DNA of 64,000 bases from Amycolatopsis sp. FDAARGOS 1241 (GTDB lineage Bacteria > Actinomycetota > Actinomycetes > Mycobacteriales > Pseudonocardiaceae), in NCBI RefSeq assembly GCF_016889705.1, contig NZ_CP069526.1:3410001-3474000 (forward strand), in the 5' to 3' direction. The notes under the pieces are model-generated. The model was not told the origin of the DNA. It did no database searches and saw nothing but the letters and a program-made list of their open reading frames with translations. This document shows, in pieces, positions 1 through 64,000 of this stretch; positions within the stretch are counted from its first letter, which is position 1, and every line of letters starts with the position of its first letter. A program made the translations under genes and the position numbers.

Positions 1-2
1 GC

Positions 3-365
3 GGCGTGCGGACCACCCACGGCGACGAGGTGCTCTACGCACGCAGCGAGGTCCGCCTCGCCGCGCACCTCGCCGGGGTGTCCGCTGTGGACCAGGCCGT
101 GGTCGCGATCCGCGACGACGACCGGTTCCGCGCCGACGCGGCGCAGGGTCGAGCGATCGGGTACACCGGCAAAATCTGCGTGCACCCACGTCAGGTCGAG
201 CTGGCGCACGAGGTCTTCACACCGGCGCCGGACGAGGTCGCGCACGCGCGCGCCGTGCTGGCGGCGGCGGACGAAGGCGTCGCGGTCGTCGACGGCCAGA
301 TGGTCGACGACGTCCACGTGCGGATGGCGCGCACCGTGCTGGCGCGGCTGCCGGAGGAGCGGTGA
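3..365 (+). CDS. HpcH/HpaI or CitE-type CoA-ester lyase, C-terminal part
   Basis: The reading frame is open from the left window edge, so the 5' part is missing. The visible 120 residues contain GYTGKICVHPRQVELAHEVF, the C-terminal signature of the CitE/HpcH aldolase-lyase family (citrate lyase beta subunit, malyl-CoA or citramalyl-CoA lyases). Such enzymes cleave or form hydroxyacyl-CoA thioesters in the cytoplasm with a divalent metal. The stop overlaps the next start (TGATG), so it is the upstream member of an operon with a luciferase-like oxidoreductase and a biotin carboxylase subunit. The substrate cannot be told from this fragment. Confidence 0.8.
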   Translation, partial: GVRTTHGDEVLYARSEVRLAAHLAGVSAVDQAVVAIRDDDRFRADAAQGRAIGYTGKICVHPRQVELAHEVFTPAPDEVAHARAVLAAADEGVAVVDGQMVDDVHVRMARTVLARLPEER

Positions 366-1294
366 TGCGCGTCGGACTGATGTTCCCGCCCGGGGCCGAC
401 CCGGGCGAGATCCCCGCTGTCGCGCGCCGCGCCGAGGAAGCCGGCTTCGACTACTTCTGCTGCGGTGAGCACGTGTTCTTCCACGGGCCGATCACCAACG
501 CGTTCGTCGGGCTGGCCGCCGCCGCGGGCGCCACCGAGCGGATCCGGCTGCTGAGCGCGCTCACGATCCTGCCGGTGTACCCGGCCGCGCTGGCGGCGAA
601 GCTCGTCGCGACACTCGCGGCCGTGTCGCGCGGCCGGTTCGAGCTGGGCGTCGGGGTCGGCGGGGAGCACCCGCCCGAGTTCGAGGCCGTCGGCGTCCCG
701 CTCGCCGAACGCGGCCGCCGGACCGACGAAGCCCTCGAGGTGCTCGAGAGGCTGCTGGCCGGGGGACCGGTGACGTTCCACGGGGAGTTCACCACGATCG
801 AGGACCAGGAGCTGCAGCCGGTGCCGGCGCGGCGCCCGCCCGTGTGGGTCGGGGGCCGGCGGCGCGCGGCGATGCGGCGCGCGGCGAAGCACGCCGACGT
901 CTGGCTGCCGTACCTGGTCACACCCGAGCGCCTCGCGGGCAGCCTCGCCCAAGTCCGCGAGCTGGCCGCCGGGCACGGCCGCGAAGCCGCGGACCTCACC
1001 GGCGGTGTCTACCTGTGGTCCACTGTGGACCGGGACGGCGACCGCGCCCGCCGCGAGGTCGTCGAGGCCATCAGCCGGATCTACCGGCAGGACTTCGAGC
1101 CCTACGCCGATCGCTACCTGCTCTTCGGCACGCCGGCCCGGCTGCGTGAGCGCATCGCGCAGTTCGCCGCAGCCGGCGCGGAGCGCATCGTGTTCGCCCC
1201 GGCCTGCGCGGCCGGAGACCGCGACCGCGTGATCGACCTGTTCGCCACCGAGGTCCTGCCCGGGATCCGGGAGAGGGGAGTTTCCGTTGCCTGA
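365..1294 (+). CDS. LLM class flavin/F420-dependent oxidoreductase
   Basis: A 309-residue protein starting [10 protein letters not shown], with the TIM-barrel pattern of bacterial luciferase-like monooxygenases. Visible landmarks are [14 protein letters not shown] near the N terminus, a [17 protein letters not shown] strand-helix around residues 60-80, and [21 protein letters not shown] around residues 90-110. Many actinobacterial members use F420; others use FMN. I chose the ATG at 365 because it overlaps the upstream stop as TGATG; a GTG lies one codon earlier. It overlaps the following biotin carboxylase gene by 8 bases, so the three genes are likely co-translated. Substrate unknown. Confidence 0.82.
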
Positions 1295-3035
1295 GTTCCG
1301 CAAGGTGCTGGTCGCGAACCGCGGCGAGATCGCGGTGCGGGTGATCCGGGCCGCGCGCGACGCCGGGCTGGCCTCCGTCGCCGTGTACGCCGACCCCGAC
1401 GCGCGGGCGCCGCACACGCGCCTGGCCGACGAGGCCTACGCGCTGCACGGGAGCACTGCGGCCGAGTCCTACCTGGACATCGACAAGCTGCTCGACGTCG
1501 CCAAGGTCAGCGGTGCCGACGCCGTCCACCCCGGGTACGGGTTCCTCTCGGAGAACGCCGACTTCGCGCAGGCGGTGCTCGACGCCGGGCTCGTGTGGAT
1601 CGGCCCCGAGCCGCAGGCGATCCGGGACCTGGGCGACAAGGTCACCGCGCGCCGCATCGCGCGGTCCGTCGGTGCACCGCTCGTGCCGGGCACGGAGGAA
1701 CCGGTCGCGTCGGCCGGTGAGATCGTCGCGTTCGCGCGTGAGCACGGGCTGCCGGTGGCGATCAAGGCGGCGTTCGGCGGCGGCGGGCGCGGGCTCAAGG
1801 TTGCGCGGGAGCTCGCCGAGATCCCCGAGCTGTTCGACTCGGCCACGCGCGAAGCGGTGGCGGCGTTCGGCCGTGGCGAGTGCTTCGTCGAGCGCTACCT
1901 CGACCACCCCCGGCACGTGGAGGCCCAGGTGCTGGCGGACGCGCACGGGACCGTGCTCGTCGCCGGCACGCGGGACTGCTCGCTGCAGCGGCGGCACCAG
2001 AAGCTCGTCGAGGAGGCGCCGGCACCGTTCCTGACCGAGCGGCAGCGCCAGCTGATCCACTCGTCGGCCAAGCGGATCTGCGCGGCGGCGGGCTACCGCG
2101 GCGCGGGCACCGTGGAGTACTTGGTGGGCACCGACGGGACGATCTCCTTCCTGGAGGTGAACACCCGCCTGCAGGTCGAGCACCCGGTGACCGAGGAGAC
2201 GACCGGCCTCGACCTCGTGCTGGAACAGTTCCGCATCGCGCGCGGCGAACCGCTGCCCTACGCCGAGGACCCCGCACCACGCGGGCACGCGTTCGAGTTC
2301 CGGATCAACGGCGAAGACCCGGGCCGCGGGTTCCTGCCCATGCCCGGGACCGTGCGCCGGTTCGACGTGCCGGAAGGACCGGGCATCCGGCTCGACTCCG
2401 GCGTCGAAGCCGGCACCGTCGTGGGCGGCCAGTTCGACTCGATGCTGGCCAAGCTGATCGTGTCCGGACCGGATCGCGCGACCGCACTGGCCCGCAGCCG
2501 CCGGGCGCTGGCCGAGCTGACGGTCGAGGGCCTCGCGACCGTGGTGCCGTTCCACCGTGCGGTCGTGCGTGATCCGGCGTTCACCGCGGAGAACGGCTTC
2601 ACCGTCCACACGCGCTGGATCGAGGACGACTTCGTCAACGACTTGCCGGAATACTCGGCCGAACCAGCCGGCGACGGCCGGGTGGCGATCTCCGTGGGCG
2701 GGCGCGCGCTGCGCGTCTCGTTGCCGGGTCTGTCCGAAGTGGGTACCGGGCGCGCCGAGGAAATCCGCGCGGCCTCGGCGGCCGTCGCGCTCGGCCCGCG
2801 GGCGACGGCGGTGTCGGGGGACGCGGTGACGACCCCGATGCAAGGCACTGTCGTGAAGCTCGCGGTGGCCGAAGGCGATCGGGTGGCGGCCGGGGACCTG
2901 ATCGCGGTCGTGGAAGCCATGAAGATGGAAAACCCCGTGAAGGCGCACAAATCCGGCGTGGTCGCCGGGCTCGCGGTGGCCGTCGGCGACAGCCGGGCGC
3001 AGGGCGAGGTGTTGTGCGAGATCCGCGACGAGTGA
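1287..3035 (+). CDS. Acyl-CoA carboxylase biotin carboxylase/BCCP subunit
   Basis: A 582-residue fusion of biotin carboxylase and biotin carboxyl carrier, the layout of actinobacterial AccA-type alpha subunits. The start [20 protein letters not shown] is the canonical BC N terminus. The ATP-grasp glycine loop FGGGGRG lies at about 163-169, and [15 protein letters not shown] marks the active site. The C-terminal biotinyl domain ends in EAMKMENP with Lys546 as the biotin site. The protein would carboxylate biotin and pass CO2 to a carboxyltransferase subunit that is not in this window. It starts with TTG inside the end of the preceding gene. The operon context suggests carboxylation of a catabolic acyl-CoA rather than housekeeping lipid synthesis; that is inference. 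Confidence 0.92.
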
Positions 3036-3145
3036 CACCCGCGTGGCTCTTCGGGCACGGCCGAGCGGACCTCCGGCCGCCGGCGCCGCCGGGCCGGTAG
3101 GGTCGGGAGCGGTTTTTCCGTTGGCGCGGCAGGGGAGCAGGACTC

Positions 3146-3925
3146 GTGGATCTCGGAATCGCCGGCCGCACGGCCGTGGTGTGCGCGTCGACCCTCGGGC
3201 TGGGGCGCGCCTGCGCCACCGAGCTCGCCCGGGCGGGCTGCACCGTCGTCGTGAACGGGCGGTCGGCCGAGTCGACGCGCGCGGCGGCCGAGGAGATCGC
3301 GGCGGAGACCGGCGCGACGGTGGTCCCCGTCGCGGGGAACGTCGACGACCACCCCGTGCAGGACGCGCTGCTCGCGGCCGCCGGTGACGTCGACATCCTC
3401 GTGAACAACAACGGCGGCCCGCCGTTCCGCGACTTCCGCGAGGTCGACGAAGAGGCATTGCTGGCCGGCGTGCGCGCGAACATGGCGACGCCGATCCGGC
3501 TCGTGCAGCGGGTCGTCGACGGCATGGTGGCGCGCCGGTTCGGCCGGATCGTCAACATCACGTCCGGCTCGGTCAAGATGCCCCTCGCGGGCCTCGACCT
3601 CTCCAGCGGCGCGCGGGCCGGCCTGACCGGGTTCCTCGCGGGCGTCGCGCGGTCGGTGGCGCACGCCAACGTGACGATCAACTTCCTGCTGCCCGGTTCG
3701 TTCGACACCCGCCGCCTGCGTTCAGGCCAGGAAGCGGCCGCCGCCGGCGCGGGCGTGACCCCGCACGCGATCGCCGACCGCCAGCGAGCGGCGATCCCGG
3801 CCGGCAGGTTCGGCGAGCCCGCCGAGTTCGGTGCCGCCTGTGCGTACCTGTGCTCGGCGCAGGCCGGGTTCCTGACCGGCCAGAGCCTGCTCATCGACGG
3901 CGGCGCGTACCCGGGCGTACTCTGA
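3146..3925 (+). CDS. Atypical SDR family oxidoreductase
   Basis: A 259-residue Rossmann-fold protein of normal SDR length, with GTG start and a GGGGAGCAGG ribosome site. The N-terminal cofactor region reads CASTLGLGRACATELA in place of TGxxxGIG. The NNAG strand is NNNGGPPF, and IVNITSGSVKMP marks the catalytic Ser. The usual YxxxK is absent: the segment after the Ser reads LDLSSGARAGLTGF, so no Tyr-Lys pair is in place. This subgroup (often annotated as 3-oxoacyl-ACP reductase-like) may bind NAD(P) without classical catalysis. It is 110 bases downstream of the carboxylase and convergent with the aldehyde dehydrogenase. Confidence 0.82.
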   Translation: MDLGIAGRTAVVCASTLGLGRACATELARAGCTVVVNGRSAESTRAAAEEIAAETGATVVPVAGNVDDHPVQDALLAAAGDVDILVNNNGGPPFRDFREVDEEALLAGVRANMATPIRLVQRVVDGMVARRFGRIVNITSGSVKMPLAGLDLSSGARAGLTGFLAGVARSVAHANVTINFLLPGSFDTRRLRSGQEAAAAGAGVTPHAIADRQRAAIPAGRFGEPAEFGAACAYLCSAQAGFLTGQSLLIDGGAYPGVL

Positions 3926-3947
3926 CGCGCCGGGCACGCGCCGCTGC

Positions 3948-5324
3948 TCAGCCGACCCAGACGGTCTTGAGGTTGCAGAACTCCCGGATGCCGTGCGACG
4001 ACAGCTCGCGGCCGTAACCGGAGCGCTTCACGCCGCCGAACGGCAGCTCCGGGTACGACACGGTCATGCCGTTGATGAACACCTGCCCGGCCTCGAGGTC
4101 ACCGATGAAACGTTCGATCTCGTCCGCGTCCTGCGTCCACGCGTTGGAACCGAGGCCGAACGAGGTCGCGTTGGCGACCTCCAGCGCCTCGTCGATGTCC
4201 GCGACGCGGAACAGCGAGGCGACCGGCCCGAACACCTCTTCGGTGTACATGCGCATTTCGCGCGTGATGCCGCTGATGACGGTCGGCGGGTAGAACCAGC
4301 CCGGCCCGTCGGGTCGCTTCCCCCCGCACAGCACCTCGGCGCCCGCGGACACGGCTTCGTCCACCAGCTCCTCGACGTCGGTGCGGCCCTGCTCGGTGGC
4401 CAGCGGACCGACGTCGGTGCTGTCGTCGGTGGGGTCGCCCACCGTCAGCGCCCGCATCCGCTCCACGAACTTCCTCGCGAACTCGTCGTAGACGTCCGTG
4501 TGCACGATGAACCGCTTCGCGGCGATGCAGGACTGGCCGTTGTTCTGCACGCGGGCGGTCACCGCGGTTTCGGCCGCGTGGTCGAGGTCGGCCGAAGGCA
4601 TCACCACGAAGGGGTCGCTGCCACCGAGCTCCAGCACGGTGTGCATGACCTCGTCGCCGCAGATCGCGGCCACCGAGCGGCCGGCGGGCTCGCTCCCCGT
4701 GAGCGTCGCGGCCGCCACGCGCGGGTCGCGCAGGACGGGCTCGACCTGGCGCGAGGAGATCAGCAGCGTTTGGAAGCAGCCTTCGGGGAACCCACCGCGG
4801 CGGAACAGGTCCTCCAGGTACAGCGCGCACTGCGGCACGTTCGACGCGTGCTTGAGCAGGCCGACGTTGCCGGCCATCAGCGCAGGCGCGGCGAAGCGCA
4901 TCACCTGCCACAGCGGGAAGTTCCACGGCATCACGGCCAGCACCACACCCAGCGGCTGGTACCGGCCCAGCGCACGGGACGCGCCGACGGCCGACGGGTC
5001 GGCGAGCGGCTCGTCGGCCAGGAACTCTTCGGCGTGGTCCGCGTAGTACCGCATGCCCTTGGCGCACTTGAGCGCCTCGGCCCGGGCCGCGGCGAGCGTC
5101 TTGCCCATTTCCGTGGTCATCGTCGCCGCGACGTCGTCGGCCTCCTTCTCCAGGAGGTCGGCCGTGGCGTGCAGCAGCGCGGCGCGCTCGGCGAACGAAG
5201 TGCGGCGATAGGTGAGCCACCGTTCGTGTGCGACAGCGATCTTGTCCCGGACCTCGGCTTCGGTCAGCTCGGTGAACGTCGTGACCGTCTCCCCGGTCGC
5301 GGGGTTGATCGTGGCGATCGCCAT
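3948..5324 (-). CDS. NAD(P)-dependent succinate-semialdehyde dehydrogenase
   Basis: A 458-residue aldehyde dehydrogenase. MPWNFPLWQ (about 132-140) is the cofactor-binding loop, ELGGSDPFVV supplies Glu232, and NNGQSCIAAKR places the nucleophile at Cys266. The PFGGVKRSGYGRE C-terminal motif is typical of the SSADH/GabD group. It would oxidise succinate semialdehyde, or a related aldehyde, to the acid in the cytosol. The ATG at 5324 is preceded by a GAGAAGGGA ribosome site. The same frame stays open upstream as far as 6212, but that stretch is antisense to the GAF-ANTAR gene. It diverges from that regulator and converges on the SDR. Confidence 0.92.
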   Translation of the reverse strand: MAIATINPATGETVTTFTELTEAEVRDKIAVAHERWLTYRRTSFAERAALLHATADLLEKEADDVAATMTTEMGKTLAAARAEALKCAKGMRYYADHAEEFLADEPLADPSAVGASRALGRYQPLGVVLAVMPWNFPLWQVMRFAAPALMAGNVGLLKHASNVPQCALYLEDLFRRGGFPEGCFQTLLISSRQVEPVLRDPRVAAATLTGSEPAGRSVAAICGDEVMHTVLELGGSDPFVVMPSADLDHAAETAVTARVQNNGQSCIAAKRFIVHTDVYDEFARKFVERMRALTVGDPTDDSTDVGPLATEQGRTDVEELVDEAVSAGAEVLCGGKRPDGPGWFYPPTVISGITREMRMYTEEVFGPVASLFRVADIDEALEVANATSFGLGSNAWTQDADEIERFIGDLEAGQVFINGMTVSYPELPFGGVKRSGYGRELSSHGIREFCNLKTVWVG

Positions 5325-5497
5325 GGGTGGAGCCGTCCCTTCTCCTCGATGCGGTGCGGCCGGCGCGCTCGTCCGCGGATCCCGGCCCCAGCAGCAGCCT
5401 AGGCTTTCCCGGCCCGAGTGGCGGGCAAACCCGTGCGGGCGCGCGCCGGGGTGCACTGCGCGAGTGGACACCGACGTCAGACCGCCCGGCGCGCAGC

Positions 5498-5516
5498 CGG
5501 GTAAAGTGTGCGAGTG
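5498..5516 (+). promoter_or_regulatory. Extended promoter and leaderless start of GAF-ANTAR gene
   Basis: TAAAGT at 5502-5507 matches the TANNNT -10 pattern. It lies 6 bases before GTG at 5514, which puts transcription start on or next to the start codon. No Shine-Dalgarno sequence precedes the GTG. A degenerate copy of the gene start (GAGTGGACA then CGAC/T) sits 52 bases upstream at about 5460, so this 5' end looks duplicated. Confidence 0.45.
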
Positions 5517-6236
5517 GACATCGATGACAGAGCCGCGTTCGACGAGCTCACCGGCGCGATGACGGACCTCACTGCGGCGCTCGAGTCCGGCGACGACACC
5601 GCCTCGACACTCGAAGCCGTCTGCACCCACGCCGTCCGCGCGGTACCGGGCGCCGAGATCGCGAGCGTCACCGTCATCACCGAAGGGAAAGCCGAAACCG
5701 CCGCGTACACCGACGAGATCGCACTGCGCGTCGACCGGGCGCAGTACGCCGCGGGCGACGGACCGTGCCTGCGCGCGGCGGCGACCGGCGAGATCGTGCG
5801 CATGTCGCTTCCGCACGCCGGCCGGGAGTGGCCCGAATTCGTGGACTTCGCCCGCGGCGAGGGCATCGGCAGTTACCTCGCCGCGCCGCTGCGCGTCGAC
5901 GAGACGCTCTCGGGCGCGCTCAACCTGTTCAGCACCGAAAGCCACGGCTTCGAAGAACTCGACGGCAAAGTCTTGGAGCTCTACACGGTCGTGGTCGCGT
6001 CGGGACTGCGCACCACCCGGCGGTTCCGGCGCGCACACGACCTCGCCGCCCACCTCGACACCGCGATGCGCAACCGCGCGGTGATCGAGCAGGCGAAGGG
6101 CATCCTCATGGCCGCGCACAGCATCAGCGACGTCGAGGCCATGCAGCGGCTCATCCGGGAATCGCAGAACACCAACGTGAAGCTGCGCGAAGTCGCCGTC
6201 CGGTTCGTGCACGAGGCGACGCGGCCGGCCGGCTGA
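5514..6236 (+). CDS. GAF and ANTAR domain antitermination regulator
   Basis: A 240-residue two-domain regulator. Residues about 20-165 form a GAF sensor (VDRAQYAAGDGPCLRAA, then GSYLAAPLRVDETLSGALNLFS), and the last 60 residues form an ANTAR RNA-binding domain (RAVIEQAKGILMA). ANTAR proteins bind paired RNA stem-loops and prevent termination. This is known for the family; no target loop was identified here. GTG at 5514 is preferred because of the -10 element just upstream; GTG at 5508 is an alternative. A second protein of the same architecture is encoded at 55859. Its neighbours are catabolic genes, but a direct link is not shown. Confidence 0.88.
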   Translation: MDIDDRAAFDELTGAMTDLTAALESGDDTASTLEAVCTHAVRAVPGAEIASVTVITEGKAETAAYTDEIALRVDRAQYAAGDGPCLRAAATGEIVRMSLPHAGREWPEFVDFARGEGIGSYLAAPLRVDETLSGALNLFSTESHGFEELDGKVLELYTVVVASGLRTTRRFRRAHDLAAHLDTAMRNRAVIEQAKGILMAAHSISDVEAMQRLIRESQNTNVKLREVAVRFVHEATRPAG

Positions 6237-6272
6237 GCCGGTTCAGCCGGCCGGCCGGTTCAGCCGGTTCAG
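6223..6272. terminator. Bidirectional hairpin with CCGGTTCAG repeats
   Basis: Positions 6223-6256 form a stem of 14 perfect pairs plus a G-U pair around a minimal loop. It contains the GAF-ANTAR stop codon. The 9-mer CCGGTTCAG occurs three times, at 6238, 6255 and 6264, the last reaching into the end of the convergent dioxygenase gene. The position between convergent genes fits a shared terminator; there is no T-tract. Confidence 0.55.
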
Positions 6273-7132
6273 CTCGAGGGCTGGAGCACGAAGTCGTAGC
6301 GCGCTTCGACCCAGGGCACGACCGACTCGCCGCCGTCCGGCGTCGGGCCGGGATCACGCGGCTCGAACGCGACCACCAGTTCCTGCTTGGTGCCGAACAC
6401 GACGTCGCTGTCGAGGTACTCGGCGCCCTCCTGGAACAGGTGGGTGATGAGCGGCTCGTGGCCCTCGGCCGTCACCAGGAAGTGCACGTGGGCCGGGCGG
6501 AAGTGGCTGATGTCGGTGCGCGAGATAAGGTCGCCGACCGGGCCGTCCATCGGGATCGAGTACCCCTTCGGCGCGATGGTGCGCACGCAGTACGAACCGT
6601 CGGCGCGGGCCGTGTACTTCGCGCGCAGCCGGGCTTCGTCGATCTCCGGCAGCTGCGACTCGTAGGCGCCCTCCGCGTCGGCCTGCCACACGTCGAGCAG
6701 CGCGCCGGCGACGGGGGAGCCGTCGAGGGAGCGCACGGAACCGGTGACGTACAGGGGAGTGCCTTCGACGCCGTCGGACATGTCACCGCCGAAGTCCAGT
6801 GCCGGCGAGCCGTCGATGTGGAACGGACCGAGAACCGTGGCAGGGGTCGCTTCCGGGGCGAAGTGGTGGTTCATCTGCACCACGAGCATGCTCAGGCCCA
6901 GCACGTCGGAGGCGAGGATGAACTCCTCGCGCTTCTCGTCGCTGATCTGGCCGGTCGAGGTGAGCCACCGGATGGCCGCCATCCACTCCGCTTCGGTGAG
7001 CCGCACCTCGCGCGCGAAGGCGTGCAGGTGGCGCACGAGCGCGGTCATCAGCTCCTTCGCGCGCGGGTCGTGCGCGGTCGCCCACCGCCGCTCGGCCAGC
7101 TCCGTGATGTTGTCTTCGGTGACGAGCTCCAT
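6269..7132 (-). CDS. Intradiol ring-cleavage dioxygenase (hydroxyquinol/catechol 1,2-type)
   Basis: A 287-residue non-haem Fe(III) dioxygenase. The family's four iron ligands are in place: Tyr157 (EGAYESQ), Tyr191 (KGYSIP), His215 and His217 (RPAHVHF), with spacings close to catechol 1,2-dioxygenase. An N-terminal helical dimerisation region covers about 1-95, followed by the beta-sandwich starting at LGPFHIDGSP. The length and sequence flavour fit the hydroxyquinol 1,2-dioxygenase group. It cleaves a hydroxylated aromatic between adjacent hydroxyls to a muconate-type diacid. It is the last gene of a leftward operon with a CoA-transferase and a citryl-CoA-lyase-like gene, presumably under the IclR regulator. 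Confidence 0.92.
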   Translation of the reverse strand: MELVTEDNITELAERRWATAHDPRAKELMTALVRHLHAFAREVRLTEAEWMAAIRWLTSTGQISDEKREEFILASDVLGLSMLVVQMNHHFAPEATPATVLGPFHIDGSPALDFGGDMSDGVEGTPLYVTGSVRSLDGSPVAGALLDVWQADAEGAYESQLPEIDEARLRAKYTARADGSYCVRTIAPKGYSIPMDGPVGDLISRTDISHFRPAHVHFLVTAEGHEPLITHLFQEGAEYLDSDVVFGTKQELVVAFEPRDPGPTPDGGESVVPWVEARYDFVLQPSS

Positions 7133-7161
7133 GGCTGTCCTCTCCTGGGCCGGGCGGCGGG

Positions 7162-7980
7162 TCAGGGCTGTTCGGGCGAATAGGGGTCCGGCGCGACGGG
7201 CCGGTTGTTCAGGTCTACCGCGAGGAAGACGTCGTTGGCGACGGGGTGGCGCAGTTCTTCGGCAAGCTGCCCGATGAGCCCGGCCGTGCGGGCCAAAAGT
7301 GCGAACCCGCGCAGCAGTTCGAGCGGGAGGCCGAGGTCGGCCAGCGCGGCACCGCAGACGCCCGCGCCGTTGAGCGGCAGCGTCTTGCCGAGCACCTGCG
7401 GGTGCACGCGGCCGATGGCGCTGAACAGTGCCAGGTGCGGTCCGACGAGTCCCTCCTCCGCCGCGATCTCCAGCAGGCGCGGGGTTCGTGGGTCACCCTG
7501 CTTGTGCACGTGGTGACCCAGGCCCGGCACGAATTCGCCCGCCGCCCGTCGCGTCCGCACGGTTTCCAGGGCCAGCGCGTCCCAGCCGGCATCGTCGGCG
7601 GGGAGCTCGCCGGTTCTGCCGGCTTCGGTGAGGACGCCGTGCAGGAACCTGCCGCAGTCCTCGGTCACGCCGAGGAAACGCGAGCCACCGCCGAGCAGGC
7701 CGGCGGCGAGCGCGCCCTGGATCGAGTCGGGCGCGGACAGGTAGGTCAGGCGTGTGACGATCGCCGTGGGGGTGAAGCCGTGGTCGGCCAGCGCGGCCAG
7801 CACGGCTTCGAAGACGCGGGTCTCACCCGGCGCCGGCCGGCGCTGCGTCGCGAGCCAGAAGGCCAGCTCGCCGAAGCCGACCTTCCCCATCACGTCCTGC
7901 GCGAGGTCCTGCCCCAGCAAGGTGATCTTGTCGAGGGACGACGCGCCGAGGGCGGTCTCGTACACCGGGGGCTCAGCCAT
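7162..7980 (-). CDS. Citryl-CoA lyase / citrate-synthase-fold protein
   Basis: A 272-residue protein with the small-domain citrate synthase fold found in citryl-CoA lyases. Visible motifs are PGLGHHVHKQGDPRTPRLLE (the active-site His loop), LPLNGAGVCGAALADLGLP, and a C-terminal EELRHPVANDVF. It is far shorter than true citrate synthase (about 370-430 residues), which fits the lyase subfamily. It overlaps the CoA-transferase stop by 8 bases and precedes the dioxygenase by 29. I infer cleavage of a CoA-activated ring-fission product, giving acetyl-CoA and an oxoacid; the sequence does not prove the substrate. Confidence 0.82.
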   Translation of the reverse strand: MAEPPVYETALGASSLDKITLLGQDLAQDVMGKVGFGELAFWLATQRRPAPGETRVFEAVLAALADHGFTPTAIVTRLTYLSAPDSIQGALAAGLLGGGSRFLGVTEDCGRFLHGVLTEAGRTGELPADDAGWDALALETVRTRRAAGEFVPGLGHHVHKQGDPRTPRLLEIAAEEGLVGPHLALFSAIGRVHPQVLGKTLPLNGAGVCGAALADLGLPLELLRGFALLARTAGLIGQLAEELRHPVANDVFLAVDLNNRPVAPDPYSPEQP

Positions 7981-9148
7981 CTCCGTCCTTTCGCGTGAGC
8001 CACGCGCGCAGCTGCTCGCCGTGCTCGTCGAGCTCGGGCGGCGGCAGCCGGTAGGTGGCCGGCGTCGCCGAGAACCGCAGCGGGTGCCGGGTGGTCGGGA
8101 CCGCGCGGTCGCCCTCCCCGACCTCGACGACCGGGTCGAGGCCGAAGCGCTCGGCCATCGCGAACCCGCCGTCGATCGTCTGGATGGGCCCGCAGGGCAC
8201 GCCCACCGCGGTGAGTGCCTCGAACCACTCGACGGCGCCCCGTGTCGCCAGCCGCCGTTCGAGGATCGGTCGCAGTTCCTCGCGGTTCTTCGTGCGGTCG
8301 GCGTTGTGCGCGAACCGCGGGTCGTCGGCGACCTCGGGGATCGCGAGAACGTCGCACAGCTTGCGGAACTGGCCGTCGTTGGCCGCGGCGACGATCAGGT
8401 CGTCGTCCGCCGTCGGCAGGGGTTCGTAGGGGAAGACGCTGGGGTGCGCGTTGCCCATGCGGTAGGGCACCACGCCGCCGGCGGCGTAGGCCGAGCTGTG
8501 ATTGACCAGCCCCGTCAGGGCCGAGGACAGCAGGTTGACCTCCACGAGCTGCCCGGCGCCGGTCGCGTCACGGTGGCGCAGCGCGGCGAGGATGCCGATC
8601 ACGGCGTGGTTGCCCGCCATCACGTCGAAGACGGAGATCCCGGCGCGGTAGGGCGGGCCGTCGGGGTCGCCGGTCAGGCTCATCAGGCCCGAGATCGCCT
8701 GCACCATCAGGTCGTAGCCGGGCACGTGGCTGCCCGCGCCGGAACCGAAGCCGGTGATCGACGCGTACACCAGGCCGGGGTTGGCGGTGCGGACGCTTTC
8801 GTAGTCGAGGCCGTACTTCGCGAGCCCGCCGGGCTTGAAGTTCTCGATGAGCACGTCGGCGCGGGCGGCGAGCTCGCGCCCGAGCGCGGCGTCGGCCTCA
8901 TTGCGCAGGTCGAGCGCGATCGAGCGCTTCCCGCGGTTCACGCCGAGGTAGTACGTGGAGGTCTCGCCGCGCACCGGGGGCATCCAGGTGCGCGTCTCGT
9001 CGCCCTGCGGGCCTTCGACCTTCACGACCTCGGCGCCCAGGTCGGCGAGCAGCATCGTGGCGTACGGGCCGGCGAGGACCCGGGAGAAATCCGCGACCAG
9101 CAGCCCCGACAGCGGTCCGCGGGCCGCCCCCGCCGGGGAGTCTTCCAT
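7973..9148 (-). CDS. CaiB/BaiF family CoA-transferase
   Basis: A 391-residue class III CoA-transferase. The N terminus reads LVADFSRVLAGPYATMLLADLGAEVVKVE; NRGKRSIALDL and IENFKPGG are family motifs, and Asp175 (ISVFDVMAG) matches the catalytic aspartate that carries the anhydride intermediate. It moves CoA between acyl groups, so it can activate the acid made by ring cleavage. The ATG at 9148 is chosen because MEDSPAGAARGPLSG leads straight into the fold; the frame stays open upstream only as a shadow of the IclR gene. An IclR-type dyad lies 31 bases upstream. Confidence 0.9.
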   Translation of the reverse strand: MEDSPAGAARGPLSGLLVADFSRVLAGPYATMLLADLGAEVVKVEGPQGDETRTWMPPVRGETSTYYLGVNRGKRSIALDLRNEADAALGRELAARADVLIENFKPGGLAKYGLDYESVRTANPGLVYASITGFGSGAGSHVPGYDLMVQAISGLMSLTGDPDGPPYRAGISVFDVMAGNHAVIGILAALRHRDATGAGQLVEVNLLSSALTGLVNHSSAYAAGGVVPYRMGNAHPSVFPYEPLPTADDDLIVAAANDGQFRKLCDVLAIPEVADDPRFAHNADRTKNREELRPILERRLATRGAVEWFEALTAVGVPCGPIQTIDGGFAMAERFGLDPVVEVGEGDRAVPTTRHPLRFSATPATYRLPPPELDEHGEQLRAWLTRKDGDG

Positions 9149-9178
9149 GTCGTGCCTCTCTGCTGGTTTCTCAGCCGT

Positions 9179-9193
9179 GTCCGCTAGCCGGAC
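9179..9193. promoter_or_regulatory. Putative IclR operator, copy 1
   Basis: GTCCGCTAGCCGGAC, an inverted repeat GTCCG-N5-CGGAC, 31 bases upstream of the CoA-transferase start. The same dyad occurs at 10126 and 10229 around the IclR gene. Confidence 0.65.
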
Positions 9194-9246
9194 CAGTGTC
9201 CGTCCCAGCGCTCGACTCAGAGTCTGCGCCTGCGCGGCGCAGGGCG

Positions 9247-10068
9247 TCAAGCACCGTCGCCGGAGGCCGCGGGCACTTCGACGTGCGGCACGTCCTGCAG
9301 GCGGGCGAAGTCGGCGCTGATGTCGCCGGCCGACTGCAGCAGCAGGGGCAGGTGGTGGCCCACGAGCCGGTCGACCGGCGTCTCGGCCGCGTGGCAGTTG
9401 ACGTTGACGCTCGCGATCACGCGGCCCGAACCGTCGCGCAGGGGCGCGGCGACCGACCGGATCCCGAGGGTCAGCTGCTCGTCGGTGAGCGCCCAACCGC
9501 GGGCGCGGACTTCGCGCAACTCCGCGTCGCGCTCGGCGCGGCCGGGCTGCCAGCGCGGCACGAGCCCGGAGCGCGTCGGCTGCGCCAGCGCGACGTCGAG
9601 GTCCCCTGGGGAGAGGGCGGCGAGCAGCACTTTGCCCAGCGACGTCGGCAAAGCGGGGAAGCGCGTGCCGATCTGGACGGCCAGCGACACGATCTTCGGC
9701 ACCGAAACCCGTGCCACGTAGACGATGTCCGAGCCGTCGAGCTGGGCGATCGAGCACGACTCGTGCGTCTGCGCCACGAGCTTCTCCAGGTGCGGGCGGG
9801 CGACGTCCCACAGCCCCATCGACCGCACGTACGCCACGCCGAGCTCGAGCACCCGCGGGGTGAGCGAGTAGCCGCGCTCGGCCGGGCGAACGTAGCCCAG
9901 CTCCTCGAGCGTCAGCAGGATCCGCCGCGCGGTGGGGCGGGCCAGCTTCGTCGCCGCGGCGACCTCGGCGAGCGTCATCGCGGGCCGGTGGGGCTCGAAG
10001 GCCGCGATCACCTCGAGGCCGCGCGCGAGCGCCTCGATGAAGTCCGGACCGGTTCCCTCGCGTGGCAT
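9247..10068 (-). CDS. IclR family transcriptional regulator
   Basis: A 273-residue IclR protein. The winged helix-turn-helix is at about 12-70 (MTLAEVAAATKLARPTARRI), followed by the effector-binding domain with SLGKVLLAAL and a GIRSVAAPLRDGSGRVIASVNV strand-turn, as in PcaR/PobR regulators of aromatic catabolism. It lies between the leftward dioxygenase operon and the rightward amidohydrolase. It has a GTCCG-N5-CGGAC dyad 58 bases upstream of its own start, and matching dyads precede both neighbours. Autoregulation and control of both transcripts is the natural inference; activator or repressor role is unknown. Confidence 0.92.
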   Translation of the reverse strand: MPREGTGPDFIEALARGLEVIAAFEPHRPAMTLAEVAAATKLARPTARRILLTLEELGYVRPAERGYSLTPRVLELGVAYVRSMGLWDVARPHLEKLVAQTHESCSIAQLDGSDIVYVARVSVPKIVSLAVQIGTRFPALPTSLGKVLLAALSPGDLDVALAQPTRSGLVPRWQPGRAERDAELREVRARGWALTDEQLTLGIRSVAAPLRDGSGRVIASVNVNCHAAETPVDRLVGHHLPLLLQSAGDISADFARLQDVPHVEVPAASGDGA

Positions 10069-10125
10069 GGCGCGACCTCCTGACGGCCTGGCGGACCTGG
10101 TCTCCGCGAAGCGTAGCCGCTCGGT

Positions 10126-10140
10126 GTCCGCGAGCCGGAC
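10126..10140. promoter_or_regulatory. Putative IclR operator, copy 2
   Basis: GTCCGCGAGCCGGAC lies 58 bases upstream of the IclR start and differs from copy 1 only in the spacer. A weaker relative (CTCCGCGAAGCGTAG) is nearby at about 10102. Confidence 0.65.
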
Positions 10141-10228
10141 AGCAACGTCGGGCGAGAGGCCGGCCCGCGGGCGTGCCCGCCATTGACACGGGCGGTGGCG
10201 TGCGAAAAGGTATTCACATCCACTCGTT

Positions 10229-10243
10229 GTCCGCCAAGCGGAC
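10229..10243. promoter_or_regulatory. Putative IclR operator, copy 3
   Basis: GTCCGCCAAGCGGAC lies 44 bases upstream of the amidohydrolase ATG. The arms are identical to the other two copies. Together the three copies define the likely regulon of the IclR protein. Confidence 0.65.
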
Positions 10244-10286
10244 GATTGTACGCGGGACTCACCGAGACCGCGGAAGAGAGGCAGCC

Positions 10287-11732
10287 ATGAGCGAGCCCAG
10301 CGACACCGCCGGCCGTCCGGTCGTGCTGCGCGGCGGGACCGTGCTCACCGTCGACGCCACCCGCCGGGTGCTCCCCGGCCACGACGTGCTGGTCACCGGT
10401 GACACGATCACGGCCATCGGCCCGGACCTGGCCGTCCCCGAGGGCACCGTCGAGATCGACGCGACCGGCGGCATCGTGATGCCGGGCATGATCGACACGC
10501 ACCGGCACATGTGGCAGACCGCGATGCGCGGCTACGGCGCCGACTGGACGCTGACCCAGTACTTCGTCTGGTACTACCTGGATTGGGGCAAGGTCTTCCG
10601 CCCCCAGGACGTGTACGCGGGCAATCTGCTCTCGGCCGTGGAGGCGCTCGACGCCGGCGTGACCACCACCGTCGACTGGTCGCACGGGCTGCAGACGACC
10701 GAGCACGCCGACGCCGCGGTCGACGCGCTGCAGGCGGTGGCGGGCCGGTTCGTGCTGGCCTACGGCAACATCCAGGACGCGCCCGCGCACTGGACCTCCA
10801 CGCCCGAATTCCGCGACTTCGTCTCCCGGCGCGTGACGGACGACCCGATGCTCGGATTCCAGCTCGCGTTCGACGTGACGGGCGACCCGGCGTTCCCGGA
10901 GAAGCCCGCGTTCGAGGTCGCGCGCGAGCTCGGCGTGCCGGTGACCACGCACGCGGGCGTGTGGGGCGCGACCGGTGACGACGGCATCAAGCTCATGCAC
11001 GACCACGGGTTCATGACACCGCACAACATCTACGTGCACAGCGCCTCGTTGTCGGCGGACTCCTACCACCGGATCGCCGCGACCGGCGGCTCGGTGTCGG
11101 TCTCGACGGAGAGCGAGCAGAGCGCGGGCCAGGGTTATCCGCCCACCTGGGCCCTGCGTGCCCACGGCATCCCGGTGTCGCTGTCCATGGACACGTCCGT
11201 GTGGTGGAGCGGTGATCTGTTCACGGCCATGCGCACCACCCTCGGCGCCGACCGCTCGCGCGAGCACCTGGAAGCGCACGCGAAGGGCGACACCGTCACG
11301 CACGCCGCGTTGCGAGCCGATCAGGTCGTGGAGTGGGCGACGCGCGGCGGCGCCAAGGCGCTCGGGCGCGAGGACGAGCTCGGTAGCGTCGAGGTGGGCA
11401 AGAAGGCCGACCTGGTGCTGGTGAAGAACGACAACTCACCCGTGTCGTTCCCGGTGCTCAACCCCCACGGGCACATCGCGTTCCAGGCCCAGCGCGGCGA
11501 CGTGCACACGGTGCTGGTGAACGGCCGGATCGTGAAGCGCGACCACCGGCTCGTCGACGTCGACCTGCCGGCCGTGCGCCGGACGGTGGAGGAAACCGTC
11601 GAGCACCTGCGCTCGCGCCTGGGCGAGGAGGCCTGGCAGCAGGGCATGAACCCCGATGTGCCGGAGGCGAAGATCCTCGACAACCCCTACACCTACACCG
11701 ATTACCAGAGTGGGAGCACGCACGGCGGCTGA
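10287..11732 (+). CDS. Metal-dependent amidohydrolase (cytosine deaminase/AtzB-like)
   Basis: A 481-residue amidohydrolase-superfamily enzyme. The first metal site is DTHRHMWQ (His72, His74), followed by VTTHAGVWG, a HSASLS His and SMDTSVWW with the catalytic Asp. The C-terminal sandwich ends ALGREDELGSVEVGKKADLVLV. This layout is shared with hydroxyatrazine, guanine and cytosine deaminases that attack ring C-N bonds. The ATG at 10287 follows an AGAGAGGCAG ribosome site. It diverges from the IclR gene and carries its own copy of the dyad. It may open or deaminate a heterocycle, or a hydrolysable aromatic amide, feeding the dioxygenase branch; the substrate is not evident. Confidence 0.88.
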   Translation: MSEPSDTAGRPVVLRGGTVLTVDATRRVLPGHDVLVTGDTITAIGPDLAVPEGTVEIDATGGIVMPGMIDTHRHMWQTAMRGYGADWTLTQYFVWYYLDWGKVFRPQDVYAGNLLSAVEALDAGVTTTVDWSHGLQTTEHADAAVDALQAVAGRFVLAYGNIQDAPAHWTSTPEFRDFVSRRVTDDPMLGFQLAFDVTGDPAFPEKPAFEVARELGVPVTTHAGVWGATGDDGIKLMHDHGFMTPHNIYVHSASLSADSYHRIAATGGSVSVSTESEQSAGQGYPPTWALRAHGIPVSLSMDTSVWWSGDLFTAMRTTLGADRSREHLEAHAKGDTVTHAALRADQVVEWATRGGAKALGREDELGSVEVGKKADLVLVKNDNSPVSFPVLNPHGHIAFQAQRGDVHTVLVNGRIVKRDHRLVDVDLPAVRRTVEETVEHLRSRLGEEAWQQGMNPDVPEAKILDNPYTYTDYQSGSTHGG

Positions 11733-11780
11733 CGCCTCCACAGTGGACGTCTCCGGCGGGATCGCGGTTTCCGGCCTACC

Positions 11781-12821
11781 GTGAACCGCGAGGATACGTC
11801 GAGGCGGGAGGCCGGTGTGGCTGGTGGTGCTGAGCGGTCGCGCGTGCCGGCCGGGATCGAGCCGATGCTCGCGACGCCCGATGGCGGCACGCTGCGCGAC
11901 GGGCCGGAATACGCGTATGAGTTCAAGTGGGACGGTTACCGCGCGATCATGCGCGTGGCCCCCGACGGCACGACGGTGCTGACGAGCCGCAACGACAACG
12001 ACTTCACCGGCCGCTTCCCCGAGCTGGCCGGCGTGCTCGGAGACGCACTGGGCGGGCGCGCGGCGGTGCTCGACGGCGAGATCGTGGCCCTCGACGAGCA
12101 GGGGCACCCGGACTTCGGGCTGCTGCAGAACCACGACACCGCCGGGCGCTCGGTGTCGTACTTCGTGTTCGACGTGCTGCTGCTCGGCACCGAGTCCTTG
12201 CTGGATGCGCCTTACGACGAGCGTCGCGCCGTGCTGGACGCGCTCGAGCCGGCGAACCGGCAGCGGGTCGCGATCACGCCTTCCTACACCCACACCGACT
12301 TGTCGGCGCAGGGGATGAGCCCGGCGGATCTGCTCGAGGTCGCGCGCAAGACGATGCTCGAAGGCCTGGTCGTCAAGGTACGCTCTTCGAAGTACCACCC
12401 GGGCCGGCGCAGTCCGGAGTGGCTCAAGCACCCGTTCATCCGCACCACCGAGGTCGTGGTCGGCGGCTGGCGCCCCGGTCAGGGCCGCCGCGACGGCACC
12501 GTCGGCGCCCTGCTGCTCGGCGCCCATGACCCCACCACGGGCGACCTGCTCTACCTCGGCGACGTCGGCACCGGCTTCACCGAACAGATGCTGCGCGACC
12601 TGCGGGAAACACTGGCCCCGCTGGAACGCCCCACGAGTCCCTTCGCGAACCCCGTCCCCCGCGAACGCGCTCGCGGCGCGCACTGGCTGACCCCTTCCCT
12701 CGTCGGCGAGGTCGTCTACCGCCGCCTCACCCCCGGCGACCACCGGCTGCGCCACACCGCGTGGCGGGGATTGCGGCCGGATCGGAAACCCGGCGAAGCG
12801 AAGGTGCCGCCGCTGTCGTGA
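11781..12821 (+). CDS. ATP-dependent DNA ligase (LigC/LigD ligase-domain type)
   Basis: A 346-residue stand-alone ligase. Motif I is EFKWDGYRA with Lys49 as the adenylation site; LDGEIVAL is motif III-like, EGLVVKVRSSKY is motif IV and WLKHPF motif V. The OB-fold region follows, with VVVGGWRPGQGRRDGTVGALLLG. No polymerase or phosphoesterase domain and no Ku gene are present, so it resembles actinobacterial LigC-type enzymes used in repair. The start codon is GTG at 11781; GTG at 11817 is possible and would still keep motif I. It appears monocistronic. Confidence 0.88.
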   Translation: MNREDTSRREAGVAGGAERSRVPAGIEPMLATPDGGTLRDGPEYAYEFKWDGYRAIMRVAPDGTTVLTSRNDNDFTGRFPELAGVLGDALGGRAAVLDGEIVALDEQGHPDFGLLQNHDTAGRSVSYFVFDVLLLGTESLLDAPYDERRAVLDALEPANRQRVAITPSYTHTDLSAQGMSPADLLEVARKTMLEGLVVKVRSSKYHPGRRSPEWLKHPFIRTTEVVVGGWRPGQGRRDGTVGALLLGAHDPTTGDLLYLGDVGTGFTEQMLRDLRETLAPLERPTSPFANPVPRERARGAHWLTPSLVGEVVYRRLTPGDHRLRHTAWRGLRPDRKPGEAKVPPLS

Positions 12822-12840
12822 CGGAGCGACGCTGTCCTGC

Positions 12841-12852
12841 GGAGAACTCTCC
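12841..12852. promoter_or_regulatory. Operator dyad A before the aldo/keto reductase remnant
   Basis: GGAGAACTCTCC is a 12-base dyad (arms GGAGA and TCTCC). It is the exact reverse complement of the second site at 12873. The 32-base centre spacing is about three helical turns. The pair looks like a repressor operator (TetR or MarR type), but no such regulator gene is next to it. Confidence 0.5.
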
Positions 12853-12872
12853 GGTACGTTCGGAGCATCATT

Positions 12873-12884
12873 GGAGAGTTCTCC
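12873..12884. promoter_or_regulatory. Operator dyad B before the aldo/keto reductase remnant
   Basis: GGAGAGTTCTCC, the partner of the dyad at 12841. The reductase-like reading frame resumes only about 10 bases later, which indicates that the native start region has been deleted. Confidence 0.5.
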
Positions 12885-12893
12885 GTTTCGTCT

Positions 12894-13792
12894 CTCTTCT
12901 TCGGCACCGCGAACATGTATCCGCAAGGTTCGAGTGAGGAGATCCTGGGCCGGGCGATGCGGGATTTCGCCGATCGCGACGACGCGGTGCTCGCGACGAA
13001 GCTGCGGCACCCGATGCGGTCGGGGCCGAGCGGGGAGGGCTTGTCGCGCAAGGCGATCATGGCGGAGATCGACCACAGCCTGCGCCGGCTGGGCACCGAT
13101 TACGTCGACCTGTACCAGATCCACCGCAACGATCCGGCGACGCCGCTGGAGGAAACCCTGGAGGCGCTGCACGATCCGGTGAAGGCCGGCAAGGTGCGCT
13201 ATCCGGGGGCGTCGTCGATGCCCGCGTGGTAGTTCGCGAAGGCATTTGTACACGCAGCACACGCAGCACACGCACGGGTGGGCGCGGTTCGTGTCGATGC
13301 AGGACCACTACAACCTGCTGGCGCGCGAGGAGGAACGCGAGATGCTCCCGCTGTGCCTCGACGAAGGCGTGGGCACGATCGTGTGGAGCCCGCTGGCCCG
13401 CGGCCGGCTCGCGCGGCCGTGGCAGGAGACGAAGGCGACCGCGCGGGGCTCGACGACCCGTTCGCGGATCTGCTGTACCTGCCGTACACGGCAGAGAGTG
13501 ACCGCAAGATCGTGGCCGCCGTCGGTGCCCTCGCCCAGGCGCGCGGGTGAAGCGGGCGCAGGTGGCGCTGGCGTGGTCGCGCAGCAAGCCCGGCGTGGTC
13601 GCGCCACTGGTTGGGGCGAGCACGAGGAACCAGATCGACGACGCCGTCGCCTCGCTGGAAATCACCCTGAGCGGCGAGGAGATCGCGCAGCTGGAACAGC
13701 ACACCCCGCGGTATGTCTTGCAGGGCATCTGCGACGACCGCGAGCTGCAGCGGATCGTGGCACAGGTGCCGCAGTTCACCGCGGCGCCCTGA
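12894..13792 (+). pseudogene. Degenerate aldo/keto reductase
   Basis: Segments of one aldo/keto reductase appear in three frames. The first, from 12894, reads FFGTANMYPQGSSEEILGRA, then RRLGTDYVDLYQIHR, and ends in TAG at 13230 inside the expected SMPAWQFAKAL. The second, from about 13246, reads [20 protein letters not shown] through [10 protein letters not shown]. The third resumes after about 13450 as [19 protein letters not shown]. After a further shift at about 13548 the end reads [20 protein letters not shown]. About 45 N-terminal residues are missing. There are thus a 5' deletion, one nonsense codon, a small insertion with repeated ACGCAGCAC and two further shifts: clearly non-functional unless the assembly is wrong. 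Confidence 0.85.
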
Positions 13793-14001
13793 GTCCCTGT
13801 TCGCTCGGCTCGGGTAGTTCGACGCGATGGCCTGCGCGGCGCGGCGGTGAACCACCTCGTCGAGGGCTTCGGCCGCCGAAGTGGCGCAGGGGTGCTTGCG
13901 GGCGATGGCGAACCCGGTCACCGGCCGCGTGTTTCAAGCGGTGCGAGGCCGACAGCTGACGGGAAACCGCCACGGCGCACGGAGAAGAGCCGGAGCACGC
14001 G
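13793..14001. other. Gap between pseudogene and hydroxylase gene
   Basis: About 200 bases without a supported gene. A leftward frame here would read [20 protein letters not shown], which looks protein-like. It has no convincing start or partner, and I could not assign it. It may be another decayed fragment. Confidence 0.3.
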
Positions 14002-15192
14002 TCAGCCGCCCGTCAATTTCGTGACGAGCGCGCACAGTTGCACCGGATCCTCCTGCTGGACGGCCCGCACCGGCCGGGTCGACGAGCCGGCCAGTGCTGT
14101 CGTGCGCAGTGTCCAGTCGCGCAGGTGGCGGGCGGCGGGTGAGGACCGGGAGGAGAGCCGCGCGAGCCGGTCGGCGTGGTTCTGCACGCGCAGCACCGCC
14201 GGGCGGCGCCGCTCGGTGTAGTGCCGGAGCGCGACCGGCACGGAGTCCTCGGCCAGCTCGGCGGCGAGCACGGCGGCGTCGACCAGGGCGGAGTTCGCGC
14301 CCTGGCCCACGGTCGGCGCCATGGCGTGGGCGGCGTCGCCGAGCAGCACGAGCCGGCCGTCGTGCCAGGGCACGCAGTCGACGCGGGCGGTGGTGGTGAC
14401 CAGCAGCTCGTCGAACCCGGCCAGGCGGGCGACGATGCGGCCGGCGCCGGGGGAGACGCTGGCCCAGGCCGTCTGGAACGCGGGGAGGTCGCCCGAGCGC
14501 AGGGCGTCCGCGACCGCGGGCGAGGTGGCGCACGCGTAGAAGTAACAGGTTCGCCTGTCGACCGGGGCCGCGCCGAACAGGCCGAGTTCGGTCCACACTT
14601 CGCCCACGACGTCGTCGCCCCGGCGGGGTACCAGGCCGCGCGCGTAGCGCTCGCGGTCGACGCGCTTGTGGGTGCCGAACGAGCCACCGGCGCGCACGGT
14701 CGAATCGACTCCGTCGGCGCCGGCCACCAGATCGGCCTCGATCACGCTCCCGCGGCCACGCCACGTGAGCTCGACGCACCCGGCCGGATCCGCACTTTTC
14801 ACCGTCGCGCCCAGCCGCAGGTCGATCACGGGCTCCTCCCGCACGGCCTTCAGCAACACCGCGTGCAGCAGGCTTCGCCGCACGGCGAGCACGTGGTCGA
14901 GGCCAGGGCCGAAGTCGGGCACGGCGAGCTTCGCGAGCGGCGACCCGCGGGTGCCGAGCAGTGCGGTGGCGCGCATCGCGTGGCCTTCGCGTTCGAGCGG
15001 ACCGGTGAGGCCGAGGCCGGCGAGCACCGCCAACCCGTTGGGCTGCACCAGGATTCCGGACCCGCGCCCACCCGGGTCCGCGTCGCGTTCGAGCACGGTC
15101 ACCGACGCGCCGGCGCGCGCCAGCAGCAGCGCGGTGGCCAGCCCGCCGATGCCGGCTCCGACGACCACTGCGTCGAGGTGCGCGATGCCCAT
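14002..15192 (-). CDS. FAD-dependent aromatic hydroxylase (PHBH-like monooxygenase)
   Basis: A 396-residue group A flavoprotein monooxygenase. VVVGAGIGGLATALLLARAG (GxGxxG) is at about 9-28, DGVDSTVR is the DG motif in the middle, and GRLVLLGDAAHAMAPTVGQG is the GD FAD-ribityl motif near 275-295. These enzymes use NAD(P)H and oxygen to hydroxylate aromatic rings or polyketides. ATG at 15192 is the only start that leads directly into the dinucleotide fold. It diverges from the LAL-type regulator with 129 bases between, so that regulator may control it. Confidence 0.9.
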   Translation of the reverse strand: MGIAHLDAVVVGAGIGGLATALLLARAGASVTVLERDADPGGRGSGILVQPNGLAVLAGLGLTGPLEREGHAMRATALLGTRGSPLAKLAVPDFGPGLDHVLAVRRSLLHAVLLKAVREEPVIDLRLGATVKSADPAGCVELTWRGRGSVIEADLVAGADGVDSTVRAGGSFGTHKRVDRERYARGLVPRRGDDVVGEVWTELGLFGAAPVDRRTCYFYACATSPAVADALRSGDLPAFQTAWASVSPGAGRIVARLAGFDELLVTTTARVDCVPWHDGRLVLLGDAAHAMAPTVGQGANSALVDAAVLAAELAEDSVPVALRHYTERRRPAVLRVQNHADRLARLSSRSSPAARHLRDWTLRTTALAGSSTRPVRAVQQEDPVQLCALVTKLTGG

Positions 15193-15308
15193 GGGCCCTC
15201 GCCTGGTGAGGAGTTCGGTTCGTGCGGCCCACGCTGCCCGGCCGCGGGGCGCCTGGCATCCGTGAGGTGCCCTGTCTCGCGGAGCCGGGGACGGCCGGAA
15301 CCCGGGGT

Positions 15309-15324
15309 TACCATCCGCTTCATG
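15309..15324 (+). promoter_or_regulatory. Leaderless-type promoter of the LAL regulator
   Basis: TACCAT (15309-15314) fits TANNNT and lies 7 bases before the ATG at 15322. No Shine-Dalgarno sequence is present. The mRNA probably begins at the start codon. Confidence 0.4.
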
Positions 15325-17988
15325 CTCTACGGCCGGGGAGCCGAGTGCGCGGAGATCCGGGGATTGCTGGCGGCGGCCCGCGATTCCCGCAGCGGCGCGC
15401 TCGTGCTGCGCGGCGAACCGGGCGCCGGCAAGTCGGCGTTGCTGGACTACGCGGCCGCCGAAGCGGCGGGCATGCGGCTGCTGCGCGGCGCGGGTGTGGA
15501 GACGGAAGTGTGCTTGCCGTTCGCGGCGCTGCACCAGCTGCTGCACCCCGTGCTCGACCGGGCCGGCGATTTGCCGGGACCGCAGGCCGCGGCGTTGCGC
15601 GGCGCGTTCGGGCTCGCGCCGGGCCGAGACGGCGATCCGTTCCTCATCGCCGTCGCCGTGCTGACCCTGCTGGGGGAGGTCGCCGGCGACCGGGGCTTGC
15701 TGTGCCTGGTCGACGACGCGCAGTGGCTCGACTCCGGGTCCGCGGAAGTGCTGGCGTTCGTCGCGCGGCGGGTGCAGGCGGACGGTGTCGCGCTGCTGTT
15801 CGCCGCGCGAGAGGGCGAGAGCCGCGAATTCCGCGCGCCCGGCCTGCCCGAACTGACCGTGGCCGGGCTCGACGTCGAAGCCGCCGGGGCGCTGCTCGAC
15901 GAAGCGGCGCCCGGGCTCGCGCCCGCGGTCTGCACCGCGCTCGTCGCGGGGACGGCCGGAAATCCCTTGGCACTGCTGGAGATCCCCGCTTCCCTGAGCG
16001 CAGACCAGCTCGCCGGACGCGCCCCGCTGCCGGTTCCGCTCGACGCGGGCCGCGACGTGGAACGCCTGTTCCTCGCCCGCGTCCGTGCGCTCGGCAAAGC
16101 GGCGCAACGGTTCCTGCTCATCGCCTCGGCCGAGAGCGGCGGGGACCTGCTCGCCGTCCTGCGCGCCGCGGGCGCCGACGGGGCGGGGCTCGACGAAGCC
16201 GAGCGCGCGGGTCTGGTGCGCGTGCTCGGCGACCGGCTCGAGTTCCGTCACCCGCTCGTGCGCTCGGCGGTGTACCACGGCGCGACCTTCCTCGAACGGC
16301 GCTCGGCCCACCTCGCGCTCGGTGCGGTGTTCGACGCCGCGCACGACACCGACCGCCGGGCGTGGCACCGCGCCGCCGCGGCGCTCGAGCCGAGCGCGGA
16401 GCTGGCGAAATCGCTGGAGGAGTCGGCGGCGCGGGCACGGGCCCGCGGCGGGGCGGCGGCCGCGGCCAACGCGCTCGAACGCGCCGCGCAGCTGAGTCCC
16501 GGGGACACCGACCGAGCGGCCCTGCTGCTCGCGGCGGCCGAGGACGCCTGGCACGCCGGGCAGCACGGCCGCGTCGCCGCACTGCTCGACGCCGCTGAAC
16601 GGCTCGACGCCGCGCGGCCCGTGCGCGGCCGCGTGTGGTTTCTGCGTGGCATGGTGGAACTGCGGTCCGGCGACCCCGCGGCCGCGTGCCGGCTGCTGCT
16701 GCGCAGCGCGGCGGAAAGCCCGGACGACGGTACGGCGACGCTCGTGCACGCGGGCGAGGCGGCCGCGCTTCTCGGCGATCCGGCGCTGGCGGCCGAGGTC
16801 GAACGGTGCGCGGGCGAGGACGAGCAGTCGCGCCTGGTCACGGGCTGGGCGAGCCTGGCGCGCGACGACTGGCCCGCGGGCGCGCGGCTGCTCGGTGCCG
16901 TCGTCGACGCGGCGGGTGCCGACGACGATCCGGTGCGGCAGGTGTGGACCGGGCGGGCCGCGCTGTACCTCGGAGACGTGGACACGGCCCGCACGGCCTA
17001 CACCCGGGCGGTGGCGCGGGCTCGCGCCGGCGGCGAAGTCGGTGCCCTGCCGATGGTGCTCGACCGGCTGGCGTTCACCGACGTCCTGGCCGGGCGCCCG
17101 GCCGACGCGACGGCCAACGCCACCGAGGGCCTGCGGCTCGCCGGTGACCTCGGGCTCGACGTGGGACTCGCGCTGGTGAGCCTGGCGCTCGCCGCCGCGT
17201 GGACTGGCGACGCGCCGGCCTGCCGGCGCGCCGCCGACCGGGCGCACCGCGTGGCCGCGGAGCGCGGGCTGACGGTGGTCGCGGCGGGTGCGGACTGGGC
17301 GCTCGGTCTGCTGGCGCTGGGCGCCGGGCAGCCCGCCGAGGCCGCGGCACGACTGTGGTCGCTGGCCCCGGGCGGGCCCGGCGACCACGCGTTGATCCGG
17401 CTGTGGGCGACGCCCGACCTGGTCGAGGCCACCGTGCGCGCGGGTGGGCCCGCGACGGTGCGCGAGTCCGTGACGGCGCTGGCCCACTGGGCGCGGGGAA
17501 GCCGACAACCCGGTCCGGCGGCGGCGCTGAGCCGGTGCGAGGGCCTGCTGTCCGGTGACGTCGACCGCTTCCGCGCAGCGGTGCGGCTCGATCCGCAGGG
17601 CCGGCAGCCGCTCGAACGTGCCCGCACCCAGCTGCTGCTCGGTGAATCGCTGCGCCGGGAACGGCGCCGCAGCGAGTCACGGGCGTACCTGCGGGCCGCG
17701 CTGGAGACGTTCGAACGCGCCGGCGCCGCGGCGTGGGCCGAGCGCGCCGCCACCGAACTGCGCGCGAGCGGCGAGAGCGCCCACAAACGCGACGAAGCCC
17801 AGTGGGCGCGGCTGACCCCGCAGGAGCTGCAGATCGCGCGGTTCGCGGGTGGAGGCGCCAGCAATCCCGACATCGCCGCGAAGATGTTCCTCAGCCGCCG
17901 GACCGTGGAGTACCACCTGCACAAGGTGTTCACGAAGCTCGGCGTCACCTCGCGCACGGAATTGGCGCGCCTCGACCTCGACGGGTGA
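15322..17988 (+). CDS. LAL-type LuxR family regulator with AAA ATPase
   Basis: An 888-residue large ATP-binding LuxR regulator (MalT-like). The Walker A is GEPGAGKS at 31-38, the Walker B LLCLVDDAQWLD at about 127-138, and an Ala-rich TPR-like helical middle covers about 350-800. The C-terminal LuxR helix-turn-helix is LTPQELQIARFA followed by SRRTVEYHLHKVFTKLG. LAL proteins are usually activators of specialised metabolism or uptake genes. It diverges from the flavoprotein hydroxylase, a probable target. No inducer can be deduced. Confidence 0.93.
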   Translation: MLYGRGAECAEIRGLLAAARDSRSGALVLRGEPGAGKSALLDYAAAEAAGMRLLRGAGVETEVCLPFAALHQLLHPVLDRAGDLPGPQAAALRGAFGLAPGRDGDPFLIAVAVLTLLGEVAGDRGLLCLVDDAQWLDSGSAEVLAFVARRVQADGVALLFAAREGESREFRAPGLPELTVAGLDVEAAGALLDEAAPGLAPAVCTALVAGTAGNPLALLEIPASLSADQLAGRAPLPVPLDAGRDVERLFLARVRALGKAAQRFLLIASAESGGDLLAVLRAAGADGAGLDEAERAGLVRVLGDRLEFRHPLVRSAVYHGATFLERRSAHLALGAVFDAAHDTDRRAWHRAAAALEPSAELAKSLEESAARARARGGAAAAANALERAAQLSPGDTDRAALLLAAAEDAWHAGQHGRVAALLDAAERLDAARPVRGRVWFLRGMVELRSGDPAAACRLLLRSAAESPDDGTATLVHAGEAAALLGDPALAAEVERCAGEDEQSRLVTGWASLARDDWPAGARLLGAVVDAAGADDDPVRQVWTGRAALYLGDVDTARTAYTRAVARARAGGEVGALPMVLDRLAFTDVLAGRPADATANATEGLRLAGDLGLDVGLALVSLALAAAWTGDAPACRRAADRAHRVAAERGLTVVAAGADWALGLLALGAGQPAEAAARLWSLAPGGPGDHALIRLWATPDLVEATVRAGGPATVRESVTALAHWARGSRQPGPAAALSRCEGLLSGDVDRFRAAVRLDPQGRQPLERARTQLLLGESLRRERRRSESRAYLRAALETFERAGAAAWAERAATELRASGESAHKRDEAQWARLTPQELQIARFAGGGASNPDIAAKMFLSRRTVEYHLHKVFTKLGVTSRTELARLDLDG

Positions 17989-18116
17989 GTTTCCGGCGCG
18001 GCGGGGTTCCGCGTCGCTTTCCGACCACTGTGGACACTGGTGAGTTCACGGATTCGCGCCCCGCCGCCGCGGGGCATCGTCCGGGCTGGACCTGTCTTCG
18101 AGCCGGGGAGCCGACG

Positions 18117-18812
18117 ATGAGTGCCACCTATCCGCAGCCGCCGCGGCGCAGCCCGGCGCGAGTGGTCGTGATCGTCCTCTCGGTGGTGGTGCTCGTCGTC
18201 GGGGTGTGCCTGGCCGTCGGTGGCGGGGTGCTGCTGCTGATCTTCGGCACGAACGGGCAGCTGCGGTCGGGGCAGCACGCCGTGTCGACGCCCACCGTCG
18301 CGCTCGTGACCGACACCGCGCAGGTCGCCGACTCCACGAGCCTCACGCGCGCGCTCGGCGCACCTTCGGTCACGGTGCACGCCACCGGAGGCAACAGCTC
18401 CGGGCTGTTCATCGGCATCGGGCCCGCCGCCGAGGTGGACCGCTACCTCGCGGGCGCCGCGATCGAGCAGGCGCGCAACTTCGACCTCGACCCGTTCTCG
18501 GTCGGCTCGGCGCGGGTCAACGGCGCGCTCGTCGTGCGGCCGCCGGCCACACAGACGTTCTGGGTCGCCTCCGGCTCCACCGGTCTCACCTGGCGGATCC
18601 GGGACAGCAGCTACCGCGCGGTCGTGATGAACGCCGACGGCTCGGCCGGCGTGAACGCGCAGCTCGACGTGACGCTGGCTCTGCCGCGGCTGTTCGGCTA
18701 CGCACTCGGCTTCTTCATCGGCGGGGTCGTGCTCATCGTGGTCGCCGTGCTCGCGCTCGCACTGGGCCGCCCGCGCGCCCGCGTCTCCGCGCCGACGGGA
18801 CCGCCGTCCTGA
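18117..18812 (+). CDS. Two-span membrane protein of unknown function
   Basis: A 231-residue protein. A proline-rich cytosolic start (MSATYPQPPRRSP) leads into a first membrane span at about 14-43, then an extracytoplasmic domain of about 150 residues, and a second span at about 194-222 (GYALGFFIGGVVLIVVAVLALALG). The outer domain contains SGLFIGIGPAAEVDRYLAG and TQTFWVASGSTGLTW, a pattern common in uncharacterised actinobacterial membrane proteins. ATG at 18117 follows an AGCCGGGGAG ribosome site. It is 26 bases ahead of the DUF2156 protein, so they probably share a transcript. Confidence 0.75.
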   Translation: MSATYPQPPRRSPARVVVIVLSVVVLVVGVCLAVGGGVLLLIFGTNGQLRSGQHAVSTPTVALVTDTAQVADSTSLTRALGAPSVTVHATGGNSSGLFIGIGPAAEVDRYLAGAAIEQARNFDLDPFSVGSARVNGALVVRPPATQTFWVASGSTGLTWRIRDSSYRAVVMNADGSAGVNAQLDVTLALPRLFGYALGFFIGGVVLIVVAVLALALGRPRARVSAPTGPPS

Positions 18813-18837
18813 CGAATTGAGCCACCGAGAGGGGACC

Positions 18838-20952
18838 ATGGCCCAGCACGCCGCGGCGGTCGAGCCCGCGAGACAACCCGAGTTCCTCGGCCGCGTGCGG
18901 TCGATCGCCCTGCTGCTGTGGCGGCGGGCCCCGTTCACCACCGCGGTGGTCCTGGTGATGGTCGTGGCCGGCCTCGCGACGGGGTCGCTGTGGAGTGCCG
19001 TGGAATCGCGCGAGTGGTTCCCGCTGGTGTCCTACGGCCTGCCCTCGCTGGAGAACGGGCGCTGGTGGACGTTCCTCACCGGGCCGTTCTTCGCGCTGAC
19101 GCCGATCTTCTACCTTCCGGTGGCCGGCGGCTTCGCCCTGCTGGTCGGGCCCGCGGAAGCGCGGATGGGCACGCGGCGCACGGCTGCGATCGCCGTCGGC
19201 GCGCAGCTCGCCGCCACCCTCGGCGCGGCGCTGGTCCTGCTCGGGCTGCGCAGCACCGGCTGGGCCTGGGCCGGGCAGCTGGCCGAGCGCACCGACGTCG
19301 GCTTCTCCGCGGGAGCGCTGGCCGTGGTCGCGGTGGTGAGCGCGACCATCCGGTCGCCGTGGCGGCTGCGGTTGCGCGCGCTGTTGTGCGTGTACGTCGG
19401 CGTGTCGATCCTCTACGTCGGCACGCTCGCGGATCTCGAGCACCTGCTCGCGGTCGGGCTGACGCTGCCGCTCGCGCGCCGCCTGGCCGGGCCCCGGCGC
19501 GTCCGCTCGCTGGGCCGGCCAAGCAGACGGGAATGGCGGCTGCTCGCGGTCACCGGCCTCGCGGTGGCCGGTGCCGTGCAGGTCGTGGTGCGGATCGCGC
19601 CGGGCCCGAGCCCCCTCGGGTCGACGGCCGGGCAGGCCGACTCGATCCCGGAGCTGGCGATCGTCTTGATCGTCATCGCGCTGATGATCAACGGCCTGCG
19701 CCGCGGCAAACGCGCCGCATGGCGCTGGGCGGTCGGGCTCGCGTCGCTGATCGTGGCGCTCGGGGTGGTGATCGCCGTGCTCGTGGTGATCGCGGAGATC
19801 TTCGGCCTGGCCTACACGATCGAAAACGCGCCGTTCCTCGTCGCCGACGCCGTGCTGTGGGGTGCGGAGCTGACCCTGCTGCTCGCGGCGCGCAGCGCGT
19901 TCCGCGTGCCCTCGCGGCGGAAGCGGCGGCGGGCGCTCGGCACGCGCGACGTCGACACCGCGACCGAGCTGCTGCAACGCCACGGTGGCGGCACGTTGTC
20001 GTGGATGACCACGTGGCCCGAGAACTACCACTTCTTCCCCGACGACGAGTCGTACCTCGCCTACCACCGCCACGCCGGCGTCGCGATCGCGCTGGGCGAC
20101 CCGATCGGGGCGGTCCCGGGCACGATCACCGCCTTCTCGGAAGCGTGTGACAGCGCGGGACTGATCCCGTGCCTGTTCTCGGTCACCGAGGAGACGATCG
20201 CGTTCACCGGCGGGCTGGGCTGGTCGCGCGTGCAGGTCGCCGAGGACACGATCGTCGACCTGGAGAACCTGGAGTTCCGCGGCAAGGCGTGGCAGAACGT
20301 GCGCTCAGCCCTCAACCGCGCGAAGAAGGAGGGCATCGCCTTCCGTCTCGTGACCCTGGCCGACGAGCCGTGGTCGCTGGTGGCGCAGGTGCGGGCGATC
20401 TCCGAGGAATGGGTGGGGGACAAGGGGATGCCCGAGATGGGCTTCACCCTCGGCGGCGTCGACGAGGCGCTGGACCCGCGCACGCGCGTCGGCCTGGCCC
20501 TCGACCCCGGCGGGGTCGTGCACGGCGTCACGTCCTGGCTGCCCGTGTACTGCGGCGACGGCCGGGTCGGCGGCTGGACCCTCGACGTGATGCGCCGGCG
20601 CGCCGACGGGTTCCGGCCCGTCGTGGAATTCCTGATCGCGTCGAGCTGCCAGCAGTTCCGCGACGAAGGCGCCCGCGTCGCGTCCCTCTCGGGTGCCCCG
20701 CTGGCCCGCGCGCCGGAAGCCCCGCCGGCCGGGCCCCTCGAACGGCTCCTCGACTCCTTCGGCGGCGCGATGGAGCCGTATTACGGATTCCGCTCGCTGC
20801 ACACATTCAAGATGAAGTTCAACCCGCGTTACGTCCCGATGTACCTCGCCTACCGCGAGGAGGCCGACCTGCCGCGGATCGGCGTCGCGCTCACCCGCGC
20901 CTACCTGCCGGACGCGTCGCTCGGGTCGCTGGTACGGATGGGCAAGAGCTGA
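18838..20952 (+). CDS. MprF-like membrane protein with DUF2156 domain
   Basis: A 704-residue protein. The N-terminal half (about 20-365) holds some eight to ten hydrophobic segments. The C-terminal half is a soluble DUF2156/GNAT-like domain (HGGGTLSWMTTWPENYHFF through AMEPYYGFRSLHTFKMKFNPRY). This is the layout of lysylphosphatidylglycerol synthetases/flippases and related aminoacyl-lipid transferases, which move an amino acid from tRNA to membrane lipid. Whether the substrate is lysine, alanine or another residue cannot be read. RBS GAGAGGGGACC precedes ATG at 18838. No tRNA-synthetase domain is attached. Confidence 0.82.
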   Translation: MAQHAAAVEPARQPEFLGRVRSIALLLWRRAPFTTAVVLVMVVAGLATGSLWSAVESREWFPLVSYGLPSLENGRWWTFLTGPFFALTPIFYLPVAGGFALLVGPAEARMGTRRTAAIAVGAQLAATLGAALVLLGLRSTGWAWAGQLAERTDVGFSAGALAVVAVVSATIRSPWRLRLRALLCVYVGVSILYVGTLADLEHLLAVGLTLPLARRLAGPRRVRSLGRPSRREWRLLAVTGLAVAGAVQVVVRIAPGPSPLGSTAGQADSIPELAIVLIVIALMINGLRRGKRAAWRWAVGLASLIVALGVVIAVLVVIAEIFGLAYTIENAPFLVADAVLWGAELTLLLAARSAFRVPSRRKRRRALGTRDVDTATELLQRHGGGTLSWMTTWPENYHFFPDDESYLAYHRHAGVAIALGDPIGAVPGTITAFSEACDSAGLIPCLFSVTEETIAFTGGLGWSRVQVAEDTIVDLENLEFRGKAWQNVRSALNRAKKEGIAFRLVTLADEPWSLVAQVRAISEEWVGDKGMPEMGFTLGGVDEALDPRTRVGLALDPGGVVHGVTSWLPVYCGDGRVGGWTLDVMRRRADGFRPVVEFLIASSCQQFRDEGARVASLSGAPLARAPEAPPAGPLERLLDSFGGAMEPYYGFRSLHTFKMKFNPRYVPMYLAYREEADLPRIGVALTRAYLPDASLGSLVRMGKS

Positions 20953-20987
20953 CTTCCGGACCTCTTCGCGGGGTGCCTGCCCGCCGC

Positions 20988-21003
20988 TACGCTCGGCGTC
21001 ATG
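20988..21003 (+). promoter_or_regulatory. Leaderless-type promoter of the MHS transporter
   Basis: TACGCT (20988-20993) matches TANNNT and lies 7 bases before the ATG at 21001. No ribosome site is present. Confidence 0.35.
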
Positions 21004-22306
21004 ATCAACCGGGGGGAGCCGGGCACGGCGGAGCAGGTCCTCGACCGCGGCTTGCAGGTGCGCCGCGTGGCGCCGGCAAGTTCGATCGGCACGACGATCG
21101 AGTGGTACGACTACTTCATCTACAGCACGGCCACCGCGCTGGTGTTCAACAAGCTGTTCTTCCCTTCGCTGTCGCCGGCGTCGGGCACGCTCGCGGCGTT
21201 CGCGACGCTCGGCGTCGGGTTCGTGGCCCGCCCGCTGGGCGGAATCGTGTGGGGCCACTTCGGCGACCGCGTGGGGCGCAAGGCGATGCTCGTCGCGTCG
21301 CTGGTGCTGATGGGGCTCGCGACGGCCGCGGTCGGCGTGCTGCCGACGTACGAGTCGGCCGGCGTCCTCGCGCCCGCGCTGCTCGTGGTGCTGCGCGTGC
21401 TGCAGGGCATCTCGGCGGGCGGCGAATGGGGCGGGGTGGCGCTGATGGCCGTCGAGCACGCCCCCGAGGGACGCCGCGGCCGCTACGGCTCGTTCTCCCA
21501 GATCGGGGTGCCCGCGGGGCTCATCCTCGCGCAGCTGGTGTTCTTCGTGGTCTCCGGCGCCACCTCGCCGGCGGCCTTCCGGTCGTGGGGCTGGCGCGTG
21601 CCGTTTCTGGTCAGCCTCCTGCTCGTGGCCGTGGGCCTGGTGATCCGGCTGTGGGTGGCCGAGAGCCCGGTGTTCGCGCGGCTGCGCGACGCGGGCGAAC
21701 GCAGCCGCGTCCCGATCGTCGAGGTGCTGCGGCGGCGCCCGCGCGAGGTGCTGGTGGCGTCGGTGAGCTTCATCGCGAACACGGCACTGGGATACGTGTT
21801 CTTCGCCTACCTGCTGTCGTACGGGACGTCGGTGCTCGGCCTGTCCAGCACGACGATGCTGGTGGAGATCATTCTCGGCAGTGTGGTGTGGCTGGTGGGC
21901 ATCGTGGCGGCGGCGAGCTGGTCCGACCGCGTGGGCCGCAAGCGGGTCTACCTCGTGGGCTCGGTCCTGCTGGTGGTCCGGTCGATCCCGTTCTTCCTGC
22001 TTGTCGACACGCGCCAGCCGTGGCTGCTCGGCGTCGCGGTCGTGGTGCTGAACCTCGGCCTCGGCGCGGCCTACGGACCGCAGTCGGCGCTGTTCGCGGA
22101 GCTGTTCGAACCACGTTTCCGCTACAGCGGCGCTTCGTTCTCCTACGCAGTGGGCGCGGTGCTGGGCGGCGGGTTCGCGCCGGCTGATCGCGACGGCACT
22201 GCAGACCTCGACCGGCACCTCGCTGTCGGTGTCGCTGTGCATGGTCGGGGTCGCGGTGCTCAGCCTCGGTGCCGTGCTGGCCTTCCCGCGCTCGTCAGGC
22301 CGCTGA
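21001..22306 (+). pseudogene. MHS family MFS transporter, frameshifted near the C terminus
   Basis: The protein is a metabolite:H+ symporter of the MFS (proline/betaine, shikimate, alpha-ketoglutarate permease group). SIGTTIEWYDYFIYSTATAL lies at the start, the VGFVARPLGG and HFGDRVGRKAML loop follows, then SAGGEWGGVALMAVEHAPE. Up to about residue 394 the frame is intact. At 22180-22184 one extra base moves the natural ending (LIATALQTSTGTSLSVSLCM to FPRSSGR) into the next frame, stopping at 22306. The uncorrected frame instead runs to 22533 with unrelated sequence antisense to the next gene. So it is either a recent one-base insertion that destroys the last helix or a sequencing error. Confidence 0.8.
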
Positions 22307-22549
22307 GTTCAGGGCCAGCACCCGGGTTCCCTCCGGCGTCAGCTCGGCGCGCACCCACTGCCCGGGCGAGCCGGGTTCCACCGCGCGCACGAGGCCGGCG
22401 TGCGCGAGGTGGTGGGCCGTCGCCTGGTCGGTGCACTGCAAGCCGTCGACGCGCAGGTCGGGTTCGCGGCCGCCGGCCAGCTCGGCGCGGCCCTGGGCGA
22501 CGGCTCGCAGCATGGCGAGCGCCCGGCCCGTGATCGGTGTCGCGGTCAT
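22295..22549 (-). CDS. Small winged-helix-like protein
   Basis: An 84-residue protein, MTATPITGRALAMLRAVAQG to TRVLALNSAA, with a good AAAGGAGCTGTC ribosome site before ATG. The pattern of GRALAMLRAVAQGRAEL, then TDQATAHHLAHAGLVRAVEP and ELTPEGTRVL resembles a minimal MarR/winged-helix domain, which is inference. It overlaps the end of the transporter by 12 bases. It lies 62 bases downstream of the leftward coxL and may be the last gene of that operon. Confidence 0.65.
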   Translation of the reverse strand: MTATPITGRALAMLRAVAQGRAELAGGREPDLRVDGLQCTDQATAHHLAHAGLVRAVEPGSPGQWVRAELTPEGTRVLALNSAA

Positions 22550-22611
22550 GACAGCTCCTTTCCGCGTCCCCTGCGAGGAATACGGATCCGGCGCCGCGCC
22601 GGTTCAGGTGC

Positions 22612-24953
<2,342 letters not shown>

Positions 24954-24957
<4 letters not shown>

Positions 24958-25427
24958 GCCGGTGCTCCGTCCGGGTGCTCGGCCGCCCAGCGGATCGAGC
25001 GGATGATGTTCTCGTAGCCGGTGCAGCGGCACAGCTGCCCGGAGATCGCTTCGCGGATCACGGTCTCGCTCGGATCCGGATCGTGGTCGAGCAGCCAGCG
25101 CGCGGTCATCAGCATGCCGGGCGTGCAGAACCCGCACTGGATCCCGTGACACGCCACGAAACCCTGCTGCACCGGGTCGAGCGCGGCGCCCTGGCCGAGG
25201 TCCTCGACCGTGCGCACGCGCTTGCCGTCGGCCATCGCGGCGAGCACCGTGCACGACTTCACCGGCAGGTCGTCGAGCCACACCACGCACGTGCCGCAGT
25301 TGGAGGTGTCGCAGCCCCAGTGGGTGCCGGTGAGCCCGAGGTCGTCGCGCAGGAAGTGCACGAGCAGCAGGCGTGGTTCGACCGTGCGGCGGTGGGTTTC
25401 GCCGTTGACCGTCACCGTGATCTCCAC
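24954..25427 (-). CDS. coxS: CO dehydrogenase iron-sulfur subunit, set 1
   Basis: A 157-residue protein with two [2Fe-2S] sites. The N-terminal plant-type cluster uses CDTSNCGTC plus a later Cys (VKSCTVL), and the C-terminal cluster uses CGFCTPG and CRCTGYENI. It carries electrons from the molybdenum site to the FAD subunit. The GTG start at 25427 overlaps the end of coxM by 16 bases, and the stop overlaps coxL. The M-S-L gene order is the one used by form I CODH operons. Confidence 0.9.
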
Positions 25428-26290
25428 GCGACCGCCCTCTCCTTGGCCCGGTTCAGCGCACGGGTCGTGAGCGTCGCGACGAGGTGTCGCTTGTAGTCCA
25501 CCGGGCCGCGCTGGTCGGCTGCGGGGGAGCAGTGCTCGGCCGCGATGAGCCCCGCCTTCTCGAACCGCTCCGCCGTCGCGCCGCCGCCGCGCAGGAAGTC
25601 CTCGGCCTCGGCCGCGACGAACCGCGGCGCGCCCACCGCGGTGAGCCCGATGCCGGCCTCGGCCACGTCATCACCCTCCAGCACGAGTGACGCGCCGGCG
25701 GCCGCGACCGCCCAGTCGCCCGCGCGGCGGCCGACCTTCGCGTACGCGCTCCCGCCGCCTTCGCGGATCGGCAGCCGCAGCTCCACCAGCAGCTCGGCGG
25801 GTCCGACGACCGTGCTGTAGGGACCGCTGAAAAACTCGCGCACCGGCACCGTTCGCGTGCCCTCCTCGCTGCGGATCACGGCGTTCGCGTGCACGGCGGC
25901 GAACGCGGCGGAGAGGTCCTCCGACGGATCCGCCTGGCACAGTGAGCCGCCGACGGTGCCGCGGTTGCGCACGATCGGATCGGCGATCACGCACTCGGCG
26001 TCGGGCAGGATCGGGAACAGTGCACCGGCTTCGTCCGACGCCAGCAGCTCCGCGTGCCGCACGAGCGCGCCGATGCGCAGCTCGCCGCCGGCGACCCCGA
26101 TACCCGTCAGCTCCGTGAGCTCGTTGACGTCGACGAGCGCCTCCGGCCGGGCCAGCCGCAGCTTCATCATCGGGATCAGGCTGTGCCCGCCCGCGATCAC
26201 GCGGCTTTCCGGGCCGTACTTGGCCAGCAGCGCCAGCGCGTGCTCGACGCTCGAGGCCCGCTCGTACTCGAACTGCGCCGGCACCTGCAT
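25412..26290 (-). CDS. coxM: CO dehydrogenase FAD subunit, set 1
   Basis: A 292-residue protein of the CoxM/FAD_binding_5 family. The two FAD-pyrophosphate loops are AGGHSLIPMMK (about 32-42) and TVGGSLCQADP (about 110-120), separated by the usual NRG linker. The C-terminal domain ends YKRHLVATLTTRAL. ATG at 26290 starts MQVPAQFEYERASS, the expected N terminus of the family. It is the first gene of the leftward operon, facing the rightward set across about 290 bases. Confidence 0.9.
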   Translation of the reverse strand: MQVPAQFEYERASSVEHALALLAKYGPESRVIAGGHSLIPMMKLRLARPEALVDVNELTELTGIGVAGGELRIGALVRHAELLASDEAGALFPILPDAECVIADPIVRNRGTVGGSLCQADPSEDLSAAFAAVHANAVIRSEEGTRTVPVREFFSGPYSTVVGPAELLVELRLPIREGGGSAYAKVGRRAGDWAVAAAGASLVLEGDDVAEAGIGLTAVGAPRFVAAEAEDFLRGGGATAERFEKAGLIAAEHCSPAADQRGPVDYKRHLVATLTTRALNRAKERAVAWRSR

Positions 26291-26579
26291 AACGATCGAT
26301 CGTCCCCGTCGCGCGCGGGCGCCGCAACAGCGGATTAACCGATGGCCTACTGCGCCGTTCGTTGCCGATCCGACCACAGCCACGCCTATCCGGCTTGCGC
26401 AGCGATGGTTGCGCAGTGCCCGGGCTCTGCCTGCTTCCGGTCGGAGTGGCAACGGCCCCGGGGACCGGTTCCGCGCAGGTCCGCGCGGGGTTAAGCAAAG
26501 GGTTAATCCCGGATTGTCCGGCCCGCCGTCCCGGGGGAGCATCACCGCACCTGACCAACGGCGGAAGCAGGTGCGCGTC
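26291..26579. promoter_or_regulatory. Divergent control region between the two cox operons
   Basis: Non-coding except for promoters. It holds the LysR-type element at 26491-26509, a second GGATTAACC half-site at 26332-26340 nearer the leftward coxM, and a direct repeat TTGCGCAG at 26395 and 26409. Both cox operons start from this region, so one regulator could control both. Confidence 0.6.
26491..26509. promoter_or_regulatory. LysR box, cox copy
   Basis: TTAAGCAAAGGGTTAATCC. The same 19 bases occur on the opposite strand at 36437-36455, just before the LysR gene. Two TTAA boxes 8 bases apart give the dyad typical of LysR sites. Confidence 0.7.
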
Positions 26580-26828
26580 ATGCGGATCGAGTCCGACGGG
26601 CACAGCCGCGGCAACCCCCGGCTGTACGAGCTCGTGGAGGACGCACCGGACGAACGGCCCGGGGCGGGACACAGCCCGACCGTGCGGGCCTGGCCCGAGT
26701 TCGTGGACTTCCTGAAGGTGGCGGGTCGCCCGGTCGCCGGTCCGTGGCCGCCGCACCAGCGCCCGCGCCCCGACCCCGAGGAGGACACCCTCCCCACGGC
26801 CGTGGCCGAACCTCCCGAGACCGCCTGA
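26580..26828 (+). CDS. Small hypothetical protein leading the rightward cox operon
   Basis: An 82-residue charged, proline-rich frame (MRIESDGHSRGNPRLYELVE to VAEPPETA), ending 10 bases before the coxM start with the coxM ribosome site in between. There is a weak GGAAGCAGG ribosome site. There are no membrane spans and no cysteines. I do not recognise it. The segment SPTVRAWPEFVDFLKVAGRP looks like a folded helix. It may be a short accessory protein or a spurious frame. Confidence 0.45.
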   Translation: MRIESDGHSRGNPRLYELVEDAPDERPGAGHSPTVRAWPEFVDFLKVAGRPVAGPWPPHQRPRPDPEEDTLPTAVAEPPETA

Positions 26829-26838
26829 GGAGGGCCGC

Positions 26839-27701
26839 GTGTACCCGTCCCGGTTCCGCTACGAAGCTCCCCGTTCGCTCGCCGAAGCGCTCGACCTGCT
26901 GCACTCCGGCGGCGACGAGGCCAAGGTACTCGCGGGCGGGCAGAGCCTCGTGCCGCTGATGAAGCTGCGGTTCGCCTCGCCCTCGCTCGTCGTGGACATC
27001 AACAACATCCGCGGCCTGGCCCACCACGAAATCGACGCCGACGGCAACCTCCACGTCGGCGCGCTGTGCCGGCACGCGGATCTCGAACGCTCCGCGCTGC
27101 TCAAGTCCGCGCAGCCGACGATGGCCGCCGCCGCGCCGCTCGTGGCCGACCCGATCGTGCGCAACCGCGGCACGCTCGTCGGCTCGCTGTGCCACGCCGA
27201 CCCGCAGGGCGACTGGGCGTCGGTGGTGCTCGCGCTCGACGGGTCGGTCGTCGCGGAAGGCCCGGCCGGACGGCGGACGATCGCGGCGCGCGATTTCGTG
27301 CTCGGGCCGTTCCAGAACGCGCTCGCGCCCGACGAGATCGCCGTCGAGGCGGTCATCCCCGCACCCCGCGGCACGCCTGCGGGTGGTTACCTCAAGCTGG
27401 AGCGCCGCGTCGGCGACTTCGCGACGGTCGGGGTCGCCGTGGCGGTCGAGACCCGCGCCGGCACGGTCACCCGCGCCGGTATCGCGCTCACGGGCGTGGG
27501 CAGCTCGACGATCGAGGCCACCGACGCGGAACACGCGCTCGTCGGGGGCCCACTGACCCCCGACAGCGTCGCGCACGCCGCCGAACTGGCCGCGGCTGCC
27601 GCGCGCCCGAAGACCGACCACCGTGGCACGGCCGGGTTCAAACGGCACCTGGTGCGCACCTTCGTCGTGCGCGCGCTGGCCGGCACCGGGGAGGAAGCGG
27701 C

Positions 27702-27705
<4 letters not shown>
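26839..27705 (+). CDS. coxM: CO dehydrogenase FAD subunit, set 2
   Basis: A 288-residue CoxM family protein. FAD loops [11 protein letters not shown] and [15 protein letters not shown] are both present. The FAD domain is followed by the C-terminal domain ending [18 protein letters not shown] start after a GAGGAGGGCCGC ribosome site. Its stop overlaps the coxS ATG (ATGA). It passes electrons from the [2Fe-2S] subunit to the respiratory chain. Confidence 0.9.
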
Positions 27706-28220
<515 letters not shown>

Positions 28221-28230
28221 GAGGATCGAC

Positions 28231-30621
28231 GTGTCGCAGGCGTTGGACGAGAACAAGATCGGCGGGGTCGGCGCGAGCCGCAAGCGCGTGGAGGACAACC
28301 GGTTCATCCGCGGCCGGGGGAACTACACCGACGACATCGTGCTGCCCGGCATGCTGCACATGGAGATCCTGCGCAGCCCGCTCGCGCACGCGCGCATCAA
28401 GTCGATCGACGCGAGCCGGGCGTGGGAGATCCCGGGGGTGCGGCTCGTGCTCACCGGCGAGATGGCGGCGACGCGCAACCTCGCGTGGATGCCCACGCTG
28501 TCCTACGACACCCAGGCTGTGCTTGCCACGGACAAGGTTCGCTTCCAGGGCCAGGAAGTCGCGTGCGTCGTCGCCGACGACCCCTACATCGCCAAGGACG
28601 CGTGCGAGGCCATCGACGTCGAGTACGAGCCACTGCCGGTGATCGTGAACCCCGAGCAAGCCGTGGCCGGCGACGCGCCCGTGATCCGCGACGACAAGGC
28701 CGGCCAGACCGAGAACATCGTGTACCGCTGGGAGGTCGGCGACCGCGCCGGCACCGACGCGGCGTTCGAGCGGGCCGACGTGATTTCGAAGCTGCGGCTG
28801 CACTACCCGCGTTCGCACCCCTCGCCCATCGAGTGCTGCGGTTCGGTCGCGGACTTCGACCGCGCGACGCAGAAGCTCACCGTCTACATGACCACGCAGG
28901 CGCCGCACATCATCCGCGCCGCCGTGGCGATGGTGGCCGAGCTGCCCGAGCACCTGATCCGCATCATCTCGCCGGACATCGGCGGCGGGTTCGGCAACAA
29001 GGTGCCCGTGTACCCGGGCTACGTCTGCTCGATCCTGTGCTCCATCCTGCTGGAGCGCCCGGTGAAGTGGATCGAGGACAAGTCCGGCAACCTGATCTCC
29101 ACCGGCTTCGCCCGCGACATGTACCTCGACGGCGAGCTGGCCCTGCGCGCCGACGGCAAGATCCTCGGCGTCCGCATGCACGCCGACGCCGACCACGGCG
29201 CGTTCTTCGCCGACGCGCAGCCCAGCAAGTTCAAGATCGGGTTGCTGCACTCGGCGTTCGCCTGCTACGACGTCCCGGCCGCGCACCTGACCGCGCGCGG
29301 CACGTACAGCAACAAGGCTCCCGGTGGTGTCGCGTACCGCTGCTCGTTCCGCGTCACCGAGGCGATGTTCTTCCAGGAGCGCATGGTCCACCAGGCCGCG
29401 AAGGACCTCGGCCTGGACCCGGCGGAGTTCCGGCGGCGCAACTTCGTGTGCGCCGACGCGTTCCCGTACCGCACGCCGTTCGGGTTCCTCGTCGATTCGG
29501 GTCAGCCCGAAGCGTGCCTCGACGTCGGGCTGCGGGCCGTCGGCTACGAGGACTTCCTGCGGCAGAAGGAAGAAGCGCGCAGCCGCGGGCGCCGCCTCGG
29601 CATCGGGATCTCCACGATGACCGAACCGCTGGGTGCCGGCAACAGCCGCGAGTACGACATCCTGGGCATCAAGATGTTCGACTCCGCCGAGCTGCGCGTG
29701 CACGTGACCGGCAAGGCGCTGCTGCGTGTCGGGGCGAAGAGCCAGGGCCAGGGCCACGAGACCACGTGGGCCCAGATCGTGAGCCACGAGCTGGGCATCC
29801 CGGCCGACGACGTGACGGTGGAGGAAGGCGACACCGACACCGCGCCCTTCGGCATGGGCACCTACGCCTCGCGCAGCACGCCCGTCGCCGGCGCGGCGAT
29901 CTCCATGGTGTCGCGCAAGGTGCGGGCCAAGGCGCGCAGGCTCGCGGCGCACCTGCTCGAAGTGTCCGAAGAGGACCTGGAGTGGGAACTCGGCCGCTTC
30001 CACGTGCGTGGTGCCCCGGCGCGCGGCGTGACCATCCAGGAGTGCGCGATGGCCGCGTATTCGAACATGCCCGACGGCATGGAGCCCGGCCTGGAGAACC
30101 ACGCCTACTACGACCCGCCCAACCTGACCTGGCCGTTCGCCGTCTACATCGTGACGGTCGAGGTCGACCCCGAGACCGGTGTCTGGGACGTGCTGAACAC
30201 GGTCGCGGTCGACGACTGCGGCGTGCGCATCAACCCGATGATCGTCGAGGGGCAGATCATGGGCGGGCTCACCGAGGCCTACGCCATGGCGAACATGCAG
30301 TTCATCACCTTCGACGCCGAGGGCAACTGCGTCGGCTCGAACTACATGGACTACCTGCTGCCCACCGCGTGGGAGACGCCGGGGTTCGAGCTGCACAGCG
30401 AGGTCGTCACACCGTCCCCCCACCACCCGATCGGGGCCAAGGGCATCGGCGAGTGCGCGGCGGTCGGTGGACCGGCGGCGTTCGTGAACGCCGTGCTGGA
30501 CGCGCTCGACGACACCGGCGTGCGCAACATCGACATGCCGCTGCTGCCCGACCGCGTGTGGGAGGCGCTGACGCGGCGCCACGACGTGTCCGGTGCGCCG
30601 CCCGTGCGGACGGACGACTGA
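28231..30621 (+). CDS. coxL: Form I CO dehydrogenase large subunit, set 2
   Basis: A 796-residue catalytic subunit. The loop AYRCSFR at 368-374 (Cys371) is the diagnostic form I motif, holding the Cys that bridges Cu and Mo in characterised enzymes. PDIGGGFGNKVPVYPGY, QGQGHETTWAQIVSHELG and IGAKGIGECAAVG complete the molybdopterin-cytosine-dinucleotide fold. GTG start after TAGGAGGATCGAC. This set, unlike set 1, is followed by maturation and anchoring genes, so it is the better candidate for the main CO oxidase. Confidence 0.94.
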   Translation: MSQALDENKIGGVGASRKRVEDNRFIRGRGNYTDDIVLPGMLHMEILRSPLAHARIKSIDASRAWEIPGVRLVLTGEMAATRNLAWMPTLSYDTQAVLATDKVRFQGQEVACVVADDPYIAKDACEAIDVEYEPLPVIVNPEQAVAGDAPVIRDDKAGQTENIVYRWEVGDRAGTDAAFERADVISKLRLHYPRSHPSPIECCGSVADFDRATQKLTVYMTTQAPHIIRAAVAMVAELPEHLIRIISPDIGGGFGNKVPVYPGYVCSILCSILLERPVKWIEDKSGNLISTGFARDMYLDGELALRADGKILGVRMHADADHGAFFADAQPSKFKIGLLHSAFACYDVPAAHLTARGTYSNKAPGGVAYRCSFRVTEAMFFQERMVHQAAKDLGLDPAEFRRRNFVCADAFPYRTPFGFLVDSGQPEACLDVGLRAVGYEDFLRQKEEARSRGRRLGIGISTMTEPLGAGNSREYDILGIKMFDSAELRVHVTGKALLRVGAKSQGQGHETTWAQIVSHELGIPADDVTVEEGDTDTAPFGMGTYASRSTPVAGAAISMVSRKVRAKARRLAAHLLEVSEEDLEWELGRFHVRGAPARGVTIQECAMAAYSNMPDGMEPGLENHAYYDPPNLTWPFAVYIVTVEVDPETGVWDVLNTVAVDDCGVRINPMIVEGQIMGGLTEAYAMANMQFITFDAEGNCVGSNYMDYLLPTAWETPGFELHSEVVTPSPHHPIGAKGIGECAAVGGPAAFVNAVLDALDDTGVRNIDMPLLPDRVWEALTRRHDVSGAPPVRTDD

Positions 30622-30631
30622 GGTGAGGCCT

Positions 30632-31549
30632 GTGGACGGCTGGGACGTGCTCGAACAGGCAGGCGAACTCGCCCGCCGCGGCGAGGCGTTCGCGCTCGCG
30701 ACCGTGGTGTGGCGGCAGGGCCCGTCGTCGGGCAAGCAGGGTTGCCGCGCGATCATCACGGCCCAAGGCGAGCTGCACGGGTGGATCGGCGGGGCGTGCG
30801 CCGAGCCGACGGTGCTCCGCGAGGCCCGGCAGGCCCTCGTCGAGGGTGAGCCCCGGTTGCTGCTGCTGGGGTCTTCCGACCAGTTCGGCGGGGCGGTGCC
30901 CGAGGGCATGACGGTGGTCCCGATCTCGTGCCAGAGCGAGGGCGCCCTGGAGGTCTACATCGAACCGGTGCAGCCCTCGCCGCACCTCGTGGTGGTCGGG
31001 CGCTCCCCGATGGCGCACACGCTCGTGGAACTGGCGGGGTCCCTCGGCTGGCGCGCGCAGCTCGCCGACGATCCGGCGGCGGCGACCGAGCGGTCGTTCG
31101 TCGTCGTGGCGACGCAGGGCCACGCCGACGAGGACGCGGTGGAGCGGGCGCTGGCCGCACGGCCGGCGTACGTCGGGCTCGTCGGATCGCGCCGGCGCGG
31201 CGCCGCGGTGCTCGGGTACCTCGCCGACCGCGGTGTCGCCGCCGATCAGCTCGCCCGCGTGCAGGTGCCGGCCGGGCTCGACCTCGGCCACGTCTCGCAC
31301 CGGGAGATCGCCGTGGCGATCCTCGCGGAGCTGGTGCGGATCCGGGCGGCGCGCGGGATTCCGCCGGCGGCCGCCGTCACCCACGCCGCCGAGACCACCG
31401 AAGCGGTGGACCCGGTGTGCGGCATGACCGTGGTCGTGACCGACCCGGTGGTCTACGAGGGCCTCGAATACAGCTTCTGCTGCGCCGGGTGCCGCGCCGA
31501 GTTCCTGCGCGACCCGGCAGCCTACGCGAAGAAGGAGAGCCGATGCTGA
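30632..31549 (+). CDS. XdhC family maturation factor with C-terminal YHS domain
   Basis: A 305-residue protein. The XdhC N-terminal domain has FALATVVWRQGPSSGKQGCRAII and WIGGACAEPTV; the Rossmann-like C-terminal XdhC domain has VGRSPMAHTLVELAG and YVGLVGSRRRGAAVL. It is fused to a YHS domain (residues about 262-300: DPVCGMTV through YSFCCAGCRAEF) whose cysteines can bind metal. XdhC proteins insert the sulfurated molybdenum cofactor, and CoxF/CoxI of CODH clusters belong here. The YHS addition could handle copper or another metal, which is inference. The GTG at 30632 has GAGGTGAGG upstream; GTG at 30623 is an alternative. The stop overlaps coxG. Confidence 0.85.
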   Translation: MDGWDVLEQAGELARRGEAFALATVVWRQGPSSGKQGCRAIITAQGELHGWIGGACAEPTVLREARQALVEGEPRLLLLGSSDQFGGAVPEGMTVVPISCQSEGALEVYIEPVQPSPHLVVVGRSPMAHTLVELAGSLGWRAQLADDPAAATERSFVVVATQGHADEDAVERALAARPAYVGLVGSRRRGAAVLGYLADRGVAADQLARVQVPAGLDLGHVSHREIAVAILAELVRIRAARGIPPAAAVTHAAETTEAVDPVCGMTVVVTDPVVYEGLEYSFCCAGCRAEFLRDPAAYAKKESRC

Positions 31550-32127
31550 TCCGCAACCAGTTCGAGGTCGCACAGCCGGTCGACAAGGTCTGGCGCTTCT
31601 TCGACGACGTGCCCGCCGTGGCGACGTGCCTGCCCGGCGCCGAGCTGACCGAGGAGCTCGGTGACGAGCGCTACCGCGGCCGCGTGGGCGTCCGCCTGGG
31701 ACCGGTGTCGCTCAAGTTCGACGGGGTCGCGGCCATCACCTCGCGCGACGAGGAGGCCCGCCGGCTCGTGGTCGACGCGAGCGGTGCCGAAGCGCGCGGC
31801 CGCGGCCAGGCGGCCATGGTCGTGACGGCGACGCTCGCCCGCGCGGATGTGGGCACCCGCGTCGACTTCGAACAGGACCTGCAGGTGTCCGGCGCCGCCG
31901 CGCAGTACGGGCGCGGCATGATCTCCGACGTCTCGTCGGTGCTGATGCGCCAGTTCGCCCTCAACGTGCAGGAGGCCATCGCGCGCGCCGAACGCGGCGA
32001 GCAGCCGGCGGCCCGCCACGCGGCGGCCCCGGCGCGCGGGTTCACCATCGGCCTGCAGGCCACGCTGATGGCGCTCAAACGCGTGTTCCGGCGGTTCTTC
32101 GCGCCCTATCCGAGCACCCCGGCCTGA
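31543..32127 (+). CDS. coxG: CoxG, SRPBCC family CODH membrane anchor
   Basis: A 194-residue SRPBCC/CoxG protein. MLIRNQFEVAQPVDKVWRFF, then DVPAVATCLPGAEL, and KFDGVAAITSRDE are family landmarks. The C-terminal tail (ATLMALKRVFRRFFAPYP) is basic and amphipathic. In carboxidotrophs CoxG is needed to recruit CODH to the cytoplasmic membrane. It overlaps the XdhC-YHS gene by 7 bases and is directly followed by five small membrane-protein genes, supporting a membrane-docking role. Confidence 0.9.
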   Translation: MLIRNQFEVAQPVDKVWRFFDDVPAVATCLPGAELTEELGDERYRGRVGVRLGPVSLKFDGVAAITSRDEEARRLVVDASGAEARGRGQAAMVVTATLARADVGTRVDFEQDLQVSGAAAQYGRGMISDVSSVLMRQFALNVQEAIARAERGEQPAARHAAAPARGFTIGLQATLMALKRVFRRFFAPYPSTPA

Positions 32128-32137
32128 GGAGGCAACC

Positions 32138-32392
32138 GTGGTCCTGTGGTGGATCGGCAACGCCGTGCTGCTGTTCGTGGTGCTGCCCGTCGTCATCGCC
32201 CTGCTCAACCGCGTGCTCGCGGCGCTCGAGCGGATCCGCGCCGCGGCCGACGACGTCCTCAGGGGCGGCGGGCGGCTCGCGGGGCAGCTCGAACCCGTCC
32301 CCGCCGCGCTCGCGCGCACCGACCGCACCATCGGCGAAGTGGCCGTCGGCGCGACCCGCTACGCCGGCAGCGTCGCGAAGCTGCTGGGCTGA
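32138..32392 (+). CDS. Small single-span membrane protein 1 of 5
   Basis: An 84-residue protein with one membrane helix (about 3-25, WWIGNAVLLFVVLPVVIALL) and a polar helical tail containing EPVPAALARTDRTIGEV. GTG start 10 bases after coxG with a GAGGCAACC ribosome site. The PVPAAL motif recurs in the next protein, so the two are probably paralogues. Function unknown; the context suggests part of a CODH membrane assembly. Confidence 0.75.
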   Translation: MVLWWIGNAVLLFVVLPVVIALLNRVLAALERIRAAADDVLRGGGRLAGQLEPVPAALARTDRTIGEVAVGATRYAGSVAKLLG

Positions 32393-32405
32393 AAGGAGTT
32401 CCGCC

Positions 32406-32633
32406 ATGCCCGCCGCCGCCTGGGCCACGCTGGCCGTCAGCGCCGTGATCATCCTGTTCGCCGCCGTCGGGTTGCTGCGCGTCATCCTCCACCTGCGCCA
32501 CGTGCGCCGCACCCTCGGCGGCGTGCTCGGCGGGGTGCGGGTGATCGCCGAACGCACGGCGCCCGTGCCCGCCGCGCTCGGTTCGGTGAACGCGAACCTC
32601 AAGCCGGTGCGCGACTTCTGCGAGTCGGTGTGA
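32406..32633 (+). CDS. Small single-span membrane protein 2 of 5
   Basis: A 75-residue protein with a helix at about 7-28 (LAVSAVIILFAAVGLLRVIL) and a tail reading VIAERTAPVPAALGSVNANL. AAAGGAGTTCCGCC precedes ATG, a strong ribosome site. It is 13 bases after the previous gene. Shares the PVPAAL motif with protein 1 and a similar tail with protein 5. Confidence 0.75.
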   Translation: MPAAAWATLAVSAVIILFAAVGLLRVILHLRHVRRTLGGVLGGVRVIAERTAPVPAALGSVNANLKPVRDFCESV

Positions 32634-32646
32634 AAGGGGGACTGTC

Positions 32647-32889
32647 GTGACGACGGGCTGGATCATCGGGTTCTCGATCGGCGGCACGATCGTCGTGGTC
32701 GTCGTCGCGCTCGTGGTACCGATCCTGGTGCTGGCGCGCTCCATCGGCCGCGCCGCTCCGCTGATCGACGACGAGCTCAAGAAGGCCGAGCGCGACACCG
32801 CGTCGCTCACCGAGCTGCGCACCACCATCGACCACGCCGAGGTCATCGTCGCGGGCCTGCGACGCGGCCGCGCGCGGCTGGGAGGCTGA
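32647..32889 (+). CDS. Small single-span membrane protein 3 of 5
   Basis: An 80-residue protein, one helix at about 4-30 (IIGFSIGGTIVVVVVALVVP) and a charged tail with DDELKKAERDTASLTELR and HAEVIVAGLRRGRARL. GTG start after GAAAGGGGGACTGTC. Three bases separate it from the next gene. No known family recognised. Confidence 0.72.
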   Translation: MTTGWIIGFSIGGTIVVVVVALVVPILVLARSIGRAAPLIDDELKKAERDTASLTELRTTIDHAEVIVAGLRRGRARLGG

Positions 32890-32892
32890 GCC

Positions 32893-33162
32893 ATGTCGAC
32901 GGAAACCCTGTGGTGGATCGCGCTCGCGGCCGGCCTCGTGGTGCTCCTCGCGGTGGTCGCGTTGCTGAGCCTGCTCATCCGCTACGTGCAGGTGATCGAC
33001 CGCCGCGTCGCCGGCATCCGCGACACCCTGCACGGCGCTGAGGCGAACACGGCGGACACCGCGCTCATCCCCGTCACGGCTTCGCGCGTCGACGCCGTGC
33101 TCGCCGAAGGCCTGGAGCACCACCTGTTCCTGGGCCGCGTGCTCGGAAAGGTGAAGTCGTGA
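32893..33162 (+). CDS. Small single-span membrane protein 4 of 5
   Basis: An 89-residue protein with a long helix at about 6-30 (LWWIALAAGLVVLLAVVALL) and a tail containing GIRDTLHGAEANTADTALIP and LAEGLEHHLFLGRVLGKV. The stop overlaps the next GTG (GTGA). The tail aligns loosely with protein 3 (AE-x-x-TA pattern). Confidence 0.72.
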   Translation: MSTETLWWIALAAGLVVLLAVVALLSLLIRYVQVIDRRVAGIRDTLHGAEANTADTALIPVTASRVDAVLAEGLEHHLFLGRVLGKVKS

Positions 33163-33518
33163 CCACCACCCTGGTCGTGCTGACCGTCGTCGAGATCGCC
33201 CTGCTCATCGCCGGCCTCGCGGGCTACCTGTTCTGGGTCGGCAGCCTGCTCGGCCGCGTCGCCACGAACCTCGAGGACTGCGCGGAAACCGTGGCGCGCA
33301 TCAACGACCACGCCGAAGCGATCGTCCCGGGCGTGTCCCACATCAACCGCACCGGAGGCGTGGTGGCCGGTGCGTTGCCGCTGCTGTACGGGATGGCGGA
33401 GGACATCGTCGCCGGGGCGACCTACACGCCGCCCACCCAGGAGCGCGAGCCGGCTCGGCCGGCGTCGGGCACGCGGCGATCGCGGTTGCACCGGGCGGTG
33501 GGGTTCGCGCCGCACTGA
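33159..33518 (+). CDS. Small single-span membrane protein 5 of 5
   Basis: A 119-residue protein, helix at about 5-29 (LVVLTVVEIALLIAGLAGYL), tail ETVARINDHAEAIVPGVSHI then GGVVAGALPLLYGMAEDIV, and a basic C terminus. It overlaps protein 4 by 4 bases and ends 4 bases before the convergent gene at 33523. The tail resembles protein 2, where an Ile/Val-Pro turn is followed by an Asn-containing helix. Confidence 0.75.
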   Translation: MTTTLVVLTVVEIALLIAGLAGYLFWVGSLLGRVATNLEDCAETVARINDHAEAIVPGVSHINRTGGVVAGALPLLYGMAEDIVAGATYTPPTQEREPARPASGTRRSRLHRAVGFAPH

Positions 33519-33522
33519 GTGC

Positions 33523-33912
33523 TCACCCGCTGCGGCCGATCCAGTTCTCGTGCCAGGTGTGCTCGTATTGGGCTTCGTTGCAGCGCGGGCGGTAGACCGC
33601 GGTGAGCTCGCGGACGATCTGCTCGCGGTGCGCCGGCAAGCCGCCCGGGACCTCGTAGGTGCAGATGTGTACCTTCCAGCGCGAGCCTGCCCGCGCGATC
33701 CAGCACGGAGCGCGCGGGTGGCGGAACGGCAGGCGCGCGCAGGACAGGTCGTCGGCGTGGTCGACGTAGATCACGGCGTAGCGATCGGGCCGGCCTTCGG
33801 GATCGGGGCGGTACAGGACGGCGTACACGGCGGGCACGGCCGGCGGCGTCCAGCCGCCCAGCAGGCGCGGGCCGTCGAAGGGATAGCCCGAGGCGGTGCC
33901 GAGGCGGATCAC
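33523..33912 (-). CDS. GIY-YIG-like small protein
   Basis: A 129-residue protein reading VPAVYAVLYR, then YAVIYVDHADDLSCARL and a later REQIVRELTAVYRPRCN. The order Y-A-V near the start, I-Y-V about 20 residues on, an Arg and then a Glu helix follows the GIY-YIG nuclease fold, though the classical Gly of YIG is replaced, so nuclease activity is uncertain. GTG at 33912 overlaps the upstream stop (GTGA). It is the last gene of the leftward coxDE operon; a role in CODH maturation is only guilt by association. Confidence 0.6.
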   Translation of the reverse strand: MIRLGTASGYPFDGPRLLGGWTPPAVPAVYAVLYRPDPEGRPDRYAVIYVDHADDLSCARLPFRHPRAPCWIARAGSRWKVHICTYEVPGGLPAHREQIVRELTAVYRPRCNEAQYEHTWHENWIGRSG

Positions 33913-34169
33913 TCGCTCACGGCCTCGACGCGGCCCACCGGCAGGGGCGGCAGGCCCGCCTCGCGCGCGGCGCGGCGGAACTCCGCGGTGGCCAGGGTGA
34001 TCGCCTTGTCGCGGTCGGGCGCGTCGACGAGCAGCCGCACGCCGTAGCGCGTGGTGCCGATGCCGCTGGCGATGCCGCCCGCCGCGGCGACCGCGTCGGC
34101 GAGGTTCACGATCTCCTCGCGCGTGAACACGCGGTCGCCGTCCGCTTCGATGCCCACACTCCACCGCAT
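33909..34169 (-). CDS. Hypothetical small protein in the coxDE operon
   Basis: An 86-residue protein, MRWSVGIEADGDRVFTREEI to PVGRVEAVSE. The alternation of short strands and two helices (EEIVNLADAVAAAGG and DKAITLATAEFRRAAREAG) suggests a compact alpha/beta ferredoxin-like fold. No recognised motif. It lies 9 bases after coxE and overlaps the next gene by 4, so it is part of this operon. Confidence 0.65.
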   Translation of the reverse strand: MRWSVGIEADGDRVFTREEIVNLADAVAAAGGIASGIGTTRYGVRLLVDAPDRDKAITLATAEFRRAAREAGLPPLPVGRVEAVSE

Positions 34170-34178
34170 CGCGCTCTC

Positions 34179-35279
34179 CTAACCGAGCCGCGGCAGCTCC
34201 GCCGCGAGCTCCTCGAGGCTGCGCAGGTCGTGGCCCGACACCAGCAGGTCCACGTACGGCGCGGCGATCGTCATGCCGAGCGCACCCGGTCCGGTGCCAC
34301 TGTGCGGGTTCGTCCACACCAGCCGGTGGCACAGCCGCGACAGCCGCTCCACCGCCCGCGCCAGCACGTCCGGGTCGCCGCGGTCGAACCCGTCGGAGCA
34401 GATCACCACCACGCCGCCGCGGCACAGGCCCCGCCGGCCGTACGTGTGGACGAACTCGTCCAGCGCGGCCCCGATCTGGGTTCCGCCCTCCCAGTCGACC
34501 ACGGCCGCGGCCGCTCGCGCCAGTGCCTCGTCGGCGTCGCGCGCGGCCAGCCGGTCGGTGATCCGTGTCAGCCGCGTGCCGAAGCAGAACACCTCGACCC
34601 GCGCCGCCGCGCGCCGGGCGGAGTACGCGAACTGCAGCAGGGCGCGGGAGTGGTCGGCCATCGACCCGGACACGTCGAGCACGAGGATCAGGGGCCGCAG
34701 CCGCACCCGCCGCGCCCGCCAGCGCAGCTCGCGCGGTTCACCGAACGTCCGCAGCGAATCGCGCACCGTGCGCCGCAGATCCGGGGCCCGGCCCTGGCGC
34801 GCGGGCCGGGTGCGGCGCGTGCGGCGCTTCGGCGGTGTCAGACGCAGCCGGGCCATGATACGGCGGATCGCGGCGAGCTCTTCGGGGGTGCACGCGCTGA
34901 ACGACTTGCGCTTGAGGGTGTCCACTTCGGACGCCGAGAGCCCGAGCCGCGCGTCCGTCTCCTGCTCCTGACCGGCCCGCTCGGTCTCGGGCATCACGAG
35001 CACGGCGCCGGTCGCCGATTCGGTGAGGATCGTGCGCAGTTCGGCGGGCGGCTCGGCGGCGCCGAGGAAGTAGCGCCGGAACGTCTCGTCGTGGCGGGGG
35101 AGGTCCTCGTGGCGCTTCAGCAGCGTCGTGCGCCCGCCCCAGTACAGGTCGACGAGGTCGGCGGGGTCCAGCGTCGCCATGGCGCGGCAGTAGGTGAGCA
35201 CGTCACCGGAGCCGACGGGCAACCCGGCCTCGCGCAGGGCCCGCGCGAAACCGGTGAGCACCCGTGCGAACTCAGCCAC
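34179..35279 (-). CDS. coxE: CoxE, VWA domain protein
   Basis: A 366-residue VWA-CoxE protein. The MIDAS motif is DVSGSMADHS in the last half (LILVLDVSGSM), followed by a WEGGTQIGAALDEF threonine and CSDGFDRGD. The N-terminal part (FARALREAGLPVGSGDVLTY) is typical of CoxE. With the MoxR-type ATPase CoxD it is thought to complete the CuSMoO2 active site of CODH. GTG start overlaps the coxD stop by 8 bases. Confidence 0.92.
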   Translation of the reverse strand: MAEFARVLTGFARALREAGLPVGSGDVLTYCRAMATLDPADLVDLYWGGRTTLLKRHEDLPRHDETFRRYFLGAAEPPAELRTILTESATGAVLVMPETERAGQEQETDARLGLSASEVDTLKRKSFSACTPEELAAIRRIMARLRLTPPKRRTRRTRPARQGRAPDLRRTVRDSLRTFGEPRELRWRARRVRLRPLILVLDVSGSMADHSRALLQFAYSARRAAARVEVFCFGTRLTRITDRLAARDADEALARAAAAVVDWEGGTQIGAALDEFVHTYGRRGLCRGGVVVICSDGFDRGDPDVLARAVERLSRLCHRLVWTNPHSGTGPGALGMTIAAPYVDLLVSGHDLRSLEELAAELPRLG

Positions 35280-36147
35280 GGGAGGTGAGCTCCGCCAGGT
35301 TGTCCCGCACCACGTCGAGATCGTCGCGGTCTTTCACCACGGCGCCGAGCGTGTCGGCGGCGGCGCGTTCGTCGAGCACCGGTTCGCCGAGGAACCGCAG
35401 CATGCGCGCCCAGTCGATGGTCTCGGCGACCCCGGGCGGCTTCGCGAGGTCGAGCTCCCGCAGCCGGCGCACGGCGGCGACGACCTGGCGCGCCAGCGCC
35501 TCCTCGACACCGGGCTCGCGCACGCGCACGATCTCCACTTCGCGGTCGGCGCCCGGATAGCCGAGCCAGTGGTAGAGGCAGCGGCGCTTGAGCGCGTCGT
35601 GCAGTTCGCGCGTGCGGTTGGAGGTGAGCACGACCAGCGGCGGACTGGGCGCCGCGATCGTGCCGATCTCCGGGATCGTGACCTGGAAGTCCGACAGCAG
35701 CTCCAGCAGGAAGGCCTCGAATTCGTCGTCGGCCCGGTCGATCTCGTCCACGAGCAACACCGCGCCGGCGCCCGCGCGGACGGCGGCCAGCAGCGGCCGT
35801 TCGACGAGGAACTCGGGCCCGAAGAGCTGCTCCACCACGGCGTCGTCGTCGGCGCGGTGGTCCTGCAGCGCGCGGATCCGCAGCAGCTGGCGGGCGTAGT
35901 CCCATTCGTAGAGCGCCTGGGCGGTGTCGATGCCCTCGTAGCACTGCAGCCGGATGAGCCGGCGCTCCAGCACGGTGGCGAGCGTCTTCGCGACCTCGGT
36001 CTTGCCGACGCCGACCTCGCCTTCCAGCAGCACGGGCCGGTGCAGCCGCAGCCCGACCAGCAGCGCCGTGGCGAGGCCGCGGTCGGCGAGGTACCCCCCG
36101 CCCCGCAGGGCGGAGGTGAGGTCCTCGACGGTGTCCGGTTCGCTCAT
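35272..36147 (-). CDS. coxD: CoxD, MoxR-type AAA+ ATPase
   Basis: A 291-residue AAA+ ATPase. The Walker A is LLEGEVGVGKTEVAK (about 40-54), the Walker B AVLLVDEIDRADDEFEA, sensor 1 VVLTSNRTRELHDALKRRC. CoxD of carboxidotrophs is a chaperone-like ATPase needed to load sulfur and copper on the CODH molybdenum site. It is coupled by ATGA to the small gene upstream and by overlap to coxE, forming a leftward maturation operon that converges on the structural operon. Confidence 0.93.
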   Translation of the reverse strand: MSEPDTVEDLTSALRGGGYLADRGLATALLVGLRLHRPVLLEGEVGVGKTEVAKTLATVLERRLIRLQCYEGIDTAQALYEWDYARQLLRIRALQDHRADDDAVVEQLFGPEFLVERPLLAAVRAGAGAVLLVDEIDRADDEFEAFLLELLSDFQVTIPEIGTIAAPSPPLVVLTSNRTRELHDALKRRCLYHWLGYPGADREVEIVRVREPGVEEALARQVVAAVRRLRELDLAKPPGVAETIDWARMLRFLGEPVLDERAAADTLGAVVKDRDDLDVVRDNLAELTSRG

Positions 36148-36398
36148 CCCTGCTCGTCTGCGCCGAGCACGAGATCACGCACCGTGGCCGTACCCGGTGT
36201 CAGCTTCCCCTCGCGCGCGAGCTGGGTGCGCCACGCGGACCGCAGGTCCCCGTCGCCCGCCTCGGCCAGCTCGTCGAACCCGACGGCGGCCATGCTCTTG
36301 CACGCCCGCTGCGGGCCGCAGGCGGCTTCGACCTCGTCGGCGTCCTGGCCGCGGGCATGCCAGACCTCGCGCAGGACCTGCAGCGCTTCGTCGTCCAT
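36144..36398 (-). CDS. Hypothetical acidic protein at the head of the coxDE operon
   Basis: An 84-residue protein, MDDEALQVLREVWHARGQDA to LVLGADEQG. It has two Cys (ACGPQRACK) and no membrane segment. ATGA coupling to coxD argues that it is real and co-expressed. I do not recognise the family. It starts 39 bases from the LysR box at 36437, which therefore could control this operon as well. Confidence 0.6.
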   Translation of the reverse strand: MDDEALQVLREVWHARGQDADEVEAACGPQRACKSMAAVGFDELAEAGDGDLRSAWRTQLAREGKLTPGTATVRDLVLGADEQG

Positions 36399-36436
36399 GA
36401 ACGGAAGCTAGCGCTCGGGTCCGGCTCGCCGGGGCT

Positions 36437-36455
36437 GGATTAACCCTTTGCTTAA
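36437..36455. promoter_or_regulatory. LysR box, regulator copy
   Basis: GGATTAACCCTTTGCTTAA, the exact reverse complement of the 19-base element at 26491 in the cox divergent region. It sits between the LysR gene and the leftward coxDE operon, 42 bases before the LysR ATG. Confidence 0.7.
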
Positions 36456-36497
36456 GGAGTAATGTCGAGGGTCCGGGGTTACCGAGAGTATTTGACC

Positions 36498-37445
36498 ATG
36501 ACACTGGGCCAGCTCAACGCGTTCGTCCTGGTGGCGAGACTGGGCTCGGTCACCGGCGCCGCGAAGGCGCTCGGTGTGAGCGAGCCCGCGGTGTCGCAGG
36601 CGCTGGCCGCGCTGCGCCAGCACCACGGCGACAAGCTGCTCATCAAGCGCTCCGGCGGCATGACGCTCACCGCGGGCGGCAGCCGCCTGCTGCCCATCGC
36701 GTCGCAGATGGTCGCGCTCGGCGCCGAGGCCGACGCCGCGGTGCGCCAGGCGAACGGCTACGCCGCACGGCTGCAGCTCGCCGTGACGAGCGAGATCGCG
36801 GAGTTCGTGGCGAACCCGCTGCTGGAGACGTTCACCCGAAGATCCGGCAACGCCATCGACGCGTCGTCCGGGCTCGCCCGCGTGGCCGAGCTGCCCGTGC
36901 TGATCGCCAACCGCCTCGCCGACGTCGCGCTCGGCCCCGACGTCACCGGTGAAGGCGGCCAGGACCTCGACTGCACGCCGATCTTCCGCGCGTCGCTCGT
37001 CGTGGTCGGCTCGCCGCACTGCCGTCACCAGGGCAGCCCGGCGCACTGGCCGTGGCTGCTCGACCCCTCCGGTGCCGACCCCGGCAGCGACACCGGCCGG
37101 CTGCTGGCGCGCCTCGGCGTGCCCGACGACGCGATTCAGGTCTTCCCGAACCAGACCGCCGCGTGGTCGGCCGCAGCCAGCGGGAGCGGCGTGTCGGTGG
37201 CGCTGGAGCACCTCGTGGCCCCGCAGCTGCGCCGGCACGAACTCGCGGTCGTCCCGACGCGCCACACGCCGATGTCGACGTGCTGGTACGTGACCACCCT
37301 GCCCACCGACCGCCGCACCGGCGCGGCCAATTCGCTGCGCCACTTCCTCACCACCCCGGCGGCGATGCACGTGATGCGCGCGCCGGGCAGCGGGGTGCCG
37401 CCGTCGAGGTTCAGGCCACCGGTGTACGTGACGATCTGGTCCTAG
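36498..37445 (+). CDS. LysR family regulator of the cox locus
   Basis: A 315-residue LysR protein. The helix-turn-helix is MTLGQLNAFVLVARLGSVTG then KALGVSEPAVSQALAALRQH, followed by a substrate-binding domain. LysR genes (CutR, CoxR) commonly accompany CODH clusters. ATG at 36498 is chosen because LysR proteins normally begin at this point; an ATG at 36462 would add 12 residues but has its ribosome site too close. The shared 19-base box at 36437 and 26491 makes it the likely regulator of itself and of both cox operons. Confidence 0.9.
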   Translation: MTLGQLNAFVLVARLGSVTGAAKALGVSEPAVSQALAALRQHHGDKLLIKRSGGMTLTAGGSRLLPIASQMVALGAEADAAVRQANGYAARLQLAVTSEIAEFVANPLLETFTRRSGNAIDASSGLARVAELPVLIANRLADVALGPDVTGEGGQDLDCTPIFRASLVVVGSPHCRHQGSPAHWPWLLDPSGADPGSDTGRLLARLGVPDDAIQVFPNQTAAWSAAASGSGVSVALEHLVAPQLRRHELAVVPTRHTPMSTCWYVTTLPTDRRTGAANSLRHFLTTPAAMHVMRAPGSGVPPSRFRPPVYVTIWS

Positions 37446-37461
37446 TGGGACAGTGCGATCC

Positions 37462-37486
37462 GGTGCGAAGACCCCGGGCGCACCGC
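37462..37486 (+). terminator. Probable terminator of the LysR gene
   Basis: CGGTGCG and CGCACCG (37462-37468, 37480-37486) form a 7-bp stem with an 11-base loop, 17 bases after the stop, followed by a partly T-rich stretch. Confidence 0.45.
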
Positions 37487-37540
37487 AGATTCCTTTGCCG
37501 TGCCGTGGTTTTCAGCGTGTTCGGCGTCTTCGCGGATCGT

Positions 37541-37753
37541 TCAGCGGGAAAGCGGCTTGCCGGCGTTCCCCGTGACGAAGTGCCCGATGCTCATCCCGAC
37601 CCCGACGCCCACCTCGGCCGCCCAGGCGAAGCCGAGGGCGGTCGTGAGGGCGATGCTCAGCGCGAGTCCTGGTTCTTCCTTGCGGGACAACGGTTTGACT
37701 CCGTCCTTCGGTCTTCGCGCGGTGCTGGTCCGGTCCTGTGCTGGTGCTGTCAT
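37541..37753 (-). CDS. Small membrane protein, hypothetical
   Basis: A 70-residue protein with a polar N terminus (MTAPAQDRTSTARRPKDGVK) and one or two hydrophobic stretches (LALSIALTTALGFAWAAEVG, then VGMSIGHFVTGN). No motif. It occupies the interval between the LysR gene and the GerW-like gene. Codon use looks normal for the window, so I think it is real but cannot assign it. Confidence 0.5.
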   Translation of the reverse strand: MTAPAQDRTSTARRPKDGVKPLSRKEEPGLALSIALTTALGFAWAAEVGVGVGMSIGHFVTGNAGKPLSR

Positions 37754-37881
37754 GTCCTACCGTCCCCTCGAGTCAGCGGCGTCCACGCTAACAACATGAG
37801 CTGTGGTGGCCAGTGACTTCACCCGGACGTTGTAACGGGCGAGCATCATGGGCGGCAGCGACTCACCGAAGGAGTGACCAC

Positions 37882-38217
37882 ATGGGACTGAAGGACATCG
37901 TGGCTTCGACCACCGAGCTGTACACCGCCACCCGCGTCTACGGCGAGCCGGTTGAAAAGGACGGCATCGTTGTCATCCCGGCGGCCATGGTCACCGGCGG
38001 CGGTGGCGGCGGCCACGAGGAGGCGGACAAGGAGGGCCTCGGCTTCGGGCTCTTCGCGCGCCCCACGGGCGCCTTCGTCGTCCGCGGCTCCGAGGTGACC
38101 TGGGTGCCGGCCGTCGACATCACCGCGTGGGGCATCACGGCGGGCGCCGTCGTGATCTCGCTGGCGTGGATCCTCAGCCGCGCGGCCCGCCGGTCGCGGC
38201 CGGGCAGAAAGCGGTGA
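37882..38217 (+). CDS. GerW/YtfJ family protein
   Basis: A 111-residue protein, MGLKDIVASTTELYTATRVY, with VTGGGGGGHEEADKEGLGFG and the PTGAFVVRGSEVTWVPAVD pattern of the GerW (YtfJ) family, then a C-terminal hydrophobic segment (about 78-98) and a basic tail. In Bacillus the family is linked to spore germination; actinobacterial members are uncharacterised. GAAGGAGTGACC precedes ATG, an ideal ribosome site. Monocistronic, with a strong terminator after it. Confidence 0.82.
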   Translation: MGLKDIVASTTELYTATRVYGEPVEKDGIVVIPAAMVTGGGGGGHEEADKEGLGFGLFARPTGAFVVRGSEVTWVPAVDITAWGITAGAVVISLAWILSRAARRSRPGRKR

Positions 38218-38222
38218 CCGCC

Positions 38223-38259
38223 GGACGGGCCGGACCCGTCGCGGCGGTCCGGCCCGTCC
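38223..38259. terminator. Bidirectional terminator hairpin
   Basis: A perfect 14-bp stem (GGACGGGCCGGACC, 38223-38236, with its complement 38246-38259) and a 9-base loop, between the convergent GerW-like and quinol monooxygenase genes. Confidence 0.75.
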
Positions 38260-38275
38260 TGGGTGGCGGGAGCGG

Positions 38276-38599
38276 TCAGTCGATGCGGAGCTCCGTCATG
38301 GGGCTCCAGCCCGCGCCCGGTGCGTCGAGGCTGACGATCTCGGGCGTGCGGGCGATGACGCCGGGCATCCACGCCATCGCCTTCGCGAAGTGCGCCGACG
38401 TCGCGTGCGCGCGGCCGGCGTCGGGGTCGGCGAACGCCTCGACCAGTACGAACTGGTGGGGCACGTCAACGCTGCGCGACCATTCGAAGAACAGGTTCCC
38501 CGGCTCGCGCCGGGTGGCGAGGGTGAACTCCTCGACGAGGCCGAGCCAGTCCTCGCTGCGCTCGGGCCGCACCGTGAACTTGACGACGATGAAGATCAT
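38276..38599 (-). CDS. Antibiotic biosynthesis monooxygenase family protein (putative quinol monooxygenase)
   Basis: A 107-residue dimeric ferredoxin-like protein. MIFIVVKFTVRPERSEDWL, then ATRREPGNLFFEWSRSVD and HQFVLVEAFADPDAGRAHAT are the ABM/YgiN pattern. Such small proteins oxidise quinols or protect from quinone stress. GCGGAGGACACC precedes ATG. Two adjacent GTGCCCGAA repeats (38621 and 38631) lie in its leader. It lies downstream of the prm/groEL operon on the same strand, but a long gap separates them. Confidence 0.82.
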   Translation of the reverse strand: MIFIVVKFTVRPERSEDWLGLVEEFTLATRREPGNLFFEWSRSVDVPHQFVLVEAFADPDAGRAHATSAHFAKAMAWMPGVIARTPEIVSLDAPGAGWSPMTELRID

Positions 38600-39066
38600 G
38601 GTGTCCTCCGCAAAGCCGCAGTGCCCGAACGTGCCCGAAGGTGGCCGTACGTCCTGTGACCGGGCGTGGGCCGGGCGCCGCGACCACCCGTACCCACGAC
38701 CAGCCGCGGCCCCCGGCGGGCGTCCCGCGCCGGGAACCGAGTCCGGGAACGCCGGGGCCGCGCGCCCCGGCTTGCCGATCGGCACTTGCCGTCCGGCTGC
38801 TCCGGCCGATCGCCGGTCAGATCGGCGTCCGGCCGGAACGGCCGCACCGGTTGCCGATCGCCACGACGTCCGGTGCTTCTGCCACGTTTCTTTCCCACAG
38901 CCCGGCAAAGTGTCGGACGATTGGCCACGTGCCCTTCCGCACCGGACCGCCGACTGCGGCAAGTGCCAGTCGACGTAGCCGAGTACCCCATCGGCCGGCC
39001 CATTGCCATTCGCGGCGGCAAGGTACCCGGGCGACTGAACGTTTGCCGGTCGAGGTCCAGAGCGCG
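38600..39066. other. Long intergenic region, no gene seen
   Basis: About 470 bases between the quinol monooxygenase and groEL terminator. I find no convincing coding frame. It contains an 11-base inverted pair GGCACTTGCCG (about 38781) and CGGCAAGTGCC (about 38957), and several GCCGATCG words. It may hold a promoter for the quinol monooxygenase. Confidence 0.4.
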
Positions 39067-39107
39067 GGCCGGCAGGAGCCACGCGAGGGGCACCTGCCGA
39101 CCCGGCC
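39067..39107 (-). terminator. Probable terminator of the prm/groEL operon
   Basis: GGCC plus CGGCAGG on one side pairs with CCTGCCG plus GGCC on the other, directly after the groEL stop codon. Loop of 16 bases; no T-tract. Confidence 0.5.
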
Positions 39108-39109
39108 AC

Positions 39110-41831
<2,722 letters not shown>

Positions 41832-41835
<4 letters not shown>

Positions 41836-42554
41836 GAGGGCACCTCTTCGGCCATCCGCGAGTAGCGGGTGTGCAGCAGCCCGCGGCACAGGCCCGCGTT
41901 GCCCTCGATGCTCACGCGCACGGCCTTGGCGAACCGCAGCCGGGCGGCGACGTTCTCCGCGGGGATCTCCGCACCGCTGTCCTCGAGCAGCAGCGGAGAG
42001 GCCGCGTCGATGGGCAGCCCCAGTTCGGCCCGCCGGCGCAGCAGGCTCTCGCGTTCGGGAGACTGCGGCACGTCGCCGAGCCGGCCCGCCGACAGCGCGT
42101 CGACCTGCCAGCCCTCGGCCACGAGCCTGCGCACCGCGCGCTCCAGGCACGCCAGGTGCGCCTTGCGGCGGAACGTGAGCCGCAGTTCGTCGAGCTCGCC
42201 GGTGGCCTGCGCGGGGAACGACCCGCTGAACCCGGACTCCGCCGCCACGCCCGCGTTGATCTCCTCGGCGGCGAAGTGGTCCTCCAGCACGATGTCGACC
42301 GTGTCGACGCTCGGCAGCGCCAGCACCGCGTCGTGCGCGTCGGCCACCATCAGGTAGGCGAAGTTGGGCGCGCAGAAGTACGTCGGCAGCCGCAGCCGCA
42401 CCGACACGGCGTGGCCGCGGTCGTCGTGCAGGCGGACCTGGACACCGGCCACGAAGCCGAGGTCCGTGATCGGCTCGTCGAGCTCGGGGTCGACGACCGT
42501 GGCGAGCGCGCGCCACACCCGGCTGGCCAGAGTTTCGGCCGTGGCGGCGGTCAT
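41832..42554 (-). CDS. DUF59/MIP18-type iron-sulfur assembly-like protein of the prm operon
   Basis: A 240-residue protein. The N-terminal domain (RALATVVDPELDEPITDLGF, then VSVRLRLPTYFCAPNFAYLM) has the MIP18/PaaD fold that assists iron-sulfur or metal insertion. The C-terminal part (AARLRFAKAVRVSIEGNAGL with a closing GLLHTRYSRMAEE) is not assignable. Homologous frames accompany prm/mim operons in other actinobacteria, so a role in metal loading of the hydroxylase or reductase is a fair guess. Overlaps both neighbours by 4 bases. Confidence 0.8.
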
Positions 42555-43558
42555 GCCGGAACCTTGGCGGCCGTCCCGGCGGTGACCTCGGCGGGCACCT
42601 CGATGTCGTAGAGCTCGGCGGCGTTGAGGCCGAGAATCTTCTTCTTCGCCTCGGTGGTCAGCGTGCCGTATTCGGCCTGCATGTCCTCGGGGATCTGGAA
42701 GTCCACGAACTTCTCGACGAGCCACTTCGGCTGCCAGATCGCGTAGTCGCTGGCGAAGGTGATGCGGCTCTCGTCGAGCCAGTACAGCAGCTCGCCGATG
42801 ATCTGCGCGAAGTAGCGCGGGCGCGTGTGGATGAACGGCATCGCGACCGCGAGTCCACCGTAGACGTTCGGCTCCTGCGTCGCGATCCAGCAGAAGTCCT
42901 CCAGCCGCGGCAAGCCCACGTGCTCGATGATGAAGTTCAGGTTCGGGAACGCGCTGGCCGCATCGTCGACGTCGGCCACGTCGAACGCGTCACGGTTGAG
43001 CGGGTAAATTGTCGGTCCCTTGTGGACGTGGATGTTGCGGATCCCCAGCTGTTCGCACTTCTCGAGGTACCGGTAGGCCCACGGGTCCGAGAGCTTCCAG
43101 CCCTTCGACTCACCCTTCCACTCGGCCGTGTAGAGCTTCACGCCCTTGAGGTTCCACCGCTGCGCGAGTGCTTCGAGCTTGGCCAGGCCGGCCTCGCCGT
43201 CACGCGGGTCGAACGCCCCGTTGACGATGAACTTGCCGGGGTTGTTCTCCGCGACCGCGCCGTCCTGCTCGGTGGTGTTGAACCCGTTGACGTAGAAGTC
43301 GGTGAGGTAGGTCGGCTGGAAGATGGCCTTGTCCACGTAGCCCGCCGTGAACAAGTCCTCGAGCAGCGTTTGCTCGGAGTACTTCCCGAACTTCTCCAGC
43401 GACCACAGCCATTCGGCCGGGCTGAGGTTGCGGTGGTAGTCGTAGAAGCACTCGATGAAGCCCTTGCCGTACCGGTTGGCCTGGTTGGCGGGACTGCCGT
43501 CCCAGAAGTGCACGTGGCTGTCGACGATGAAGTAACTCTCGCCGTCCTTGCGATACAT
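42551..43558 (-). CDS. Amidohydrolase-2 family protein of the prm operon
   Basis: A 335-residue TIM-barrel metal hydrolase. DSHVHFWDG is the first metal site, NIHVHKGPT the second His, FIIEHVG the third and FASDYAIW the catalytic Asp. It is a regular member of prm/mim operons, where its reaction is unclear; it may act on a ring or acyl product, or help the enzyme mature. It is preceded by a strong hairpin at 43593-43625 and coupled by ATGA to the DUF59 gene. Confidence 0.85.
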   Translation of the reverse strand: MYRKDGESYFIVDSHVHFWDGSPANQANRYGKGFIECFYDYHRNLSPAEWLWSLEKFGKYSEQTLLEDLFTAGYVDKAIFQPTYLTDFYVNGFNTTEQDGAVAENNPGKFIVNGAFDPRDGEAGLAKLEALAQRWNLKGVKLYTAEWKGESKGWKLSDPWAYRYLEKCEQLGIRNIHVHKGPTIYPLNRDAFDVADVDDAASAFPNLNFIIEHVGLPRLEDFCWIATQEPNVYGGLAVAMPFIHTRPRYFAQIIGELLYWLDESRITFASDYAIWQPKWLVEKFVDFQIPEDMQAEYGTLTTEAKKKILGLNAAELYDIEVPAEVTAGTAAKVPA

Positions 43559-43592
43559 GGGGATCCTCTCGTCGGGAAGCCGGCCGGGGCAG

Positions 43593-43625
43593 GGGCCGGA
43601 ACGGGGGAGCTCCCCGTTCCGGCCC
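43593..43625 (-). other. Strong intercistronic hairpin after prmD
   Basis: Arms GGGCCGGAAC and GTTCCGGCCC, then GGGG/CCCC around loop AGCT, with one bulged G. It lies 36 bases after the prmD stop and 34 before the amidohydrolase start. No T-tract follows, so it is more likely an RNA stability or attenuation element than a simple terminator. Confidence 0.65.
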
Positions 43626-43661
43626 GGCCCCCTCGGGCGCGAACCGGCTGTGATGCGCGGG

Positions 43662-44012
43662 CTACTCGACCGGTTCGAGATCGAAGTCGATGTACTCGGC
43701 CGCGTCTTCCGGGTTGGCGAAGAGGATGGTCTCGTCGTCGAGGTGGACCATGCGCCCGTAGTGGGTCGACATGATCTCCTCGAAGTCCGGCTGCCCGAAC
43801 TCGAACCCGATCGCCTCGGAGATCTCGTCCCAGCCGAAGACGATGCGGTTCTTGCCGTCGACTCGGATCATGGACGGGTACTCCGCCACCGTGACACCCG
43901 GCTTGCCGCGCATGACCTCAGCCACGACGTAGCCGTTCTGGTTGTTCATCAGAGTGACACCGCACATGTTCGAGGCGGTGCGGTCGACGGTGTACTGCTT
44001 GCTCGCGGTCAT
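43662..44012 (-). CDS. prmD: Propane monooxygenase coupling protein
   Basis: A 116-residue MmoB/DmpM effector protein ([20 protein letters not shown], then [20 protein letters not shown], ending [13 protein letters not shown]). Coupling proteins bind the hydroxylase and tune electron transfer and oxygen activation at the di-iron site. ATG overlaps the prmC stop by 4 bases (ATGA). Confidence 0.92.
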
Positions 44013-45112
44013 GAAAGCAGCCCCTTCGGCTCATCGAGGGAGAGTTCGGACAACAGGGTGCGCAGGCCGGTGACCGACGCGTCCCAGGACTCGGCGAAGG
44101 ACACGACCTTCTCCTGCGGCTGCGACCAGATCGGCTGCAGCGTGCGGGCGGCGGCCACGGACACAGGCACCCACTTCTCCAGCCACCCCGTGAGCACCTG
44201 CTTGTTGTGCGCGGAGTGGGCGGAATCGTTGGTGAGCAGGCTGAACAGGGCACGCGTGTACCCGCGGTCCCGCTCGTAGTCGTGCTCACCGGCCCCGACC
44301 AGCGTCGGCGTCACGTAGTCGCCGTTGCGGGCCGACACCTGCATCACCAGGTGGCTGCGGAACAGCACCCCGACGAGCGGCTCGAACACCACGTTGGCGG
44401 CGAACAGCGATTCGGCCCAGTCACCGATCGCGGTCAGGCGCTCCACGTTCTCGCGGACACCCTGCCACGCCGGGTCCTCGTGCCACACCGAACGATGCAC
44501 CGAGCCGTCGAAGTCGATCTCCGACTCGGTCAGGTCGAGGTTGTACAGCGCCAGGTCCTGGGCGAAGCGCAGCTTGTGCGCGGTGTTCACGGCGATCGCG
44601 TTGTTGATCATGTTCGTCGGAGCGGACCGCTGCTCCGAGCAGAACACGTGCATGCCCAGGCCGTGCTCGGCGTGCATCCAGGCACCCAGGTGGCGCTCGA
44701 CGAACTTGACCCAGCCCGGCGCCCAGTTGTGGTAGGCGCCGGCCTTCTTCGCGTTCTCGAGGTTGAGCTGGATCTGCCGGACGACGTTGGAGTTGTTCCG
44801 GTAGATCGTCTGTTCCCACTCCTCGTTCGGGTCGAGGAACTGGTGCCAGTCGGACGACTTGAGCTGCGTCCATTCCTTCGGGTAGCCGCCCGGACCGTTC
44901 GCGAAGCCGTAGATCCAGCCCTGCGAGAGGTGCCGTTCGGGGTCGGGCTGGACGTCGAAGGTCACGTCCTCGTACATCGTCGCGCGCAGCTTGCGCGGCT
45001 TGAAGTAGTTGTAGCTGCGGCTCTTCGAACTCGGGAAGTCCAGCAGCCCGGCTTCGGCGCCGGTGAATTCCGGCTTCGGGAAGCTCTGCTGGGGCTTTTC
45101 CGTACTGACCAT
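44009..45112 (-). CDS. prmC: Propane monooxygenase hydroxylase small subunit
   Basis: A 367-residue beta subunit of a soluble di-iron monooxygenase, with a ferritin-like helical fold without metal ligands. [20 protein letters not shown] and [20 protein letters not shown] are typical. It stabilises PrmA in the (alpha-beta)2 hydroxylase. The ATG at 45112 has GAGAGG 7 bases upstream; a GTG two codons earlier is less likely. It lies 57 bases after prmB. Confidence 0.92.
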
Positions 45113-45169
45113 GAGCACACCTCTCTGTGTGTGTGGTGGCCTGCTTCGGGTGGGATCGGTCGGGCGCGG

Positions 45170-46219
45170 TCAGTCCTGCGCGGCGGCCGTGATCGTGAAC
45201 TTGTCGTAGAAGACCTGATCGCCGGGCACGCCCATGCTTTCCAGCAGGGGCAGGGCCGCGTCGATCATCGGCGGCGGGCCGCACAGGTACACGTCGCAGT
45301 CGGCGAGGTTGTCCTCCCGCCGCTCGAGCACCTGGGTCACCAGACCCGTTTCGCCTTCGCCGTCACCCGGCCAGCCCTCCGGAGCGGAGTCCGACAGGCA
45401 CGGTACGAACCGGAACTTCGGCAGCTGCCGCGCGAGCTCCGCCATCTCTTCGAGGTGGAAGAGGTCCCGCTCGGTGCGGGCGCCGTAGTAGTACACGACC
45501 TCCCGCTCGTTGCCGCTGTCCGCCATCTGCTGCAGCAGCGACAGGATGGGGGACATCCCGGCCCCGCCGCCCACGAACACCAGCCGCCGATCGGAGCTGA
45601 CCCGCAGCGTGAACGTGCCGTACGGCCCGGTCACCTCCAGCGGGTCGCCGGCGGAGAGGGATCCCTCGAGCAGCCCGGAGAACTTGCCACCGGGGTAGCG
45701 CTTGATGATGAACTCGAGGACCCCGTCGGCCACGGACGTGTTGGCCATCGAGAACGACCGGTGTTCCTCCGTGCCCGGGATCTTGATGTCCACGTACTGC
45801 CCGGGGTGGAACCTGATCCCGGCGTCGTCGTCCAGCTTGAGCCGGACGAGTGAGATGTCGTGGGTCAGGTCGGTGATCGACTCCACCGTGGTTCCCGCCG
45901 TGACGACCGGCAGGCCGGACCGGATCATGTCCTCGTCGTAGTTGGTCAGCTCGATCTCGAGGTCGGAGTACGCGTGCCCTCGGCAGAGCAGCACGAATCC
46001 TTCCTCGCTCTCGTAGTCGGCCAGCGCGAACGTGGAGTACCGGTCCATCTGCAGGTCACCCTCGAGCAAGAAGGACTTGCACGCCGAGCACTGCCCCTCC
46101 TTGCAGCCGTGCATGAGCATGACGCCCTGCCGGAAGGCCGCATCGAGGATCGTCTCGTCCTCGTCGGCCTCGATGTCGATGCCGACGGGTTCGAACCGGA
46201 TGTTGTGCTTGTCGCCCAT
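45170..46219 (-). CDS. prmB: Propane monooxygenase reductase
   Basis: A 349-residue NADH reductase. The N-terminal [2Fe-2S] ferredoxin domain uses Cys39, Cys44, Cys47 (CKEGQCSAC) and Cys79. The FAD domain has RSFSMANT and the NAD domain GGGAGMSPILSLL and CDVYLCGPPPM. It delivers electrons from NADH to the PrmA di-iron centre. The start lies 28 bases downstream of a very strong hairpin. Confidence 0.94.
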   Translation of the reverse strand: MGDKHNIRFEPVGIDIEADEDETILDAAFRQGVMLMHGCKEGQCSACKSFLLEGDLQMDRYSTFALADYESEEGFVLLCRGHAYSDLEIELTNYDEDMIRSGLPVVTAGTTVESITDLTHDISLVRLKLDDDAGIRFHPGQYVDIKIPGTEEHRSFSMANTSVADGVLEFIIKRYPGGKFSGLLEGSLSAGDPLEVTGPYGTFTLRVSSDRRLVFVGGGAGMSPILSLLQQMADSGNEREVVYYYGARTERDLFHLEEMAELARQLPKFRFVPCLSDSAPEGWPGDGEGETGLVTQVLERREDNLADCDVYLCGPPPMIDAALPLLESMGVPGDQVFYDKFTITAAAQD

Positions 46220-46246
46220 GGACGCCGCTCCTGGGGGATGGGGGCA

Positions 46247-46288
46247 CCCGCCGGGGCACCCGGGATCGAACCCGGGAACCCCGGCGGG
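46247..46288 (-). other. Very strong intercistronic hairpin between prmA and prmB
   Basis: CCCGCCGGGG pairs with CCCCGGCGGG, then a 2-base internal loop, then CCCGGG with CCCGGG, closed by a 6-base loop. Sixteen GC-only base pairs, 20 bases after the prmA stop. No T-tract. It could stabilise the prmA message or reduce expression of prmB. Confidence 0.75.
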
Positions 46289-46308
46289 AGCCGTTTCGGG
46301 GTGCGGCC

Positions 46309-47946
46309 TCAGGCCACCGTGACGTTCGGGTTCGCCTTGTACGCGGCGATGTGCGCCTCGCGCTCGGCGTCCGACATCTTGTTGAGCGCGATGTTCGGGC
46401 TGCCGAAGGTGATCCCGCGGACGTCGTTGAGCGTCCACAGCTTCTTCGGGTCGTCGAGGTCGAGGTGCGGCTGCGGGATGAGGGTCTTCCCGTCGTCGCG
46501 GACGTAGCCGAGGTCGGAGATGATGTCGGCGAGGTCCATGCCGTCGTAGAGCGTCTCCCACTCGCGCTTACCCGTGAGCCGGCCCATGTTCGGGGTCTCG
46601 CGGCCCTCGTACTCGCCGCGGAACGCCGTGGTGTCGGTCCACGCGCAGGTCTCCGAGCAGTAGGTGCGCCACTGCCCGTCGACCTTCTCGGTCACCATGT
46701 CCTCGCGGATCAGGGCGGGGACCATGCAGGTCCAGCAGCGGTGCGGGTACTCGTAGCCCACGTTCTCGAACGCGATCGGCTTGTTCTTGCCGGGGTAGCG
46801 AAGGCGGTTGTACGCCTCCCACCACTTGCCGAACTGGTTGTACCAGCCCGGGTACTTCGACTCGAACCACTCGAAGTCGGCGTCGGTCATCGGGTCGATG
46901 CGCCAGTAGTTCACCGGCCACCCGGTGGCGAAGAACTGCGCCACGCGGTGCACGTAGTGCTTGTTGATGATCCGGTTCCACGCCTCTTCGACGAGGTCGT
47001 GGGGGATCTTCAGGCCGTACTTCTCGAGTGGGATGAGGTAGCTGCGGTAGTAGTCGTCGTAGATCCACCGCCGCCACATCTCGGCGTAGCTGTCGCGGTC
47101 CTTGCGGCGGTCCTTCGTGCCGTACTCGATGAAGGTGCCGATGGCCGCGTCGACCACGCAGTGGTTGTTCCACCAGGCGTAGCGCAGGTCGCGCTCGAGC
47201 AGCTGCCGGTTGTCCTCGTCCGCCAGTGCCATCAGCAGGATGGAGTAGCCGTTGCTGATGTGGCGGGATTCGTCGGACTGCACGGAGTGGAACACCGTCG
47301 GCAGCAGGTAGTCGCCGTTGGCCGCCGCCTCCGACGGCATCGCGACGAACAGGGTGTTCGTGAACGCGGTCTCGGCCACCACCGTGAGGTAGATGTTGGC
47401 CGCGGTGATCGCGTCACCGGTGATGAAGCCCTCGCCGAACTGCCGGCCGATGGTACCGGCGTAGTTGTTCGAGAACGCCTTCTCGGTGATGTCGAACCCG
47501 GCGGGGTCGATGTAGTGGTTCATGTAGAGGCGCTTGAGGTTCATCTGGATCGTCGAGTGCCGGACCTCGTCGATCATCTGCACCGCGAGGCCGTTGTGCA
47601 CCTCGGGGTTCGGCACCGCGTCGATGGCCATCGGCATCGCGCGGGCCGCGGAGATCTCCGGGAACGGGATGATGGACAGGAACAGCTTCTGCCACTCCAT
47701 CCAGCGTTCCTGGACCTGGCGGAACATGTTGCCGCGGATGGCGCCGTCCATGGCGCCGAACACGCGGTTGTCCTTTTCCTCCTCCATCGGGAAGTAGGAC
47801 CGGAGGATCTGCTTCAGCGGGTCCTTCTTGGGAGCCTTGTCGAACTTGTAGTCGGTCCCGAAGCGCTTCGCGGGGGTCGCGAAGGTCGGTTCCCACGACA
47901 GTTCCGTGATCTTCTTGTGGGCCTTGCTCAGACTTTGTCGACTCAC
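46309..47946 (-). CDS. prmA: Propane monooxygenase hydroxylase large subunit
   Basis: A 545-residue catalytic subunit. The di-iron ligands can be placed as Glu97, Glu127, His130 (DEVRH), and Glu192, Glu226, His229 (DESRH), with spacings 30/3 and 34/3, identical to methane monooxygenase. It belongs to the propane/acetone/tetrahydrofuran monooxygenase group (PrmA, MimA, ThmA), so substrates may be propane, acetone, phenol or cyclic ethers. GTG at 47946 follows GGTGGAGG; an earlier in-frame GTG would add five residues. First gene of the operon. Confidence 0.94.
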
Positions 47947-48115
47947 GCCGTGTACCTCCACCTGATCGGTCGTCGGCAGTTCCTGGCTCGGCTCGGTTCG
48001 CGCTACTCGCGGGTGGTGATCCGGGGCCGGGCCGCCTGCTCGCCGGGCTCCGGATGCAGCTCGCACGTCGCCGTCCGGACGGAGGAGATGACACCCTGCG
48101 CACCCTGTGACGGTG

Positions 48116-48130
48116 GTCTCAATTTGAGAC
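48116..48130. promoter_or_regulatory. Operator dyad in the prm divergent region
   Basis: GTCTCAATTTGAGAC, a perfect 7+7 inverted repeat with one central base. It is 170 bases before prmA and about 93 before the activator. It is the most AT-rich part of the region and the best candidate for the activator binding site. Confidence 0.65.
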
Positions 48131-48160
48131 AGGCAGTGGTCAGCGGTGCCGTTATGGTGA

Positions 48161-48184
48161 CCGGTACACGACGTCGTGTGCCGG
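48161..48184. promoter_or_regulatory. Second dyad in the prm divergent region
   Basis: Core CACGACGTCGTG flanked by CCGG on both sides, 24 bases with one mismatched pair. It ends 38 bases before the activator TTG start, where autoregulation could act. Confidence 0.45.
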
Positions 48185-48222
48185 CCGGGGCGCACGGCGC
48201 CCTACTGCCGGGAGGTGAGGCT

Positions 48223-50004
48223 TTGACCGACGCAGGCGCCTCCATTTCGTCGCCGGACGAGCTGGCGACGGCCAGGGAGCGGTTCCTGACCACCGAAGAG
48301 GTCGACGCGGCGAGCGTCCGCAAGACGATCCTCGCGTCGTGGTGGCGGTCGCGAACGCACCAGGTGGCGGCAGACCACGTCAGAACGCCGTACGTCGCGG
48401 ACCCGAACCTCGAGACCCCGCTGCTGCAGAGCGCCGGCGCGGTGCTCGACGCGCTCGAGGACAAGCTCAGCGACCTCGCGGTGAGCGTGATCCTCACCGA
48501 CGACCAGGCGCTCGTGCTGGACCGGCGGACGGAGGACCGGCCGCTGGAACGCTACCTCGACGGGGTGCAGCTCGCCCCCGGGTTCAGCTACGCCGAGGAG
48601 TTCGTCGGCACGAACGGCATCGGCACGGCACTCGAAGGGCGGCAGGCGACCGCGGTGTTCGGGCACGAGCACTACGCCGAGAACCTGGACACGCTCGCGT
48701 GCGCCGGTGTGCCGATCCGCCACCCGGTCTCCGGGCAGGTCCTGGGCCTGCTCGACCTCACGTGCTGGCGCAAGGACGCCGGCCCGCTGCTGCTGGCGCT
48801 GGCGAAGGCGACCGCGCACGACATCGAGACCGAGCTGATGAACCAGGTCGGCCTGCGGGAGCTGAGCCTGTTCTCGGCGTACCTGCGCGCGTGCCGGCGC
48901 GGGCAGGGCATCGTGCTCGCGGTCAACAACGACCTCGTGATGCTCAACGACCACGCCCGCCAGCTGCTGGTGCCCGAGGACCAGGCCGCGCTGCTGGCCA
49001 GGGCGGTCGAGGCGCTGAGTTCGCAGTCGGACCGGTCCCTGTCGATGGACCTGCCGAGCGGCGCCCGCGCGCGCCTGTCGTACACGCCGGTCTCCAGCGA
49101 CGTCGGACCGGCCGGCGGCGTCGTGCGCGCCCGGCTGCTGCGCGAACCCGAGGTCGTCGCCGCGCGGGTGGACACGCGCCAGCCGGTGCTGCCCGGCATC
49201 GTCGGCACCGGGGCGCTGTGGGCGCGGGCGTGCCACTCCGTCGGGCGGTTCGCGCGCGACCGGAAGTGGACCGTGCTCGAGGGCGAACCCGGCAGCGGCA
49301 AGCTCGCCGTCGCGCGGGCCGCGCACTCGGGTGCCACGGCGAGCGCGCCGTGCGAGGTCGTGGAGCTGGCGGGCACCGGCCCGGGGGAGTGGGAGAGCTC
49401 GGTGCGGCGGGCGCTGCGCGAAGGCCCGGGCACGGTCGTGTTCCGGCACCTGGACAAGCTCTCGCGCGAGCAACAGCGCGAGCTGGCCGCAGTGCTCGAC
49501 GAAGCCCGGCTGGACGCGCGCGTGTGGGGTGTCGCGACCGTGGCCGTGGGCGAGCAGGACGGCCTCGACGCCGACCTGATGCGCCACTTCCCGACGTCGG
49601 TCACAGTGCCGCCGCTGCGCCACCACATCGAGGACGTGCGGGCGCTCGTGCCGTTCCTGCTCGCGCAGCTCGGCAAGGGCCCGCTGCTGCACTGTTCGCC
49701 GGCCGCGCTGCAGCTGCTGCTGCGCGCGGAGTGGCCGGGCAACATCGCCGAGCTGCGGCAGGTGCTGCGCAAGGTCGTGCACAGGCGCCGCGCCGGCGTG
49801 ATCGAGCCGGAGGACCTGCCGCCCGAGTGCCGGACGGTCGTGAAGCGCGTGCTGAACCCGTTGGAGTCTCTGGAGCGCGACGCGATCGTGCGCAGCCTGC
49901 TGGACGCCGACGGCAACAAGTCCCGCGCCGCCCACTCCCTCGGGATGTCCCGGGCGACGATCTACCGCAAGATCCGGGACTACGGCATCGACATCCCGTC
50001 GTGA
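48223..50004 (+). CDS. Fis-type activator of the prm operon (MimR/AcoR-like)
   Basis: A 593-residue regulator with a GAF-like sensor (about 60-210: YAEEFVGTNGIGTALEGR), a remnant AAA+ domain, and a C-terminal Fis helix-turn-helix (NKSRAAHSLGMSRATIYRKI). The Walker A reads GEPGSGKL at 354-361, with Leu in place of Ser/Thr, and no GAFTGA sigma-54 contact loop is present. Actinobacteria lack sigma-54, so it must act on a sigma-70 holoenzyme. MimR of mycobacteria, which activates the acetone-inducible mim operon, is the model. TTG start after GGGAGGTGAGG; ATG at 48154 is an alternative. Confidence 0.87.
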   Translation: MTDAGASISSPDELATARERFLTTEEVDAASVRKTILASWWRSRTHQVAADHVRTPYVADPNLETPLLQSAGAVLDALEDKLSDLAVSVILTDDQALVLDRRTEDRPLERYLDGVQLAPGFSYAEEFVGTNGIGTALEGRQATAVFGHEHYAENLDTLACAGVPIRHPVSGQVLGLLDLTCWRKDAGPLLLALAKATAHDIETELMNQVGLRELSLFSAYLRACRRGQGIVLAVNNDLVMLNDHARQLLVPEDQAALLARAVEALSSQSDRSLSMDLPSGARARLSYTPVSSDVGPAGGVVRARLLREPEVVAARVDTRQPVLPGIVGTGALWARACHSVGRFARDRKWTVLEGEPGSGKLAVARAAHSGATASAPCEVVELAGTGPGEWESSVRRALREGPGTVVFRHLDKLSREQQRELAAVLDEARLDARVWGVATVAVGEQDGLDADLMRHFPTSVTVPPLRHHIEDVRALVPFLLAQLGKGPLLHCSPAALQLLLRAEWPGNIAELRQVLRKVVHRRRAGVIEPEDLPPECRTVVKRVLNPLESLERDAIVRSLLDADGNKSRAAHSLGMSRATIYRKIRDYGIDIPS

Positions 50005-50035
50005 TCGGCTCGAGGAGTCCCCGGGAGGACGGCGC

Positions 50036-50596
50036 ATGATCGACCTGGAGCACGACCACGGCGTCGCGGTGATCCGGATGCACGACAACGGCGCTTTCGA
50101 ACGGCATTGCGGGGCCTTGGTTCCCGAGGCGCTGGACCGGATCACCGCCGCGCTGGCCTACATCGGCGGCTCCCACGCGGTCGTCCTGACCGGCGGTGAG
50201 GACGTGTTCGCCCGCGGCTTCGCGGGCGGCGCCGCCGACCGGCTCGAACGGGCCGTGCTCGCCATCGCCGGCCACCCGGCCCCCGTGGTCGCCGCGCTCG
50301 GCGGCGATGCACTGGGCGCCGGCTACGCCCTCGCGGCCGCCGCGGACCTGCGCGTCATGTCCGGCGGGCGCCTCGGCCTGGGCATGCCAGCTCGGGTGTC
50401 CGCCCCGGTCGAGGGTGTGCTGCGCCGGCACGCCGGCCCGGCCTGGCCCGCGCTGCAGCGGGGCACCCGGACCTACACCCCCGAAGCCGCGCTGGTCGCG
50501 GGGCTGGTCGAAACGTGTTGCGCGCCAAGGGATCTGCTGCGCGTGGCGGTGGCGAGAGCGGCGCTGCTCGCCGGGGGAGCGAAGCAGTTCTGCTGA
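50036..50596 (+). CDS. Short crotonase-family protein
   Basis: A 186-residue protein, shorter than the usual 250-270 of enoyl-CoA hydratases. SHAVVLTGGEDVFARGFAGG and GGDALGAGYALAAAADLRVM correspond to the two oxyanion-hole segments. The N-terminal strand and the C-terminal helices are reduced. It lies 31 bases after the prm activator and could be co-transcribed. Catalytic acids cannot be placed with confidence. Confidence 0.7.
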   Translation: MIDLEHDHGVAVIRMHDNGAFERHCGALVPEALDRITAALAYIGGSHAVVLTGGEDVFARGFAGGAADRLERAVLAIAGHPAPVVAALGGDALGAGYALAAAADLRVMSGGRLGLGMPARVSAPVEGVLRRHAGPAWPALQRGTRTYTPEAALVAGLVETCCAPRDLLRVAVARAALLAGGAKQFC

Positions 50597-50642
50597 CGGC
50601 GGCCGGATGTCGCGCGGCCGCCGCGTGGTCACCGGCCGGCGC

Positions 50643-51674
50643 TCAGCCGAACTCCTTGCGGATCTGCGGCAGCACCTCGGTGCCCAGCAGTTCGATCGCC
50701 TTCATCACCTTCGCGTGGGGCACGCCGGACCAGTCCATCTGCATGGCGTAGCGCTTGGCGCCCGTGAGCTTGCCGACGGAGATCAGGCGGTCGGCGATCT
50801 CGCCGGGGCTGCCGACGAACAGGGCGCGGGCGCCGGCGGTGTACTGGTCGTACTCGGCGCGCGTCGGCACGGCCCAGCCGCGGGAGCGGGCGCCCCACTT
50901 CATCGTTTCGAGCCAGTAGGGGAAGAAGGTTTCCTTGGCGTCCTGGGAGTTCTCGGCGACGAAACCGATGGCGCCCATGGTCACCTCGAGGTCGTCGGCG
51001 GTGTGGTCGCCGGCCTCGCCCGCGCGGCGGTAGAGGTCCACGAGCGGTGCGAAGCGCTCCGGCTCGCCACCGATCACTGCGTAGACGACCGGCAGGCCGA
51101 GCAGGCCGGCGCGGATCGAGGACTCCGGGTTGCCGCCCGTGCCGACGGAGACGCGCAGCCGCCGTCCGTAGGGACGGGGGTAGATGTGCGCGTTGTCCAG
51201 CGGCGGGCGGAAGCGGCCCGACCAGGTGATCGGGTCCTCGCGGTCGATGCGCAGCAGCAGCGCGAGCTTCTCCTCGAACAGCTCGTCGTAGTCGCCGAGG
51301 TCCGCGCCGAAGAGCGGGAACGACTCGGTGAACGAGCCGCGCCCGGCGAGCAGTTCCGCGCGGCCGGCCGACAGCTGGTCGAGCGTGGTGAACTGCTGGT
51401 ACAGGCGCACCGGGTCCTCGGTTGAGAGCACGGTGACGGCGCTGGCGAGCGTGATGTGCTCGGTGACGCTCGCGGCCGCGGCCAGCACGGTCGCGGGGTT
51501 GGAGATCGCGTATTGCTGCAGGTGGTGTTCGCCGAGCCCGTAGAACCCGAGGCCGAGCTCGTCGGCGAGCTTGATGCGCTCCACCGTTTCGGCGAGCCGC
51601 TGCGCGACCGACACCTGTACACCGGTCAGCGGGTCGGCCGGGCGGTCGCCGAAGCTGTAGATACCGAGTTCCAT
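50643..51674 (-). CDS. LLM class flavin-dependent oxidoreductase
   Basis: A 343-residue luciferase-like enzyme. MELGIYSFGDRPADPLTG leads in, then GLGFYGLGEHHLQQYAISNP, a RAELLAGRGSFTESFPLFGA loop and the C-terminal MQMDWSGVPHAKVMKAIELL. The N-terminal GEHH motif is common to the FMN-dependent alkanal-type group. Start ATG at 51674. The gene is single and diverges from the L,D-transpeptidase gene, with no obvious link to the prm operon. Confidence 0.88.
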   Translation of the reverse strand: MELGIYSFGDRPADPLTGVQVSVAQRLAETVERIKLADELGLGFYGLGEHHLQQYAISNPATVLAAAASVTEHITLASAVTVLSTEDPVRLYQQFTTLDQLSAGRAELLAGRGSFTESFPLFGADLGDYDELFEEKLALLLRIDREDPITWSGRFRPPLDNAHIYPRPYGRRLRVSVGTGGNPESSIRAGLLGLPVVYAVIGGEPERFAPLVDLYRRAGEAGDHTADDLEVTMGAIGFVAENSQDAKETFFPYWLETMKWGARSRGWAVPTRAEYDQYTAGARALFVGSPGEIADRLISVGKLTGAKRYAMQMDWSGVPHAKVMKAIELLGTEVLPQIRKEFG

Positions 51675-51826
51675 GTCCACTTCCCTCGCGAGGTCCTGGG
51701 AGCCGAACCTAACCAACGTTTTGCTGATGCGTCAACATTCCGGCCCGGTAGTGTCGGCGATCACGGACTCAACCTTCCGGCCCGCTCGCCCGTTGACCAC
51801 CCTGGGCCGGATGGACGGGAGTGTTG

Positions 51827-52354
51827 ATGCAGGCGAAGAGCTACCCGGCCGGACTGCTGGCGGTGGCCGCGGCGGCGGTGGTGACGGCGTGTTCGGCGCC
51901 CCGCGCGCCCACCCCGAAACCGCTGGCGGAGGCTTCGAGTCTCGCCCCGGCCGCGGTCACCCCCTCGTCGACCACCCCGCCGCCACCACCGCCGCCACCA
52001 CCGCCGCCGCCTTGCGCGGTGCGGACCGGCGCCTGCGTGAGCCTGTCGCTGCGGCTGGCGTGGCTGCTGAAGGACGGCGTCGTCGTGCGCCGCCCGGTCG
52101 CGATGGAACCGGGGGACGCGAGCCAGCCGACACCCGTGGGCACCTTCGAGGTCGCGTGGAAGGACAAGGTCCATACCAGCAGCGAGTACGGCGACCCGAT
52201 GCCCAACTCCGTGTTCTTCGCGGCCGGCGGCATCGCGTTCCACGCCGGGCCACTGGACAAGCCCTCACACGGCTGCATCCACCTGACCGACGCGGATTCG
52301 GAAGCGTTCTTCACCGGCCTGCCCGTGGGTGCGGCCGTCGAGGTCAAGGCCTGA
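51827..52354 (+). CDS. L,D-transpeptidase lipoprotein
   Basis: A 175-residue exported protein. The signal peptide ends in a lipobox-like VVTACS (Cys at about 22), followed by a linker with 12 consecutive prolines, then a YkuD L,D-transpeptidase domain with the motif HGCIHLTDADS holding the catalytic Cys. It is smaller than the multi-domain L,D-transpeptidases and would cross-link or modify peptidoglycan. ATG at 51827 with GGGA upstream; GTG at 51821 is an alternative. Convergent with the NDH-2-like gene. Confidence 0.88.
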   Translation: MQAKSYPAGLLAVAAAAVVTACSAPRAPTPKPLAEASSLAPAAVTPSSTTPPPPPPPPPPPPCAVRTGACVSLSLRLAWLLKDGVVVRRPVAMEPGDASQPTPVGTFEVAWKDKVHTSSEYGDPMPNSVFFAAGGIAFHAGPLDKPSHGCIHLTDADSEAFFTGLPVGAAVEVKA

Positions 52355-52382
52355 TCAGTCCACTGTGGAACGCGGCGCCGAC

Positions 52383-53675
52383 TCAGCGGCGATGCGGCAG
52401 CTCCGGCGAATCAGTGTTCAGCGGCACAGACGGCCCGCGCACCAGTCCCAATTGGACGGTCGGCCGCTTGCTCACGGTGGCGAGCGCCCAGCCGATGGCG
52501 GTGCGCAACCGGTTGCCCGGCATCGCCAGCAGGTGGTAGCCGCGGGTCACGACCTTCGCGGGAAACCCCGACAGCGGCAGGTGCAGCGGGTTCGCGGCCG
52601 CGTGCCCGGCGCCGAGGTCGACCACGAACCCGAGGTCGTGGTGGCGGTAGGTGCCGGCCTGGCCGTAACCCAGTGAAGCGGCGACGTTCTGGCCGGCGAG
52701 CTTGCCCTGGCGTTCGGCGTGCTGCGCGGTCATCGCCGTGTACTCGCCGGGCCGGGTCAGGTCGGGCACCGCCGCTGCGTCGCCGCACGCGAACACCTCC
52801 GGGTACCCAGGTACGCCGAGCTCGGTGGTCACCACGATCCGGTCCTTGGCCGTGGGGAGGCCGAGGTCGGCCACGAGCGGGTCGGGCCGCACCCCGACGC
52901 ACCACACGAGCGTGCGGGTCGACACCCGGTCGCCCGACGTGAGCGTGACCCCGTCCGGGGTCGCCTCCTTCACCGACGTCTTCATCAGCACTTCGACGCC
53001 GCGTTCGCGCAGCACGGTGTCGGCGGTCTTGGCCAGGTGCTTCGACAGCTCGGGCAGCACGCGGTCGGCGATGTCGAGCAGCAGCCACCGCACCGGCTGT
53101 CCCTTCAGCTCGGGGTGGCGTTCGGCGAGGGCGTCGGTGAACGCCGGCCCCTGCGCGGCCACTTCCGTGCCGGTGTACCCGGCGCCTACCACCACGAACG
53201 TGCAGCGCGCGGCGCGCTCCTGCGGGTCGGTCGCCGCGGCCGCGAGCTCGATCTGGCGCGTGATGTGGTCGCGCAGGTACAGCGCTTCGGGCACGCCGCG
53301 GAACCCGTGCGCGTTCTCGGCCACCCCTGGGATCGGCAGCAGCCGGTTGACGCTGCCGGCCGCCAGCACGAGGCGGTCGTAGGACAGGTGGCGAGTGTGG
53401 TCCTCGGGGTCGGTGTAGGTGACCGTGCGCGCGCCGAAGTCCACACCGGACACCGTGCCGAGCGCGAGCCGCACGCCGGGCAGCGTGGCGGGAATGGAGA
53501 TCGTGATACTGCGCGGGTCGAGGAGCCCGGCCGAGACCTCCGGCAGGAGCGGCAGGTAGAGGAAGTAGTCGGTGGGGTTGACCACGACGACTTCGATGTC
53601 GTCGCCTGCGGTCTTCAACAGTCGTTTCGCCGCGTTGTACCCGGCGAACCCGCCACCCACGATCACGACGCGCAT
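52383..53675 (-). CDS. Type II NADH dehydrogenase-like FAD oxidoreductase
   Basis: A 430-residue pyridine nucleotide-disulfide oxidoreductase family protein. The FAD motif VVIVGGGFAGYNAAKRL is at the N terminus, the NAD motif FVVVGAGYTGTEVAAQ in the middle, and YPEVFACGDAAAVPDLTRPG close to the C-terminal third. The length and TAMTAQHAERQGKLAGQNVA fit NDH-2, which passes electrons from NADH to quinone at the membrane without proton pumping. No membrane helix is present. Convergent with the L,D-transpeptidase gene; 28 bases between. Confidence 0.87.
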   Translation of the reverse strand: MRVVIVGGGFAGYNAAKRLLKTAGDDIEVVVVNPTDYFLYLPLLPEVSAGLLDPRSITISIPATLPGVRLALGTVSGVDFGARTVTYTDPEDHTRHLSYDRLVLAAGSVNRLLPIPGVAENAHGFRGVPEALYLRDHITRQIELAAAATDPQERAARCTFVVVGAGYTGTEVAAQGPAFTDALAERHPELKGQPVRWLLLDIADRVLPELSKHLAKTADTVLRERGVEVLMKTSVKEATPDGVTLTSGDRVSTRTLVWCVGVRPDPLVADLGLPTAKDRIVVTTELGVPGYPEVFACGDAAAVPDLTRPGEYTAMTAQHAERQGKLAGQNVAASLGYGQAGTYRHHDLGFVVDLGAGHAAANPLHLPLSGFPAKVVTRGYHLLAMPGNRLRTAIGWALATVSKRPTVQLGLVRGPSVPLNTDSPELPHRR

Positions 53676-53838
53676 CAGGCCATCCTTCCGGTTTCCGGAC
53701 GTCGGCGGACCCGCGGCGGTTACCCGGGCGCAGCCACCCGCAACCGGATCGCCCCGCCCGGGTCCGCCCGGGTCCGAACGCGCCCGGCCCGCTCGGGTGC
53801 GTTTCCGATCGGACCGGGCGCGGTGGTCGACGGGGCGC

Positions 53839-54252
53839 TCAGTCCTGCGGCTGCGAGATGTTGACCATCCAGCCGATCCCGAACTTGTCCACGCACATGC
53901 CGAACTCGTCGCCCCACATTTGCTTTTCGAGGGGGACGGCGACGGTGCCCCCGTCGGCGAGCTTGGCCCAGTACTCGCGCAGCCGGTCGCCGTCGTCGCC
54001 GCTGAGGCTGATCGAGATGTTGGTGCCGGGGTTGTGGTCCATGCCCGGCGGGGTGTCGGCCGCCATCAGCGTGAAGCCGTTGTCGGTCTGCAATTGTGCG
54101 TGCATGATCTTGTCGGCCTCCGGGGCGTCCGGCATGCCGGACTCACCGAAGGTGCTCAAGGTGAGCTCCCCGCCGAACACGTCCCGGTAGAACTGCATGG
54201 CCTGCCGGGCGTCGTCGCGGAAGCTGATGTAGGGATTGAGGATCGAAGCCAC
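53839..54252 (-). CDS. VOC family protein (PhnB/glyoxalase-like)
   Basis: A 137-residue vicinal-oxygen-chelate protein. ASILNPYISFRDDARQAMQF, then FYRDVFGGELTLSTFGESG, and the C-terminal WGDEFGMCVDKFGIGWMVNI are typical of the PhnB-like branch. GTG at 54252 follows AAGGAG at the right distance; an earlier in-frame ATG at 54270 contains that ribosome site inside the coding region, so I prefer the GTG. Confidence 0.85.
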   Translation of the reverse strand: MASILNPYISFRDDARQAMQFYRDVFGGELTLSTFGESGMPDAPEADKIMHAQLQTDNGFTLMAADTPPGMDHNPGTNISISLSGDDGDRLREYWAKLADGGTVAVPLEKQMWGDEFGMCVDKFGIGWMVNISQPQD

Positions 54253-54421
54253 CGGACACTCCTTCGTCATGGACGGGAAGTGAATCCTCGCAGATGACGA
54301 GGGGCCCGACAACGGGCCGCGGCGCGGGTCGCTCTCGTGGGTGAGATCGCGGATTTCCTGTAACGCTCGACGGTTAGACGACGGTCGAAAACTCTTGTGG
54401 TGAAAAGCTTTCGACTCCGGC

Positions 54422-55207
54422 TCACGGGTCGCCGGTCAGTTTTCCGCGGAGCTGTTCGAGGGTCTGCGACAGCAGGCGCGACACGTGCATCTGGGAAATG
54501 CCGACGCGGTCGGCGATCTGCGTTTGCGTGAGCCCGCCGAAGAAGCGCATCACGAGGATCGCGCGTTCGCGTTTCGGGAGTTCGCGCAACAGCGGCTGGA
54601 GGGCTTCGTGGTTTTCGATGTGCTCGAGTTCCGAATCCTCTTCGCCGAGGGTGTCCGCGAGCGAAAGGGGCTCCGCGTCGTCGTGGACCGGCTTGTCGAC
54701 CGACAGCGTCTGGTACGCGTTGCCGGCGATGAGGCCTTCGTGCACTTCGGACACGTCGAGGCCGAGGTGCTCGGCCAGCTCGGTCGGCGTGGGAGAACGG
54801 CCGAGGGTCTGCGACAGCGCGCTCGAACCGTGGCTGAGGGCGAGGTGCAGCTCCTTCAGGCGCCGCGGCACGCGGACGGACCAGCCGGTGTCGCGGAAGT
54901 GGCGGCGGATCTCGCCCATGATCGTGGGGACGGCGAAGGACAGGAAGTCCGGGCCGCGTTCCGGGGTGAAGCGGTCGATGGCGTTGATCAGCCCGATGCG
55001 GGCCACCTGCACCAGGTCCTCCCGGGGCTCGCCGCGCCCGGTGAAGCGCGTGGCGATGTGCTCGGCGACGGGGAGGAACTCCGTCACGAGCTGTTCGCGC
55101 AGACGCGCTCGACGGGGGTCGTCCGCGTCGAGGCCGACGAGCTCCTCGAACAGAGGAGCCGTGTGGGCGTACTCGTCGCGGCGCCGGGTCATCGGCTGCT
55201 GGTTCAC
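54422..55207 (-). CDS. RNA polymerase sigma factor, SigB/SigF family
   Basis: A 261-residue sigma factor. Region 2 has EDLVQVARIGLINAIDRFTP and FLSFAVPTIMGEIRRHFRDT, region 3 RVPRRLKELHLALSHGSSAL and region 4 RAILVMRFFGGLTQTQIADR then GISQMHVSRLLSQTLEQLR. It is a stress-response sigma factor. The GTG at 55207 overlaps the anti-sigma stop (GTGA), so the two are translationally coupled; the first ATG is at 55192. The short 7-bp stem at 54384-54415 may be its terminator. Confidence 0.93.
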   Translation of the reverse strand: MNQQPMTRRRDEYAHTAPLFEELVGLDADDPRRARLREQLVTEFLPVAEHIATRFTGRGEPREDLVQVARIGLINAIDRFTPERGPDFLSFAVPTIMGEIRRHFRDTGWSVRVPRRLKELHLALSHGSSALSQTLGRSPTPTELAEHLGLDVSEVHEGLIAGNAYQTLSVDKPVHDDAEPLSLADTLGEEDSELEHIENHEALQPLLRELPKRERAILVMRFFGGLTQTQIADRVGISQMHVSRLLSQTLEQLRGKLTGDP

Positions 55208-55653
55208 CTGGTCGTCTCCGGACCGAGCGAGAGCTGGATGGTCAGGGTGTTGCCGGCGCCGGGCGCGGGGATGCTCGTCGCCGACACGGCGGCGGCGAGG
55301 GTGGTGAGCACGTGCCAGCCGAAGCTGCGCTCGCTGGGCAGCCGGGCGTGGCGGACGTCGGTCGCCACCGTGATCTCGATGCAGTCGGGCGCGACGCGGA
55401 ACCGGCAGGTCATCGTCGAGCCGAGGTCGGCGAGCTCCACGAGCTGCGCGCACGCCTCGTCCACGGCCATCTTCGCGTCGGCGATCGAGTCGAGGCCGTA
55501 GTCGGCGCGGGCGGCGACAGCCTGCGCCAGCATTCGCACCAGCGGGATCTGCCCGGTTTCCGCGGGCAGGCGCAGCTCGATCACCTCGTCGAGCAGCTTG
55601 TCGACCGCAGGCATCCCGTGGCTCGGCGAGCTGCCGGCTCCATCGTTGTCCAT
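55204..55653 (-). CDS. RsbW-like anti-sigma factor (serine kinase fold)
   Basis: A 149-residue protein with a HATPase_c_2 domain. IADAKMAVDEACAQLVELAD is the N-box region, though the usual Asn after EACA is replaced by Gln, and SERSFGWHVLTTLAAAV is the nucleotide-binding loop. Such proteins bind SigF/SigB and hold it inactive until a STAS antagonist takes over. ATG at 55653 is likely; ATG at 55614 is also possible. A GGGTAT element ends just 9 bases upstream. Confidence 0.82.
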   Translation of the reverse strand: MDNDGAGSSPSHGMPAVDKLLDEVIELRLPAETGQIPLVRMLAQAVAARADYGLDSIADAKMAVDEACAQLVELADLGSTMTCRFRVAPDCIEITVATDVRHARLPSERSFGWHVLTTLAAAVSATSIPAPGAGNTLTIQLSLGPETTR

Positions 55654-55662
55654 GTTCCCCAC

Positions 55663-55690
55663 ATACCCGCTGGGGCGGGCTTCGACACCT
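55663..55690 (-). promoter_or_regulatory. Possible SigF-type promoter of the anti-sigma/sigma operon
   Basis: On the minus strand GGGTAT (55663-55668) matches the SigF -10, with GGTGT about 16 bases upstream as a -35-like box. It suggests that the operon is transcribed by its own sigma factor. Confidence 0.4.
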
Positions 55691-55858
55691 CGGGTTCACG
55701 GCTCGCGTGAGCAGTGCCACCGCCTGCCGGACAGGTGATCCGATGCAGTAATGTCGGTCGAGGACCCGTTAAAGCGCTAGCGGCCATCGGTGGCGCGCGC
55801 CCGGGTCTCGCCTGGTCAGCTGCGCCCTTCGCGTACCAACAGAAGGGGCTTGGGGAAC

Positions 55859-56590
55859 ATGACCGGCGGCCGGGAACGGCTATCCGCGCGGCTTGACGAA
55901 GTCACCGTGGCGATGGAGTCGCTGACCGCGATGCTGGACCACCAGGAGCTCGACCTCGGTCAGATGCTGCAGGCGGTCTGCGAGCACGTCGTCGAGGTGG
56001 TGGCCGGGGCCGACATGGCCAGCATCACCTTGGTCCGCGACGGCGTCGCCGAGACGGTCGCCAGCACCGACCAGCGGGCGGTGAACTTCGACCGCGAGCA
56101 ATACCGCGTCGGCGACGGCCCGTGCCTGCGCGCGGCCGAGACCGGCGCACCGGTGCGCGTCGGGGTCGGCGCCGTGGGCGACCAGTGGCCGCAGTTCGTG
56201 TCGGCCGCCGAAGAACTCGGTGTGGCGAGCTTCCTCGCGGCGCCGCTGACCGTCGACGGCGACATGACGGGCGCGATGAACTTGTTCGGCTTCGGCGAAC
56301 ACGGGTTCAGCGACCTCGAGGTGAAGATCCTCGAGCTCTACACCGCGACCGTCGTCTTCGGCCTGCGCAGCGCGCGCCGCTACTTTGACGCGAAGGAGCT
56401 GGTGGCGCAGCTCAACCGGGCGCTCGAGACTCGAGCCGTGATCGACCAGGCCAAGGGCATCCTGATGGCCGCCCACCGCATCACGGCCGAAGAAGCTTTT
56501 CAACGGCTCGTGAAGCGTTCTCAGGACGGAAACCGCAAGCTCTACGACGTCGCAGCCGAGTTCGTGGCCGCCGTGTCCAGTTTTACCTGA
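55859..56590 (+). CDS. GAF and ANTAR domain antitermination regulator
   Basis: A 243-residue protein, the same layout as the one at 5514. A GAF sensor (DREQYRVGDGPCLRAAETG, FLAAPLTVDGDMTGAMNLFG) is followed by an ANTAR domain (ETRAVIDQAKGILMAAHRIT). Predicted to bind RNA double hairpins and promote antitermination. ATG at 55859 has GGGGAAC directly upstream. It diverges from the sigma/anti-sigma operon and belongs to the same stress-signalling block. Confidence 0.88.
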   Translation: MTGGRERLSARLDEVTVAMESLTAMLDHQELDLGQMLQAVCEHVVEVVAGADMASITLVRDGVAETVASTDQRAVNFDREQYRVGDGPCLRAAETGAPVRVGVGAVGDQWPQFVSAAEELGVASFLAAPLTVDGDMTGAMNLFGFGEHGFSDLEVKILELYTATVVFGLRSARRYFDAKELVAQLNRALETRAVIDQAKGILMAAHRITAEEAFQRLVKRSQDGNRKLYDVAAEFVAAVSSFT

Positions 56591-56673
56591 CCCGCCTGCG
56601 CGCACACGCGTGCTCACGCGCGACACTGGGTATGTCCCCACGGGGACTCCAGTTCGGAAGCAGGTGAACCACA

Positions 56674-57201
56674 ATGGTGCAGGTGCGAGTCCAGGGGCTG
56701 GCCGTCGTCGCGCAGGAGGTGGCCCCGGTGGTGCTGCTGCGCGAGGAGACGGGACTTCGCCGCTGGCTGGCGATCACCATCGGCGCGCCCGAGGCGCAGG
56801 AGCTGGCGGCGGCGCAGGAGCAGGTCGTGTCGGCCCGGCCGGGCACGGTGGAGCTGATCCTCGAAGTGCTGTCCGCGTTCGGGCAGCACGTCGAGAGAGT
56901 CGAGGTCACGGAGCTGCGCGACAGCATCTTCCACGCCGACCTCGTGCTCTCCGACGGCGTGCGCGTGTCGGCGCGGCCCAGCGACGCGATCGCCGTGGGC
57001 CTGCGCGCCCACGCGCCCATCGAGGTCGCCGAGGACGTGCTCGCCGAGGCCGCCGTCGACGTGACAGTGGCGGGCGGCGACGACCCGGCCGAGGCGCTGG
57101 GCGGCGATCCGGCCGAGAGCAGCGAGGACCAGATCCGGCAGTTCCGTGACCTGCTCGACGAGGTCAGCCCGGACGACTTCCGCGACCCCGGGCCCGCCTG
57201 A
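56674..57201 (+). CDS. Bifunctional nuclease family protein (DUF151)
   Basis: A 175-residue protein. LREETGLRRWLAITIGAPEA, VERVEVTELRDSIFHADLVL and RVSARPSDAIAVGLRAHAPI match the BFN/DUF151 domain. The acidic C-terminal tail (QIRQFRDLLDEVSPDDF) is also usual in actinobacterial members. The family has been linked to RNA/DNA cleavage and oxidative stress; its exact role in actinobacteria is unclear. Monocistronic, with a strong terminator 156 bases further on. Confidence 0.87.
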   Translation: MVQVRVQGLAVVAQEVAPVVLLREETGLRRWLAITIGAPEAQELAAAQEQVVSARPGTVELILEVLSAFGQHVERVEVTELRDSIFHADLVLSDGVRVSARPSDAIAVGLRAHAPIEVAEDVLAEAAVDVTVAGGDDPAEALGGDPAESSEDQIRQFRDLLDEVSPDDFRDPGPA

Positions 57202-57356
57202 GCGGGAATACCGATCGCCGCTCGTGATGTTGAACGGGCTGGTCGGTGCGCTTCGTGTCCCCCGGGCTCACCCCTTGCCCTCGCGGAGTTCCGTCCGGCT
57301 GGAGCCGCGTCGCGCGATCTGCCGAGAGGCGAACACAGCGCGTCGGCCGACGAGAC

Positions 57357-57391
57357 GATGGCCCCCGACCTGGCTCCGGTCGGGGGCCATC
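57357..57391 (+). terminator. Strong terminator hairpin
   Basis: A perfect 14-bp stem (GATGGCCCCCGACC at 57357-57370 and its complement at 57378-57391) with a 7-base loop. It lies downstream of the bifunctional nuclease gene. Confidence 0.75.
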
Positions 57392-57438
57392 CTCATGTGT
57401 GGGGTAGCGGGTCGCTTCGGTGCCCGGTCTACCGGTGC

Positions 57439-57624
57439 TCAGTCACGCAGCTCGGGCGGCTCCCCGTCGACGCCGAGGTCGGTCTCCGCGTCGAAGGCGG
57501 TGTGCTCGTGCCCGGCCACCGGCTGGGCGACGTCGGTTCCGAGGTCGAAGCCCGCGTGCTCGGCGGCTTCGGCGAGCCCGGCCCGCTCGTCGGGCTGGTG
57601 TCGGTGGTGGTGGCGCTCGATCAT
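57439..57624 (-). CDS. Small acidic hypothetical protein
   Basis: A 61-residue frame, MIERHHHRHQPDERAGLAEA to GVDGEPPELRD. It is His-rich at the start and acidic after that. There is no convincing ribosome site and no membrane segment. The composition suggests an unstructured small protein. I would keep it only as a possible gene. Confidence 0.35.
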   Translation of the reverse strand: MIERHHHRHQPDERAGLAEAAEHAGFDLGTDVAQPVAGHEHTAFDAETDLGVDGEPPELRD

Positions 57625-57712
57625 CCCGACATCTTGGGCAGTGCCCTACCGGCCGGGCAACCAACGGAGGGTGAACGGCTCAGGCGGGTTTGTGCGCAGG
57701 GCGCGTGGCCGC

Positions 57713-58138
57713 TCAGGTGTGCAGCCGCCGCTGCCCGGGGACGTCGACGCCGGTGAGGCCGGCGGCGCAGCCCGGGCGTTCGCAGCCGAGCGGCAGGAGG
57801 TCCAGCAGCCGGCGGACCGGGTGGGAGTCGCCGGGGTCGACGTAGAAGTCGGTGTCCAGGAGTTCGGCCAGCAGCTGCATGCGGCGCAGCACCTTCAGGC
57901 CCGCGACGGCGAGGAACGTGGTGCGGCCGAGGTCGACGATGACGACGCCGACCGTGCTGCGGATGCGGGACTCCACGACCTCGGCCAGGTGGGGTGCGGT
58001 GCACAGGTCCACTTCGCCGACCACCTCCACCACTGATGCGCCTGGCACGGGACGGTGGACGTGCAGGCGGAGCAGTCCCTTGGGATCGACGCGGTCGGTC
58101 GGCTGAAGTGGTGTTCTCGTGTGGCGTAGGGCGCTCAT
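57713..58138 (-). CDS. STAS domain anti-sigma factor antagonist-like protein
   Basis: A 141-residue protein. GASVVEVVGEVDLCTAPHLA and VVIVDLGRTTFLAVAGLKVL match the STAS fold. The phosphorylatable Ser (DSSG in classical antagonists) is replaced by LAVAG, so control by phosphorylation is doubtful. ATG at 58138 gives MSALRHTRTPLQPTD; longer frames start up to 58276. A 16-base palindrome lies 141 bases upstream. Confidence 0.75.
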   Translation of the reverse strand: MSALRHTRTPLQPTDRVDPKGLLRLHVHRPVPGASVVEVVGEVDLCTAPHLAEVVESRIRSTVGVVIVDLGRTTFLAVAGLKVLRRMQLLAELLDTDFYVDPGDSHPVRRLLDLLPLGCERPGCAAGLTGVDVPGQRRLHT

Positions 58139-58278
58139 CGCGGCCCGCCTCTCGTCGGTCGCACCCCGCCCAGGGGAGTGGTGGAGAGGGGCCGAAGTCT
58201 GGGACCCAGCCGATCGGCACCGGCCCTCCCGGCGAGCGGGTGTCATGGCGGCTGGTGGCTCAACCGATGTCCCCACAG

Positions 58279-58294
58279 TAGTGCACGTGCACTA
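58279..58294. promoter_or_regulatory. Perfect 16-base palindrome
   Basis: TAGTGCACGTGCACTA, identical on both strands, between the STAS gene and the membrane-protein gene. It looks like an operator of a TetR- or GntR-type repressor, but no such gene is near. Confidence 0.55.
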
Positions 58295-58319
58295 GAGCCG
58301 CCAGCCGTCGGCCGGGTTG

Positions 58320-58820
58320 TTATCGCCGGATTTGCTTCGAAGCCGCGATGTAGGTGTTGGAATCGCCGAGGAACGAGAGCACCACGCCGATCACCGCGGC
58401 GAGCCCGGAGAGGTAGCTCAGCCAGGTGCCGCCGCTGCCCGCGACGAGCGACAGCACCTGCAGGACCGTGAGCACGGTCAGCACGATCCGGGCCCAGTTG
58501 CGCCCGCCTCGCAGCTTCACGGCGAAGAGCACGTAGAGCAGCGCGATGATGATCGCGATGACGACGGCGACACCGAGTGCGATGTTGGCGGCCTGGGTGA
58601 GCTGCTCCTCGCTCAGCCCGCTGTTGGCGCGGCGGGCGGCATCGATCAGCTCGTCCTTCTGCCCGAACAGCAGCAACGCGCCGACGATGCCGATCACGGT
58701 GGAGACGATGAACGCCCAGAACGCGCCGGTGACGGTGGCGGGCACCTCGGGGCGCGGTGGTTCGGAGTAGGGCGGTTGGGGCTGGCCGGCTCCGTCGGGA
58801 AACCGCGGCAGATCGCTCAT
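58320..58820 (-). CDS. Four-span membrane protein, hypothetical
   Basis: A 166-residue protein. Proline-rich cytosolic start (MSDLPRFPDGAGQPQPPYSE), then four hydrophobic helices (about 33-52, 80-100, 110-130 and 133-150). Such small proteins are frequent in actinobacteria, and I see no catalytic motif. It lies 51 bases from the next STAS gene on the same strand. Confidence 0.75.
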   Translation of the reverse strand: MSDLPRFPDGAGQPQPPYSEPPRPEVPATVTGAFWAFIVSTVIGIVGALLLFGQKDELIDAARRANSGLSEEQLTQAANIALGVAVVIAIIIALLYVLFAVKLRGGRNWARIVLTVLTVLQVLSLVAGSGGTWLSYLSGLAAVIGVVLSFLGDSNTYIAASKQIRR

Positions 58821-58871
58821 GAGGGGACATTAGGCCCACTGCCGCCGTCCCGCACCCCGACGCGGCCGGGA

Positions 58872-59279
58872 TCAGGGAGAGGGAACGTTTTCCGTGGCCG
58901 CCTCGAGCGTCGGGTGGATCTCCAGCACCGAGTCGAGGTGCAGCAGGGTGATCGGGCGCAGCAGGCCGCGCTGCTGGGTCACGATCCGGAACACGACTCC
59001 GGCCTCACCCGCGCGGTTGCGGATGTCGATCAGCGCCGAGAGTCCGCTGGAGTCGCAGAACGGCACCTCGGACAGGTCGGCCACGAGCACCTTCGGCCGC
59101 GCCTCGAGTTCGGTGGCGAGCTGGTCGCGCAGCGCGTCCGACACGGCCGTATCGATCTCGCCGGCAGCGGTGACGATGGTCGTTCCCGAACCGCTCATCG
59201 CGGTGATGTCCAGCGAAGGCAGGCGCCGCAGGCGAGGTGTTCTGAGGTCGTCGGTCAAGGCGGGTCCCTCCCGGCTCAC
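58872..59279 (-). CDS. STAS domain anti-sigma factor antagonist
   Basis: A 135-residue protein. STAS fold with TIVTAAGEIDTAVSDALRDQ and VADLSEVPFCDSSGLSALID, with the phosphorylatable Ser in the DSSG motif. It is a candidate partner for the RsbW-like anti-sigma factor at 55204. It is followed on the minus strand by the membrane protein and the second STAS gene. Confidence 0.87.
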   Translation of the reverse strand: MSREGPALTDDLRTPRLRRLPSLDITAMSGSGTTIVTAAGEIDTAVSDALRDQLATELEARPKVLVADLSEVPFCDSSGLSALIDIRNRAGEAGVVFRIVTQQRGLLRPITLLHLDSVLEIHPTLEAATENVPSP

Positions 59280-59379
59280 GGGCGCCGCCGGACGTCCGCC
59301 GACAGCAGGCCCTGCGTCGGGCGCTGGGGCCGGACGCGGTCTGGTGACGGCTGGGTGCTCAACCGGTCTTGCCTTGAAC

Positions 59380-60221
59380 CTAACAGGCGGTCGCGGGCCG
59401 GGCAGAGCGAGCCGTCACCGGCGGCCGGGCGTCCACCACGGCCGGCGACAGCTCCAGCGGGTCGAAGTTGATCAGCGACTCCGGCCACCACGTCATGCCC
59501 GCTTCGGTGAGCGCGGTGAGATCGACGTTCGGGGGCTGGTCCCACGCCGCGCTCGCGTTGTCCGCCACTGCGACGTCGAACGGCCGGTCCGCCGGCTGCA
59601 CCGCGGCGACCAGCGGCGCGAGGTCCTCCGGCGCAGGGGGGCGGCCCAGCGAGGGGGACGACGCCGTCTGCGGCGGCGGCGCGGGCGAGGACCCGCGGGT
59701 GCTCGGCGGACAGCGCCGTCCCAGATCGGGATGGGGCGCGGCTCGGGCGCGCTCCCGTCGAGGTCGGCGCGGAAGTGCGCCCCCCGGCGACGCACGGGTT
59801 CGCCCGTCCAGATCGCGCGGACGCGACCGAGTGCTTCGTCGAATCTGGCCGACCGCTCGGCGAGGGGCTCGCCGCGCCGGCTGAAGTCACCGGATTCGTC
59901 GGAGCCGAGGCCGGTACCGACGACGAGCCGCCCGCCGGAGAGCCGGCTGACGGTCGAGGCCTGCCGGGCCAGGACCCACGGCCGGCGCCGTGCCGGGGGA
60001 GTGACCATCGGGCCGAGCCGGATCGTGCGCGTCGCCTGCGCGATCGCACCGAGGGCCGTCCACGGGGCGGCGATCGGCGGGACGCCGGCCGCGACGTGGT
60101 CCCACAGGAACACCCCGTCCCGGCCGGCGGCCTGGGCGCGCCCGGCGAGGTCCACCAGCACGGCGGGGTCGCCGAACGGTCCGAACGGGGGCAAGTACAG
60201 GCCGTGGCGCACGGTGCTCAC
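59380..60221 (-). pseudogene. LLM class oxidoreductase gene with two frameshifts
   Basis: Read from GTG at 60221 the protein is a luciferase-like oxidoreductase (GRDGVFLWDHVAAGVPPIAA, RLSGGRLVVGTGLGSDESGD) down to PIPIWDG. At about 59716 the frame must shift to read LSAEHPRVLARAAAADGVVPL, and at about 59636-59641, in a run of six G, it must shift again to read PEDLAPLVAAVQPADRPFDV through MTWWPESLINFDP. The total length of about 280 codons fits the family. Decay or sequencing error; the second site is a homopolymer, so error is possible there. Confidence 0.75.
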
Positions 60222-60517
60222 CGGGTCTCCTCACCCTCGCGGGACGGGCTGCGCCACGATAACGAGCACCGGCTCGGCAGGCTGGATTGCCTTGCCGCGC
60301 AACAGGATCCCCGCACCCGAGGTACCGCTGAGCGGCACTCGGCCGGGACAAACCGCCTGAACCGCGGGGAAACGGCGGCCGGGATCTTGTCACCGGCCGC
60401 GTGGTTTGGTTGTGTCGAGCCGGATCCCGGCGGCGGCCGCCAACGCAGCAGGGGTCGCCACGGTGCCGTCCCCGCGCCGTGCCCGGTGGGTTTTCCCCGT
60501 GAAGCGAAGGAATCTGC
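60222..60517. other. Divergent intergenic region before the GH30 gene
   Basis: About 300 bases with no gene. It must hold the GH30 promoter. I see no clear dyad or -10 match beyond the GAAGG ribosome site before the GH30 ATG. Confidence 0.4.
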
Positions 60518-62035
60518 ATGCCGCGCTTGCGAAGAGTGCTGTGTTCGATGACGGCCGCGGCGGCCGTCGTGACCGTGGCGGCCGGGTCGGCGACCGCCGC
60601 GTCCGGCCCCGGGGCCGGGTCGGTGGCGCCGGCCGCCGAGGCCCCGGCGGTGCCCGCCGCGGTCTCGCAGACCGTCCGCGAGTGGCTCACGAACCCCGGT
60701 GACGCCACCCCGGTCGACGCGCAGCTGCCGTGGCAGACCCCGGCCGCGGACGCGCCGACGACGATCCGGCTCGATCCGGACGTGAAGTTCCAGACAGTGT
60801 CCGGGTTCGGCGCGGCCATCACCGACTCGTCCGCCCACGTCCTCTACGGTCTCGCGCCGAAGGACCGCGACGAGGTCATGAAGAACCTCTTCGACCCGCG
60901 CGCCGGCGCGGGCATCAGCTTCCTGCGCCAGCCCATCGGCGCGTCGGACTTCGCCGTGGGCCAGGACTACAGCTACGACGACCTGCCGGCCGGACAGACC
61001 GACTACGCCATGAAGCACTTCTCCATCGCCCACGACGAGGCCCAGATCCTCCCGCTCGTGCGGCAGGCGAAGAAGCTCAACCCGAAGCTGCAGATCGTCG
61101 CGAGCCCGTGGAGCATGCCGGGCTGGATGAAGACGTCCGGTTCGATGATCGACGGCAAGCTCATCGACTCGCCGCAGATCTACCGCGCCTACGCGCTCTA
61201 CCTCGTGAAGTTCGTGCAGGCCTACCAGCGGGCCGGTGTGCACGTGGACTACCTGACCGTGCAGAACGAGCCGCAGGCGCTGGAGCGCAACAACTACCCG
61301 GGCACCGACCTGCCGTGGCAGCAGGAGGCGAAGGTCGTGGAGGCCCTCGGGCCGGCGCTGCGCGAAGCGCACCTCGACACGAAGATCCTCGGCTTCGACC
61401 ACAACTGGACCGAGCACCCGGGTGACATCGCCTCGCACCAGCGGGCGGGGGAGGATCCGCAGCCGGAGTACCCGTACGACCTGCTCTCGACGCCGGCCGG
61501 GAAGTGGCTGGCGGGCACCGCCTACCACTGCTACTACGGTTCGCCGGACGCGCAGACGCCGCTCAAGGCCTCCTTCGGAGGCAAGGACATCTTCATGACC
61601 GAGTGCGAGGGCGGCGACTCCTCGACGATCATCGGCGTGATGAAGAACTGGGGCCGCAGCTCGATCGACTGGAACCTCGCGCTCGACGAGAACCACGGCC
61701 CGCACCTGGGCGGCTGCGGCACCTGCAACGGGACGATCACCGTGAACTCGCAGACCAAGGCCGTGACCTACAACGACCAGTACCGCGACATCGAGCACTT
61801 CTCGAAGTTCGTGCCGCCGGGTGCGGTGCACATCGCCGCTTCCGTGGTCTACACCAGTGGGAGCAGCACGCCGATCGAGGCGGTCGCGTTCACGAACCCC
61901 GCCCGCTCGACGACCGTCGTGGCGCTGAACACCGCGAAGACGCAACAGAAGTTCACCGTCGTGTCGGGTGACCGCTCGTTCGACGCGACCGCCGGACCGG
62001 GCGCCACCGTCACCTTCCAGTGGGGCGGCCGCTGA
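60518..62035 (+). CDS. Secreted GH30 family glycoside hydrolase
   Basis: A 505-residue exported enzyme. The signal peptide ([20 protein letters not shown], cleavage about residue 27-28) is followed by a GH30 barrel with [16 protein letters not shown], a [15 protein letters not shown] loop, the acid/base in VQNEPQ (Glu251) and the nucleophile in MTECEGG (Glu362), then a beta side domain. Substrates in the family include glucosylceramide, beta-1,6-glucan and xylan; the precise one cannot be read. Monocistronic. Confidence 0.92.
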
Positions 62036-62120
62036 CCGACCGCGTGGGGCGGGGCGGCGAAGCGCCCGCCGTCCCGCACCGCACGCGGTACGTTCGGGTT
62101 CTCCGGACGAAGGAGCGGTC

Positions 62121-63140
62121 ATGACCGCAGTGCCCGCGACGATGCGCTCGTGGCGCGTCACCGAGCCGGGCCCGATCGGCACCGGCCCGCTGCGGCTCTC
62201 GAGCGGCCCGGTTCCCCAACCGGCGCCGGACGAGCTGCTGGTGCGGGTGCTCGTGTGCGGTGTGTGCCGCACCGATCTCCACGTCGCCGAAGGTGATCTG
62301 CCGGTCCGCCGGCGCGCGGTGACCCCGGGGCACGAGGTGGTCGGCGAGGTCGTCGCGCTGGGGGAGTCCGCAGGCGGGTTCGCGCTCGGCGACCGCGTCG
62401 GCGTCGCCTGGCTGCGCCACACGTGCGGCGAGTGCAAGTTCTGCTTGCGGGGCGCGGAAAACCTGTGCCCGTACTCGCGGTACACCGGCTGGGACGCCGA
62501 CGGCGGGTACGCCGAGTACGCGGTGGTCCCCGCGGCCTACGCGCACCACCTGCCCGCCGGGTACGCCGACGACGAACTGGCGCCCCTGCTCTGCGCCGGA
62601 CTCATCGGTTACCGCGCGCTGCTGCGGGCCGAGGTGCCCGAAGGCGGCCGGCTCGGTTTGTACGGTTTCGGCGGCAGCGCGCACCTCGCGGCGCAGGTCG
62701 CGATCGCGCAAGGAGCCACGGTCCACGTGCTGACCCGCGGCCGGGCGGCGCGAGAGCTCGCGCTCGAGCTCGGCGCGGCTTCGGCCGGACCCGCCGACGC
62801 GGCGCCGCCGGAACCGCTGGACTCCGCGATCCTGTTCGCCCCCGCGGGCGGGCTCGTGCCGGTCGCGCTGGCCGCGCTCGACCGCGGCGGCACGCTCGCG
62901 ATCGCCGGGATCCACCTCACCGACGTGCCGGGGCTGAACTACCAGCGGCATCTGTTCCAGGAGCGGCAAGTCCGCAGCGTCACGGCCAACACCCGGGCCG
63001 ACGCCCGTGAGTTCCTCGGCTTCGCCGCGCACCACCGGCTGCACGTGACGACCACGCCCTACCCGCTGGCCGACGCGGACCGGGCGCTCGCGGACCTCGC
63101 GGCGGGCCGGTTCGCCGGGGCCGCCGTACTGCGCGTCTGA
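62121..63140 (+). CDS. Zinc-dependent alcohol dehydrogenase
   Basis: A 339-residue MDR family protein. Catalytic-zinc region [14 protein letters not shown] with GHEVVGEV, structural zinc [15 protein letters not shown], cofactor motif [16 protein letters not shown]. The cofactor motif GFGGSAH is typical of the AdhA-like subfamily. AAGGAGCGGTC precedes ATG. No neighbour suggests its substrate. It is separate from the prm alcohol dehydrogenase. Confidence 0.9.
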
Positions 63141-63191
63141 CGGGGATTTCCGACGGCTGCGGCCGTTCGGCCGTTGATCGGTCACCGAGCC

Positions 63192-63210
63192 CTAGGTTAC
63201 GGTGACCTAG
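63192..63210. promoter_or_regulatory. PadR operator overlapping its promoter
   Basis: CTAGGTTACGGTGACCTAG, a 19-base dyad with one G-T pair, abuts the PadR ATG. TAGGTT at 63193-63198 would serve as the -10 box, so bound repressor would block its own promoter. Confidence 0.65.
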
Positions 63211-63738
63211 ATGTGGATCGACGTTCTGCTGCTCGCCAAGCTCGCTGCGCAGCCCCTGCACGGGTACGAGCTGCGCAAACAGGTCGAGGAGTCCAGCGGC
63301 CGAGCACTGTCGAACAACTCGCTCTATCCCGCGCTGCGCCGCTTCGCCGAGGCCGGCGCCGTCACGCGGGTCGACGAGGCGCAGGAGGGCAAGCCGCCCC
63401 GGCACGTCTACACGATCACCGACGTCGGCCGCGAACTGCTGCACGACCTGCTCGCGGACCTGCCCGCCGACCTGGCCGGTGACCCCGCGGAGTTCTTCGC
63501 GCGGCTCGCGGGGTTCGGCCGGCTCGAACCCGAGGAACGCCTGCGCGTGCTCGACGCGCGGGAACGCGCGCTCGCTGCCCAGTGCGAACGCCTCGCGAAG
63601 CTCGCCGCCGCGCAGGAGGACCCGTGGAGCCGGCTCGTGCTGGCCGAGGTCGGGCGCCGCGCCGAGCAGGAACAGAGCTGGCTCGCCACAGTGCGTGCGC
63701 GGGCCCGGAAACCGTCACCCGAGGAGGAGTCCCGATGA
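63211..63738 (+). CDS. PadR family transcriptional regulator
   Basis: A 175-residue protein. The winged helix at about 6-80 contains QPLHGYELRKQVEESSGRAL, NNSLYPALRRFAEAGAVTRV and RHVYTITDVGRELL, followed by a helical C-terminal dimerisation region. PadR regulators respond to phenolic acids, drugs or metabolites. The gene starts at the end of a near-perfect palindrome and overlaps the P450 start (ATGA), so both are probably under its control. Confidence 0.92.
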   Translation: MWIDVLLLAKLAAQPLHGYELRKQVEESSGRALSNNSLYPALRRFAEAGAVTRVDEAQEGKPPRHVYTITDVGRELLHDLLADLPADLAGDPAEFFARLAGFGRLEPEERLRVLDARERALAAQCERLAKLAAAQEDPWSRLVLAEVGRRAEQEQSWLATVRARARKPSPEEESR

Positions 63739-64000
63739 CCACCACCGAGCGCCCACGGCTCCCGTTCGACCGGCCCAACGTGCTGGAGATCGCGCCGCTG
63801 TACCAGGTGCTGCGGCGCGAGGGACCGATCGCGCGCGTGACGACGCCGGCCGGCGATCCGGCCTGGCTCGTCACCCGGTTCGAAGAGGCGCGCGAGGTGT
63901 TCGCCGATCCACGGTTCGGCCGCTCGCACCCGAAACCCGAAGAGGCGTCGGCGGTATCGGACGCGGCGGTGCTGAACGGCCCGCAGGGCACTTACGAGAA
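63735..64000 (+). CDS. Cytochrome P450, N-terminal part
   Basis: The first 88 codons of a P450, cut by the window end. LPFDRPNVLEIAPLYQVLRR, GPIARVTTPAGDPAWLVTRF and EEAREVFADPRFGRSHPKP are the conserved N-terminal pattern of soluble actinobacterial P450 enzymes (CYP105/107 style). Haem and I-helix motifs lie beyond the window. It is translationally coupled to the PadR gene by ATGA, with GAGGAGGAG as ribosome site. Confidence 0.87.
   Translation, partial: MTTTERPRLPFDRPNVLEIAPLYQVLRREGPIARVTTPAGDPAWLVTRFEEAREVFADPRFGRSHPKPEEASAVSDAAVLNGPQGTYE

Follow-up and report, generated by a model that had tools for sequence, protein, structure and literature searches.

A conserved set of five small membrane proteins beside one CO dehydrogenase clade and a divergent [NiFe]-hydrogenase lineage in actinobacteria

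Introduction

A recurring question is by what route trace-gas enzymes that are soluble and carry their full set of cofactors connect to the quinone pool of the membrane. CO dehydrogenase (CODH) and hydrogenase are unrelated enzymes, and both must pass electrons to the respiratory chain. The excerpt of PMC6883350 used here reports that the Huc and Hhy operons of mycobacteria yielded no cytochrome b-type subunit, and a group 1h hydrogenase has been described as membrane-associated without an anchor, its partner not being known according to an excerpt of PMC7174314.

A CODH gene cluster within a 64,000-nucleotide stretch of DNA (hereafter the window) raises this question in a specific form, because five small frames of unfamiliar sequence, here called P1–P5, follow coxG. 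An earlier note on this DNA had proposed that their products form a hetero-oligomeric membrane platform that anchors CODH or passes its electrons onward, and had called the electron path to quinone poorly defined. For CoxG the latter statement is outdated, since CoxG is now called a menaquinone-binding protein (PMC13240472, excerpt, citing Kropp et al. 2025). What, then, might five additional membrane proteins contribute?

Results

Five single-span membrane proteins are encoded directly after coxG

The frames were originally described as five in a row, of 75–119 residues, each with one N-terminal hydrophobic segment, and the coordinates, order and hydropathy all agree with that description (Table 1). 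So do the distances along coxG, P1, P2, P3, P4 and P5, which are 10, 13, 13, 3 and −4 bases and bear out the tight packing directly after coxG. The set had also been said to converge on coxDE; an opposite-strand coxE–coxD pair does lie downstream, although X1 and X2, neither of which has a Pfam match, are situated between P5 and coxE. The XdhC match between coxL and coxG is absent from some other P-linked loci, for example those of Pseudonocardia.

Table 1. Features of the CODH gene cluster, in window coordinates.
Feature	Coordinates	Strand	Description
coxM	26839..27705	+	
coxS	27702..28220	+	
coxL	28231..30621	+	divergent form I clade, AYRCSFR motif; TIGR02416 1099.1 bits vs cut-off 991.15
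XdhC-family maturation factor	30593..31549	+	NF045664 112 bits, below cut-off 350
coxG	31543..32127	+	194 aa; PF06240 57.4 bits vs gathering score 22.2
P1	32138..32392	+	84 aa, single-span membrane protein, alpha subfamily (P1/P3/P4); orthologue in 76/80 P5-seeded loci
P2	32406..32633	+	75 aa, single-span membrane protein, beta subfamily (P2/P5); orthologue in 78/80 loci
P3	32647..32889	+	80 aa, single-span membrane protein, alpha subfamily; orthologue in 78/80 loci
P4	32893..33162	+	89 aa, single-span, alpha subfamily, ExxxH element (E72, H76); orthologue in 79/80 loci
P5	33159..33518	+	119 aa, single-span, beta subfamily; CODH-type GALPLLYGMAE stretch and C-terminal RRSR tail
X1	33523..33912	-	conserved small protein, convergent coxDE side; 64/80 loci
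X2	33909..34169	-	conserved small protein, convergent coxDE side; 57/80 loci
coxE	34179..35279	-	VWA_CoxE, PF05762 E=2e-55
coxD	35272..36147	-	AAA ATPase, PF07728

The single hydrophobic segment of each P protein lies near the N terminus (maximum Kyte–Doolittle average over 19 residues 2.3–3.0), with no Lys or Arg before it and one to four in the 15 residues that follow, so that by the positive-inside rule an N-out/C-in topology is likely. The CoxM, CoxS, CoxL, CoxG, CoxD and CoxE proteins of the window have no transmembrane segment by hydropathy; CoxG ends in a conserved, basic and amphipathic-looking C terminus.

At curated cut-offs none of the five proteins matched a Pfam or NCBIfam family, the sub-threshold matches of P1–P4 all being far below, and none matched the CoxG family PF06240. 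Against DUF948 (PF06103), searched at E values up to 10, only P3 of the window's five gave a match (13.4 bits vs a gathering score of 37.2); weak DUF948 matches (E≤0.01) occurred in five of 32 P5 relatives, the best at E 0.0015, and not in the window's P5. A search of the PDB with the P5 profile returned designed antiparallel coiled-coil barrels (best E 3e-17), which we did not accept as relatives, reading the similarity as compositional (heptad repeat) and not as homology; the P4 profile found nothing better than E 0.57. Relatives are numerous, with 4603 P5 homologues at E≤0.01 and, for a mainly hydrogenase-type P4 profile, 1120 at E≤1e-5 among 8000 candidates scored. The organism names among the matches listed (120 per search) were actinobacterial, bar one 'soil metagenome' entry, and the named matches of the families were mostly 'hypothetical protein'.

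The five family alignments contain no Cys conserved at ≥60%, and the only His conserved to that degree is one in P4, where it forms part of an ExxxH element present in 28 of 32 aligned members. The P proteins are therefore unlikely to carry electrons via bound metals. None of the alignments has a conserved His pair and each protein has one transmembrane segment, which is not the make-up of a cytochrome b-type subunit. An electron relay through the P proteins, the second function offered by the earlier note for its platform, is thus not supported, conserved Cys or His pairs being absent; the hetero-oligomeric part of that proposal fits five paralogues that persist as orthologous lines, as described below.

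The five genes are conserved as a set in fixed order

A scan with the P5 alignment, taking one genome per species, confirmed 177 places, of which we analysed the best 80. Their hosts include Amycolatopsis, Pseudonocardia, Thermocrispum, Nocardioides, Frankia, Micromonosporaceae, Streptosporangiaceae, Acidimicrobiia and Nitriliruptoraceae, among others; Pseudonocardia dioxanivorans CB1190 carries the set in NC_015312.1 (locus L084). The genes found in each locus followed the order coxG-P1-P2-P3-P4-P5 on a single strand, without exception among the 80. All five P genes were present in 76; the other four (L022, L046, L056 and L082, in the last of which P5 alone is visible) start inside the set at a contig end. 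coxG was found in 72, and six of the eight loci without it start at or inside the P set, the two that do not being L083 and L086. P4 and P5 overlap in 69 of 79 loci. Mean identity to the window over the best tblastn segment was 70, 63, 62, 66 and 66% for P1–P5, compared with 59% for coxG and 85% for coxL, and dN/dS of P1–P5 against three relatives was 0.15–0.61. Because orthologues occur in 76–80 of 80 loci at 62–70% mean identity, and because of these dN/dS values, we regard P1–P5 as real genes.

Some sets (L098, L099, L183, L083 and L086) adjoin neither CODH nor hydrogenase genes in the stretch examined. The sets of L099 and L183 lie near Calvin-cycle-looking genes.

The set accompanies a single clade of form I CoxL

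Having been picked via P5, the 80 loci are uninformative about coxL without P5. We therefore turned to an unbiased sample of 396 actinobacterial genomes from the phylum, the window's own included. The P5 profile matched 29 of these genomes, eight strongly (E<1e-47) and 21 weakly (best matches 1e-28 to 1e-7). A coxL model found matches in 57 genomes, comprising 46 canonical ones (1161–1479 bits), 13 divergent ones (1057–1121 bits) and one fragment. The P-linked CoxL proteins form one clade within form I (SH-aLRT 100 in a tree of 37 rows; 100/100 in a tree of 12 rows), and this clade takes 11 of the 13 divergent matches, six placed in the 37-row tree and five (L160–L163 and L165) assigned by score and motif. 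In each of the eight genomes with strong P5 a clade coxL lies 2.6–2.7 kb from P5. Overall, the five genes are adjacent to clade coxL in nine of the 11 cases (these eight and G188, L174); in G284, coxG and P1–P5 are on a separate short contig (L175), and in G262, P1 and P2 are in the coxL locus (L190) and P3–P5 elsewhere (L173). The two divergent coxL genes outside the clade (L192 and L193) have no P genes nearby. Among 60 genomes of the window's genus, the seven with clade coxL are exactly the seven with strong P5.

Co-occurrence with form I coxL, which the earlier note had suggested looking for, therefore holds for 11 of 11 members of one clade but not beyond it: the set is absent from 25 of 26 coxL loci outside the clade, some of which are represented by stretches shorter than 20 kb. 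None of six such loci (L192–L197, the two divergent non-clade genes and four canonical ones) has the set, and one of 20 does, these 20 having been taken from the 46 canonical matches, largely the higher-scoring ones. The exception, L256, has the order coxG-P3-P4-P5-P1-P2-coxS-coxL, and its CoxL groups with canonical enzymes (98/97), so it represents a separate association.

The window's CoxL carries AYRCSFR, an AYxCSFR active-site loop that includes the copper-ligand cysteine, and on the basis of this motif we predict that the enzyme linked to the set is an active Mo-Cu CO dehydrogenase. In a count over 118 CoxL-like frames, some of them near-duplicates, AYRCSFR was present in 71 of 72 P-linked CoxL (L026 reads AYRCSL), and the remaining frames comprised 27 with AYACSFR, 5 with AYRCSFR, 1 with AYSCSFR and 13 of form II with AYRGAGR. 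Two of those five AYRCSFR frames are the clade members L190 and L191. The motif is also found in L255–L257 and is therefore not exclusive to the clade.

Relatives of the set adjoin a divergent [NiFe]-hydrogenase lineage

Weak P5 matches in five loci (L097, L176, L178, L186 and L187) adjoin [NiFe]-hydrogenase genes, accompanied in L187 by genes for NifU-like, HycI-type and TPR proteins. HMMs of P1–P5 trained only on CODH-linked sets found a counterpart of each protein in all five of these loci. The earlier reading of the set as a cox accessory is thus right as to the tie to coxL, which holds for one clade, and too narrow in its scope, as relatives adjoin a [NiFe]-hydrogenase; we reject a Cox-only function on account of these neighbourhoods.

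The best PDB match of the hydrogenase large subunit is 5aa5 (HofG), at 470 bits. Searching the 396 genomes with this subunit yielded 30 matches of the divergent lineage itself (50–100% identity) and 37 of canonical group 1h type (38–43%), scoring 535–1518 bits (355 for one 289-residue fragment) and 379–499 bits, respectively. The 30 matches gave 28 loci, the G258 fragment being left out and G475:66377 lying only partly in L186. At least two P families were present in 20 of these 28 loci and all five in 11; five loci had only P4 and P5, and eight had no P gene, three of the latter being on contigs shorter than 5 kb. By comparison, P genes were found in none of 20 canonical group 1h loci, which were 20 of the 37 matches, for the most part those with the higher scores, and included some stretches shorter than 20 kb. 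The widened HMMs include relatives from L097–L190, so L176–L187 are not independent tests; among the 20 independent loci L198–L217, the CODH-trained HMMs alone found P genes in 12.

The arrangement hydS-P3-P4-P5-P1-P2-hydL, with the set placed between the structural genes, recurs in L200, L201, L202 and L203, and L212, on a contig starting at P3, reads P3-P4-P5-P1-P2-hydL. A phmmer scan of 13 hydrogenase loci other than L198–L217 turned up no CoxG at E≤1e-8. The hydrogenase subunits of L176, L187, L200 and L203 have no transmembrane segment by hydropathy. Across the screened stretches, only three frames other than P genes exceeded the transmembrane threshold of 1.8: the HycI-type protease of L176 (1.82), one in L187 that lies past the set (1.83) and one in L256 that looks antisense (1.99). 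Groups 1l and 1m are candidates for the P-linked hydrogenase (PMC9561532, excerpt); in the same excerpt, all 13 metagenome-assembled genomes with a group 1m hydrogenase are Actinobacteriota. Taken together, the association of P1–P5 with the CODH clade and with this hydrogenase lineage is well supported.

Two paralogous families make up the set

With profiles widened by hydrogenase-linked relatives, P2 and P5 aligned at an hhalign probability of 99.2%, and P1, P3 and P4 at 95.7–98.1% with one another, compared with 73.7% for P1–P2 and 1.1% for P5–P4. Profiles from CODH-linked proteins alone gave one clear pair, P3–P4 (97.5%), with P1–P4 at 28.1, P1–P3 at 27.4 and P2–P5 at 7.2. Duplication had been suggested both for P2 and P5, where the widened profiles uphold it, and for P1 and P2 on the strength of a shared PVPAAL, where they do not: that pair does not rise above 73.7%, and P1 belongs with P3 and P4, leaving {P2, P5} and {P1, P3, P4} as the two families.

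A tree of 146 P proteins splits the same two families at 100/99. P4 (97/99), P3 (77/86) and P1 (72/83) each form one group in which CODH-linked and hydrogenase-linked members are mixed, each requiring one change of label; the boundary between P2 and P5 is not clean, and the tree has few columns and several long branches. Because the P4, P3 and P1 groups mix both partners, the subunits seem to have diverged before the choice of partner was made, and the likely history is that distinct subunits arose first and partner enzymes came later.

CODH-linked P5 proteins in the alignment carry the GALPLLY stretch and hydrogenase-linked ones lack it. A C-terminal tail of the form RR[ST]R[LMF] is present in 68 of 78 full-length P5 proteins of the main clade, the five listed of the other ten reading RR[ST]RQ, and in none of 21 other P5 proteins, among them three whose CODH loci sit at the clade's base. 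The stretch and the tail are candidates for a putative contact with CODH.

Discussion

The analysis shows five genes conserved as a set, tied to one CODH clade and to a hydrogenase lineage, and encoding two paralogous families of proteins with one hydropathy span each and no conserved redox ligands. The mechanism that we infer is that the five proteins may form a single complex, that this complex may bind the neighbouring enzymes and that it may handle quinone. Our favoured interpretation, which we hold with somewhat better than even confidence, is that P1–P5 constitute a hetero-oligomeric membrane adaptor on which a soluble trace-gas dehydrogenase docks and through which it can reach menaquinone. 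Each P protein would supply one N-terminal transmembrane helix, N-out and C-in, and a cytosolic tail of ~50–95 residues, probably an amphipathic helix, and the resulting bundle would dock the soluble enzyme at the cytosolic face and open a path to menaquinone. With CODH, the adaptor would work together with CoxG as the menaquinone carrier, and the CODH-type C-terminal region of P5 would be the probable docking site; with the divergent hydrogenase, near which we found no CoxG, it would act alone, like the unrelated HucM stalk for Huc. Since CODH and group 1h hydrogenases elsewhere lack P genes nearby, the module is not generally needed.

A bolder version, possible though on balance doubtful, makes the set a quinone port: a heteropentameric pore or stalk in the membrane, whose subunits come from two ancient families of paralogues and which would extract menaquinone and feed it to the docked dehydrogenase. 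Such a port would have been used at least twice with Mo-Cu CO dehydrogenase and also with a [NiFe]-hydrogenase lineage; the conserved Glu-x-x-x-His of P4 (28/32) would be placed at the head-group of the quinone, with the C-terminal tail of P5 serving as the CODH docking peptide.

The adaptor must be weighed against simpler roles. P1–P5 might merely tether the enzyme, leaving quinone to CoxG alone or, for the hydrogenase, to some other carrier. The absence of conserved cofactor ligands from P1–P5 would suit a tether, for which one or two anchors would be enough, as would the reported menaquinone binding of CoxG (PMC13240472, excerpt) and its presence in 72 of 80 P-linked loci, six of the remaining eight being cut at or inside the P set. 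However, five different, separately conserved subunits would be unnecessary for an anchor; moreover, the module is present without a CoxG match in the 13 hydrogenase loci scanned. We therefore consider pure anchoring unlikely. A role as a membrane scaffold for enzyme maturation or protection, not electron delivery, would account for the proximity of the set to the maturation genes xdhC, coxE and coxD in the window, and to genes for a hydrogenase maturation protease and for NifU-like and TPR proteins near the hydrogenase-linked set. Yet four hydrogenase loci carry the set flanked by structural genes, hydS on one side and hydL on the other, and the maturation routes of CODH and hydrogenase are unrelated, which makes a common membrane maturation factor unlikely; we judge this explanation quite improbable.

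Short single-span coiled-coil proteins are common, and the weak DUF948 matches among P5 members (5/32) would suit a reading of the P proteins as ordinary small membrane proteins or genomic hitch-hikers with no link to these enzymes. Against this stand the fixed gene order in 80 of 80 loci, the tie to one coxL clade, the recurrence of the set beside an unrelated hydrogenase and the lack of it in all 20 canonical group 1h loci examined, and we regard such hitch-hiking as exceedingly improbable.

The docking adaptor that we favour has partial counterparts among known systems. One is HucM, the stalk of the Huc hydrogenase of Mycobacterium smegmatis, which like the proposed P1–P5 is helical and cofactor-free and connects a soluble trace-gas enzyme to menaquinone; Huc itself, like the P-linked enzymes, is a trace-gas enzyme without a membrane subunit (PMC10017518, excerpt). 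HucM (same excerpt), however, is one protein that forms a tetramer peripheral at the membrane, whereas P1–P5 are five proteins with predicted transmembrane helices; the HucM-type stalk is a coiled-coil tube with a hydrophobic lumen carrying menaquinone. No HucM chain appeared among the PDB profile matches listed, which were the best 60 of 257 for P5 and all nine for P4. CoxG shares with P1–P5 an operon and a presumed step between CODH and the membrane; it differs in having no transmembrane segment and is unrelated to the five proteins encoded directly downstream (hhalign probability ≤0.1%).

Also operon-encoded and proposed to link their enzymes to the respiratory chain are the mycobacterial HhyE and HucE, putative iron-sulfur proteins whose hydrogenases lack a cytochrome b subunit; they have CxxC or Rieske-type motifs, unlike P1–P5, which have no conserved Cys (PMC6883350, excerpt). 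The cytochrome b-type subunits of classical uptake hydrogenases are, like the P proteins, membrane partners of a [NiFe]-hydrogenase, but they have several transmembrane helices and heme-ligating histidines where the P proteins have one span and no conserved His pair. Proteins of the DUF948 type consist of one N-terminal transmembrane helix followed by an amphipathic helix, and P1–P5 resemble these and other small membrane coiled-coil proteins in layout, although the matches are weak (best E 0.0015). In the full-text literature searched, mostly the non-subscription part, we came across no earlier account of a set like this next to cox or hydrogenase genes. P1–P5 may accordingly represent a quinone-coupling partner of soluble trace-gas dehydrogenases drawn from protein families that we did not find described.

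A five-protein module beside both CO dehydrogenase and hydrogenase gives the question of access to the quinone pool concrete, deletable genes. The probable role of P1–P5 is that of a common adaptor, by which soluble enzymes of gas oxidation are linked to the respiratory membrane.

Gene contexts of P1–P5

In the window, the P-linked set, whose CoxL belongs to a divergent form I clade, stands back to back with a second coxM-S-L set, which has a canonical form I CoxL. Such canonical plus P-linked pairs recur elsewhere, among them in loci of Amycolatopsis, Pseudonocardia and Thermocrispum. Separately, a canonical-type CoxL is paired with a P1–P5 module in L256, from a distant actinobacterial family. 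At 39110-42725 of the window, on the minus strand, are genes that we take from their translations to be GroEL-like, alcohol dehydrogenase-like and DUF59-like; together they look like the end portion of a cluster for propane monooxygenase.

Between P5 and coxE, the small genes X1 and X2 were present in 64 and 57, respectively, of the 80 P5-seeded loci (the best 80 of 177 confirmed places), and neither had a Pfam match. P1–P5 were complete and a coxG match absent in L083 and L086, both of which encode a related protein of 163–168 amino acids ahead of P1–P5; the MAGs of these two loci additionally hold a standard cox-linked set (L032, L048). Some of the longer single-span proteins near several P sets contained a distant P5 match, and these longer proteins are possibly further subunits.

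Features in the window and in loci from other genomes
Feature	Location	Strand	Remark
Second coxM-S-L set	window 22612-26320	-	canonical form I; CoxL 1291.6 bits, AYACSFR
X1	window 33523-33912	-	small, conserved; no Pfam match
X2	window 33909-34169	-	small, conserved; no Pfam match
coxG-P3-P4-P5-P1-P2-coxS-coxL	L256:5118-11203		canonical-type CoxL
P1–P5 set region	L183:1960-4906		neither CODH nor hydrogenase within stretch
P1–P5 set region	L099:12360-17488		neither CODH nor hydrogenase within stretch
Longer single-span helical protein(s), about 190-250 aa	L178:5759-7875		near P set
Longer single-span helical protein(s), about 190-250 aa	L186:12923-15300		near P set
Longer single-span helical protein, about 190-250 aa	L174:8412-8984		near P set
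Longer single-span helical protein, about 190-250 aa	L175:3653-4228		near P set

In L183, genes near P1–P5 resemble, judging by sequence, those for both RuBisCO subunits, large and small; in L099, the genes near P1–P5 resemble those for aldolase and phosphoribulokinase. P1–P5 sets near such Calvin-type look-alikes would be in keeping with atmospheric chemosynthesis.
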